Origin: Flavobacteriaceae bacterium
Lineage (GTDB): Bacteria > Bacteroidota > Bacteroidia > Flavobacteriales > Flavobacteriaceae
Reading direction: 5' to 3'
NCBI GenBank assembly: GCA_015490835.1
Contig: WFXA01000007.1
Span: 1-38,011, forward strand
DNA: 38,011 nt
Below, piece by piece: positions 1-38,011 of the stretch. The notes below the pieces were generated by a model. That model had not been told where the DNA came from. It saw nothing but the letters and a program-made list of their open reading frames with translations, and ran no database searches. Each line of letters begins with the position of its first letter. Positions within the stretch are counted from its first letter, which is position 1. The position numbers were made by a program, and so were the translations under genes.

Positions 1-355
1 GAATTAATATTTTAGGGAATGTTTTTTGCTTGTTATACTTAGCAATCATGTTATCGTTATAGTTCATCTGCTTTTCAGAAATTATATCGATTCGTCGAGG
101 TTTATCAATCATAACCAAAACAAAATTACTTGCATTTTCTTCAAATTCTTTTGTATAGAAAAAATCTTCTTTAAGCATCTTACAAGGGGCACACCAGTCA
201 CTTCCAGTAAAGTACATTAGTATGGGTTTGCCTGTTTTTTTCGATATTTTTTGAGCCTTTTCAAGATTGGTCAACCAGCCTAATTTTATATTCGACGCCT
301 GCGAAAAAGAATACGTGGTGGTTACTAAGACTACTAATAAAAATATTTTTTTCAT
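1..355 (-). CDS. Thioredoxin-family secreted protein (partial, C-terminus off the left edge)
   Basis: The reverse strand reads from an ATG at 355 to the window edge, giving about 118 residues with no stop. The N-terminus is a signal peptide (MKKIFLLVVLVTTTYSFSQA), so the protein is exported. A redox motif WCAPCK follows at about residues 54-59 (Cys55, Cys58), inside the typical context 'GKPILMYFTGSDWCAPCK'. This is the thioredoxin-like fold found in flavobacterial periplasmic thiol-disulfide proteins. It probably acts as a reductase or oxidase of envelope proteins; the substrate cannot be told. It lies downstream of the OmpA gene on the same strand, but a terminator-like hairpin lies between them. 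The 3' end is cut by the window. Confidence 0.85.
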   Translation of the reverse strand, partial: MKKIFLLVVLVTTTYSFSQASNIKLGWLTNLEKAQKISKKTGKPILMYFTGSDWCAPCKMLKEDFFYTKEFEENASNFVLVMIDKPRRIDIISEKQMNYNDNMIAKYNKQKTFPKILI

Positions 356-410
356 ATGTAACATCCAATTGCTCATTACTTATTTAGCATAATTTATGCC
401 AAATTTATAA

Positions 411-443
411 TAAAAAAAAGAATTCCCAAAATTTGAGAATTCT
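411..443 (-). terminator. Rho-independent terminator after the OmpA-family gene
   Basis: On the minus strand a 7-bp stem AGAATTC/GAATTCT (419-425 with 437-443) is followed by eight T residues (411-418). It sits about 50 bases after the stop of the OmpA gene and before the thioredoxin-like gene, so the two are probably separate transcripts. Confidence 0.6.
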
Positions 444-493
444 CTTTCTTCTTACGTTGATGGTTTTAACGTAATGACTAACTAAAAAAGTTA

Positions 494-1597
494 TTAGTTA
501 TTAATTAATCTAAATTCTGTTCTACGGTTAACAGCGTGTTGTCTTTCAGTACAAGAAACACCGTCTGCACATCTGTTTTTAAGTCTGGTCTCACCATAAC
601 CGTTAGCTACTAATAAACTAGGGTTAACACCTTTGGACTCTAAATATCTAACAACAGCTTGTGCTCTTCTTTCAGATAGGTCTTGATTAGAAGCTTTAGA
701 ACCTCTAGAATCGGTATGTGAAGCTATTTCTAACTTAACACCCGGATTTTGTTGTAATACCGGCATTAATCGAGTATCTATAAGTCTTTTTGCTTCTGCA
801 GTTAATGTAGCACTACCTAAGTTCCATCTTATTGGAAGAGCTTGGTATTCAACTAATGCACATTCTACCTCTTTCCAAGTAGTTAATCCACCTTTGGTTT
901 TGAGTACTTCTTTAGTTACTGTTCTGTATTCTGCAGGGATAGTTTCTTCCGTTGTTGAAGCATCTTTATCCAGTACAGTTCTTGTTATGTTTGCATATTC
1001 TGCAGGAACTTCTTCCTCTATTACTTTAGCTGGTTCTATAACTACTCGTTTTGTATAGGTAGCTGTTTTTTCTGGTATTGGATTTCTGTTAAACGAAGCA
1101 TCATTTGCTAAACGTGTAACTGAAACAGTGGTAAACTCTGCAGGATAACCTTTATAACACCAATAGCGACAATCATCCGGATTTCCGGAAGCACAGTCGG
1201 GTGCCGGAGCGCCTAATTCCCATTGTGCGTAAGCTGGTTTAATTTCGATAGTTTCAGAATCTGATGTAAATGAAGCCGGTGTAATCGTTATCGTAGAAGC
1301 CCCTTCTTTTTTTACATAACTAATTGTTTCTGTTCCCCATTTTGCAGGCACAATGCGTAATTTTTTACTTGCTTCTTTTACCAATACTTTTTCTGTTACT
1401 GTACGGTAAGAAGCTGGTACAACACGTAATTTTTTGTAAGCAGGACGGGTCATAATTTGAACTGTCTCATTTACATACACATCTGGAGTTGTACAACGTA
1501 CATAACATTTCCCGGTAGTTGGGTTGGGTGGTAAATCTTGCGCTTGTGCAATGTTTGCAATAAATAACGCAATACCGAAAAGAATAATTTTTTTCAT
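494..1597 (-). CDS. OmpA-family outer membrane protein with repeated N-terminal segments
   Basis: 367 residues. A signal peptide (MKKIILFGIALFIANIAQAQ) is followed by a roughly 240-residue N-terminal region and a C-terminal OmpA-like peptidoglycan-binding domain (about residues 260-367). The latter shows the motif 'EIASHTDSRGSKASNQDLSERRA', typical of diaminopimelate binding (Asp and Arg of TDSRG/LSERRA), and ends 'NRRTEFRLI'. The N-terminal part contains several variants of a short unit of the form VPAxYxTVTxxVLxKxA, and a Cys-rich stretch near residues 134-147. The domain should anchor the outer membrane to peptidoglycan; the role of the repeats is unknown. A TACCTTTG element lies just upstream, and a terminator follows. 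Confidence 0.85.
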   Translation of the reverse strand: MKKIILFGIALFIANIAQAQDLPPNPTTGKCYVRCTTPDVYVNETVQIMTRPAYKKLRVVPASYRTVTEKVLVKEASKKLRIVPAKWGTETISYVKKEGASTITITPASFTSDSETIEIKPAYAQWELGAPAPDCASGNPDDCRYWCYKGYPAEFTTVSVTRLANDASFNRNPIPEKTATYTKRVVIEPAKVIEEEVPAEYANITRTVLDKDASTTEETIPAEYRTVTKEVLKTKGGLTTWKEVECALVEYQALPIRWNLGSATLTAEAKRLIDTRLMPVLQQNPGVKLEIASHTDSRGSKASNQDLSERRAQAVVRYLESKGVNPSLLVANGYGETRLKNRCADGVSCTERQHAVNRRTEFRLINN

Positions 1598-1629
1598 AAT
1601 CGTTGATGTTTTGTTTAAATTTCACTTTG

Positions 1630-1637
1630 CAAAGGTA
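1630..1637 (-). promoter_or_regulatory. Bacteroidota -7 element (TACCTTTG) for the OmpA gene
   Basis: TACCTTTG on the minus strand matches the Bacteroidota TAnnTTTG -7 consensus and lies 33 bases upstream of the OmpA start. No convincing TTTG -33 element is seen at the right spacing. Confidence 0.5.
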
Positions 1638-1820
1638 CTAACATACAAAATTTATTTTAATAAAGTATTAACTATTAAAAATATTTTTCGTTAACCAGTA
1701 TCAAAACATCGATTAAGTGTATTGTTTTGTTAGTTCCATACTTTTTACGTTGTTTTTATATGTTATTTTTTTTTATGATATTTATACTCTGAAATAATGT
1801 ATAATTTTAAACTCAAAAAT

Positions 1821-2144
1821 ATGTTCGAATTAAAACAAAAAGACGATAAGTACCACTTTGTACTTAAAGCAAAAAACGGTCAAGTAATTTTATCCAGTCA
1901 GATGTACGCAAGTAAGAGTGGCGCACTTAACGGGATTGAATCAGTAAAGAAAAATTGCGGTGATGATAATTGCTGGGAACGCAAAGTTGCTAAAAATGGT
2001 AAACATTACTTTAATTTAAAGTCTACAAATGGACAAATCATTGGTTCAAGCCAAATGTATGCTGGAGAGTCCGGAATGGAAAATGGCATAAAATCTATTA
2101 AAGAAAATGCTCCGGGAGCAGCTGTTAAAGAAATAGAAGCTTAA
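1821..2144 (+). CDS. YegP-family (DUF1508) protein, two tandem repeats
   Basis: 107 residues from the ATG at 1821. The protein is two copies of the YegP fold: 'YHFVLKAKNGQVILSSQMYASKSGALNGIESVKKN' and 'HYFNLKSTNGQIIGSSQMYAGESGMENGIKSIKEN', about 50 residues apart. The family is widespread and small; its biochemical role is not established. An in-frame ATG at 1797 would add eight residues (MYNFKLKN), but family members usually begin MF.(I/L)K, as the 1821 start does, and the A-rich AAACTCAAAAAT before 1821 fits flavobacterial start contexts. A strong terminator follows at once, so this is a single-gene transcript or the last gene of one. Confidence 0.85.
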   Translation: MFELKQKDDKYHFVLKAKNGQVILSSQMYASKSGALNGIESVKKNCGDDNCWERKVAKNGKHYFNLKSTNGQIIGSSQMYAGESGMENGIKSIKENAPGAAVKEIEA

Positions 2145-2167
2145 TTAACCATTGGTTAAAAATGTAA

Positions 2168-2193
2168 AAGGTCGCCAGTTGGGCGACCTTTTG
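2168..2193 (+). terminator. Rho-independent terminator after the YegP-family gene
   Basis: AAGGTCGCC (2168-2176) pairs perfectly with GGCGACCTT (2182-2190) around a five-base loop, with T residues after it. A-rich sequence on the left side means it may also serve the converging threonine aldolase gene. Confidence 0.85.
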
Positions 2194-2195
2194 TG

Positions 2196-3221
2196 TTATA
2201 ATTCAACAGAATTTATTATTTCTAAAAATCTTTTGTGCATTTCGGGTGAATAATCCAGATGAGTTACCAATCGCAATTTACCTTGTCCCATACTGCTTAT
2301 TTTTACACCTAAATCGTTCATTTTACTCAAAAATAACTCTTGCGATAAGCCTTCTTTTAAATAAAAAATAATAATATTGGTTTCTACCGGTTCTACCCTA
2401 CTTACATACATTTGGCTTATTAAAGTTTCTTCTATTTCTTTTGCTTTTTGATGATCCTCTTGCAGGCGTTCAACATTTTTTGTTATTCCGTATAAACCGG
2501 CTGCTGCCATAAATCCAATTTGTCGCATAGCACCTCCAAAAACCTTTCTTATTCTCCTTGCTTTTTTCATTACTTCAGTATTTCCCATTAACACCGTACC
2601 TATGGGAGCGCCCAGTCCTTTACTTAAACAAATCGATATGGAGTCAAACACTTCGCCATATTGTTTTGGTGTATGTCCCTTTGCTACAATAGCATTCATT
2701 AATCTGGCACCATCTAAATGAAAACCTAACTTATGTTTATTACAAACTTCTCTAATTTTAAGTATTTCATTAAAATCATAACAGGCTCCTCCTCCTTTAT
2801 TGGTGGTGTTTTCTAAACAAACCAAAGAAGTTAGCGGACTGTGATAAAAGTCGGGTGGATTGATACTTTCTTCAACTTGTTCTGCAGTTATCATGCCTCT
2901 ATTACCCTGAATGAGTTTGCACGAAACACCACTGTTAAAGGAAGCTCCACCGGCTTCAAAATTATACACATGTGCCCAAATATCGCATATTAATTCATCT
3001 CCCGGCTGGGTATGTAATTTAATTGCAGCTTGGTTAGCCATACTTCCGGTAGGGAAATAAACCGCAGTATCCATCCCAAATAATTCTTCCATATAATGCT
3101 CAAGCTTAGTGACAGTTGAATCTTCTCCAAAAACATCATCACCCACTTTGGCATTTAAGATAGCTTCCAACATTTTAGGTGTTGGTTTTGTAACGGTATC
3201 GCTTCGTAAATCTATAATCAT
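2196..3221 (-). CDS. ltaE: Low-specificity L-threonine aldolase
   Basis: 341 residues, the usual length. This PLP-dependent enzyme cleaves L-threonine or allo-threonine to glycine and acetaldehyde in the cytoplasm. The N-terminal signature MIIDLRSDTVTKPT and 'GDDVFGEDSTV' are those of the beta-eliminating lyase/threonine aldolase family. The PLP lysine is in 'CLSKGLGAPIG' (about Lys201), the PLP-binding aspartate in 'FHLDGARLMNA' (about Asp170), and the ring-stacking His in 'WAHVYNFEAGG' (about His84). It is convergent with the upstream-listed YegP gene and stands alone on its strand, with 185 bases to the divergent prfB gene. Confidence 0.93.
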   Translation of the reverse strand: MIIDLRSDTVTKPTPKMLEAILNAKVGDDVFGEDSTVTKLEHYMEELFGMDTAVYFPTGSMANQAAIKLHTQPGDELICDIWAHVYNFEAGGASFNSGVSCKLIQGNRGMITAEQVEESINPPDFYHSPLTSLVCLENTTNKGGGACYDFNEILKIREVCNKHKLGFHLDGARLMNAIVAKGHTPKQYGEVFDSISICLSKGLGAPIGTVLMGNTEVMKKARRIRKVFGGAMRQIGFMAAAGLYGITKNVERLQEDHQKAKEIEETLISQMYVSRVEPVETNIIIFYLKEGLSQELFLSKMNDLGVKISSMGQGKLRLVTHLDYSPEMHKRFLEIINSVEL

Positions 3222-3378
3222 TTTTGAATATTTTTTAATTATTTAAAAGCAATTGTGCCTAAACCAAAAACACACTCAATAAACATATAGTTAATGCAAG
3301 ATTTTAACTCATATCAAAATATTTTCCCGAAATGTATAAATTTACTTGCAAATAATTTTAAGATACACTGTTAAATTC

Positions 3379-3386
3379 TATTTTTG
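3379..3386 (+). promoter_or_regulatory. Possible -7 element (TATTTTTG) of prfB
   Basis: TATTTTTG matches TAnnTTTG and lies 20 bases before the prfB ATG at 3407. No good -33 match is seen. The rest of the 3222-3406 gap shows no other recognisable site. Confidence 0.4.
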
Positions 3387-3406
3387 CTTCAAATAAAAAA
3401 TGACTT

Positions 3407-4514
3407 ATGATAACGATTGACCAAGTAAATAATCTTAAAAAACGCCTGGATGCGTTAAGGAGGTATCTTTGACATTGCCGAAAAGAAAATAGAAATAAGT
3501 AACGACGAAGAAAAAACTTTTGACCCTAATTTTTGGAACAACCCCAGAGAAGCGAAAGCGTTTATGAAAATGCTTCGGAATAAAAAAAGTTGGGTAATAG
3601 ATTTTGAAAAAGCCGAAACTTATTATGAAGAAGTAGAAATTTACTTTGAATACCTAAAAGAAGGGGAAGGAACGCCCGAGCAACTTGAAAAAGCATATCA
3701 TAACGCATTAGAACAAATTGAAGCATTAGAGTTTAGAAATATGCTTAGCGAGGAAGGAGATTCAATGAGTGCCGTATTGCAAATTACTGCGGGTGCAGGT
3801 GGTACCGAAAGTTGCGATTGGGCACAAATGCTTATGCGAATGTACTTAATGTGGGCAGAAAAAAGAGGATTTAAAGTAAAAGAATTAAATTATCAAGAGG
3901 GCGATGTAGCAGGTGTAAAAACCGTTACGCTTGAAATAGACGGCGAATATGCATTTGGTTGGTTAAAAAGTGAAAACGGTGTACACCGGTTGGTGCGTAT
4001 TTCTCCTTTTGACAGCAATGCCAAGCGACATACCAGTTTTGCGTCGGTGTATGTGTATCCGCTTGCAGATGATGGTATTGAAATTGAAATAAATCCGGCG
4101 GATATTTCTTGGGATTTTGCCCGCAGTAGCGGTGCCGGCGGACAAAACGTTAATAAAGTAGAAACCAAAGCCATACTTACCCACCGTCCTACCGGAATTG
4201 TTATTCATAACTCAGAGACCAGGTCGCAACTTGAAAACAGAGAAAAAGCCATGCAAATGCTTAAATCGCAATTGTATGAAATTGAACTAAGAAAAAGACA
4301 AGCTCACCGAGCCGAAATAGAATCAAGCAAAATGGCGATTGAATGGGGTTCTCAGATTAGAAACTACATACTTCACCCATATAAGTTAGTTAAAGACCTA
4401 CGCACAGGCTACGAAACCGGAAACACCGAAGCTGTTTTAAACGGAGAAATTGACGAATTTTTAAAAGCCTACTTAATGATGACCGGACAAAAAGAAAACG
4501 AAAATGAGTTATAA
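3407..4514 (+). CDS. prfB: Peptide chain release factor 2, expressed through a programmed +1 frameshift
   Basis: RF2 reads UGA and UAA stop codons and releases the finished peptide. A first frame opens at ATG 3407 (MITIDQVNNLKKRLDALRRYL) and stops at UGA 3470-3472. Skipping U3470 continues with GAC at 3471 (DIAEKKIEISND...) to the stop at 4512-4514, giving about 368 residues, close to E. coli RF2. The shift site CTT-TGA-C is preceded by AAGGAGG at 3457-3463 with three bases between, exactly the classical RF2 layout. The joined protein has the SPF anticodon-like motif (about 199-201) and GGQ (about 244-246, SSGAGGQNVNK). A plain ORF call would start wrongly at 3564. A seven-codon ORF from ATG 3400 overlaps the start in another frame. 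Confidence 0.95.
3457..3473 (+). promoter_or_regulatory. RF2 programmed +1 frameshift signal
   Basis: An internal Shine-Dalgarno AAGGAGG (3457-3463), three spacer bases TAT, the slippery CTT and the stop TGA followed by C (3467-3473). Low RF2 makes the ribosome pause at UGA and slip forward one base, which restores RF2: known autoregulation. Seen directly: the element and the two joining frames. Confidence 0.93.
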
Positions 4515-4539
4515 TTTTAAAAAATAATTTAAAAAAAAC

Positions 4540-4570
4540 TCCTGTGCAATTACCGAAGTAACACACAGGA
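4540..4570. terminator. Hairpin between convergent prfB and the M16 peptidase gene
   Basis: TCCTGTG (4540-4546) pairs with CACAGGA (4564-4570); an inner stem TTAC/GTAA closes a CGAA tetraloop. A run of A residues precedes it, so on the minus strand a U tract follows, which suits termination of the M16 transcript; for prfB the U tract is absent. Confidence 0.55.
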
Positions 4571-4655
4571 TAATTACAGTAAGAAAAAATGTTTTATTTA
4601 TGGTTTATTGATAGTAATCAAAATCCCATTTTATGATTTTAGAAAAACCGTTTAT

Positions 4656-7373
4656 TTATTCTTTATTAAAATCTCCTGCATTAACAACTGTCCATTCTTT
4701 AAAAGGTTTTAAATATTTTTTAATTGCTTTATTAACATCATCTACCGTAAGTTTTTTGATATTTTTCTCTAGGTTTTTCTGAAAATCCATAGTTCGGTGA
4801 TAATATAAATTATTGTTGATTAAAGTAGATAGTTCTCCATCTTTTGCTCTCGAAACAGCTTGTCCTTGTACCCAACCGTTTATAGCATTATCCAATTCTT
4901 CTTGTGTTATTCCGTCTTTAATTAGACTATCTATTTCTTCTTTAAGTCCCAATTGTACTTTATCATAATTAGCAGGCGCATAAATGGCATACACGAAGAA
5001 AGAAGAAGTTTTATCTTCTTTATCTCCATCTACGCTAAAATTAGCACCTACACCGTAGCTAACACCATCTTTTTGGCGTAACCTGTCTGCCAGTCTGGAA
5101 TTTAAAAAACCGCCTCCTAAAATAGATGAAGCAATTCGTATAGCCGGATAATCAGGATCGGTATCACACATTTTAACGGCTAATGTTCCAAAAGTAGTCG
5201 CATTTTTCTTATCTGGAGTTATAATATCCTCATTTACCGGTTTGTTGGGAGTATAAGGATCTTTTATTTCCTTGTATGGATGTTTGCTTTTAAAATTAGA
5301 AAATTCTTTTTCAATAAATTGTTTAACTTCATCTTTATTAAAAGTACCAATTCCAATTAATGTACTTCGTCCTAAGCCATAAAATTCGTTATAGAATTTT
5401 GAAATATCTTTTACGGTCACATTTTTTATCGCATCAACTTCCTCATCAATTGTCATATTGTATAAAGGGTGTCCTTTGGGATAATGGTTATTAATAATTC
5501 TAAGCCGTTTAGATGCTAAAAACTGCGGATTGGCTTTATTTTGTTCTATTCTTGCTAATCGCTGGGTTTTGAGTTTTTCCAATTCGGCTTCGTCAAATTT
5601 GGGTTGTTTAATCATCTCTGCCATTAATTGAAGCGTGGGCATTAAATTTTCACGAGTAGAATTTACCGTTACATATATGTTTCCGGCTTTGGCATAAAAG
5701 AAGATAGAAGATTTTAATTTACTTAATTCGTCTTCAATTTGTTGCCTGGTTTTAGATTTTGTTCCTTTATTAAGCATAGATGCTGTAAATGAAGGAATAA
5801 GTCCTTTTCCGGTTAGCGATTTTACATCGCCATTTCTTAAATTAAAACTCAATGAAACGGTTTCTCCTCTATTGGTTTTTTCAATCATTCCGTATTCAAC
5901 TCCATTTTTAAGTGTACCTTGATCTAATCTTTTGGTAATATTGTCATAGCTTACATCAAAGGCTTCACCGGCATCAAACCCTTTTTTTCCTTTGTAGTTT
6001 GTAACTAATTTTTCAAAATTTTCGGTGCGATCTATTTTTACTCGTTGCGGTTCTTTAGTAGGAATAAAACGTCCAATCGTTCTATTTGTTGGAATGAGAT
6101 ATTTTTTTGCTGCCTTATTTACCTGTTCAAGAGTTATGTTTTTAATTCTATCCCTATGAATAAAGGCTAATCGCCAGTCTCCTGCACCAATAAATTCACT
6201 CATATAAGTTCCTAAAAAAGCGGAGTTTCGACTCATTTGGTCTATTTGTTTTAAAATTGTAGCTTTAGCTCTATCCAGTTCTTCTTGTGTAATGGGTTTA
6301 ATGTTATCCAGAGTATTTTTTAAGATGATTTCTACTTCCTCTGAATTTTTATCACTTGGAACATCAATATTTATATACATAAACCCCGGTTCTTTAGTAA
6401 AAGGTGCAAAAGCCCAAAGTGAGGAAGCCTTTTGGGTATCTATTAATTCTTTGTACAATCTTCCTGAAGGGGTATCGGTAAGTATTTCTTTTACGACAAT
6501 CATTGCAGCATAATCTATGTGCGAACCTGCGGGAATATGGTACAAAGCCGAAACAATTTGTAAATCTCCGGTTCGGTTTACGGTTACTCTTTTTTCTCCA
6601 TCTTGGGGAGGCTCTTCTGTGTAAGATTGAAGAAGAGGTGTTTCCGGATTTTTGAGATTTCCGAATTTTTCTTCAATTAATTTTAATACTTCCTCTTTAT
6701 TAAATTTTCCGGTCACCATTAAAACGGCATTATCGGGACGGTAGAATTTTTTATAAAAGGCTTTTAAATTTTCAATAGGAACGCGCTCAATGTCCGACCG
6801 GTTTCCAATGGTTGAATTTCCATAGTTATGCCACATATAGGCTGCGTCGATAACTTTTTGCATCAATACTCCGGTTGGATTGTTTTCACCACTTTCAAAT
6901 TCATTTCTCACAACGCTAAATTCACTATCTAAATCTTCTTTCGCTATAAAAGAGTTTAACATTCTATCGGCTTCTAAATCTAAAGCCCATTCAAGATTTT
7001 CGCTAGTAGCGTTAAATGTTTCAAAATAATTAGTTCGATCGTAATAAGTAGTACCATTGGGTCTGGCACCTCGTGAGGAGAGTTCTTTCGGAATATCCTT
7101 ATGTTTGGGTGTGCCTTTAAAAACCATGTGTTCTAATAGATGAGCCATTCCTTTTTCACCATATCCTTCATGTCTTGATCCTACCAAATAAGTGATGTTT
7201 ACGGTAATTGTTTGTGCAGAATTATCAGGGAAAAGTAAAACTTTAAGACCATTAGGCAGTTGATATTCGGTAATGCCTTCTACTTGTGCGGTTTGCTTTA
7301 GTTGTGCCAAAGCATTGGATACTAAAAACACAAAAAGCAATAGTATTAATTTTGAGATAAATTGTTTTTTCAT
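4656..7373 (-). CDS. M16-family zinc peptidase (pitrilysin-like), secreted
   Basis: 905 residues with a signal peptide (MKKQFISKLILLLFVFLVSNALAQ), so periplasmic or outer-membrane associated. The first M16 unit has the inverted zinc motif HLLEH (His78, Glu81, His82) and a third ligand Glu158, exactly 76 residues after His82. The second half (from about residue 480) is a second M16 unit without HxxEH, the usual active/inactive pairing that forms a clam-shell chamber for unfolded peptides. Its start lies 69 bases after the end of the metzincin-like lipoprotein gene on the same strand, so they may be co-transcribed. It ends near prfB, convergently. Substrate unknown; degradation of small peptides in the envelope is the family role. 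Confidence 0.92.
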   Translation of the reverse strand: MKKQFISKLILLLFVFLVSNALAQLKQTAQVEGITEYQLPNGLKVLLFPDNSAQTITVNITYLVGSRHEGYGEKGMAHLLEHMVFKGTPKHKDIPKELSSRGARPNGTTYYDRTNYFETFNATSENLEWALDLEADRMLNSFIAKEDLDSEFSVVRNEFESGENNPTGVLMQKVIDAAYMWHNYGNSTIGNRSDIERVPIENLKAFYKKFYRPDNAVLMVTGKFNKEEVLKLIEEKFGNLKNPETPLLQSYTEEPPQDGEKRVTVNRTGDLQIVSALYHIPAGSHIDYAAMIVVKEILTDTPSGRLYKELIDTQKASSLWAFAPFTKEPGFMYINIDVPSDKNSEEVEIILKNTLDNIKPITQEELDRAKATILKQIDQMSRNSAFLGTYMSEFIGAGDWRLAFIHRDRIKNITLEQVNKAAKKYLIPTNRTIGRFIPTKEPQRVKIDRTENFEKLVTNYKGKKGFDAGEAFDVSYDNITKRLDQGTLKNGVEYGMIEKTNRGETVSLSFNLRNGDVKSLTGKGLIPSFTASMLNKGTKSKTRQQIEDELSKLKSSIFFYAKAGNIYVTVNSTRENLMPTLQLMAEMIKQPKFDEAELEKLKTQRLARIEQNKANPQFLASKRLRIINNHYPKGHPLYNMTIDEEVDAIKNVTVKDISKFYNEFYGLGRSTLIGIGTFNKDEVKQFIEKEFSNFKSKHPYKEIKDPYTPNKPVNEDIITPDKKNATTFGTLAVKMCDTDPDYPAIRIASSILGGGFLNSRLADRLRQKDGVSYGVGANFSVDGDKEDKTSSFFVYAIYAPANYDKVQLGLKEEIDSLIKDGITQEELDNAINGWVQGQAVSRAKDGELSTLINNNLYYHRTMDFQKNLEKNIKKLTVDDVNKAIKKYLKPFKEWTVVNAGDFNKE

Positions 7374-7442
7374 TATTAGAGGTTTTACTGGATTTATAAT
7401 AATTGTTTGTTAAAATAGTTATTTTGTTACTTTCATCTTTAA

Positions 7443-8213
7443 TTACTTTCCTCCTTTTGCTTGTAAATCTTCAATACACAACGGGTCTAACTGCGGGAGT
7501 ACACTTCTCCCTTTTAGTATTTGAGCACTTCTGCTATTGCTTTCATAATACATTAAACAACCTTCAACTTTGCAGTGCTTGTCATGCGATATGTCTTCAT
7601 GATATTGATGAATATCATCATCCTGAATATTTACGAGTCCAAAAATATGAGCAAATTCGTGATTTAGCGTGGTTGCCTCCAGAGTAGAAAGAATGATGCC
7701 TTGTGATGCACTAACTTCAACAAGGGTCTTTTGATAAATTACTATTGAAGTATTTCTGTAGGCAGACCCCAAAGTTTTTAATGTGTTTGTGTCGGAACTG
7801 CTATTTCCGTTCGAGAAAAAAACATAAACGGCAATATTGTCATCAACGGTAAACTCTGATCGGTTTTGATTTTCAATCTCTTTTATTTCAGCAAGTGTAA
7901 AGGGATATCCTGAAATATCGGGTATGGTTCTTTCTATATACGTTATTCCCTCCGGTTTATTAACACGTTCATTTAAAAAATTTTTAAAAGCATCTATACT
8001 CTCCTGAAGCGGTCTGTATGATTGTGTATATACCAACTCAACAGTCATACTTTTATAGATGTCGTCAGATAATAAATCTTCGGCAGAAACGCCCAGTGCC
8101 TTCAAGTTTTCAGCTTTACTATCATCAATTACACTTTCGGTATCTTTTTTGCAAGAAGTAAAAATGAAACCAAATAAAATGAAAAATAAAAATATTGTAT
8201 TGTTAATTCGCAT
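7443..8213 (-). CDS. Metzincin-like zinc metalloprotease lipoprotein
   Basis: 256 residues. The N-terminus MRINNTIFLFFILFGFIFTSC ends in a lipobox (Cys21), so it should be a lipoprotein. A zinc-protease helix HEFAHIFGLVN lies at 185-195 (His185, Glu186, His189). The third metzincin ligand is not directly after the Gly; instead, about 20 acidic/His-rich residues follow, then HCKVEGCLMYYE (His213, Cys214, Cys219, Met221). This HC-x4-C-x-M block resembles the archaemetzincin signature and could supply the third ligand and Met-turn. Related proteins occur in flavobacteria under names such as 'membrane metalloprotease'. Substrate unknown. Followed by the M16 peptidase gene; divergent from the DUF2059 gene. 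Confidence 0.82.
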   Translation of the reverse strand: MRINNTIFLFFILFGFIFTSCKKDTESVIDDSKAENLKALGVSAEDLLSDDIYKSMTVELVYTQSYRPLQESIDAFKNFLNERVNKPEGITYIERTIPDISGYPFTLAEIKEIENQNRSEFTVDDNIAVYVFFSNGNSSSDTNTLKTLGSAYRNTSIVIYQKTLVEVSASQGIILSTLEATTLNHEFAHIFGLVNIQDDDIHQYHEDISHDKHCKVEGCLMYYESNSRSAQILKGRSVLPQLDPLCIEDLQAKGGK

Positions 8214-8226
8214 TATAGTATCTTTG
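8195..8226 (+). promoter_or_regulatory. Promoter of the DUF2059 gene
   Basis: TATCTTTG at 8219-8226 matches the TAnnTTTG -7 element, with TTG at 8195-8197 (21-base spacer) or 8200-8202 (16) as -33 candidates. It overlaps the start of the divergent metalloprotease gene. Confidence 0.55.
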
Positions 8227-8255
8227 TTCTACAAACTTAATTTAAAATTTTTGAA

Positions 8256-8795
8256 ATGAAAAAAACATTCCTTCTTTTAACGTTCCTTTTAACATTTTGT
8301 TTTACAGGAAACGCACAAACAGACGATTTTGGTAAAATTATTGTCGAATATCTAAAAATAAATGGTACACCAGAGCAATACAGCCTTGCCTATGATAATA
8401 TGTTTGATGTGCTAAAAAAACAGTTTAAAAATGCCAATGTACCCGAAAAAGTTTGGACAAAATTGCATAACGATGGAAAACAAAAAAGCATAAGCGATAT
8501 TTTAAACTTTTTAACCTTTGCTTATAAAAACCATTTTACAAAAGACGATATTATAGCCTTAACCGAATTTTATAAAACCGATGCCGCAAAGCAAATGCTT
8601 ACTGATGTTGCCGGATTAACGCAAGAACAGAATGAAGAAATTGCTGCTTTTTTTACCGGAGAGGTAGGAAAGAAAACCCTAGATGTTAAAGAAGCGCTGG
8701 CAAAAGACATTTCTGAAATATCCGGTCATTGGAGCCGTGATTTGTTTAAAGAAAAATTAAGCGCATTGGTGAAAATGGGATATAACAACAATTAG
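8256..8795 (+). CDS. DUF2059 domain protein, secreted
   Basis: 179 residues with a clear signal peptide (MKKTFLLLTFLLTFCFTGNAQ). The rest is alpha-helical and matches the DUF2059 pattern: 'IVEYLKINGTPEQYSLAYDNMFDVLKKQF' at the N-terminus and 'DIIALTEFYKTDAAKQMLTD' in the middle, where growth of the last helices follows an 'xFYxTxxGKxM'-like motif. DUF2059 proteins are widespread in Gram-negative bacteria and have no agreed biochemical role. It is preceded by its own promoter and separated by 62 bases from the next gene. Confidence 0.8.
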   Translation: MKKTFLLLTFLLTFCFTGNAQTDDFGKIIVEYLKINGTPEQYSLAYDNMFDVLKKQFKNANVPEKVWTKLHNDGKQKSISDILNFLTFAYKNHFTKDDIIALTEFYKTDAAKQMLTDVAGLTQEQNEEIAAFFTGEVGKKTLDVKEALAKDISEISGHWSRDLFKEKLSALVKMGYNNN

Positions 8796-8857
8796 GGATA
8801 TTTTTTGACCTAAGTTTTTAAATTAAACCAAATAAATAGCGGAAACAAAATAACTGT

Positions 8858-9343
8858 ATGTTAACAAAATTTGAGTATTTACCGGATGAATCTCGTATAT
8901 GGATATATCAAGCCAACAGAAAATTAACTGATGAAGAAGTACTTTTTATTAAAGAAAAAACTACCGGTTTTCTTGAAAATTGGACGGCGCACGGGCAAGA
9001 TTTGGAAGCCGGATTTGAAATAAAATACAACCGGTTTATCATCATTGGACTCAATCAACAAAATGCTTCGGCTTCCGGATGCAGTATCGATGCTTCAGTA
9101 AAATTTATGCAATCGTTAGAGAAAGAATTAGGAGTTGATTTACTCGACAAAATGAATGTTACTTTTTACAACGGTGAGTTTATTGCACATAAATCATTAC
9201 TGGATTTTAAGAAAATGGCAAAAGCACGCTCGATATCTAAAGATACGGTAGTGTTTAACAATTTGGTTACCACAAAAGCCGAATACCTCACAAGTTGGGA
9301 AGTACCGGCTAAAGACAGTTGGCATAGCAGATTTATATCCTAG
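8858..9343 (+). CDS. Conserved flavobacterial protein, often named 'ABC transporter ATPase' without support
   Basis: 161 residues. I recognise the pattern 'SRIWIYQANRKLTDEEV', 'GCSIDASVKFMQSLEKE' and 'VPAKDSWHSRFIS' as a highly conserved Bacteroidota family that databases frequently call an ABC transporter ATPase. There is no Walker A (GxxGxGKS/T), no signature LSGGQ and no Walker B in the translation, and it is too short for an ABC ATPase. No signal peptide or membrane segment is visible, so it is likely cytoplasmic. It is 11 bases upstream of the GH3/serine-hydrolase gene and 17 bases separate that from bshA, so the three probably form one operon. Function unknown. Confidence 0.82.
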   Translation: MLTKFEYLPDESRIWIYQANRKLTDEEVLFIKEKTTGFLENWTAHGQDLEAGFEIKYNRFIIIGLNQQNASASGCSIDASVKFMQSLEKELGVDLLDKMNVTFYNGEFIAHKSLLDFKKMAKARSISKDTVVFNNLVTTKAEYLTSWEVPAKDSWHSRFIS

Positions 9344-9354
9344 ATGTATGTGAT

Positions 9355-12309
9355 ATGAAAAAAATAATAGCTCCCGCATTTTTTCTACTATTGTGTTTTA
9401 CCATTTCGGCACAGCAAATTAATCCATTGCTTGTTAAAGACTACCAAGTACAAAAAAAATGGGTAGATAGTGTGTACGGTACACTTTCGTTACAAGAAAA
9501 AGTTGGGCAGTTGTTTATGGTTGATATTTACTCCAGCGATCCGAAAGAAAAAGTCGATAAAATAAAATCCTTGATTAAAAACTATTACATCGGAGGCATT
9601 ATTTTTTCAAAAGGAGGACCCAAACAACAAGTAAAACTCAACAATGAGTTTCAATCTCTTAGTCGTGTACCTTTACTAATGGCGATGGATGCCGAGTGGG
9701 GTTTGGCAATGCGATTAGATTCTACCTATGCGTTTCCTTATAATATGACTCTTGGTGCTATTAAAGAAGACAGTATTGTTGAAAAAGTGGGTTTTAGGAT
9801 AGGCGAGCAAGTTAAAAGAATGGGAATGGGAATTAATTTTGCACCTGTAGTTGATATTAATACCAATCCTAAAAACCCGATTATAGGAAACCGATCCTTT
9901 GGCGAAGATAAAGAAAATATAACCCGTAAGTCGCTGGCTTTCCTTGCCGGAATGCAACGTGCCGGAATTATTGGAAACGCCAAACACTTTCCGGGACATG
10001 GCGATACCAGTACCGATTCTCATAAAACATTACCTACTGTCTCTTTTTCTGAAAAACGAATAGACAGTGTCGAATTATACCCATACAAACAACTTATTTC
10101 TCAAGGGTTAAGTAGCGTTATGGTAGCACATCTTAATGTTCCTTCAATAGAAGAGAAAGAAGGTTTGCCTTCTTCGGTTTCAAAAAAGATTGTTACCGGT
10201 TTATTAAAACAAAAATTAGGTTTTAACGGGCTTATTTTTACCGATGCTTTAAGTATGAAGGGAGCTTCTAACTTTAAAGAACCCGGCGAGATAGATTTGG
10301 CAGCTTTTCTTGCAGGAAACGATATGCTGTTAATTCCCGAAAATGTACCTAAAGCACATAAACTTCTTGTAAATGCTTACCGTGAAGGTGTAATTTCCGA
10401 AAAACGATTGGCACATTCGGTAAAGAAAATTTTACAAGCAAAATACAAAGTAGGATTAAATAACTACCAACCTGTTTCTTCAAAAAATTTAATCAAAGAT
10501 TTAAACACACCTTTTGACGATGTTTTGTACGAAGAAATTATCGCTAATGCGGTAACAGTTATTAAAAACAAAGAAGCTATTCTTCCTATAAAAAATGTAG
10601 AAGACACAAAAATTGCGTATGTTAATCTTGGAAATTCAGACGGAACAGAGTTTTTTAAAACCCTTCGGAAATATACTTCTGTAAGTTGGATAAAAGGAAA
10701 AAATATTACCGATTATTTAAAAAAATTAAAAAAATACGATTACGTAATTTTAGGCTTTCATAAACCGAATAATTCACCTTGGGAAAGCTATAAATTTAAC
10801 GAAAAAGAACGGGAGTTAATTTCGAAAATTGCCCAACAAAATAAAGTTATTCTGGATGTATTTGCAAAACCTTATGCCTTACTCGATATAAAAGATTTTT
10901 CTTCTATTGAAGCTATTATGGTTTCGTACCAAAACAGTAACATAAGCCAGAGTATTTCTGCTCAAATTATTTTTGGAGCCAGAGCAGCTAAAGGAGTATT
11001 ACCGGTTTCAATAGGCAAAACTTTTCCTGTAGGAACCTCTCTTGAAACACAATCGTTAAAAAGGCTTCAATACGGTACTCCCGAAAGTGTAGGAGTAAGT
11101 TCTGAGGGTTTAAAATCAATAGATTCACTCGCAAAAGTTGGACTTTGGGGAAAAATGATGCCTGGTGCACAAATTCTGGTTGCCCGTAAGGGAAAGGTGA
11201 TTTATCAAAAAAACTTCGGGTATTTTACTCCCAAACATAAGACAAGAGTAAAAGATAATACCATTTACGACTTGGCTTCACTAACCAAAATATTGGCTAC
11301 CTTACCTATTATTATGCAACTTTATGATAGAGGTGTAATTACGATGGATACCACAGTAGGTGAGCTGCTTCCCGAGTTTAAAAACAGTAATAAGTCTAAG
11401 ATAACCCTTAAAAAAATGCTTTCGCATTATGCGCGTTTTAAAGCCTGGATTCCGTATTATATTCATACGGTAGATAGCGTAACCAAGCAACCTTTAGAGA
11501 AGTATTATGCGAAGAAATACTCCAAAGAATTTAAATATAAAGTAGCTAAAGATTTATACATGCGAACCGATTATAAAGACAGCATTTATAAATTAATAAA
11601 AGAAAGCGAATTGCGCGAACGGGTTGGGTATAAATACAGCGATTTACCGTATTACTTGTTAAAAAAATACATCGAAGACTTTTACGGTACGCCACTTGAG
11701 GAAGTAGTACAACGAAGTATTTACAGAAGTCTGGGTGCTAATTATACCGGCTTTTTACCACTGAAACGTTTTTCGATAAATCAAATTCCACCCACCGAAG
11801 ATGACGACTACTTTAGGCAACAAACCGTACGCGGATATGTTCATGACCAAGGTGCTGCTATGTTGGGAGGAGTAAGTGGACATGCTGGACTTTTCAGTAA
11901 TGCAAACGATGTGGCAAAAATTATGCAAATGTATCTTCAAAAAGGATTTTACGGAGGAGTGCGCTATTTTAAACCCAAAACACTGGACGCATTTAACACC
12001 TGCTATTTTTGCGATAAAGATGTAAGGAGAGGCGTAGGTTTCGACAAACCGCAACTGGGAGATGTAGGTCCTACTTGTGGATGTGTTTCTATGTTAAGTT
12101 TTGGTCATAGTGGTTTTACAGGAACATTTACATGGGCAGATCCCGAAAAAGAAGTGGTGTATGTCTTTTTATCGAATCGAACATATCCTACCGCAACAAA
12201 CAGAAAAATTATTAAAAATAATTTAAGAAGTAACATACAGCAAGCCATTTACGACGCTATCGATAGGTTTGAATATGAAAAATTAATGAAGTATAAAGTA
12301 AAACAATAA
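9355..12309 (+). CDS. GH3 beta-N-acetylglucosaminidase fused to a serine hydrolase (beta-lactamase-fold) domain
   Basis: 984 residues, secreted (signal MKKIIAPAFFLLLCFTISAQ). Residues about 35-370 are a GH3 domain with the NagZ-type loop KHFPGHGDT (210-218; His215 and Asp217 as the acid/base dyad) and nucleophile Asp297 in FTDALSMKG. Residues about 390-560 resemble the GH3 C-terminal alpha/beta domain. Residues about 575-980 are a class-C beta-lactamase/serine hydrolase fold: SLTK (Ser642, Lys645), YSD (Tyr761) and HSG (His918-Gly920). Known GH3 enzymes of this type remove N-acetylglucosamine from muropeptides; the partner domain could cleave peptide or ester bonds. This suggests periplasmic peptidoglycan recycling, but the substrate is inferred. 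The gene sits 17 bases upstream of bshA. Confidence 0.9.
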   Translation: MKKIIAPAFFLLLCFTISAQQINPLLVKDYQVQKKWVDSVYGTLSLQEKVGQLFMVDIYSSDPKEKVDKIKSLIKNYYIGGIIFSKGGPKQQVKLNNEFQSLSRVPLLMAMDAEWGLAMRLDSTYAFPYNMTLGAIKEDSIVEKVGFRIGEQVKRMGMGINFAPVVDINTNPKNPIIGNRSFGEDKENITRKSLAFLAGMQRAGIIGNAKHFPGHGDTSTDSHKTLPTVSFSEKRIDSVELYPYKQLISQGLSSVMVAHLNVPSIEEKEGLPSSVSKKIVTGLLKQKLGFNGLIFTDALSMKGASNFKEPGEIDLAAFLAGNDMLLIPENVPKAHKLLVNAYREGVISEKRLAHSVKKILQAKYKVGLNNYQPVSSKNLIKDLNTPFDDVLYEEIIANAVTVIKNKEAILPIKNVEDTKIAYVNLGNSDGTEFFKTLRKYTSVSWIKGKNITDYLKKLKKYDYVILGFHKPNNSPWESYKFNEKERELISKIAQQNKVILDVFAKPYALLDIKDFSSIEAIMVSYQNSNISQSISAQIIFGARAAKGVLPVSIGKTFPVGTSLETQSLKRLQYGTPESVGVSSEGLKSIDSLAKVGLWGKMMPGAQILVARKGKVIYQKNFGYFTPKHKTRVKDNTIYDLASLTKILATLPIIMQLYDRGVITMDTTVGELLPEFKNSNKSKITLKKMLSHYARFKAWIPYYIHTVDSVTKQPLEKYYAKKYSKEFKYKVAKDLYMRTDYKDSIYKLIKESELRERVGYKYSDLPYYLLKKYIEDFYGTPLEEVVQRSIYRSLGANYTGFLPLKRFSINQIPPTEDDDYFRQQTVRGYVHDQGAAMLGGVSGHAGLFSNANDVAKIMQMYLQKGFYGGVRYFKPKTLDAFNTCYFCDKDVRRGVGFDKPQLGDVGPTCGCVSMLSFGHSGFTGTFTWADPEKEVVYVFLSNRTYPTATNRKIIKNNLRSNIQQAIYDAIDRFEYEKLMKYKVKQ

Positions 12310-12326
12310 ATCCAATAAACTCCTAA

Positions 12327-13442
12327 ATGAAAATAGCTATCGTTTGTTATCCAACCTTTGGAGGAAGTGGTGTAGTTGCTACCGAATTAGGTATTGCATT
12401 AGCCGAAAAAGGGCATGAAGTACATTTTATAACGTACAAACAGCCGGTTAGATTAGAGCTACTACATAAGCATGTGCATTACCACGAAGTAGAAGTTCCC
12501 TCATACCCGTTATTTCATTATCAGCCTTACGAGTTAGCTCTATCAAGTAAGTTGGTAAATATGATTAAAAAATACGATATAGAACTACTGCATGTTCATT
12601 ATGCCATACCCCATGCATACGCCGGTTATATGGCGAAAAAAATGTTAGCCGAAGAAGGTATTTTTGTTCCTATGGTCACAACACTTCACGGAACCGATAT
12701 TACACTGGTAGGAAGTCATCCGTTTTACAAGCCTGCAGTTACCTTTAGTATTAATAAAAGTGATATTGTAACCTCGGTTTCTCAAAGTTTAAAAGAAGAC
12801 ACTCTGCGACTTTTTGATATTGAAAATGAAATTTATGTGGTTCCTAATTTTATCGATATGTCCAAGTCTACTAACCCGTTTACTCCTTGTCAGCGAGAAC
12901 TTATGGCAGACAACAATGAAAAAATTATTACGCACATTAGTAATTTACGTCCTGTTAAACGAATTAAAGATGTAATAGAAATTTTTTATCGAATTCAAAA
13001 AGAAATTCCTTCTAAATTAATTGTAGTGGGAGAAGGACCCGATAAATTATCTGCAGAAAAATTATGCAAAAAATTAAACATTGAAGAAAAGGTGTTTTTT
13101 GTAGGAAACAGTAGCGAGATAGACAAAATATTGTGTTTTAGCGATTTGTTTTTATTGCCTTCCGAAAAAGAAAGCTTCGGATTGGTTGCACTCGAAGCTA
13201 TGGTATGTGGCGCACCGGTTATTTCAAGTAATACCGGCGGTTTACCCGAAGTAAACATACAAGGTTACAGTGGCTATTTAAGCGATGTAGGGAATGTAGA
13301 AGAAATGGCTAAAAATGCTATTTCAATTCTTAAAGATGAAGAAAAATTGAGCCGGTTTAAGAAAAACGCCAAAGAAGTAGCTTCTCGATTTGACACAAAA
13401 AAAATAGTGCCTCAATATGAAGCACTATATAAAAAAGCCTAA
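12327..13442 (+). CDS. bshA: N-acetyl-alpha-D-glucosaminyl L-malate synthase
   Basis: 371 residues, the normal length for this GT4 glycosyltransferase. It transfers N-acetylglucosamine from UDP-GlcNAc to L-malate, the first step of bacillithiol synthesis, in the cytoplasm. The N-terminal MKIAIVCYPTFGGSGVVATELG glycine loop, 'HVHYAIPHAYAGYMAKKM', 'TTLHGTDITLVG' and the EX7E motif with Glu282 and Glu290 (SEKESFGLVALE) are those of BshA. It is the last gene of the 8.9-13.4 kb unit, convergent with pgi 39 bases away. The last enzyme of the pathway, BshC, is encoded at 33.4-35.0 kb; the deacetylase BshB was not seen in this window. Confidence 0.95.
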   Translation: MKIAIVCYPTFGGSGVVATELGIALAEKGHEVHFITYKQPVRLELLHKHVHYHEVEVPSYPLFHYQPYELALSSKLVNMIKKYDIELLHVHYAIPHAYAGYMAKKMLAEEGIFVPMVTTLHGTDITLVGSHPFYKPAVTFSINKSDIVTSVSQSLKEDTLRLFDIENEIYVVPNFIDMSKSTNPFTPCQRELMADNNEKIITHISNLRPVKRIKDVIEIFYRIQKEIPSKLIVVGEGPDKLSAEKLCKKLNIEEKVFFVGNSSEIDKILCFSDLFLLPSEKESFGLVALEAMVCGAPVISSNTGGLPEVNIQGYSGYLSDVGNVEEMAKNAISILKDEEKLSRFKKNAKEVASRFDTKKIVPQYEALYKKA

Positions 13443-13481
13443 CTTACTCATAATGATAGGATTGATGGCATCTAATTGGTA

Positions 13482-14978
13482 TTACTTACGCAAAATAGTT
13501 TTTGCCATTTTTTTACCCAATTCTACACCCCATTGGTCGTAACTAAAGATATTCCAGATAACACCTTGCACAAAAATTTTGTGCTCATACATCGCTATTA
13601 GCATACCCAATGTATAAGGAGTAAGTTTTTTAAATAAAATGGTATTTGAAGGTTTGTTGCCGGTAAAAAAATTATACTTATTCGCTACATCGGTTTTGTA
13701 TGTTCCTTTCATCAAGGCAGTAGATTGTGCATAAAAATTTGCCATTAACAGATTGTGATGTAATTTGTTATTAAAAAGCGACTGATTGAAACCAATAAAA
13801 TCTACCGGAGCGATCTTTGTTCCTTGATGCAACAATTGCATAAAAGCGTGTTGGGCATTGGTTCCTGTGCTTCCCCAAACTATGGTTCCAGTTTGGTATG
13901 TAACAGGATTTCCGGTGCGGTCTGTACTTTTCCCGTTGCTTTCCATCGAGGCTTGTTGCAAGTAATCTACAAAATAGTGTAAGTATTGCGAATAGGGAAT
14001 AACGGCTTCGGTTTCAAAATCAAAAAAATTAGCGTACCATACAGAAAGTAACGCCATTAAAACCGGTATGTTTTCAGAAAATGGTGCATTTTTAAAATGG
14101 GTATCTACTTTGTATGCACCTTGAAGTAAGAATTCAAAGTTTTTATAACCTATGGCACAACAAGTAGAAAGTCCCACTGCACTCCATAAAGAAAATCTTC
14201 CTCCTACCCAATCCCACATCGGGAAAATATTTTCGGAATAAATACCAAAGCCTTCGGCTTCTTTTTTGTTTGCCGTAACAGCAACAAAATGGCGTTCGAT
14301 ATCTAATTGCGTAGCTTTTTGTAAAAACCATTGTCTGATTGTATTGGCATTTGCCATGGTTTCTTGGGTAGTAAAACTTTTAGATACTATTATAAATACA
14401 GTGTTTTCGAGGTTTATTTTTTTTAAGATATCTTGTACATGGTCACCATCTACATTAGATATATAATGTATGTTTAAATGATTTTTATAATAAGACAATG
14501 CGTTGGTTACCATTTTGGGACCCAAATCGCTTCCGCCAATTCCTATATTTACTACATCGGTAATTTTTTTTCCGGAAAAACCGGTCCATTTTCCTTTGAT
14601 AATATGGTTCGAAAAGCGTTTCATTTTCCGAAGTACTTTTTTAACCGAATACTTCATCTCACCAAAATCTCGTAATTTTGTGTGCAACACAGCTCTATCT
14701 TCGGTTTTATTTATTTTTTCTCCCGAAAATTGTGCTTCTATAGCTTCTTGTAATTTACATTCTTCGGCTAATTGAAGCAATAAATCTTTGGTTTGTTGTG
14801 TAATGCGATTTTTTGAATAATCTAACTGAACTTCTTCAAGTGTAACCGAAAATTGCTTTTCTCGGTCTAAATTTTCAGCAAATAAATCTACCATATGCTC
14901 GTGTTTTATTTCTTCAAAATGATGTTGAAGTTTTTTCCAAGCTTCTGTGGTTGTAGGATTTACTGATGGAAATGCCAT
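13482..14978 (-). CDS. pgi: Glucose-6-phosphate isomerase, compact form
   Basis: 498 residues. Interconverts glucose 6-phosphate and fructose 6-phosphate in the cytoplasm. Catalytic residues are present: Arg261 (GGRFSLWSAVG), Glu346 (MESNGK), His377 (NAQHAFMQLLHQGTK) and Lys489 near the end (DQWGVELGKK). The phosphate-binding 'IGIGGSDLGP' and 'SKSFTTQET' are intact. Compared with E. coli Pgi (549) it lacks about 10 residues after 'RAVLHTKLR', about 17 before 'FFTGNKPSNT', and the last 20-25 residues: it stops at KTILRK with no continuation in any frame. Last gene of the pfkA-gapA-nagK-pgi operon, 11 bases after nagK. Likely functional. Confidence 0.93.
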   Translation of the reverse strand: MAFPSVNPTTTEAWKKLQHHFEEIKHEHMVDLFAENLDREKQFSVTLEEVQLDYSKNRITQQTKDLLLQLAEECKLQEAIEAQFSGEKINKTEDRAVLHTKLRDFGEMKYSVKKVLRKMKRFSNHIIKGKWTGFSGKKITDVVNIGIGGSDLGPKMVTNALSYYKNHLNIHYISNVDGDHVQDILKKINLENTVFIIVSKSFTTQETMANANTIRQWFLQKATQLDIERHFVAVTANKKEAEGFGIYSENIFPMWDWVGGRFSLWSAVGLSTCCAIGYKNFEFLLQGAYKVDTHFKNAPFSENIPVLMALLSVWYANFFDFETEAVIPYSQYLHYFVDYLQQASMESNGKSTDRTGNPVTYQTGTIVWGSTGTNAQHAFMQLLHQGTKIAPVDFIGFNQSLFNNKLHHNLLMANFYAQSTALMKGTYKTDVANKYNFFTGNKPSNTILFKKLTPYTLGMLIAMYEHKIFVQGVIWNIFSYDQWGVELGKKMAKTILRK

Positions 14979-14989
14979 AAGGTTAATTA

Positions 14990-15841
14990 TTATAGGGATT
15001 GTTTTTGATAGTATTTAATTAATCCGTCTATTGGTCTGCGAACTATTTTGCCCAGACTAAGATGGTACGGTTTCATAGCATCTTCAATTATCTCTTTAGA
15101 TAAATGAGCGATAGAGCCTATAAAATGAATAGGAACTTGTTGCGCTTCTTTATAACAAAGGATTCTTGATTCGATAAAATTTTTGATCCCTTCGGAAAGG
15201 AGATTATAAAAATATCCGTTCATCTCTTCATTTGCAAAAATAAATTCTGCAAAAGAAGCTAAATATGTATTTGGATTTGGCTCTTTATATAGATGTCGTT
15301 TAATTGAATCGGTGTTTAAATCAAACTTTTTTTTGAACGGTTCTCTAAGTTCTGTAGGCATTCTATTATAAAAGTAATCTCTAATTAATCTTTTACCATA
15401 ATAATTGCCACTTGCCTCATCCATGATAATATATCCCAATGAGGGTATTGCCAAATGAATTTTATTACCGTCGTAATAACAACTGTTGGAACCGGTACCT
15501 AAAATACATACTATCGAGGGTTCTCTTGCTATGGCGTGTACAGCAGCCAAGGTGTCTTCTTTTACTGTTATAGTTGCATTTACAAAAATATCCTGTAGTA
15601 TGTTTTTTAATATTATTGAAGGAGCCACCGTACCGCAACCAGCACCATAAAAATCTAATTTCGTAATTTTTTTTGCAACCGAGAGTAATGCTTTATTTTC
15701 TAAAATCCTGTTTGTTAAAACTTTATAAGGAAGTACTGCGGGATTTAAACCTTTGGTACGAGTTTTTAAGATAATCTCTTTGTTATTATCTAAAACAACC
15801 CAGTCGCATTTTGTTGACCCTCCGTCTGTAAAAAGTAACAT
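14990..15841 (-). CDS. nagK: N-acetylglucosamine kinase (BadF/BadG family)
   Basis: 283 residues. Belongs to the ASKHA-fold BadF/BadG/BcrA family that includes N-acetylglucosamine kinase; it should phosphorylate GlcNAc to GlcNAc-6-phosphate using ATP in the cytoplasm. The phosphate-1 loop MLLFTDGGSTKCDWVVLD, the 'ILGTGSNSCYYDG' phosphate-2 loop (about residues 125-140) and the 'IMDEASGNYYGKRLI' segment are characteristic. It starts four bases before the gapA stop region (3-base gap) and ends 11 bases before pgi, so it is embedded in a glycolysis operon. GlcNAc released by the GH3 protein encoded nearby would be a natural substrate, an inference from context. Confidence 0.85.
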   Translation of the reverse strand: MLLFTDGGSTKCDWVVLDNNKEIILKTRTKGLNPAVLPYKVLTNRILENKALLSVAKKITKLDFYGAGCGTVAPSIILKNILQDIFVNATITVKEDTLAAVHAIAREPSIVCILGTGSNSCYYDGNKIHLAIPSLGYIIMDEASGNYYGKRLIRDYFYNRMPTELREPFKKKFDLNTDSIKRHLYKEPNPNTYLASFAEFIFANEEMNGYFYNLLSEGIKNFIESRILCYKEAQQVPIHFIGSIAHLSKEIIEDAMKPYHLSLGKIVRRPIDGLIKYYQKQSL

Positions 15842-15844
15842 AAT

Positions 15845-16870
<1,026 letters not shown>

Positions 16871-17860
16871 TTATATCGAAACAATTTCCGCTACACGCAG
16901 TAACGCCCTATCTATTTCGTTTTCACCTTGAATTGTTTTAGCAAAAGGAACGGCAACTACTTTAGAATTGTGAATACCAATCATACAATCTTTTTTTCCT
17001 TCTAATAATGCGTCGATTGCTGCAACTCCTAATTTACTTGCTAAAACTCGATCAAAACAACTTGGAGTTCCTCCTCGCTGTATGTGACCAAGAACCGTTA
17101 CTCGTACTTCGTATTCTTTTAAATTTTCTTCGATGTATTTTGCGACTTGAAAAATGTTTTTTCCTATTTCATCACCTTCAGATACAACAACTATTGAAGA
17201 TGATTTACCCGATTTTTTACTCTTTCGTAATGAACTAACCAAATAATCCTTTCCTAAATCTTGTTCGGGGATAATAATAGCTTCGGCTCCTGCACCTATT
17301 CCTGCACTCAAGGCAATGTCTCCGGCATTACGCCCCATCACTTCAACGAGAAATAATCGGTTGTGCGAATTTGCGGTATCTCTAATTTTATCAATGGCTT
17401 CTACTACGGTATTTAAAGCCGTATCGTAACCAATGGTAAAATCAGTGCCGTTTATATCATTATCGATGGTTCCGGGAAGTCCAACAATGGGAAAATTAAA
17501 TTCTTCGTTAAAAACCTTGGCTCCTGTAAATGTCCCGTCGCCTCCTATCACCACAAGAGCATCTACCGATGCATCGATTAATTTTTGATATGCTATTTTG
17601 CGTCCTTCTTTTGTTCTAAATAAGGAAGAGCGTGCCGATTTAAGCATCGTACCTCCTCTGTTAATTTTGTTTTTTACCGATCGGGCATTTAGCGGTATAA
17701 AATCGCCTTCAATAAGTCCTTGATAGCCTCTGTAAATACCAATACATTCTAAATTATTATATGCCGTTGCACGCACAACGGCACGTATGGCTGCATTCAT
17801 ACCGGGCGAATCGCCACCACTTGTTAATACACCTATTTTTTTAATTTCTCTGTTTTTCAT
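16871..17860 (-). CDS. pfkA: ATP-dependent 6-phosphofructokinase
   Basis: 329 residues. Phosphorylates fructose 6-phosphate to fructose 1,6-bisphosphate. The ATP-site GGDSPGMN (15-22), GGDGT (about 107-111, the ATP-type rather than pyrophosphate-type sequence) and the catalytic PGTIDNDI (Asp133 of TIDNDI) are visible, plus 'MGRNAGDIAL' and 'LGHIQRGGTPS' binding loops. It is the first gene of the sugar operon and is divergent from the arsR-like gene; the shared intergenic region is about 120 bases, with an AT-rich palindrome discussed separately. Confidence 0.97.
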   Translation of the reverse strand: MKNREIKKIGVLTSGGDSPGMNAAIRAVVRATAYNNLECIGIYRGYQGLIEGDFIPLNARSVKNKINRGGTMLKSARSSLFRTKEGRKIAYQKLIDASVDALVVIGGDGTFTGAKVFNEEFNFPIVGLPGTIDNDINGTDFTIGYDTALNTVVEAIDKIRDTANSHNRLFLVEVMGRNAGDIALSAGIGAGAEAIIIPEQDLGKDYLVSSLRKSKKSGKSSSIVVVSEGDEIGKNIFQVAKYIEENLKEYEVRVTVLGHIQRGGTPSCFDRVLASKLGVAAIDALLEGKKDCMIGIHNSKVVAVPFAKTIQGENEIDRALLRVAEIVSI

Positions 17861-17931
17861 TTGGATAGCTAAAATAATACTATTTTATACAGTTTTCATA
17901 ATTTGTTTTATTTTTTTTATTTAAGTATTTG

Positions 17932-17945
17932 AGTAATTAATTACT
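17932..17945. promoter_or_regulatory. Candidate ArsR operator: perfect AT-rich palindrome
   Basis: AGTAATTAATTACT is a perfect 14-base palindrome, followed by the inverted repeat AATAC-atta-GTATT about ten bases later, in the pfkA/arsR intergenic gap. ArsR/SmtB proteins often bind such AT-rich dyads next to their own gene. The assignment is an inference. Confidence 0.35.
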
Positions 17946-17980
17946 AAGTAATACATTAGTATTTCTTAAAATTGATTCTT

Positions 17981-18364
17981 ATGAAAAACATATTGTGTAA
18001 ACGGGAAGAAATAGACCAACAAAAAATTGTGGCTTAGGAAGCCAAGTTATTTGAAAATGCTATTGCTTTTTCTAAAACGGCAAAAATGATAGGTTTAATA
18101 GGAAATGAAATTAGGCTTAAACTACTTTGGCTTTTTGCAACAGATGACTTTTGTGTTTGCGATTTAGCAGATATTTTACAAATGAGTGTTCCGGCAGTAT
18201 CACAGCATTTACGCAAATTAAAAGACTTGGATATCATTCATTTTAATCGAAAAAAACAAACCTTATTTTATTATTTAGCACCTGCAAATAAAAAACTGGT
18301 TTTGCATATTTTAGAACTCTTTCCGGAAACTAAAAAAATTAATTATGAAATTAAAGTTAGCTAA
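17981..18364 (+). pseudogene. ArsR/SmtB-family metalloregulator with an in-frame amber codon (functional from an internal start at 18086?)
   Basis: The reading frame opens at ATG 17981 (MKNILCKREEIDQQKIVA), hits TAG at 18035-18037, then continues in the same frame (EAKLFENAIAFSKTAKMIG...) to TAA 18362-18364, 127 codons in all. The part after the stop carries the complete winged helix-turn-helix (IRLKLLWLF, MSVPAVSQHLRKLKDLDII) and the metal motif FCVCDL. The lost N-terminus contains a Cys (residue 6) that in CadC-like sensors belongs to the metal site. Translation could restart at ATG 18086 (92 residues). The stop may be a real null or partial mutation, readthrough, or a sequencing error. It overlaps merTP by 20 bases. 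Confidence 0.72.
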
Positions 18365-18926
18365 CAAATCGGCTCTTACGGGCTTACTTGCCGCTGTAGC
18401 ATCTTCGGCTTGTTGTATCCCACCTCTTATTGCTTTAGTAGCAGGTATTGGCGGTGGCGCAAGTGCTTTTTCATGGATAGAACCTGCACGTCCTTTTTTA
18501 ATTGCTTTTGCTATACTTGCAATAGGGTATGCTTGGTATTCTTATTTTAAAAAAAAGAAAAATACAAAAAGTTGCTGTGTGGGTAAACCTAAGTTTTATC
18601 AAACAAAAGGCTATTTAATAGCAATTACACTGTTTGCTGTATTGTCTATAGGGTATCCGTATTATTCGTATTTGTTTGCAAATAACACCAAGACAACTGC
18701 TATTAGTAACAAGGAACACGTTAATACCGTGCAACTAAAGGTAAAAGGAATGACTTGTATTGGTTGCGAAACCACGATAAATACAAATTTGATAAAGCTA
18801 AAAGGAGTACTTTCTTCTCAGGCTTCGTATAAAAAAGAATTAACTACGGTAAGATATGACTCAACAACGGTTACCCTTTCAGCCATAAAAAAAAATATAG
18901 CTAATAGCGGTTATAAAGTTGAGTAA
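18345..18926 (+). CDS. merTP: Mercuric transport fusion protein MerTP
   Basis: 193 residues. An N-terminal MerT-like part with three hydrophobic spans (about 11-35, 48-67, 90-110) has the Cys pair CC at 23-24 in the first span and a second pair CC at 77-78 in the loop. A C-terminal HMA (MerP-like) domain of about 65 residues has the metal motif GMTCIGC (Cys138, Cys141). This fused form is known in Bacteroidota and moves Hg(II) from the periplasm to the cytoplasm. It overlaps the regulator gene by 20 bases, so translation is probably coupled. No mercuric reductase gene follows in this window, so the metal may be another soft metal or merA is elsewhere. Confidence 0.85.
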   Translation: MKLKLANKSALTGLLAAVASSACCIPPLIALVAGIGGGASAFSWIEPARPFLIAFAILAIGYAWYSYFKKKKNTKSCCVGKPKFYQTKGYLIAITLFAVLSIGYPYYSYLFANNTKTTAISNKEHVNTVQLKVKGMTCIGCETTINTNLIKLKGVLSSQASYKKELTTVRYDSTTVTLSAIKKNIANSGYKVE

Positions 18927-18957
18927 GATTAATCCCATTATTTTAAATTAAATTATT

Positions 18958-19173
18958 ATGAAAATACAACTAAACTCTGTTATAACTTGTCCTGTGTGTG
19001 GTTTTAAGAAAGAGGAAGAAATGCCTACCGATGCATGCGAGTTTTTTTACCAATGCACAAAATGCAAAACCATATTAAGACCAAAAGAGGGAGACTGTTG
19101 TGTGTATTGCTCCTATGGAAGCGTACCCTGCCCTCCTATTCAGGAATCCGGTGAAGGTTCTTGTTGTAATTAA
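18958..19173 (+). CDS. GDCCVxC-motif protein, cysteine-rich
   Basis: 71 residues with 11 cysteines. It has the CPVC pair (11,14), C27, CTKC (33,36), the GDCCVYC motif (45-51) that names the family, C58, and a C-terminal SCCN. Such proteins are typically found next to heavy-metal genes and probably bind the metal ion; this is inference from the cysteines and neighbours, and the exact role is not established. It lies 31 bases after merTP and is likely the last gene of that operon. Confidence 0.85.
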   Translation: MKIQLNSVITCPVCGFKKEEEMPTDACEFFYQCTKCKTILRPKEGDCCVYCSYGSVPCPPIQESGEGSCCN

Positions 19174-19227
19174 TTTATGCTATTTAGACGCAAATTTTTA
19201 GAATTAAAAAATACGTATTTCTACGCA

Positions 19228-19258
19228 TTGTAAAGTATTTAAATACCCACTACATTTG
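19228..19258 (+). promoter_or_regulatory. Orphan Bacteroidota promoter (TTG-N20-TACATTTG)
   Basis: TTG at 19228-19230 and TACATTTG at 19251-19258 with a 20-base spacer is a good fit to the flavobacterial consensus. Upstream, TACGTATT (19212-19219) and TACGCATT (19222-19229) form a direct repeat exactly ten bases apart, as for a regulator site. No plus-strand gene follows; see the candidate ncRNA. Confidence 0.55.
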
Positions 19259-19263
19259 AAATA

Positions 19264-19380
19264 TAACAAATTTTAAGTACTCGATGTTTTTTGGGGATTA
19301 ATCTTTCGATGCTTTAACAAAAGAATATTGTTGTGTTAGGTTTTAAAAAAGTGCTTCTTTTCTTCTGAAGCACTTTTTTT
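19264..19380 (+). ncRNA. Candidate small RNA (orphan transcription unit)
   Basis: The promoter at 19228-19258 is followed by about 115 non-coding bases and then a strong terminator at 19345-19379, with no ORF of useful length on the plus strand before fabH (convergent). The stretch contains short dyads, for example AACAA/TTGTT around 19318-19332. It could alternatively be a leftover leader of a lost gene, or a leader element repeated elsewhere in the genome. The 5' end is estimated from the promoter, not known. Confidence 0.35.
19345..19379. terminator. Bidirectional terminator
   Basis: GTGCTTC (19351-19357) pairs with GAAGCAC (19367-19373) around a nine-base loop, flanked by A6 on the left and T7 on the right, so it can work in both directions: for the unit to its left and for fabH, whose stop is only a few bases away. 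Confidence 0.85.
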
Positions 19381-19381
19381 A

Positions 19382-20389
19382 TTACCATCTAATAATAGCA
19401 CTTCCCCACGTAAAACCACTACCAAAAGCAGCCAAAACAACCAAATCGCCTTCGCTTATTTTACCTTCTTCCCAAGCTTCGGTTAACGCAATAGGAATTG
19501 ATGCCGCTGTTGTATTTCCGTATCGTTGTATGTTGTTATAAACCTGTGAGTCTTCTAATTTAAATTTTCGCTGAATAAATTTAGAAATCCGCAAGTTTGC
19601 TTGATGAGGAATTAACATGTTTATATCACTTACACTAAGATTATTGGTATGCAGTCCTTCATTAATAACTTCCGAAAACCGAACAACAGCATTTTTAAAT
19701 ACAAATTGTCCGTTCATATACGGATAGTACGAAACATCATTTGGGTCGTTATCGGCTACAATATCACTCACCCATCTGTTTCCCATTCCGGGAGCCTTAA
19801 GTACCAACTCATCTGCGTATTTTCCTTGCGAATGAAGATGCGTAGAAAGTATTCCTTTATCGTCTTCACTTCTACTTAAAACCACAGCTCCGGCACCATC
19901 ACCGAAAATTACCGAAATCCCACGTCCTCTTGTGGTTTTATCTAATCCGTAGGAGTGTAATTCGGCTCCGATAACCAAAATGTTTTTGTACATTCCGGTT
20001 TTAATAAAATTATCGGCAACCGAAAGTGCATAAATAAAGCCCGAACATTGGTTTCGTATATCTATGGCTCCAACCGTTTTAATATCGAGAGCTTCTTGCA
20101 CAAAAACTCCGGGTCCGGGAAAATAATAATCGGGGCTTAATGTAGCAAAAACGATAAAATCAATTTCATCTTTATCTATTCCGGCACGTTCAATCGCTAT
20201 TTTCGCAGCTTTAATACCCATTGTCGCAGTGGTTTCTCCTTTACTTTTTTCTGCCCAGCGACGTTCTTTAATTCCGGTACGTTCTTGAATCCATTCATCA
20301 TTGGTGTCCATTATTTTAGACAAATCATCATTTGTTACTATATTATCCGGCACATACTTTCCAAGACCTATTATTTTTGAAGTATACAT
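19382..20389 (-). CDS. fabH: 3-oxoacyl-ACP synthase III (beta-ketoacyl-ACP synthase)
   Basis: 335 residues when started at the ATG at 20389 (MYTSKIIGLGKYVPDNIVTN), which is the standard N-terminus of the family; the longer reading from 20443 adds 18 residues unlike any FabH. It condenses acetyl-CoA (or branched acyl-CoA) with malonyl-ACP to start fatty acid synthesis. The catalytic triad is present: Cys115 (RNQCSGFIYAL), His261 (IPHQANLR) and Asn291 (YGNTTAASIP). It stands alone, divergent from htpG with 186 bases between, and its 3' end abuts the bidirectional terminator. Flavobacteria often have more than one FabH; substrate preference cannot be read. Confidence 0.95.
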   Translation of the reverse strand: MYTSKIIGLGKYVPDNIVTNDDLSKIMDTNDEWIQERTGIKERRWAEKSKGETTATMGIKAAKIAIERAGIDKDEIDFIVFATLSPDYYFPGPGVFVQEALDIKTVGAIDIRNQCSGFIYALSVADNFIKTGMYKNILVIGAELHSYGLDKTTRGRGISVIFGDGAGAVVLSRSEDDKGILSTHLHSQGKYADELVLKAPGMGNRWVSDIVADNDPNDVSYYPYMNGQFVFKNAVVRFSEVINEGLHTNNLSVSDINMLIPHQANLRISKFIQRKFKLEDSQVYNNIQRYGNTTAASIPIALTEAWEEGKISEGDLVVLAAFGSGFTWGSAIIRW

Positions 20390-20492
20390 AATATTTTTAT
20401 TTAAAGTGCCGAAAGGTACATATTTAACTCTAAATCTAAACAAAAGATAAAAAGATATTTAGTTTCAAAATACAAATACAATTCGTCAAAAT

Positions 20493-20507
20493 ATGCCATC
20501 TTGTCAT
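20493..20507. promoter_or_regulatory. Inverted repeat upstream of htpG
   Basis: ATGCCA-TCT-TGTCAT, a 6-3-6 inverted repeat with one mismatch, lies about 12 bases upstream of the -24/-12-like promoter. It could be an activator or repressor site for the heat-shock gene; the regulator is unknown. Confidence 0.3.
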
Positions 20508-20518
20508 TTCATCTGTTT

Positions 20519-20533
20519 TGGTACTTTATTTGT
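20519..20533 (+). promoter_or_regulatory. Sigma-54-like -24/-12 promoter of htpG
   Basis: TGGTAC-TTTAT-TTGT has the essential GG at 20520-20521, ten bases, then GT at 20532-20533, close to TGGCAC-N5-TTGC. It lies about 43 bases before the htpG ATG and no TAnnTTTG element is seen there, in contrast to neighbouring genes. Confidence 0.5.
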
Positions 20534-20575
20534 CATAGGAGAAATCAAATAAAAAACATTTAAAAATATAGAATT

Positions 20576-22468
20576 ATGAGTAAAGGAACTATTAATGTAA
20601 CGGTAGAAAATATATTCCCGTTAATAAAAAAGTTTTTATATAGCGATCACGAAATATTTTTACGCGAATTAATTTCGAATGCAACCGATGCAACATTAAA
20701 ACTAAAACATTTAATCCGCATTGGAGAAGCCAAAATAGAAAATTACAACCCCATCATTGAAGTAAAAATAGACAAGGATAAAAAAACACTTCACATTATA
20801 GATCAAGGAGTGGGAATGACTCAAGAAGAGGTAGAAAAATACATTAACGAAATCGCCTTCTCCGGAGCCGAAGAATTTTTAGAAAAATACAAAGATAAAA
20901 AAGCGGATGATACCGGTATTATAGGACATTTCGGACTTGGTTTTTACTCGGCTTTTATGGTTGCAGATAAAGTAGAAATTATAACAAAAAGCTACAAAGA
21001 AGATGCGCCGGCTGTGCATTGGGAATGTGACGGCTCACCAAATTATACCCTAAAGAAAGCAAAGAAAAAAGAAATTGGCACCGAAATAATTTTACATATT
21101 GCAGAAGACTCTACAGAGTTTTTAGAAGAATCTCGTATTAGCCAACTACTTTTAAAATACAATCGTTTTATGCCGGTTCCTATTAAGTTTGGAACACGCA
21201 CCGAAACACTTCCAAAACCCGAAGGAGCTAAAGAAGATGACCCTGCTCCTACTAAGGAAGTGGACAACATCATCAACAATCCAAATCCTATTTGGACCAA
21301 AAAACCAAGCGAATTAAAAGATGAAGATTATTTGGCGTTTTATAGAGAATTGTATCCCATGCAATTAGAAGAACCCTTATTTTGGATTCACCTTAACGTA
21401 GACTATCCTTTTCATCTTACCGGAATCTTATACTTCCCTAAAATAACGCAGGACATTAGTGTACAAAAAGATAAAATTCAACTTTATCAAAATCAGGTAT
21501 TTGTAACCGATAATGTGGAAGGTATTGTACCCGAATTTTTAACGATGCTTCGAGGCGTGATTGATTCGCCCGATATTCCGCTAAATGTTTCCAGAAGTTA
21601 CCTGCAAGCCGATGCGGCAGTTAAAAAAATATCGAACTACATTACCCGAAAAGTAGCCGATAAGCTAAAAAGTTTATTTAATAAAGATAGAAAAGACTTT
21701 GAAAGTAAATGGAACGATATTAAGGTGATTATTGAATACGGAATGCTAACCGAAGACAAATTTTTTGAAAAAGCACAAGCATTTGCACTATATCCTACCG
21801 TTGATGATACGTACTATACTTTTGACGAATTACTTGAAAAAATTAAAGACACCCAAACCGATAAAGACGGCAAAACAGTACTATTATATGCCTCTAATAA
21901 AGACGAACAACACGCTTATATTGAAGCTGCAAAAGAAAAAGGCTATAAGGTATTGTTATTAGACTCTCCTATTGTGTCGCATCTTATTCAAAAATTAGAA
22001 CACGAAAAAGAAAACATCACTTTTGCACGAGTAGATGCAGATCACATCGAAAACTTAATAAAAAAGGAAGATACACAGCTATCTAAATTAAGTGATGAAG
22101 AAAAAGAAGCGCTTAAAAAAATGTTGGAGGAAGTCATTCCGCAAGAAAAATTTAGTGTTCAATTAGAAGCGATGGACAGCAATGCCAATCCGTTTATCAT
22201 CACTCAACCCGAGTTTATGCGACGTATGAAAGAGATGCAACAAACCGGAGGCGGTGGCATGTTTGGTATGGGAAATTTCCCCGAAATGTATAATTTGGTT
22301 GTAAATACCAATAGCCAACTTATTTCGGATATTTTACAAACCAAAACCAAAAAGAAAAAAGAACGCTTAATTAATCAAGCCTTAGATTTAGCAAAACTTT
22401 CGCAAAACTTGCTAAAAGGAGAAGAACTTACTTCTTTTATTAAACGCAGTTATGAAATGATTAAATAA
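20576..22468 (+). CDS. htpG: Molecular chaperone HtpG (Hsp90)
   Basis: 630 residues, typical. Cytosolic ATP-dependent chaperone. The N-terminal GHKL ATPase domain shows 'LRELISNATDATLKLKHL', 'IDQGVGMTQEEV', and 'IIGHFGLGFYSAFMVADKVEI'. The middle domain includes 'LPLNVSRSYLQADAAVKKI' (about residue 340; the catalytic Arg of the ATPase is in this segment). The C-terminal dimerisation domain follows, with a Met/Gly-rich loop 'MQQTGGGGMFGMGN' near 555-568, common in this group. No MEEVD tail, as in bacteria. Single gene, possibly under a sigma-54-like promoter. Confidence 0.97.
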   Translation: MSKGTINVTVENIFPLIKKFLYSDHEIFLRELISNATDATLKLKHLIRIGEAKIENYNPIIEVKIDKDKKTLHIIDQGVGMTQEEVEKYINEIAFSGAEEFLEKYKDKKADDTGIIGHFGLGFYSAFMVADKVEIITKSYKEDAPAVHWECDGSPNYTLKKAKKKEIGTEIILHIAEDSTEFLEESRISQLLLKYNRFMPVPIKFGTRTETLPKPEGAKEDDPAPTKEVDNIINNPNPIWTKKPSELKDEDYLAFYRELYPMQLEEPLFWIHLNVDYPFHLTGILYFPKITQDISVQKDKIQLYQNQVFVTDNVEGIVPEFLTMLRGVIDSPDIPLNVSRSYLQADAAVKKISNYITRKVADKLKSLFNKDRKDFESKWNDIKVIIEYGMLTEDKFFEKAQAFALYPTVDDTYYTFDELLEKIKDTQTDKDGKTVLLYASNKDEQHAYIEAAKEKGYKVLLLDSPIVSHLIQKLEHEKENITFARVDADHIENLIKKEDTQLSKLSDEEKEALKKMLEEVIPQEKFSVQLEAMDSNANPFIITQPEFMRRMKEMQQTGGGGMFGMGNFPEMYNLVVNTNSQLISDILQTKTKKKKERLINQALDLAKLSQNLLKGEELTSFIKRSYEMIK

Positions 22469-22649
22469 AAGAATTTTTTCGATTACGAATTGAGTTAAAT
22501 ATCATCCTGCAAGGTTTCAGATGGAAGAAGCACGGGAAACCTTGCAGGTTGGAAATTAGATGATTTGCGATATTTTTGGTCAACCTAAATCAAGGACATC
22601 CAAAAAACTACATACTAAAAACTGAAGACTGCTAACTGAAGATTTTTTA
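22469..22649. other. Intergenic region with dispersed-repeat fragments
   Basis: No gene. It holds a long palindrome (22506-22548, see below) and a small direct repeat of ACTGAAG (22621-22627 and 22634-22640). The next 82-base repeat begins at 22650. Confidence 0.6.
22506..22548. repeat. Dispersed palindrome, copy 1
   Basis: CCTGCAAGGTTTC (22506-22518) pairs perfectly with GAAACCTTGCAGG (22536-22548) around a 17-base loop. The reverse complement matches a second copy at 35132-35174 at about 35 of 43 positions by eye, so it is a dispersed element rather than a local terminator. It could also end htpG transcription. Confidence 0.75.
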
Positions 22650-22731
22650 GATTTTTGGTGTTTGGTTTGCAACAACTGCTTACTGTTGTGTTTGCTTATT
22701 TACCACACTTTGCAATCTTGTGGGAGCGGGG
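22650..22731 (+). repeat. 82-base direct repeat, copy 1 (left of toxin-antitoxin)
   Basis: From GATTTTTGGTGTTTG to the GCGGGG run, 82 bases matched to 23446-23527. Within the first 60 bases only one mismatch is seen; the last part diverges around a palindrome (CCACACTTTGCAATCTTGTGG here). Contains a second dyad CAACA/TGTTG at about 22670-22688. Confidence 0.85.
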
Positions 22732-22766
22732 GGGTGTTTTGTTTTGTGGGATTTATTCAGTTGCTG

Positions 22767-23054
22767 TCATTTATTCTTGTTAGGATGCTGTCTTGTATCA
22801 AAAACTCTTACGATATAAATTTTTGTTTTTCCTTCTCGATATGTGATTTTACAATGATGATTAATCAATTTTCGATATTCTTTTTTTAGATGTGAAAAAC
22901 TTTCGTCTATTGCTCCAATTTTTGAACTATCTAAATTTTCTTGTTCTAATATTTCTGTACTTTTTTGCAGTTCCGTGATTATCTTTCGTGTTTTAGAGCG
23001 TCCATAAAGTTCAATATAAAACTTTGTGATTTTATCTAAATCCTTGTAGACCAA
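22767..23054 (-). CDS. RelE/ParE-family toxin, N-terminus apparently damaged
   Basis: 95 residues from a TTG at 23054. The C-terminal part is typical of ParE/RelE toxins: 'HLKKEYRKLINHHCKITYREGK' and 'IYIVRVFDTRQHPNK'. Such toxins block gyrase or cut mRNA; which one cannot be told. The usual N-terminus (V-V-W-S-x-x-A-x-KDLDKI) is not in this frame: KPVVWST is found just upstream in the other frame, starting at TTG 23080 inside the antitoxin 3' end, then shifts out of frame before KDLDKI. About ten bases seem to be missing. It may be inactive. It follows the antitoxin by 13 bases in one operon. Confidence 0.75.
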   Translation of the reverse strand: MVYKDLDKITKFYIELYGRSKTRKIITELQKSTEILEQENLDSSKIGAIDESFSHLKKEYRKLINHHCKITYREGKTKIYIVRVFDTRQHPNKNK

Positions 23055-23067
23055 ACTACTGGTTTAA

Positions 23068-23277
23068 TTACTTTGTCCAATTGTCAATCATTTTTTTTAC
23101 TTCACTTTGACTATGAACTTGTCCAGCTTTTATATCTTCTTCGCCCTCTGCAACCATTCTATCTAACTTTTTTTGTTCGATATATGATTTGGCTGTTTTG
23201 TATAATGTATTTAAAAATTGTTTGTCTCCAATTTCGATATACTTATGCAGCTCTTCTCGTATTTCTAATACTCCCAT
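23068..23277 (-). CDS. Type II antitoxin of the RelE/ParE pair
   Basis: 69 residues (MGVLEIREELHKYIEIGDKQFLNTLYK...). The helical N-terminus and the C-terminal 'GEEDIKAGQVHSQSEVKKMIDNWTK' match small Bacteroidota antitoxins that pair with ParE-type toxins. The N-terminus should bind the operator and the C-terminus the toxin; this is family knowledge, not seen. A TATCTTTG element lies just upstream (23297-23304). The downstream toxin seems damaged, so the antitoxin may now be free-standing. Confidence 0.8.
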   Translation of the reverse strand: MGVLEIREELHKYIEIGDKQFLNTLYKTAKSYIEQKKLDRMVAEGEEDIKAGQVHSQSEVKKMIDNWTK

Positions 23278-23280
23278 AAT

Positions 23281-23445
23281 TTTACTTTTTATATTACAAA
23301 GATACTTTTTTTATCTGTAAAATTTATACCTAACTGATAGGATGAAAATTATTTACTATTTCATGTAGGTTTAATAAATCGTCTTTCAGCATCTTTCGGT
23401 TGAACTTAAAATTGCATTGATGCTACTAATATACAAGATTTTCTC
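23281..23445. other. Intergenic region upstream of the antitoxin
   Basis: AT-rich, with the antitoxin promoter element at 23297-23304 (minus strand). No ORF, RNA or clear repeat seen in the remainder. Confidence 0.5.
23297..23304 (-). promoter_or_regulatory. -7 element (TATCTTTG) of the antitoxin-toxin operon
   Basis: TATCTTTG on the minus strand lies 20 bases upstream of the antitoxin start, matching TAnnTTTG. No good -33 match. Confidence 0.5.
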
Positions 23446-23527
23446 GATTTTTGGTGTTTGTTTTGCAACAACTGCTTACTGTTGTGTTTGCTTATTTACC
23501 ACACGATGCAATCGTGCGGAAACGGGG
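23446..23527 (+). repeat. 82-base direct repeat, copy 2 (right of toxin-antitoxin)
   Basis: Same orientation as copy 1, offset 796 bases. Its palindrome is better kept than in copy 1: CCACACGAT-GCA-ATCGTGCGG, a nine-base stem with one mismatch. The palindrome lies 20 bases from the rnpB terminator. Confidence 0.85.
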
Positions 23528-23542
23528 ACTAAGAAAACGTTT

Positions 23543-23579
23543 AAAAAAAGGCTACTCTAAAAAAAGAGTAGCCTTTTTT
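23543..23579 (-). terminator. Terminator of rnpB
   Basis: AGAGTAGCC/GGCTACTCT, a nine-base-pair stem (23550-23558 with 23565-23573) directly after the rnpB 3' end, with a T-run on the minus strand (23543-23549). A-T flanks also make it bidirectional. Confidence 0.85.
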
Positions 23580-23898
23580 GCAAGTCTATAAGCCGGATTC
23601 TGTACCTTGATGTTAGTCAAGCTTCTCATCATTTATCTGGGTTTGTTGTTACCAACAAACTCTAGCTGCCTACCCTCTTGCATCGAGCGGGAACTCTCAA
23701 GCACAAGTTTACGTGGCATTTCACCGCATAGAGTTTACCCGATTTCACTACAGCATTACCTGTACATTCTTTCTGTTGCACTTGTCCTATCCCGAAAATA
23801 AATCGGAACGACGGCTGTTAGCCGCTATGCTTCCCTATGGTGTCCGGACTTTCCTTCCTAAAGGTGATAAACACCAATAGAACGATGAGACGACTTGC
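23580..23898 (-). ncRNA. rnpB: RNase P RNA, class A
   Basis: About 319 bases on the minus strand. The RNA is the ribozyme that matures tRNA 5' ends. It contains the conserved GGAAAGTCCGGAC core early (23840-23860), and ends with ACAGAATCCGGCTTA (23586-23605), the standard 3' end. The first seven bases GCAAGTC pair with the last seven GACTTGC to form P1. The region between shows the usual P-stems, including the loop near 23645-23662 (TTTGTTG/CAACAAA). A -7 element lies just upstream and a terminator just downstream, so it is a compact stand-alone unit. Confidence 0.95.
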
Positions 23899-23902
23899 GG
23901 TG

Positions 23903-23910
23903 CAAAGTTA
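23903..23910 (-). promoter_or_regulatory. -7 element (TAACTTTG) of rnpB
   Basis: TAACTTTG on the minus strand sits about five bases before the predicted RNA start, the expected distance for this promoter class. Confidence 0.55.
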
Positions 23911-23983
23911 CATATTTATTCGAAATGTTAATAACTATCGAAAAATATAAAAACCTTTCTTTTATATAATAGGTATTCATTTT

Positions 23984-23991
23984 TATATTTG
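23984..23991 (+). promoter_or_regulatory. -7 element (TATATTTG) of dnaX
   Basis: TATATTTG lies 23 bases before the dnaX ATG (24015). The -33 region is not convincing. Confidence 0.45.
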
Positions 23992-24014
23992 TTTCTCTCA
24001 AAAAGGCAAAATTA

Positions 24015-25718
24015 ATGGAACACTTTATTGTTTCGGCACGAAAATACCGTCCTACAGAATTTAAGGATGTTGTGGGACAACAAGCTATTACAAATACGCT
24101 TGAAAATGCCATTGCCAGTAATCATCTGGCACAAGCTCTCTTGTTTACCGGTCCTAGAGGTGTTGGAAAAACCAGTTGCGCCAGAATATTAGCCAAACGT
24201 ATAAATCAAGAAGACGGTCTCGACAATCCGGATGAAGATTTTGCCTTTAATATTTTCGAGTTGGATGCCGCCTCTAACAATTCGGTAGATGACATTCGAA
24301 ATTTAATAGACCAAGTTAGAATCCCGCCTCAAGTTGGCAGGTACAAAGTCTATATTATAGACGAAGTACATATGCTATCGTCGGCAGCTTTTAATGCCTT
24401 TTTAAAAACACTTGAAGAACCACCAAAACACGCTATTTTTATTCTTGCAACTACCGAAAAACATAAAATTATTCCTACCATTTTATCTCGGTGTCAAATA
24501 TTTGATTTTAAACGAATTACCGTAACTGATATAAAAAATCATTTAAAAAATGTTGCACAAAAAGAAGGAGTTGATGCCGAAGATGACGCACTTCATATTA
24601 TTGCGCAAAAAGCAGATGGAGCATTACGAGATGCTTTATCTATTTTTGACAGAGTTGTTAGCTTTTCGGGTAAAAAATTAACACGAGAAGCCGTTACCGA
24701 AAATTTAAATGTACTGGATTACACCTATTATTTTAACATAACAGATTTAATAATTAACAATAACATACCTTCTTTACTACTTGCCTTTGACACTATTGTT
24801 TCTAAAGGATTTGATGCGCACCATTTTATCATGGGTATGGCTTCACATTTTAGAGATTTATTAGTTTGTAAAAATCCAAGCACCATTAATTTATTAGAAG
24901 TTGGTGATGGGGTAAAAGAAATGTATTTAAAACAAAGTAATGACGTAACGCATCAATTTTTAATTGATGCTATTGAACTGGCAAACAACTGCGATTTAAA
25001 ATATAAAACAAGCCGAAATCAACGCCTGTTAGTTGAACTTACCTTACTAAAACTAGCCTCTCTTACTTTTGAAGGTGAAAAAAAAAAGCCTAGCCATATA
25101 ATAATTCCGCCCAATTTGCTTGTGCTAAATAGTGAGCATACTAGCAAGCAAGCTAATCAAAACACACAATCTTTTCGTACAGATACTAAACAAATTATAA
25201 CATCTGAAAAAAAAGAGCCTACTGAACCTAAAGCAACTAAAAAGGTTATCACAGAAAAAAAGAAAGTATCAGCGTTTTCGATTAAAAGCATTCAGAAGAA
25301 AAACGAACTACAAAGAGAATTAGACGCAAAACAAATAACCAAAACAGCCAAGTTAGATTCTGCTTTCTCGCAAGAAGAATTAGAAGAAGCTTGGAATGAA
25401 TATGCCGAAAGAGTAAAAAAGAAAGGGCAATTAAACTTTTATTCTCATCTAAAAATGTGTACACCGGTTTTAAAAAAAACCACTTTATATTTAGAATACC
25501 CAAATAATACAATTAAAGTTGAAGTAGAACGCGCAAAGGGAGAATTACTAGCGTTTTTACAAAACAAGTTAAGCAATCATTTTATAGATATTTCGATTAA
25601 AGTAAATGAAACTGCCGAGAAAAAGTTTGTTTACACGCCTAGAGAAAAGTTTGAAAAACTAAACGAAATAAACCCTAACTTAGATTTACTACGAAAAGAA
25701 TTTGATTTGGAAATTTAA
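24015..25718 (+). CDS. dnaX: DNA polymerase III subunit gamma/tau
   Basis: 567 residues. The tau subunit bridges the clamp loader and polymerase. Walker A is GPRGVGKTS (46-54), Walker B VYIIDEVHM (112-120), sensor 1 at ATT (145-147), and the SRC arginine finger Arg159; domain III ends near residue 355. The zinc-binding cysteines of E. coli DnaX are missing (only short insertion 'INQEDGLDNPDEDFAFN'), which I think is usual in flavobacteria. At 25078-25087 a run of ten A residues (residues 355-358) ends domain III; shifting either way gives a stop within four to seven codons. The C-terminal 200 residues are the tau-specific Lys-rich linker and polymerase-binding region. Downstream carB is convergent. 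Confidence 0.95.
   Translation: MEHFIVSARKYRPTEFKDVVGQQAITNTLENAIASNHLAQALLFTGPRGVGKTSCARILAKRINQEDGLDNPDEDFAFNIFELDAASNNSVDDIRNLIDQVRIPPQVGRYKVYIIDEVHMLSSAAFNAFLKTLEEPPKHAIFILATTEKHKIIPTILSRCQIFDFKRITVTDIKNHLKNVAQKEGVDAEDDALHIIAQKADGALRDALSIFDRVVSFSGKKLTREAVTENLNVLDYTYYFNITDLIINNNIPSLLLAFDTIVSKGFDAHHFIMGMASHFRDLLVCKNPSTINLLEVGDGVKEMYLKQSNDVTHQFLIDAIELANNCDLKYKTSRNQRLLVELTLLKLASLTFEGEKKKPSHIIIPPNLLVLNSEHTSKQANQNTQSFRTDTKQIITSEKKEPTEPKATKKVITEKKKVSAFSIKSIQKKNELQRELDAKQITKTAKLDSAFSQEELEEAWNEYAERVKKKGQLNFYSHLKMCTPVLKKTTLYLEYPNNTIKVEVERAKGELLAFLQNKLSNHFIDISIKVNETAEKKFVYTPREKFEKLNEINPNLDLLRKEFDLEI
25078..25087 (+). promoter_or_regulatory. Candidate slippage site producing a short gamma-like DnaX
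   Basis: Ten consecutive A residues followed by G. One extra A would give K-K-K-A then TAG (359 residues); one fewer gives K-K-S-L-A-I then TAA (361 residues). The site sits at the end of the conserved clamp-loader domains. In E. coli and Thermus, gamma is made by slippage at such a site; here this is inference. Confidence 0.4.
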
Positions 25719-25724
25719 TATTCC

Positions 25725-28577
25725 TTACCTAGTCAAATACATTTTTCTTCTCGAGTAAAGTTCATAAAATGCGTCGTCTTTTAGGCTGTCTATAAAAAGA
25801 ATACTTTCTCCGGTACTTTTCATTTCGGGACCTAATTGTTTGTTTACGTTCGGAAATTTGTTAAAACTAAATACCGGCTGTTTTATGGCATAGCCGTCTA
25901 ACTGAGGTCTAAAATTAAAATCTGAAAGTTTATTGTGTCCAAGCATAATTTTAGTTGCATAATTTACATAGGGTTCACCATAAGCTTTTGATATAAAAGG
26001 AACGGTTCTCGAAGCCCGTGGATTGGCTTCAATAATGTAAACCGTATCGTCTTTTATTGCAAACTGTATGTTTATAAGTCCTACCGTATTTAAAGCCAAA
26101 GCGATTTTCCTGGTATGGTCTTTAATTTGTTGCATCACAAATTCGCCCAGATTAAAAGGAGGTAATGTTGCATTAGAATCTCCCGAGTGTACTCCACAAG
26201 GTTCTATATGCTCCATAATACCAATGATATAGACGTTTTCACCATCGCAAATGGCATCGGCTTCAGCCTCTATTGCACCGTCTAAATAATGATCTAACAG
26301 CAATTTATTATCCGGCATTTTACGTAAAATATCAACAACGTGTTTTTCTAATTCTTGTTTATTTATTACTATTTTCATTCCTTGTCCGCCCAGTACATAC
26401 GAAGGTCTAACCAGTAGCGGAAAACCTAATTTATCGGCTAGTATTAAGGCTTGTTCGGCAGTTTCGGCAACACCAAATTTAGGATAAGGAATGTTGTTTT
26501 CTTTTAAAATGGTTGAAAAACTACCTCTGTCTTCGGCTAAATCTAAGGACTGAAAACTGGTACCCATTATCTTAATACCATAACGATCTAATTTTTCGGC
26601 TAACTTTAGTGCGGTTTGTCCTCCGAGTTGCACGATAACACCTTCGGGTTTTTCATGACGAATAATATCGTAGATATGTTCCCAAAAAACAGGTTCAAAA
26701 TAGAGCTTATCTGAAATGTCAAAATCGGTAGAGACGGTTTCGGGATTACAATTTATCATAATGGTTTCATAGCCACATTCTTTAGCTGCTAATACACCAT
26801 GTACACAGCAATAATCAAACTCAATTCCTTGCCCGATACGATTAGGTCCCGAGCCTAAAACCACAACTTTTTTTCGGTTGGTTACTGTACTATCGGTAAC
26901 GGTTAAGGTTTCACCATTTTTAGTTGTCATATCATTTTCAAAAGTCGAATAATAATATGGTGTCTGGGCTTTAAATTCGGCGGCACAGGTATCTACCAAT
27001 TTGTAAACCCTTTTTATTTTTAATTCTTCCCGCTTTTTATAAACCTCACTTTCTAAACAACCCAACATATGAGCGATTTGTCTATCACCATATCCTTTTT
27101 GTTTGGCTTCCAGCAATAAATCTCTTTCGAGTGTATCTATATTGAATTTTGCTATTTCTTTTTCTAATAGATATAATTCCTCGTATTGTTTCAAAAACCA
27201 CATATCTATCTTTGTGATTTCATAAATACGGCTTAGCGGAATTCCTATTTGTATTGCATCATATATTACAAACACTCTGTCCCAACTGGGATTTTTCAAT
27301 TTTTCAATTATTTGTTCGTAATTTTTATATCCTTTGCCATCGGCACCTATTCCGTTTCGTTTTATTTCTAATGATTGCGTTGCCTTGTGTAAAGCTTCTT
27401 GAAACGAGCGACCAATGCCCATTACTTCACCTACCGATTTCATTTGTAGCCCGAGTGTGCGTTCCGAGCCTTCAAATTTATCGAAATTCCAGCGTGGTAT
27501 TTTAACAATTACATAGTCTAACGTAGGTTCAAATAATGCCGAAGTAGATTTTGTAATTTGGTTTTGTAATTCGTTTAAATTGTAACCAATTGCCAATTTT
27601 GCGGCAATTTTAGCAATGGGATAACCGGTAGCTTTAGATGCTAAAGCAGAAGATCGCGACACTCTTGGATTAATTTCAATAGCAATAATATCTTCTTTTT
27701 CATCTGGGCTGACGGCAAATTGCACGTTGCAACCACCTGCAAAATCGCCAATGCTTCGCATCATTTTTATGGCTAAATCTCGCATACGTTGATAGCACGT
27801 ATCACTAAGTGTCATTGCCGGCGCTACAGTAATAGAGTCACCGGTATGTATGCCCATTGGATCCATATTTTCGATGGTACAAATAATTACGACATTGTCA
27901 TTGTTATCTCTAAGTAATTCTAATTCATATTCTTTCCAGCCCAATAATGCCTTGTCAATTAATACTTCGTGAATGGGTGATGCTTCTAGACCTCGTGTGA
28001 GTAACTTATCGAAATCTTTTTCGGTATGTACAAATGATGCGCCACTTCCTCCCAAAGTAAAGGAAGGACGAATTACTAACGGAAAACCAAATTCTTGTGC
28101 AATTTCTTTTCCTTTTAAAAACGAATTGGCAATCTTTGCCGGAGCAACCGGCACACCTATACGTTTCATTAAATTTTTAAATTGATCTCTATCTTCGGTT
28201 ATATTAATAGCGGCAATGTCCACACCAATTATTTCTACATTAAAGTCTTGCCAAATTCCTTTTTCATCGGCTTCTATACATAAATTAAGGGCTGTTTGTC
28301 CACCCATAGTAGGAAGCACAGCATCAATTTGCGGATGTTCTTTAAGAATTTTTACAATAGATTTTGTTGTAAGTGGTAAAAGATAAATATGATCAGCCAT
28401 TGTGGGATCAGTCATGATGGTTGCCGGGTTCGAGTTTATGAGTATGGTTTCTATTCCATCTTCACGCAACGAACGAAGTGCTTGAGATCCGGAATAGTCA
28501 AACTCACAGGCTTGTCCTATAACAATAGGTCCCGAACCTATTATTAGAACAGATGAAACGTTAGGATTTTTTGGCAT
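25725..28577 (-). CDS. carB: Carbamoyl-phosphate synthase large subunit, without the C-terminal MGS domain
   Basis: 950 residues from ATG 28577 (MPKNPNVSSVLIIGSGPIVIGQACEFD); the longer reading from 28652 adds 25 residues that run through a terminator, so I reject it. It makes carbamoyl phosphate from bicarbonate, glutamine-derived ammonia and ATP, for arginine and pyrimidine synthesis. Two ATP-grasp halves are seen: the first with 'RPSFTLGGSGASFVH', the second with 'RPSYVLGGQGMKIVI' and 'HSGDSNATLPP'. It ends soon after the second half (FYELYSRRKMYLTR), missing the roughly 120-residue methylglyoxal-synthase-like allosteric domain of E. coli CarB (1073). I believe this length is common in flavobacteria. 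carA is not adjacent. Confidence 0.95.
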   Translation of the reverse strand: MPKNPNVSSVLIIGSGPIVIGQACEFDYSGSQALRSLREDGIETILINSNPATIMTDPTMADHIYLLPLTTKSIVKILKEHPQIDAVLPTMGGQTALNLCIEADEKGIWQDFNVEIIGVDIAAINITEDRDQFKNLMKRIGVPVAPAKIANSFLKGKEIAQEFGFPLVIRPSFTLGGSGASFVHTEKDFDKLLTRGLEASPIHEVLIDKALLGWKEYELELLRDNNDNVVIICTIENMDPMGIHTGDSITVAPAMTLSDTCYQRMRDLAIKMMRSIGDFAGGCNVQFAVSPDEKEDIIAIEINPRVSRSSALASKATGYPIAKIAAKLAIGYNLNELQNQITKSTSALFEPTLDYVIVKIPRWNFDKFEGSERTLGLQMKSVGEVMGIGRSFQEALHKATQSLEIKRNGIGADGKGYKNYEQIIEKLKNPSWDRVFVIYDAIQIGIPLSRIYEITKIDMWFLKQYEELYLLEKEIAKFNIDTLERDLLLEAKQKGYGDRQIAHMLGCLESEVYKKREELKIKRVYKLVDTCAAEFKAQTPYYYSTFENDMTTKNGETLTVTDSTVTNRKKVVVLGSGPNRIGQGIEFDYCCVHGVLAAKECGYETIMINCNPETVSTDFDISDKLYFEPVFWEHIYDIIRHEKPEGVIVQLGGQTALKLAEKLDRYGIKIMGTSFQSLDLAEDRGSFSTILKENNIPYPKFGVAETAEQALILADKLGFPLLVRPSYVLGGQGMKIVINKQELEKHVVDILRKMPDNKLLLDHYLDGAIEAEADAICDGENVYIIGIMEHIEPCGVHSGDSNATLPPFNLGEFVMQQIKDHTRKIALALNTVGLINIQFAIKDDTVYIIEANPRASRTVPFISKAYGEPYVNYATKIMLGHNKLSDFNFRPQLDGYAIKQPVFSFNKFPNVNKQLGPEMKSTGESILFIDSLKDDAFYELYSRRKMYLTR

Positions 28578-28630
28578 AATTAAAAACTTTTTCGGTGGAT
28601 AAAAATACAATGGTTTAGGTATAAAAAAAA

Positions 28631-28658
28631 GGTGCTGTTTATAAAACAACACCCTTTT
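28631..28658 (-). terminator. Terminator of rpmH
   Basis: GGTGCTGTTT (28631-28640) pairs with AAACAACACC (28644-28653), one mismatch, ATA loop; on the minus strand it is followed by eight T residues (28623-28630). It lies between rpmH and carB and supports separate transcription. Confidence 0.8.
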
Positions 28659-28677
28659 TATATATAAGTTATTAACA

Positions 28678-28836
28678 TTATTTCTTGTGACGTGGCTCTG
28701 ACGAGACAGTTAATTTTTTACGACCTTTAGCTCTTCTGGAAGCCAATACTTTTCTTCCGCTTACAGAAGCCATACGCTCTCTAAAACCGTGTTTATTTCT
28801 TCTCTTTCTTTTTGATGGCTGAAATGTTCTTTTCAT
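28678..28836 (-). CDS. rpmH: 50S ribosomal protein L34
   Basis: 52 residues: [18 protein letters not shown] then [34 protein letters not shown]. This is a full-length, very basic L34 with the invariant MKRTFQPS start. It is too short for usual ORF listings. A canonical promoter lies upstream and a terminator directly downstream. It is separate from rnpA and dnaA, its neighbours in many other bacteria. In the minus-strand ribosome it binds 23S rRNA near the exit region. Confidence 0.97.
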
Positions 28837-28899
28837 TACTAATTTATTAAAAAATAATCGCTTCTAGTTATCTTTACCTTCGCCGGTAAAAGTCGGGTG

Positions 28900-28930
28900 C
28901 AAATATACAATCATTTTTTACTTTGCCAAA
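28900..28930 (-). promoter_or_regulatory. Consensus Bacteroidota promoter of rpmH
   Basis: TTTG (28927-28930), 19-base spacer, TATATTTG (28900-28907) on the minus strand: a full match to TTTG-N19-TAnnTTTG and a reference for this genome's promoters. The leader to the rpmH ATG is about 60 bases. Confidence 0.8.
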
Positions 28931-28963
28931 CGTATTTATTAAAATATTTCTATTTGTTTTTTA

Positions 28964-28971
28964 TACCTTTG
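28964..28971 (+). promoter_or_regulatory. -7 element (TACCTTTG) of the downstream membrane protein gene
   Basis: TACCTTTG lies 24 bases before the ATG at 28995. It is divergent from the rpmH promoter, 34 bases away. -33 match weak. Confidence 0.5.
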
Positions 28972-28994
28972 TAGGCTAAAAAAATATATCGGCT

Positions 28995-29570
28995 ATGTTT
29001 AATAAAAATATAAAATTGGTCCTCGCTACACTAATTGTTGGTCTTGCTGTATGGCAATTTACCGAAGGCAATATAGGTAACGGAATAATGTACATACTTC
29101 TGGCTTCGGTATTTGTGTTTCTTTATTTTAAAAATGAAATAATTCTTTTAGCTTTCCTTCAATTGCGAAAACAAAACTTTGACGGTGCCAAAAAATGGTT
29201 AGACAAAATTAAAAATCCGGAAGCTGCACTTGTAAAAAAACAACAAGGTTACCTTAATTATCTTAACGGACTTATGGTTTCGCAAACAAATATTAATGAA
29301 GCTGAAAAATATTTTAAGAAAGCTATTTCGCTGGGATTATCGATGGATGCCGATTTGGCAATGGCAAAATTAAATCTTGCCGGAATTGCAATGACCAAGA
29401 ATCGTAAACGCGAAGCGCAATCGCTGCTTACCGAAGCTAAAAAATTGGACAAGCACAATATGCTGGATGAACAAATTAAAATGATGCAGCAACAAATGAA
29501 AAAAATGAGTGTTCCCAAACAACAATTTGGCAGAGGCGGTCGTTCCGGTCGCGGTGGAAGAAGATTTTAA
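28995..29570 (+). CDS. Membrane-anchored protein with helical (TPR-like) repeats and an Arg-Gly tail
   Basis: 191 residues, function unknown. Two transmembrane segments at about residues 6-22 and 30-46 are followed by a cytoplasmic helical region (about 50-170) with tetratricopeptide-like spacing, for example 'LRKQNFDGAKKWLDKIKNPEAALVKKQQGYLNYLNG' and 'INEAEKYFKKAISLGL'. A Met/Gln-rich helix (IKMMQQQMKKM, 161-171) precedes a C-terminal tail GRGGRSGRGGRRF (about 179-191), like an RNA-binding RGG tail. No signal or enzyme motif. It stands alone between rpmH and uvrA, 88 bases before uvrA. Confidence 0.75.
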   Translation: MFNKNIKLVLATLIVGLAVWQFTEGNIGNGIMYILLASVFVFLYFKNEIILLAFLQLRKQNFDGAKKWLDKIKNPEAALVKKQQGYLNYLNGLMVSQTNINEAEKYFKKAISLGLSMDADLAMAKLNLAGIAMTKNRKREAQSLLTEAKKLDKHNMLDEQIKMMQQQMKKMSVPKQQFGRGGRSGRGGRRF

Positions 29571-29658
29571 TATTACCGCTTCAACTAACAGGCTATTTTA
29601 AAGATTTTTCTAACTAAATCTTTAGGTTGCATTGTATTAATTTTTCAAAATAAAACCT

Positions 29659-32445
29659 GTGAACATCAACGTTCTAGACTCAAAAAAAAATATCTTAATT
29701 CAGGGAGCAAAACTACACAATTTAAAAAATATTTCGGTTGCTATTCCCAGAAATAAACTTGTGGTTATCACCGGTTTATCGGGTAGTGGTAAGTCAAGTT
29801 TAGCTTTTGACACATTATATGCAGAAGGACAACGCAGGTACGTAGAAAGTTTGTCTTCATACGCCAGACAATTTCTTGGCAGACTAAACAAACCAAAAGT
29901 AGATGCTATTAAAGGAATCGCTCCGGCTATTGCAATAGAGCAAAAAGTAAATTCCACAAACCCGCGATCAACGGTTGGCACATCAACCGAAGTATACGAC
30001 TATTTAAAATTACTTTACACTCGAATTGGAATAACCTACGCTCCCACCTCAGGCAAAAAAGTAAAAAAAGATACCGTAACCGATGTAGTTAACTACTTAA
30101 AAACCGTACAAGAATCTTCAAAATTACTATTACTTGCTCCAATTATTTTGGAAGAAGGAAGACCTCTTAAAAACAGATTAAATGCATTGGTGCAACAGGG
30201 TTTTTCCAGAGTAAAAATAGATGATGAGATTGTTAAAATAAACACTATTTTAAATGAAGAAATACAACCATTACAAGAAAATCTATTCTTAGTAGTTGAC
30301 CGTGTTATTATTAAAAAAGAAGAAGATTTTTTAAACCGAATTGCCGATGCGATTGAACTTGCTTTTTTTGAAGGAAAAGGAACGCTTTTTATCGAAAATA
30401 TTACAACTAATAGTATCGAAAAATTTTCGAATAAATTTGAAGCGGACGGCATTACTTTTCTTGAACCCAATGTGCATCTTTTTAGTTTTAATAATCCACA
30501 TGGTGCATGTCCTGTTTGTGAAGGATACGGTGATGTAATAGGTATTGACGAAGATTTGGTGATTCCCAACACAGCACTATCGGTTTTTGAAAATGCTATT
30601 TTTCCTTGGCGCGGTGAGCGTATGAGCTGGTATAAAGACCAATTGGTAAACCATGCCTATAAATTTGATTTCCCTGTTCACAAACCTTGGTATCAACTTA
30701 CACCACAACAAAAACAGTTGGTATGGGACGGAAATGACTTTTTTACCGGTTTAAGCGATTTTTTTAAAGAATTGGAATCTAAAAGTTATAAAATTCAAAA
30801 CCGTGTTATGCTTTCCCGTTATCGCGGAAAAACGATTTGTAGAGCCTGTAACGGAAAACGGCTAAGACCCGAAGCACAATATGTAAAAGTGGGTGGTAAA
30901 TCCATACAAGAATTGGTTGAACTACCATTAGATCAACTTATTATTTTCTTTAACAACTTAAAACTTACCAACCACGAACAACAAATAGCCAAACGACTTT
31001 TATTAGAAATTAAGAACAGGCTTTCATTTTTAATTAATGTCGGTCTTTCTTATTTAACTTTAAACCGAAAATCCAATACCTTATCAGGAGGCGAATCACA
31101 ACGTATAAATTTAGCTACTTCCTTAGGGAGTAGTCTGGTTGGTTCTATGTATATTTTAGACGAACCCAGCATAGGCTTGCATCCTAAAGATACACAAAAA
31201 TTAATACAGGTTTTGCAGTCGTTACGCGATATAGGAAATACCGTAATTGTAGTTGAACATGATGAAGACATCATGAAAGCAGCAGATTACATCATCGATA
31301 TTGGTCCGGAAGCCGGAACTTTTGGTGGTGAAATTATGGCTACCGGTACATACACCGAAATACTAAAAGCCGAAACACTAACTGCCGATTACCTTAACGG
31401 AAAAAAAGAAATTTCGATACCCGAAAAAAGAAGAACTCATAGCGGAACGATTCAACTAACAGGCGCACGCCATAATAATTTAAAAAACATTGATATCACC
31501 ATTCCGTTAAACTGTTTTACAGCTGTAACAGGTGTATCAGGAAGTGGAAAAAGCACATTGGTTAAAAAAATAATTTATCCGGCATTGCTTAAAAAAATTG
31601 GTGGTTATGGCGAAAAGGCAGGTCAGTTTACCGATATTTCCGGAGCTATATCAAAAATTTCGAATATCGAATTTATAAACCAAAATCCTATTGGACGTTC
31701 CAGCCGTTCTAACCCGGTGACTTATAGTAAGGCGTATGATGACATTCGCTCCTTATTTGCCTCGCAAAAATTAGCCAAAATTAGAGGCTATGCAGCCAAG
31801 CATTTTTCGTTTAATATAGATGGAGGCAGATGTGATACCTGCAAAGGAGAAGGAGAAGTAACCGTAGAAATGCAATTTATGGCAGATGTTCATCTTGAGT
31901 GTGAAGTTTGCAAGGGAAAACGATTTAAAAAAGAACTGTTAGAAATTACATTTCATGATAAAAACATTCACGATGTTTTGCAAATGACCGTAGATGAAGC
32001 TATTGCGTTTTTTATGTTACACAATCAAAGCAAAATTATAAAAAAATTACAACCGCTTCAAGATGTAGGTTTGGGCTATGTGCAGCTGGGACAAAGCTCT
32101 TCTACCCTCTCCGGAGGTGAGGCACAACGCATTAAATTGGCTTCCTTTTTAAGTAAGGGAAATTCACAAGAAAAAACACTTTTTATTTTTGATGAACCCA
32201 CCACCGGACTGCATTTTCATGACATCAACAAATTGCTCAACTCCTTTTATGCGCTCTTAGAAAACGGGCATACTATAATGGTAGTTGAACATAATTTAGA
32301 TTTAATTAAATGTGCCGACTACATTATTGATTTAGGTCCCGAAGGAGGAGAAAAAGGCGGATATGTTGTAGCTCAAGGAACTCCAGAAGAGGTTGTAAAA
32401 CAAAAAAAATCTTTTACCGGTAATTATTTGGCGTATAAATTATAA
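29659..32445 (+). CDS. uvrA: Excinuclease ABC subunit A
   Basis: 928 residues. DNA-damage recognition protein of nucleotide excision repair. The start is GTG 29659 (MNINVLDSKKNILIQGAKLHNLK); no nearby ATG fits. Two ABC ATPase units: Walker A GLSGSGKSS (39-47) and GVSGSGKST (625-633). Signature motifs 'LSGGESQR' and 'LSGGEAQR' and H-loop 'VVEH' occur in each. Zinc sites: CPVC (284,287) paired with CRAC (394,397), and CDTC (725,728) with CEVC (748,751). Inserted DNA-binding region follows the first Walker A. It follows the TPR-like protein gene; a terminator lies 150 bases downstream. Confidence 0.97.
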   Translation: MNINVLDSKKNILIQGAKLHNLKNISVAIPRNKLVVITGLSGSGKSSLAFDTLYAEGQRRYVESLSSYARQFLGRLNKPKVDAIKGIAPAIAIEQKVNSTNPRSTVGTSTEVYDYLKLLYTRIGITYAPTSGKKVKKDTVTDVVNYLKTVQESSKLLLLAPIILEEGRPLKNRLNALVQQGFSRVKIDDEIVKINTILNEEIQPLQENLFLVVDRVIIKKEEDFLNRIADAIELAFFEGKGTLFIENITTNSIEKFSNKFEADGITFLEPNVHLFSFNNPHGACPVCEGYGDVIGIDEDLVIPNTALSVFENAIFPWRGERMSWYKDQLVNHAYKFDFPVHKPWYQLTPQQKQLVWDGNDFFTGLSDFFKELESKSYKIQNRVMLSRYRGKTICRACNGKRLRPEAQYVKVGGKSIQELVELPLDQLIIFFNNLKLTNHEQQIAKRLLLEIKNRLSFLINVGLSYLTLNRKSNTLSGGESQRINLATSLGSSLVGSMYILDEPSIGLHPKDTQKLIQVLQSLRDIGNTVIVVEHDEDIMKAADYIIDIGPEAGTFGGEIMATGTYTEILKAETLTADYLNGKKEISIPEKRRTHSGTIQLTGARHNNLKNIDITIPLNCFTAVTGVSGSGKSTLVKKIIYPALLKKIGGYGEKAGQFTDISGAISKISNIEFINQNPIGRSSRSNPVTYSKAYDDIRSLFASQKLAKIRGYAAKHFSFNIDGGRCDTCKGEGEVTVEMQFMADVHLECEVCKGKRFKKELLEITFHDKNIHDVLQMTVDEAIAFFMLHNQSKIIKKLQPLQDVGLGYVQLGQSSSTLSGGEAQRIKLASFLSKGNSQEKTLFIFDEPTTGLHFHDINKLLNSFYALLENGHTIMVVEHNLDLIKCADYIIDLGPEGGEKGGYVVAQGTPEEVVKQKKSFTGNYLAYKL

Positions 32446-32598
32446 TGTATTCATTTTTTCCCTGTTACGCTTTATTGTTAAAGAAAGCCCAAAAAATGAT
32501 ATCTAATAATTTTTGGCATAGTGATTGTATTTAACTATTTGAAAATTAAAAATTATTTTCATAGAAATAATTCATAAATTTTTGGTTGGTTAGTTTTT

Positions 32599-32640
32599 AA
32601 AATCCGTTTTGTAGCTTTAGCTGCAAGGCGGATTTTTATT
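32599..32640 (+). terminator. Terminator downstream of uvrA
   Basis: AAAATCCGTTTTGTAGC (32599-32615) pairs, with some G-U, with GCTGCAAGGCGGATTTT (32620-32636) around a TTTA loop: 17 base pairs, then T-rich sequence. The 32446-32595 stretch before it holds no gene or clear site. Confidence 0.8.
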
Positions 32641-32649
32641 TTTAAATAG

Positions 32650-32679
32650 TTTGTTGCAATAGTTTAGTTAGTATCTTTG
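32650..32679 (+). promoter_or_regulatory. Promoter of miaE
   Basis: TTTG (32650-32653), 18-base spacer and TATCTTTG (32672-32679), close to the consensus. The ATG at 32696 is only 16 bases further, so the leader is very short. Confidence 0.65.
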
Positions 32680-32695
32680 CAAGAAAACAATTAAT

Positions 32696-33277
32696 ATGCT
32701 TGGCTTAAAACTTCCTACCGACCCCAGATGGGCTACTATCGTTGAAAAAAATATTGAAGAAATCCTTACCGATCACGCTTTTTGCGAAATAAAAGCTTCT
32801 GCAACTGCTGTTTCTCTTATTGTAACTTTTCCGGAATATACCGACTTGGTAGAAGCAATGGCTCCATTGGCACAAGAAGAAATGGATCATTTTAAGCAAG
32901 TGCATAAACTTATTACAAAGCGAGGTTGGGTTTTGGGGCGAGATCGCAAAGACCACTATGTAAATCAACTGGTAAAATTTTTCCCTAAAGGAGGAAGCAG
33001 AACCACACAATTAGTACACAGGTTGCTTTATGCTGCATTAATTGAAGCACGAAGTTGCGAACGTTTTAAAATACTTAGCGAAAATCTACAGGATGAAGAA
33101 TTAGCAAATTTCTTTGGTAGTTTAATGAAAAGTGAAGCCGGACATTATACTTTGTTTTTAAAGTTCGCCCGTAAATACGGTAATCGAAAAGAAGTTGATA
33201 AAAAATGGGAAGAATTACTAAAATTTGAAGCTGATATAATGAAAAATCTCGGTACTAAAGAAACTGTACACGGATAA
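32696..33277 (+). CDS. miaE: tRNA-(ms[2]io[6]A)-hydroxylase-like protein MiaE
   Basis: 193 residues. The MiaE family is a ferritin-like di-iron monooxygenase that hydroxylates the isopentenyl side chain of tRNA A37. The start 'MLGLKLPTDPRWATIVEKNIEEILTDHAFCEIKASATAV', the carboxylate/His sites 'EEMDHF', 'EARSCERF' and 'SEAGHYTLF', and the length fit. It has its own near-consensus promoter and a 16-base-pair hairpin at its end. Cytoplasmic; whether the tRNA substrate is the ms2i6A type depends on MiaA/MiaB elsewhere. Confidence 0.9.
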   Translation: MLGLKLPTDPRWATIVEKNIEEILTDHAFCEIKASATAVSLIVTFPEYTDLVEAMAPLAQEEMDHFKQVHKLITKRGWVLGRDRKDHYVNQLVKFFPKGGSRTTQLVHRLLYAALIEARSCERFKILSENLQDEELANFFGSLMKSEAGHYTLFLKFARKYGNRKEVDKKWEELLKFEADIMKNLGTKETVHG

Positions 33278-33284
33278 ATGAAAT

Positions 33285-33321
33285 TTATTCACACCGTGAC
33301 TCAAAGTCACGGTGTGAATAA
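33285..33321. terminator. Perfect 16-bp palindrome between miaE and bshC
   Basis: The 16-base arm at 33285-33300 (core TCACACCGTGAC) pairs perfectly with 33306-33321 around a TCAAA loop. No U-run follows either arm, so it is not a textbook intrinsic terminator, but the two genes converge on it. It could end both transcripts or act otherwise. Confidence 0.55.
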
Positions 33322-33353
33322 TAAACATCGAAATTTGACTTAGAAATTTATTT

Positions 33354-34955
33354 CTAATTTGTACACTCCAATATCATAAACTCCATTAGTAACGGGTCAA
33401 TAGTACTTATAAGCGTATTTACTAACTTATCGCCCATTTCTATATAGAACTCACTAAAATTTTTATTTCGTTCTTGCAGGCTTCCGTCGGGAAATAATTG
33501 ACGATGTATTTTAAGCAAACGATTCAATTGGTCTTTCAATTTTCGTTTTTGGGCATTCAGCAATCGTTTTTCCAGTTTATTTAATCCGTTACGTTGCTTT
33601 TTTTCTTGGGCAGCTACAGCCCCCAGAAAAGATTTATCGGTTTTTTCAGCCAAGTCATATAATTCTTTAAATTGCTGCTTTAAATGCAGTTTTTGAATTG
33701 AAAAATCAATTGGGATATCCGATATTTTTTTAATAAACCAAGCCGAAAGTTCTTCAGACGAAAGAAATAACTTCTCAACCGGCATTTCTAATCTATCTAA
33801 TTTTTTTGAAAGCTTTTCAGGAATAAGCAAAACTGAATTTCGTAAAATAAGCACCGGAAACGGAATACCAACTTCCTCAAAATAATCCTTTAACTGAAAC
33901 CAATACGCCAACTCTCCACCGCCACCCACATACGCCAAGTTGGGTAACACAACCTCTTGATACAACGGGCGAAGCAAAGCATTGGGCGAAAATCGTTCGG
34001 GGTGCTTTTGCAACTCGGATAGTATTTCTTTTTCACTAAAAACAATCGTGGTATTAAGAACTTTAAAGCCTTCTTTTTCTTTTACAATTCGCTCCCGAAT
34101 TCCTTTTTGAAGATAAAACAAATTTATAGCACGCGGATGCACCTGCTCGTGATAACCGGCTTGAATGAGCTTTTGACTACTTTTTGCAATAGCAGAAAAA
34201 GCATTGTTTTGCTTTAACTCTTTTTTAGCAAAGGGTATAAATAGTTTTTTTAGTTCACTATCGTTTCCGTCAATAATTACCAAACCCTCATTTTTAAACA
34301 ACTCATTTGCAAGATAACGGGTAGCTTCGGTTAAGGTATTGTGTTTAAAATACGCTTCAGAAAAAAGATTTTTTAACGATATGGCGGTATCGGAATTCCC
34401 GGTGAGAGAAGAAAATTTTTCAAATACCTTATCCAATCCTTCTGTAAAAAGCTCTCCAACATCTCCCGAAGTTTCGCGTTCCCATTTAATTTTTTCATCA
34501 AAAAGGTTAAAATAATTAATTTCTTCAAAATCGTGATCTTCGGTTGCCATCCAATACACTGGAACGAAGTGATAGTTGGGATTTTCAGATTTAAGTTGCT
34601 TGGTTAAATTTATAACCGAAATAATTTTGTATAAAAAATACAACGGACCGGTAAACAAATTTAGCTGATGCCCTGTGGTTACCGTAAAGGTTTGCTTATT
34701 ACGTAACGATTTAATATTAAGTGTTGTAGCTTCTGAAAGGGTTGTGTTTTTATTCTGAAAAAGCAATCTTTCTACTAAAATACTTCGATTTTCTTCAGAA
34801 AAAGAAAGCGATTTTTCGTTAGCTTGAAGCATTAAATTTTCAACCGAAGGAAAACGACCGTAAAAAGGTTTTAACGTATCATTTTGTTCGATGTAATCAC
34901 AGATTAACTTAGAAAAATATCCGGTATCTCTATATGAAATGGTTTGCTTAGTCAT
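33354..34955 (-). CDS. bshC: Bacillithiol biosynthesis cysteine-adding enzyme
   Basis: 533 residues. Adds cysteine to glucosaminyl-malate, the last step of bacillithiol synthesis. Signatures: 'TTGHQLNLFTGPLYFLYKIISVINLTKQLK', 'PVYWMATEDHDFEEIN' and 'LPNLAYVGGGGELAYWFQLKD'. A coiled-coil region rich in Lys/Leu is at about 435-505. bshA is 20 kb to the left. A TACCTTTG element (34964-34971, minus strand) lies only nine bases before the ATG, which would make the mRNA nearly leaderless. The gene ends 32 bases from the palindrome at the miaE end. Confidence 0.95.
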   Translation of the reverse strand: MTKQTISYRDTGYFSKLICDYIEQNDTLKPFYGRFPSVENLMLQANEKSLSFSEENRSILVERLLFQNKNTTLSEATTLNIKSLRNKQTFTVTTGHQLNLFTGPLYFLYKIISVINLTKQLKSENPNYHFVPVYWMATEDHDFEEINYFNLFDEKIKWERETSGDVGELFTEGLDKVFEKFSSLTGNSDTAISLKNLFSEAYFKHNTLTEATRYLANELFKNEGLVIIDGNDSELKKLFIPFAKKELKQNNAFSAIAKSSQKLIQAGYHEQVHPRAINLFYLQKGIRERIVKEKEGFKVLNTTIVFSEKEILSELQKHPERFSPNALLRPLYQEVVLPNLAYVGGGGELAYWFQLKDYFEEVGIPFPVLILRNSVLLIPEKLSKKLDRLEMPVEKLFLSSEELSAWFIKKISDIPIDFSIQKLHLKQQFKELYDLAEKTDKSFLGAVAAQEKKQRNGLNKLEKRLLNAQKRKLKDQLNRLLKIHRQLFPDGSLQERNKNFSEFYIEMGDKLVNTLISTIDPLLMEFMILECTN

Positions 34956-34963
34956 AGATTACG

Positions 34964-34971
34964 CAAAGGTA
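34964..34971 (-). promoter_or_regulatory. -7 element (TACCTTTG) near the bshC start
   Basis: TACCTTTG on the minus strand, eight bases upstream of the ATG at 34955, would give an almost leaderless transcript. Confidence 0.45.
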
Positions 34972-35131
34972 CAAAGATTATAATAAGGGGCAATATTTAG
35001 TATTCAGTGGGCAGTGGGCAGTCGTGAGGTGGTGAAGTGGTGAGGTAAAAAATCATAAATTTCAAATACTCAGTCAAAAATCGAAACAATCGTAAATTCT
35101 TCATTCTTATTAATAAAATTCTAATTTCAGA

Positions 35132-35174
35132 CCTACAAGGTTGCCTTTGCTTCTTCCTTTTAAAACCTTGCAGA
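35132..35174. repeat. Dispersed palindrome, copy 2
   Basis: Inverted relative to copy 1 (22506-22548) and about 35 of 43 bases identical. Arms CCTACAAGGTT and AACCTTGCAG are less perfect here. Confidence 0.75.
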
Positions 35175-35196
35175 ATGACACATAATTAATCTTAGT

Positions 35197-35244
35197 CGTC
35201 AATTGAAAAAATCCGCAATCGAAAAAATCGTCAATCGGAAAAGT
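35197..35244 (+). repeat. Three tandem 16-base units
   Basis: Units CGTCAATTGAAAAAAT, CCGCAATCGAAAAAAT and CGTCAATCGGAAAAGT, each about 12-14 of 16 alike, lie 42 bases upstream of the M14 gene. Confidence 0.75.
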
Positions 35245-35285
35245 TTTTGTAGTTTTAACACCCGAAAAATTAATCCCTATTATAG

Positions 35286-37802
35286 ATGAAACGTTACTTA
35301 TCTTTATTCTTTCTCACTATTTCTTTTTTTATAAATGCACAAATACAATCACCTTCTCAATTTTTAGGCTACGAACTAGGAACACAGTTTACTCGAGAGG
35401 CAGATGTAATTAATTATTTTGAATACGTTGCGAAAAACAGTGCAATGGTTCAATATAAAACCTACGGAAAAACCAACGAGCGACGCTTACTAACCTATGC
35501 TGTTATTTCTTCGGAAGAAAACATAAAAAACCTGGAAGCAATAAGGAAGAACAATCTTAAAAATGCCGGAATACTACCCGGAAATGCGCAACCTGAAACG
35601 GCTATTGTTTGGTTAAGTTATAACGTTCATGGTAACGAAGCTTCCAGCACCGAAGCTGCTATGAACACACTTTACAAACTCATTACCGAAAAAAAAGATT
35701 GGTTGCAAAACACCGTTGTAATTATTGATCCTTGTGTAAATCCGGACGGAAGAGATCGTTACGTAAATTGGTACAATCAAGTAAAAGCAACTCCTTATAA
35801 TATCAATCAAGATGCGACCGAACATCACGAACCTTGGCCCGGTGGAAGACCCAATCACTATCTTTTTGACTTAAATCGCGATTGGCTTTGGACAACACAA
35901 GTAGAAAGTCAACAACGTATTGCTCTCTACAACCAATGGATGCCACATATTCACGTAGATTTTCATGAACAAGGCATAAACGAACCGTATTACTTTGCTC
36001 CTGCAGCCGAACCGTTTCACGAAATTATTACGCCTTGGCAGCGTGAATTTCAAACCCAAATAGGTAAAAATAATGCCAAATACTTTGACAAAAACGGTTG
36101 GCTTTATTTTACAAGAGAGCGGTTTGATTTGCTTTATCCCAGTTACGGAGACACCTACCCTACTTTTATGGGTGCAATAGGAATGACATACGAACAGGCA
36201 GGACATGGACGTTCTGGCTTGGGCATTAAGACAGATGATGGTTATGTGCTTACTCTTAAAGACCGTGTGGCTCATCATACTACTACAGGACTTTCAACAG
36301 TAGAAATGGGACATAAAAATGCGAAAAGAATTAATAAAGAGTTTAATACATTCTTTCATAATCACAATTTTAAATATAAAAGTTACATCTTAGAAGGAAA
36401 TACCGATAAAATTCAAGCACTTACCAAACTATTAGACAGGCATCAAATAAAATACGGATTTCTTTCCAACAAAAAAGTAAGCGGATATGATTTTCTTACT
36501 CAAAATAACAGCACAATAAATGTTACTAATGCACTTGTAGTAAGTACCAATCAGCCTAAAGGAAAAATGGTAAAGGTAATGTTTGAACCCAACGCCAAGT
36601 TAACCGACCCGCTCACTTACGACATTACCTCTTGGAGTATACCGTATGCGTATGGATTGGAAACCGTAGCTTCATCTTCGTTGGTACCGGCTATGGATGC
36701 TAATCCGTTTTCATTTAAACCCAATACGCTTCAGCAACACATTGCAGGTTATATTGCCAAATGGAATAGTTTGCAGGATGCAGCATTTCTTTCCGATTTG
36801 TTACAAAACAATATTATCGTTCGATTTACAGAAAAAGACCTTCAATTTAACGGAAAACATTTTGAAAAAGGAAGCTTGGTAATTACGCAAAGCGACAATA
36901 AAACCAATCGGGATTTTAATCAAACCATCACAAAAATTGCTAATTCACATCAAAGAAATTTATATGCCTCTCCTACCGGGTTTAGTGATAACCGAACCGA
37001 TTTTGGCTCGCCCGATATCAAAATGGTTAACAAACAACGTATTGCCGTGTTAAAAGGTAAAGGAGTTTCGTCATTAAGCTATGGTGCGATTTGGCATTTT
37101 TTTGAAAACCAACTCAAATACCCAATCACTTCTATTGATACCGATTATTTTTCGAGTATTAATCTCAATAACTACGATGTGATTGTCCTTCCTGAAGGGT
37201 TTTACCAAGGTTCATTAAACGAATATACCTTTAAAAAAGTAAAAAATTGGGTGCAAAAAGGTGGAAAAATTATTGCCTTAGGTAGCGCTGTACAGTATTT
37301 TAAAAATGTGGAAGAATTATCATTAACAACTAATAACAGCAAAGAAAAAACCTCTCAAAAGGAAGACTACAGCCAAGGTACAGACAATCAAGACAACAGC
37401 AATGATTTACTCATACCTTATGACCAGCGAGAACGCAACAGCATAAAAGATTTTATTACCGGAAGTATCTACAAGATAAGTATAGACAACACTCACCCGT
37501 TGGCTTTTGGTTACGACAAAACCTATTACAGTCTTAAATTGGGAAATACATCCTATAGTTTTTTAAAAAAAGGATACAATGTTGGTTATATAAAAGGCGA
37601 TGCGGTTAGTGTATCCGGTTTTTCAGGGAAAGATGCCAAGGAAGGATTAAAAAATTCGTTGGTTTTTGGCGAAGAACGATTGGGAAAAGGAAGCATTATT
37701 TATCTGGCAGACAATGTATTGTTTCGCTCTTTTTGGGAAAACGGAAAACTATTTTTTGTAAATGCGCTCTTTTTTGTAAATAACAATGTGTTTACATTGT
37801 AG
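35286..37802 (+). CDS. M14-family zinc carboxypeptidase, secreted
   Basis: 838 residues with signal peptide (MKRYLSLFFLTISFFINAQ). The M14 domain (about 30-350) has the zinc ligands HGNE (His115, Glu118) and His227 in VDFHEQG, the substrate-binding NPDGRDR (152-158) and the likely catalytic Glu303 in MTYEQAGHGRSG. The remaining 490 residues include a glutamine-amidotransferase-like region near 600-680 ('LPEGFYQGSLNEYTFKKVKNWVQKGGKIIALG'), as in other large Bacteroidota M14 proteins. It should cleave C-terminal residues from peptides in the periplasm or outside; substrate unknown. No clear promoter found upstream; terminator downstream. Confidence 0.92.
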   Translation: MKRYLSLFFLTISFFINAQIQSPSQFLGYELGTQFTREADVINYFEYVAKNSAMVQYKTYGKTNERRLLTYAVISSEENIKNLEAIRKNNLKNAGILPGNAQPETAIVWLSYNVHGNEASSTEAAMNTLYKLITEKKDWLQNTVVIIDPCVNPDGRDRYVNWYNQVKATPYNINQDATEHHEPWPGGRPNHYLFDLNRDWLWTTQVESQQRIALYNQWMPHIHVDFHEQGINEPYYFAPAAEPFHEIITPWQREFQTQIGKNNAKYFDKNGWLYFTRERFDLLYPSYGDTYPTFMGAIGMTYEQAGHGRSGLGIKTDDGYVLTLKDRVAHHTTTGLSTVEMGHKNAKRINKEFNTFFHNHNFKYKSYILEGNTDKIQALTKLLDRHQIKYGFLSNKKVSGYDFLTQNNSTINVTNALVVSTNQPKGKMVKVMFEPNAKLTDPLTYDITSWSIPYAYGLETVASSSLVPAMDANPFSFKPNTLQQHIAGYIAKWNSLQDAAFLSDLLQNNIIVRFTEKDLQFNGKHFEKGSLVITQSDNKTNRDFNQTITKIANSHQRNLYASPTGFSDNRTDFGSPDIKMVNKQRIAVLKGKGVSSLSYGAIWHFFENQLKYPITSIDTDYFSSINLNNYDVIVLPEGFYQGSLNEYTFKKVKNWVQKGGKIIALGSAVQYFKNVEELSLTTNNSKEKTSQKEDYSQGTDNQDNSNDLLIPYDQRERNSIKDFITGSIYKISIDNTHPLAFGYDKTYYSLKLGNTSYSFLKKGYNVGYIKGDAVSVSGFSGKDAKEGLKNSLVFGEERLGKGSIIYLADNVLFRSFWENGKLFFVNALFFVNNNVFTL

Positions 37803-37874
37803 GTTTTTGTAAGAAAAAGTTTAAAAGGCTAACTTCTTTATACTTTTCAAAAATTTTTATATCTTAGCTAAGAC

Positions 37875-37926
37875 TCCCCACAGTATAATTGTTTTTAGGG
37901 CAATTATATTGATGGGGATTTTATTT
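37875..37926 (+). terminator. Terminator of the M14 gene
   Basis: TCCCCACAGTATAATTG (37875-37891) pairs with CAATTATATTGATGGGGA (37901-37918), 17 base pairs with one bulged A and one G-U, then TTTTATTT. Confidence 0.75.
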
Positions 37927-37944
37927 GTGGAAGAGTTATTGCCG

Positions 37945-37976
37945 AAAAATAAAAACGATCCGCCTGAGGCGGACCG
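37945..37976 (-). terminator. Palindrome/terminator for a gene entering from the right edge
   Basis: TCCGCCT-G-AGGCGGA (37959-37973), with a T-rich tail on the minus strand. It probably ends a minus-strand gene whose coding part lies mostly beyond the window; the last visible bases (to 38011) are too few to call it. Confidence 0.5.
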
Positions 37977-38011
37977 TAGTAAATGTTTTCACAACGGAAT
38001 AATCCTTATTG

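Follow-up and report, generated by a model that had tools for sequence, protein, structure and literature searches.

The run of ten A residues in the dnaX gene of a Flavobacteriaceae bacterium raises the question of whether a single gene here gives rise to two proteins, the full-length tau and a short gamma, and, if so, whether it is RNA polymerase or the ribosome that slips on the run. The gene lies in a stretch of 38,011 nucleotides that was analysed as a whole (the window), within a genome assembly of 276 contigs that total 2.77 Mb. The first-pass annotation had proposed that slippage on the run could yield a short gamma form of DnaX. From a comparison of the site across relatives in the Bacteroidota, we consider it likely that the run is a programmed slippage site at which the RNA gains or loses A's, leading to both tau and gamma in the manner known from Thermus.

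The dnaX gene and its A run

The gene occupies positions 24015-25718 of the plus strand, which also carries all of the features described below, and encodes a full-length DNA polymerase III subunit tau of 567 residues that scores above the cut-off of NF011531 and matches TIGR02397 at 3.4e-116. Clamp-loader domains I-III (residues 1-350, 24015-25064), delimited by Pfam, TIGR02397 and an alignment to the PDB, would form the main part of the predicted gamma. Pfam places the end of domain III at residue 350, the TIGR02397 match runs to residue 347, and in the PDB alignment residues 5-346 correspond to 4-355 of E. coli gamma. The A10 run at 25078-25087, a predicted slippage run by its sequence and its conservation across relatives, is read in the dnaX frame as GAA AAA AAA AAG (residues 355-358), just past domain III and at the end of the clamp-loader part, where it had been placed by the first-pass annotation.

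The dnaX of the window is unsplit, with a zero frame that stays open through the run to its full 567 residues. The earlier observation that both shifted frames stop early is borne out as well. With one added A (A11) the frame would end at a TAG (25091-25093) to give 359 residues, and with one lost A (A9), or two added, at a TAA (25099-25101) to give 361 residues; both codons are read as gamma stops from the sequence and from the selection on stops seen across genes. By rough estimate, the short and the full-length forms would have masses of about 40 and 64 kDa. Behind the run follows a tail of 209 residues (25089-25715) that belongs to tau only and whose C-terminal region split relatives retain. 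At the end of the run the zero frame also contains A_AAA_AAG (25082-25088), the ribosomal heptamer of E. coli dnaX, and the run closes on an AAG codon in 11 of 18 genes of the genus and 56 of 201 of the family.

No A or T run anywhere in the window is longer than this one. On both strands together the window contains 5 matches to A9, against 20.9 in dinucleotide shuffles, so that such runs are avoided.

Conservation of the run

The same site, 156 nt in length, was read in 390 genes including that of the window, and the removal of 3 identical genes left 387. The family sample contained one genome per genus and all of its 116 matches were examined. Further out, the genes read were 50 of the 117 order-search matches outside the family, 63 of the 186 from the same class and 50 of the 147 from outside the class, and 80 of 582 relatives were kept; these order, class and phylum genes were in part best matches and in part chosen manually, short open frames being somewhat favoured. 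The genus search covered 19 genomes, one of which (G009) gave no dnaX match above the paralogues.

At least nine A's are found at the site in 351 of the 387 non-identical genes: 18/18 in the genus, 205/206 in the family, 44/50 in the order (Flavobacteriales), 56/63 in the class (Bacteroidia) and 28/50 in the rest of the phylum (Bacteroidota). The loss of the run in relatives, which would have spoken against the first-pass proposal, is therefore not what the genus and family display. Control windows of equal size in the same genes contain such runs in 7 of 2322 cases upstream and 16 of 1134 downstream, and a T run occurs at the site itself in 1 of the 387 genes. The length is exactly A10 in 278 of the 351 runs.

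For the statistics on codons and hairpins, the 3 identical genes of the 390, the 36 with a run shorter than nine and 9 without a long frame were dropped, which left 342. In these genes AAA is the majority lysine codon, with a median share of 0.74, and from their own codon usage, which makes for a weaker control, the lysines inside the run would be written wholly in AAA in about 175 of the 342. The strength of the evidence thus lies in the position, the length and the stops and not in AAA alone. Other Lys-Lys-Lys stretches in the same 342 genes contain nine A's in only 9 of 132 cases, and the caution that A-runs are common in AT-rich genes, voiced in the first-pass annotation, does not hold at this length. 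The run is also kept in 23 genes in which the share of AAA is less than one half, and it is found in all three codon phases, in 262, 44 and 36 genes.

Stop codons in the two off frames

Selection on the frames that are entered when the number of A's changes was assessed by keeping the protein and redrawing the codons behind the run from the usage of each gene, in 342 genes and 300 simulations. Both off frames stop within 10 codons in 324 of the 342 genes, where 104 were expected and the simulations reached 125 at most. Taken singly, the +1 frame stops in 325 genes against 154 expected and the -1 frame in 340 against 231. The same procedure applied to 2394 pseudo-sites in these genes gave 33.9% observed and 35.0% expected. 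Within the 18 genus genes alone, both frames stop in all 18 against 11.2 expected (maximum 16), and the single frames lie within the range of the simulations.

The means by which the stops arise can be seen in the isoleucine codons. Within the 12 codons past the run, isoleucine codons that precede an A are written ATA in 184 of 215 cases, against 638 of 2953 in the core of the gene; when the first isoleucine codon of an (F/Y)-I-I-P stretch is written ATA, a TAA is created in the +1 frame. By comparison across these genes, then, early stops in both off frames are selected through the choice of synonymous codons. A ribosome that shifts by -1 has no use for a stop in the +1 frame, and the guarding of that frame therefore points to mRNAs that vary in their number of A's.

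Split genes and changes of layout

We call a gene split when its template frame closes at the run and the tau tail lies in a different frame, and 83 of the 342 genes have this layout. To reach the tail, 73 of the 83 need one extra A, and 10 need one fewer or two extra (the +1 frame). Two of these ten (L373 and L374) come from genomes of 0.6 Mb and have the run about 30 nt further on. Within one genus, g121, every one of the ten genomes sampled is split with A10 (L173, L176, L177, L179, L182, L183 and L185-L188), as are both loci named Flavobacterium and 3 of 10 from Aquimarina, and one congener of the window (G002) is split with A14 (L021). Of 113 of the 116 family-sample genes, 93 are unsplit, 17 split and 2 unresolved, and 1 has A5; the three further genes, which were kept outside the statistics, comprise a split gene with A10 (L466), a split gene with A8 (L467) and one that ends at a contig edge (L468). 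The share of split genes outside the family sample is not representative, since sampling there partly favoured short open frames.

A homopolymer error in a single draft genome could imitate the split layout. Assembly faults cannot account for all cases, since split genes occur in named strains (Aquimarina latercula DSM 2041, Flavobacterium beibuense and Bizionia argentinensis) and in genomes of one contig (L173, L182, L308, L317 and L318). The gene of Kordia periserrulae DSM 25731 is an unsplit one from a named strain. The C-terminal region of the tail is moreover retained in split genes, in 38/38 of the family, 1/1 of the genus, 17/19 of the order, 15/18 of the class and 2/7 of the rest of the phylum, a distance that the tail query does not reach, as the unsplit genes there give 0/20 matches. 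In the family, the median identity of the tail to that of the window is 41% for split and 46% for unsplit genes.

A separate start for the tail seems unlikely for most split genes, as an ATG in the tail frame lies within 15 codons past the run in only 8 of the 83, and an ATG, GTG or TTG in 22. Most of them would therefore make tau by a change of frame. Split and unsplit genes mostly both have A10, the difference between them being found in the flanks. At the least, the layout switched 50 times on the FastTree tree of the whole set of 342 genes and 25 times within the family; on a second tree of the family the minimum is 23, of which 11 are forced by well-supported branches. A tie between the split layout and the hairpin described below was considered and is unsupported.

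A hairpin on the upstream side of the run

Synonymous conservation over 337 codon columns of 177 family and genus genes peaks just before the run. Of all five-codon windows in the gene, the best four fall within codons -7 to 0, of which codon 0 already includes the first A's. The most conserved stretch reads GCC TCT ATC ACT TTT GAT GGA GAA, and it folds as CUCUAUC-ACUUUU-GAUGGAG with a 3' arm that adjoins the run.

To be counted as a hairpin, a stem had to be perfect, to reach -3 kcal/mol or better and to end 0-2 nt upstream of the run. Such stems occur in 151 of 201 family genes, against 27.0 in synonymous redraws (maximum 41), 8.8 in dinucleotide shuffles (maximum 18) and 23 of 1005 at random places in the same genes. 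With the limit at -2 kcal, family stems that end 0, 1 or 2 nt before the run number 127, 133 and 147, against 23, 17 and 17; those that end 3 nt before it number 21 against 17, and no clear excess is seen at 3 nt or more. In the genus the hairpin is barely significant (8/17 against 2.6 expected, maximum 7), and the stems there are unlike in sequence and share their end point (for instance L008, L011, L015 and L019). The order has 12/42 against 5.2 (maximum 10). In the class (12/54; mean 7.7, maximum 14) and the rest of the phylum (3/27; mean 2.3, maximum 5), the count is not significant against the synonymous sets.

A rank test of folding energy bears out the family but not the other groups, with the lowest 5% reached by 131/201 genes in the family, 1/17 in the genus, 1/42 in the order, 7/54 in the class and 1/27 in the rest of the phylum. 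Overall the site scores 141/341, and two of four control places are mildly raised, at 45 and 35 of 342 where 17 are expected. The predicted hairpin of the window itself, found by folding, is bulged and weak: a 5' arm of GCCT, one bulged C and TC (25056-25062) and a 3' arm of GAAGGT (25071-25076), 1 nt short of the run, fold at -4.0 kcal/mol (z -0.9), and 40 of 200 shuffles fold equally well. The hairpin of the nearest congener (L005) stands at -5.6, and in the split gene whose run is only A8 (L467) a perfect stem of 6 bp immediately precedes the run.

In the register CTCTATC/GATGGAG, 80.0% of cells are paired, against 43-45% when the register is slid by -1 to -3 and 72.6% (maximum 74.1) when the columns are shuffled. 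Double changes in the stem are few, with CTCTGTC/GACGGAG and CTCCATT/AATGGAG in 2 genes each. As 98 of the 113 full stems are of one sequence, the covariation is modest. We also considered whether a longer run makes up for a missing hairpin. The raw counts (151/9 against 41/18, Fisher 4e-6) would suggest so, yet we do not claim it, because independent pairs on the tree are too few (median p 0.5) and because third-position GC differs.

A ribosome that reads the run would cover the stretch 0-2 nt upstream, so a hairpin 5' of the run at this distance is not easily accounted for as a signal to the ribosome. When ten A's have been copied, the RNA-DNA hybrid would be rA-dT throughout and the hairpin would stand at its upstream edge, which is the geometry described for an insertion element of Roseiflexus.

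Ribosomal frameshifting and other explanations

The alternative that survives best, although we think it unlikely, is ribosomal -1 frameshifting as in E. coli, on A_AAA_AAA or A_AAA_AAG with a stop one codon on and no role for RNA polymerase. The window does have A_AAA_AAG in frame and a -1 stop after one codon, and the only lysine tRNA found in its genome is that with the anticodon UUU (29 matches; 150 of 202 candidates scored; genome 94% complete), so ribosomes could slip here too. Against such a shift as the sole device stand the +1 stops, which are as strongly selected as those of the -1 frame and useless to it, and the ten split genes that require the +1 frame, which is out of its reach.

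The sequences around the run offer the ribosome little. Strong structure behind it is slightly commoner by z (below -2 in 31 against 19 of 342), but by energy it is weaker than at random places, with a median of -6.25 against -8.1 kcal and values below -10 kcal in 64/342 against 119/342. As a control, the E. coli site folds at -19.7 kcal yet has a z of 0.06, which makes z a poor guide to downstream structure; by energy, an E. coli-like downstream hairpin is not enriched. In the window, the best structure in the 60 nt behind the run (-9.4 kcal, z -0.4) has a stem that begins only 28 nt past the run and does not qualify as a stimulatory hairpin. The 25 nt upstream of the run in the window contain none of GGAG, AGGA or GAGG. 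GGAG-like sites lie within 25 nt upstream in 177 of the 342 genes, 128 of them touching the run, but only 9/342 have one at a distance like that in E. coli (10 nt from the heptamer, 5-7 nt from where the run starts). The ribosomes of Bacteroidia are reported to fail to recognise such sites (PMC9976891).

The genes that lack the run provide an internal contrast, as signals of the E. coli type appear where the run is gone. Among the 35 of these 36 genes (of 387) that are reported here, 30 are unsplit and 5 end at the site, and 4 of the 5 keep the tail in the -1 frame. Three carry heptamers before a zero-frame stop: L347 and L348 have A_AAA_AAG and then a stop, behind which the next 60 nt fold into hairpins of -26.5 kcal (z -5.1) and -20.8 kcal (z -1.4), and L400 has U_UUA_AAA. 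L329 has GGAAAAG and a stop. All four look like ribosomal frameshift sites that would have taken over after loss of the run, and ribosomal frameshifting thus seems usable in these bacteria. With 30 of the 35 run-less genes unsplit, gamma by slippage at the run does not seem obligatory in the phylum.

It is very improbable that the run serves phase variation at the level of DNA, in which the genomic tract would change its length and switch cells between layouts. Long homopolymers mutate fast, and the frequent layout switches on the tree would suit this; but the length is held at 10 in most runs, split and unsplit genes mostly have the same A10 and differ in their flanks, selected stops in both frames are better suited to heterogeneity among mRNAs, and a cell without tau is unlikely to survive. 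Hardly credible at all is a mere protein feature, a lysine patch at the domain edge written in AAA by codon bias with no short form, since its support in the lysine codon usage of these genes is outweighed by the scarcity of all-AAA writing in other Lys-Lys-Lys stretches, the occurrence of the run in all three phases and in genes that do not favour AAA, the synonymous selection of stops and hairpin codons, and the frame change that split genes need for tau.

A proposed model for slippage by RNA polymerase

Programmed slippage by RNA polymerase is consequently the reading that we retain. In comparison across relatives, the run, both stops and, within the family, the hairpin are kept, the layout has switched repeatedly, and the tail is retained in split genes. 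The occurrence of slippage, RNA polymerase as its agent, the ratio of the products and the role of the hairpin are what we infer from this pattern. The short gamma by slippage put forward in the first-pass annotation thus gains support from the conservation of the run, from the selected dual stops and from split relatives that would need slippage.

RNA polymerase would copy the run, and the all-A/T hybrid, whose 10 bp approximate the length of the RNA-DNA hybrid, would realign to give mRNAs with a variable number of A's. Those with the templated number, or with three more or fewer, would yield tau, and all others would stop at once and yield gamma, the clamp-loader part without the tail. In E. 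coli, the tail of DnaX binds the polymerase and the helicase. In the Flavobacteriaceae, the hairpin in the nascent RNA at the upstream edge of the hybrid probably promotes the realignment. Since slippage would spread transcripts over all frames whatever the DNA encodes, the templated frame of the tail would be immaterial, layouts would change easily, and genes would drift between unsplit and split.

The slippage device is very probably old in the Bacteroidota, with the hairpin a refinement within the Flavobacteriaceae. A wider picture, towards which we lean with less assurance, is that the class and much of the phylum set the ratio of tau to gamma by slippage of RNA polymerase at A10, tuned by the hairpin in Flavobacteriaceae, that layouts drift, and that a ribosomal signal takes over in some lineages that lose the run. 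Should this be true, two devices would exist at one and the same site, allowing slippage by RNA polymerase and by the ribosome to be compared directly and suggesting that the two machines are interchangeable.

The importance of a short gamma beside tau has been disputed (PMC5009743). Strong and lasting selection for a device with two products across much of a phylum would argue that gamma matters, and it offers many culturable species in which a recoded run could abolish gamma. Split dnaX genes, which may be mistaken for broken or truncated ones, would have to be read as intact. With a hairpin beside an A run, slippage aided in this way would be known not from a mobile element alone but also from a core gene of replication. 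Slippage in dnaX and split dnaX genes are already known; the extent of the device, the selection of dual stops and the hairpin appear to be new, as no paper on conservation across the Bacteroidota or on a dnaX hairpin was found in the literature searched, a search for which most subscription journals were outside the scope.

Comparison with known systems

The first-pass annotation likened the site to those of both E. coli and Thermus, and of these the likeness to RNA-polymerase slippage in Thermus fits better than that to ribosomal frameshifting in E. coli. The dnaX of E. coli resembles that of the window in that gamma comes from within tau and in having A_AAA_AAG with a -1 stop one codon on. 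The window differs in having neither a Shine-Dalgarno-like element at the E. coli spacing nor a strong downstream hairpin, and only the -1 frame matters in E. coli, whereas both frames are guarded by stops here.

In Thermus thermophilus, transcriptional slippage takes place in dnaX on a run of nine A's, both shifted frames have stops, and gamma makes up about half of the product (Larsen et al. 2000, as related in PMC1088944 and PMC5009743). The window shares with it a run of A's past the clamp-loader part (nine there, ten here), near stops in both shifted frames and a long form within one open reading frame. The Thermus run is placed seven-eighths into the coding sequence in the account of PMC1088944, whereas that of the window lies directly behind domain III, and the passages on Thermus in PMC1088944 and PMC5009743 mention no hairpin. 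Expression has been measured in Thermus. Slippage that yields truncated products is described in PMC1088944 as hard to judge by comparison; the dense sampling available here makes a comparative judgement possible at this site.

The GeneTack survey, as reported in PMC3711429, lists 17 split dnaX genes from 12 genera and suggests slippage; nine of them have 10 A's, and three more, in Chloroherpeton thalassium and two Chlorobium species, have 9, 8 and 7 A's. These are of the same kind as the 83 split relatives among the 342 genes here. The cases given in PMC3711429 are all -1, whereas ten split genes here need the other direction, and because that survey sought broken open reading frames, unsplit sites such as that of the window would escape it.

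The hairpin finds its closest likeness in the Roseiflexus insertion element, where a stem-loop of the nascent RNA directly 5' of the slippery run is described as stimulating slippage (PMC5009743). The hybrid within RNA polymerase is given there as 9-10 bp, and the stem-loop is proposed to melt it and to favour realignment (PMC5009743). The hairpin of the family is placed likewise, adjoining the slippery run on its 5' side where the RNA-DNA hybrid would have its edge. The Roseiflexus site, T5C5, depends on its hairpin and slips by the loss of one base (PMC5009743), whereas A10 is expected to be slippery alone. Finally, the one belongs to a mobile element and the other to a replication gene, in which the hairpin has a putative function as an aid to slippage.

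Split dnaX genes with a lost or shortened A run

In four relatives of the window's organism, drawn from its order, class and family (dnaX loci L347, L348, L400 and L329), the A run that follows the clamp-loader domains has been lost, yet the gene is still split. The zero-frame stop in these genes is preceded by A_AAA_AAG or U_UUA_AAA (or GGAAAAG), and the tau tail is found in the -1 frame. In L347, a 14-bp hairpin lies directly 3' of the slippery site and stop. From their sequences, these sites look like ribosomal frameshift sites that stand in place of transcriptional slippage.

A shortened run is found within the window's own family, where the split dnaX of genome G113 (L467) harbors only A8, and a perfect 6-bp stem, CTCTCC/GGAGAG, adjoins the 5' side of this run. 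The locus represents a natural test of whether a shorter run can work given a strong hairpin.

A dnaX 78% identical to that of the window comes from a metagenome-assembled genome titled Rhizobium sp. Q54 (L169), a record that is probably misnamed or a contaminated bin.

dnaX in small genomes

In a genome of around 0.3 Mb (G153), DnaX is 345 amino acids long, and a tau tail was not found downstream on the same strand; in this reduced genome, the locus (L370) perhaps encodes a clamp loader made of gamma alone. Within a single genus, the dnaX genes of two 0.6-Mb genomes (L373 and L374) carry an A11 run, and their template frame is broken; slippage-based frame repair may be at work in them. In L371, L372 and L375 of this genus, the gene is unsplit.

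RNase P RNA gene and other A runs

Upstream of dnaX, the window carries a divergent RNase P RNA gene on the minus strand (23573-23901; RF00010, 176.7 bits). Five relatives (L007, L012, L013, L014 and L020) share a common sequence about 0.5 kb upstream of dnaX, which may be the same gene.

The window also contains an A9 run (18887-18895), located about 30 nt upstream of the stop of the ORF at 18345-18926. Elsewhere in its genome, among the 30 of 75 pattern matches that the analysis covered, runs of A10-A14 are found inside long open frames of 346-520 codons, stop to stop, at L035, L036, L040, L045, L046 and L059; these may be additional genes subject to slippage, or contingency tracts.
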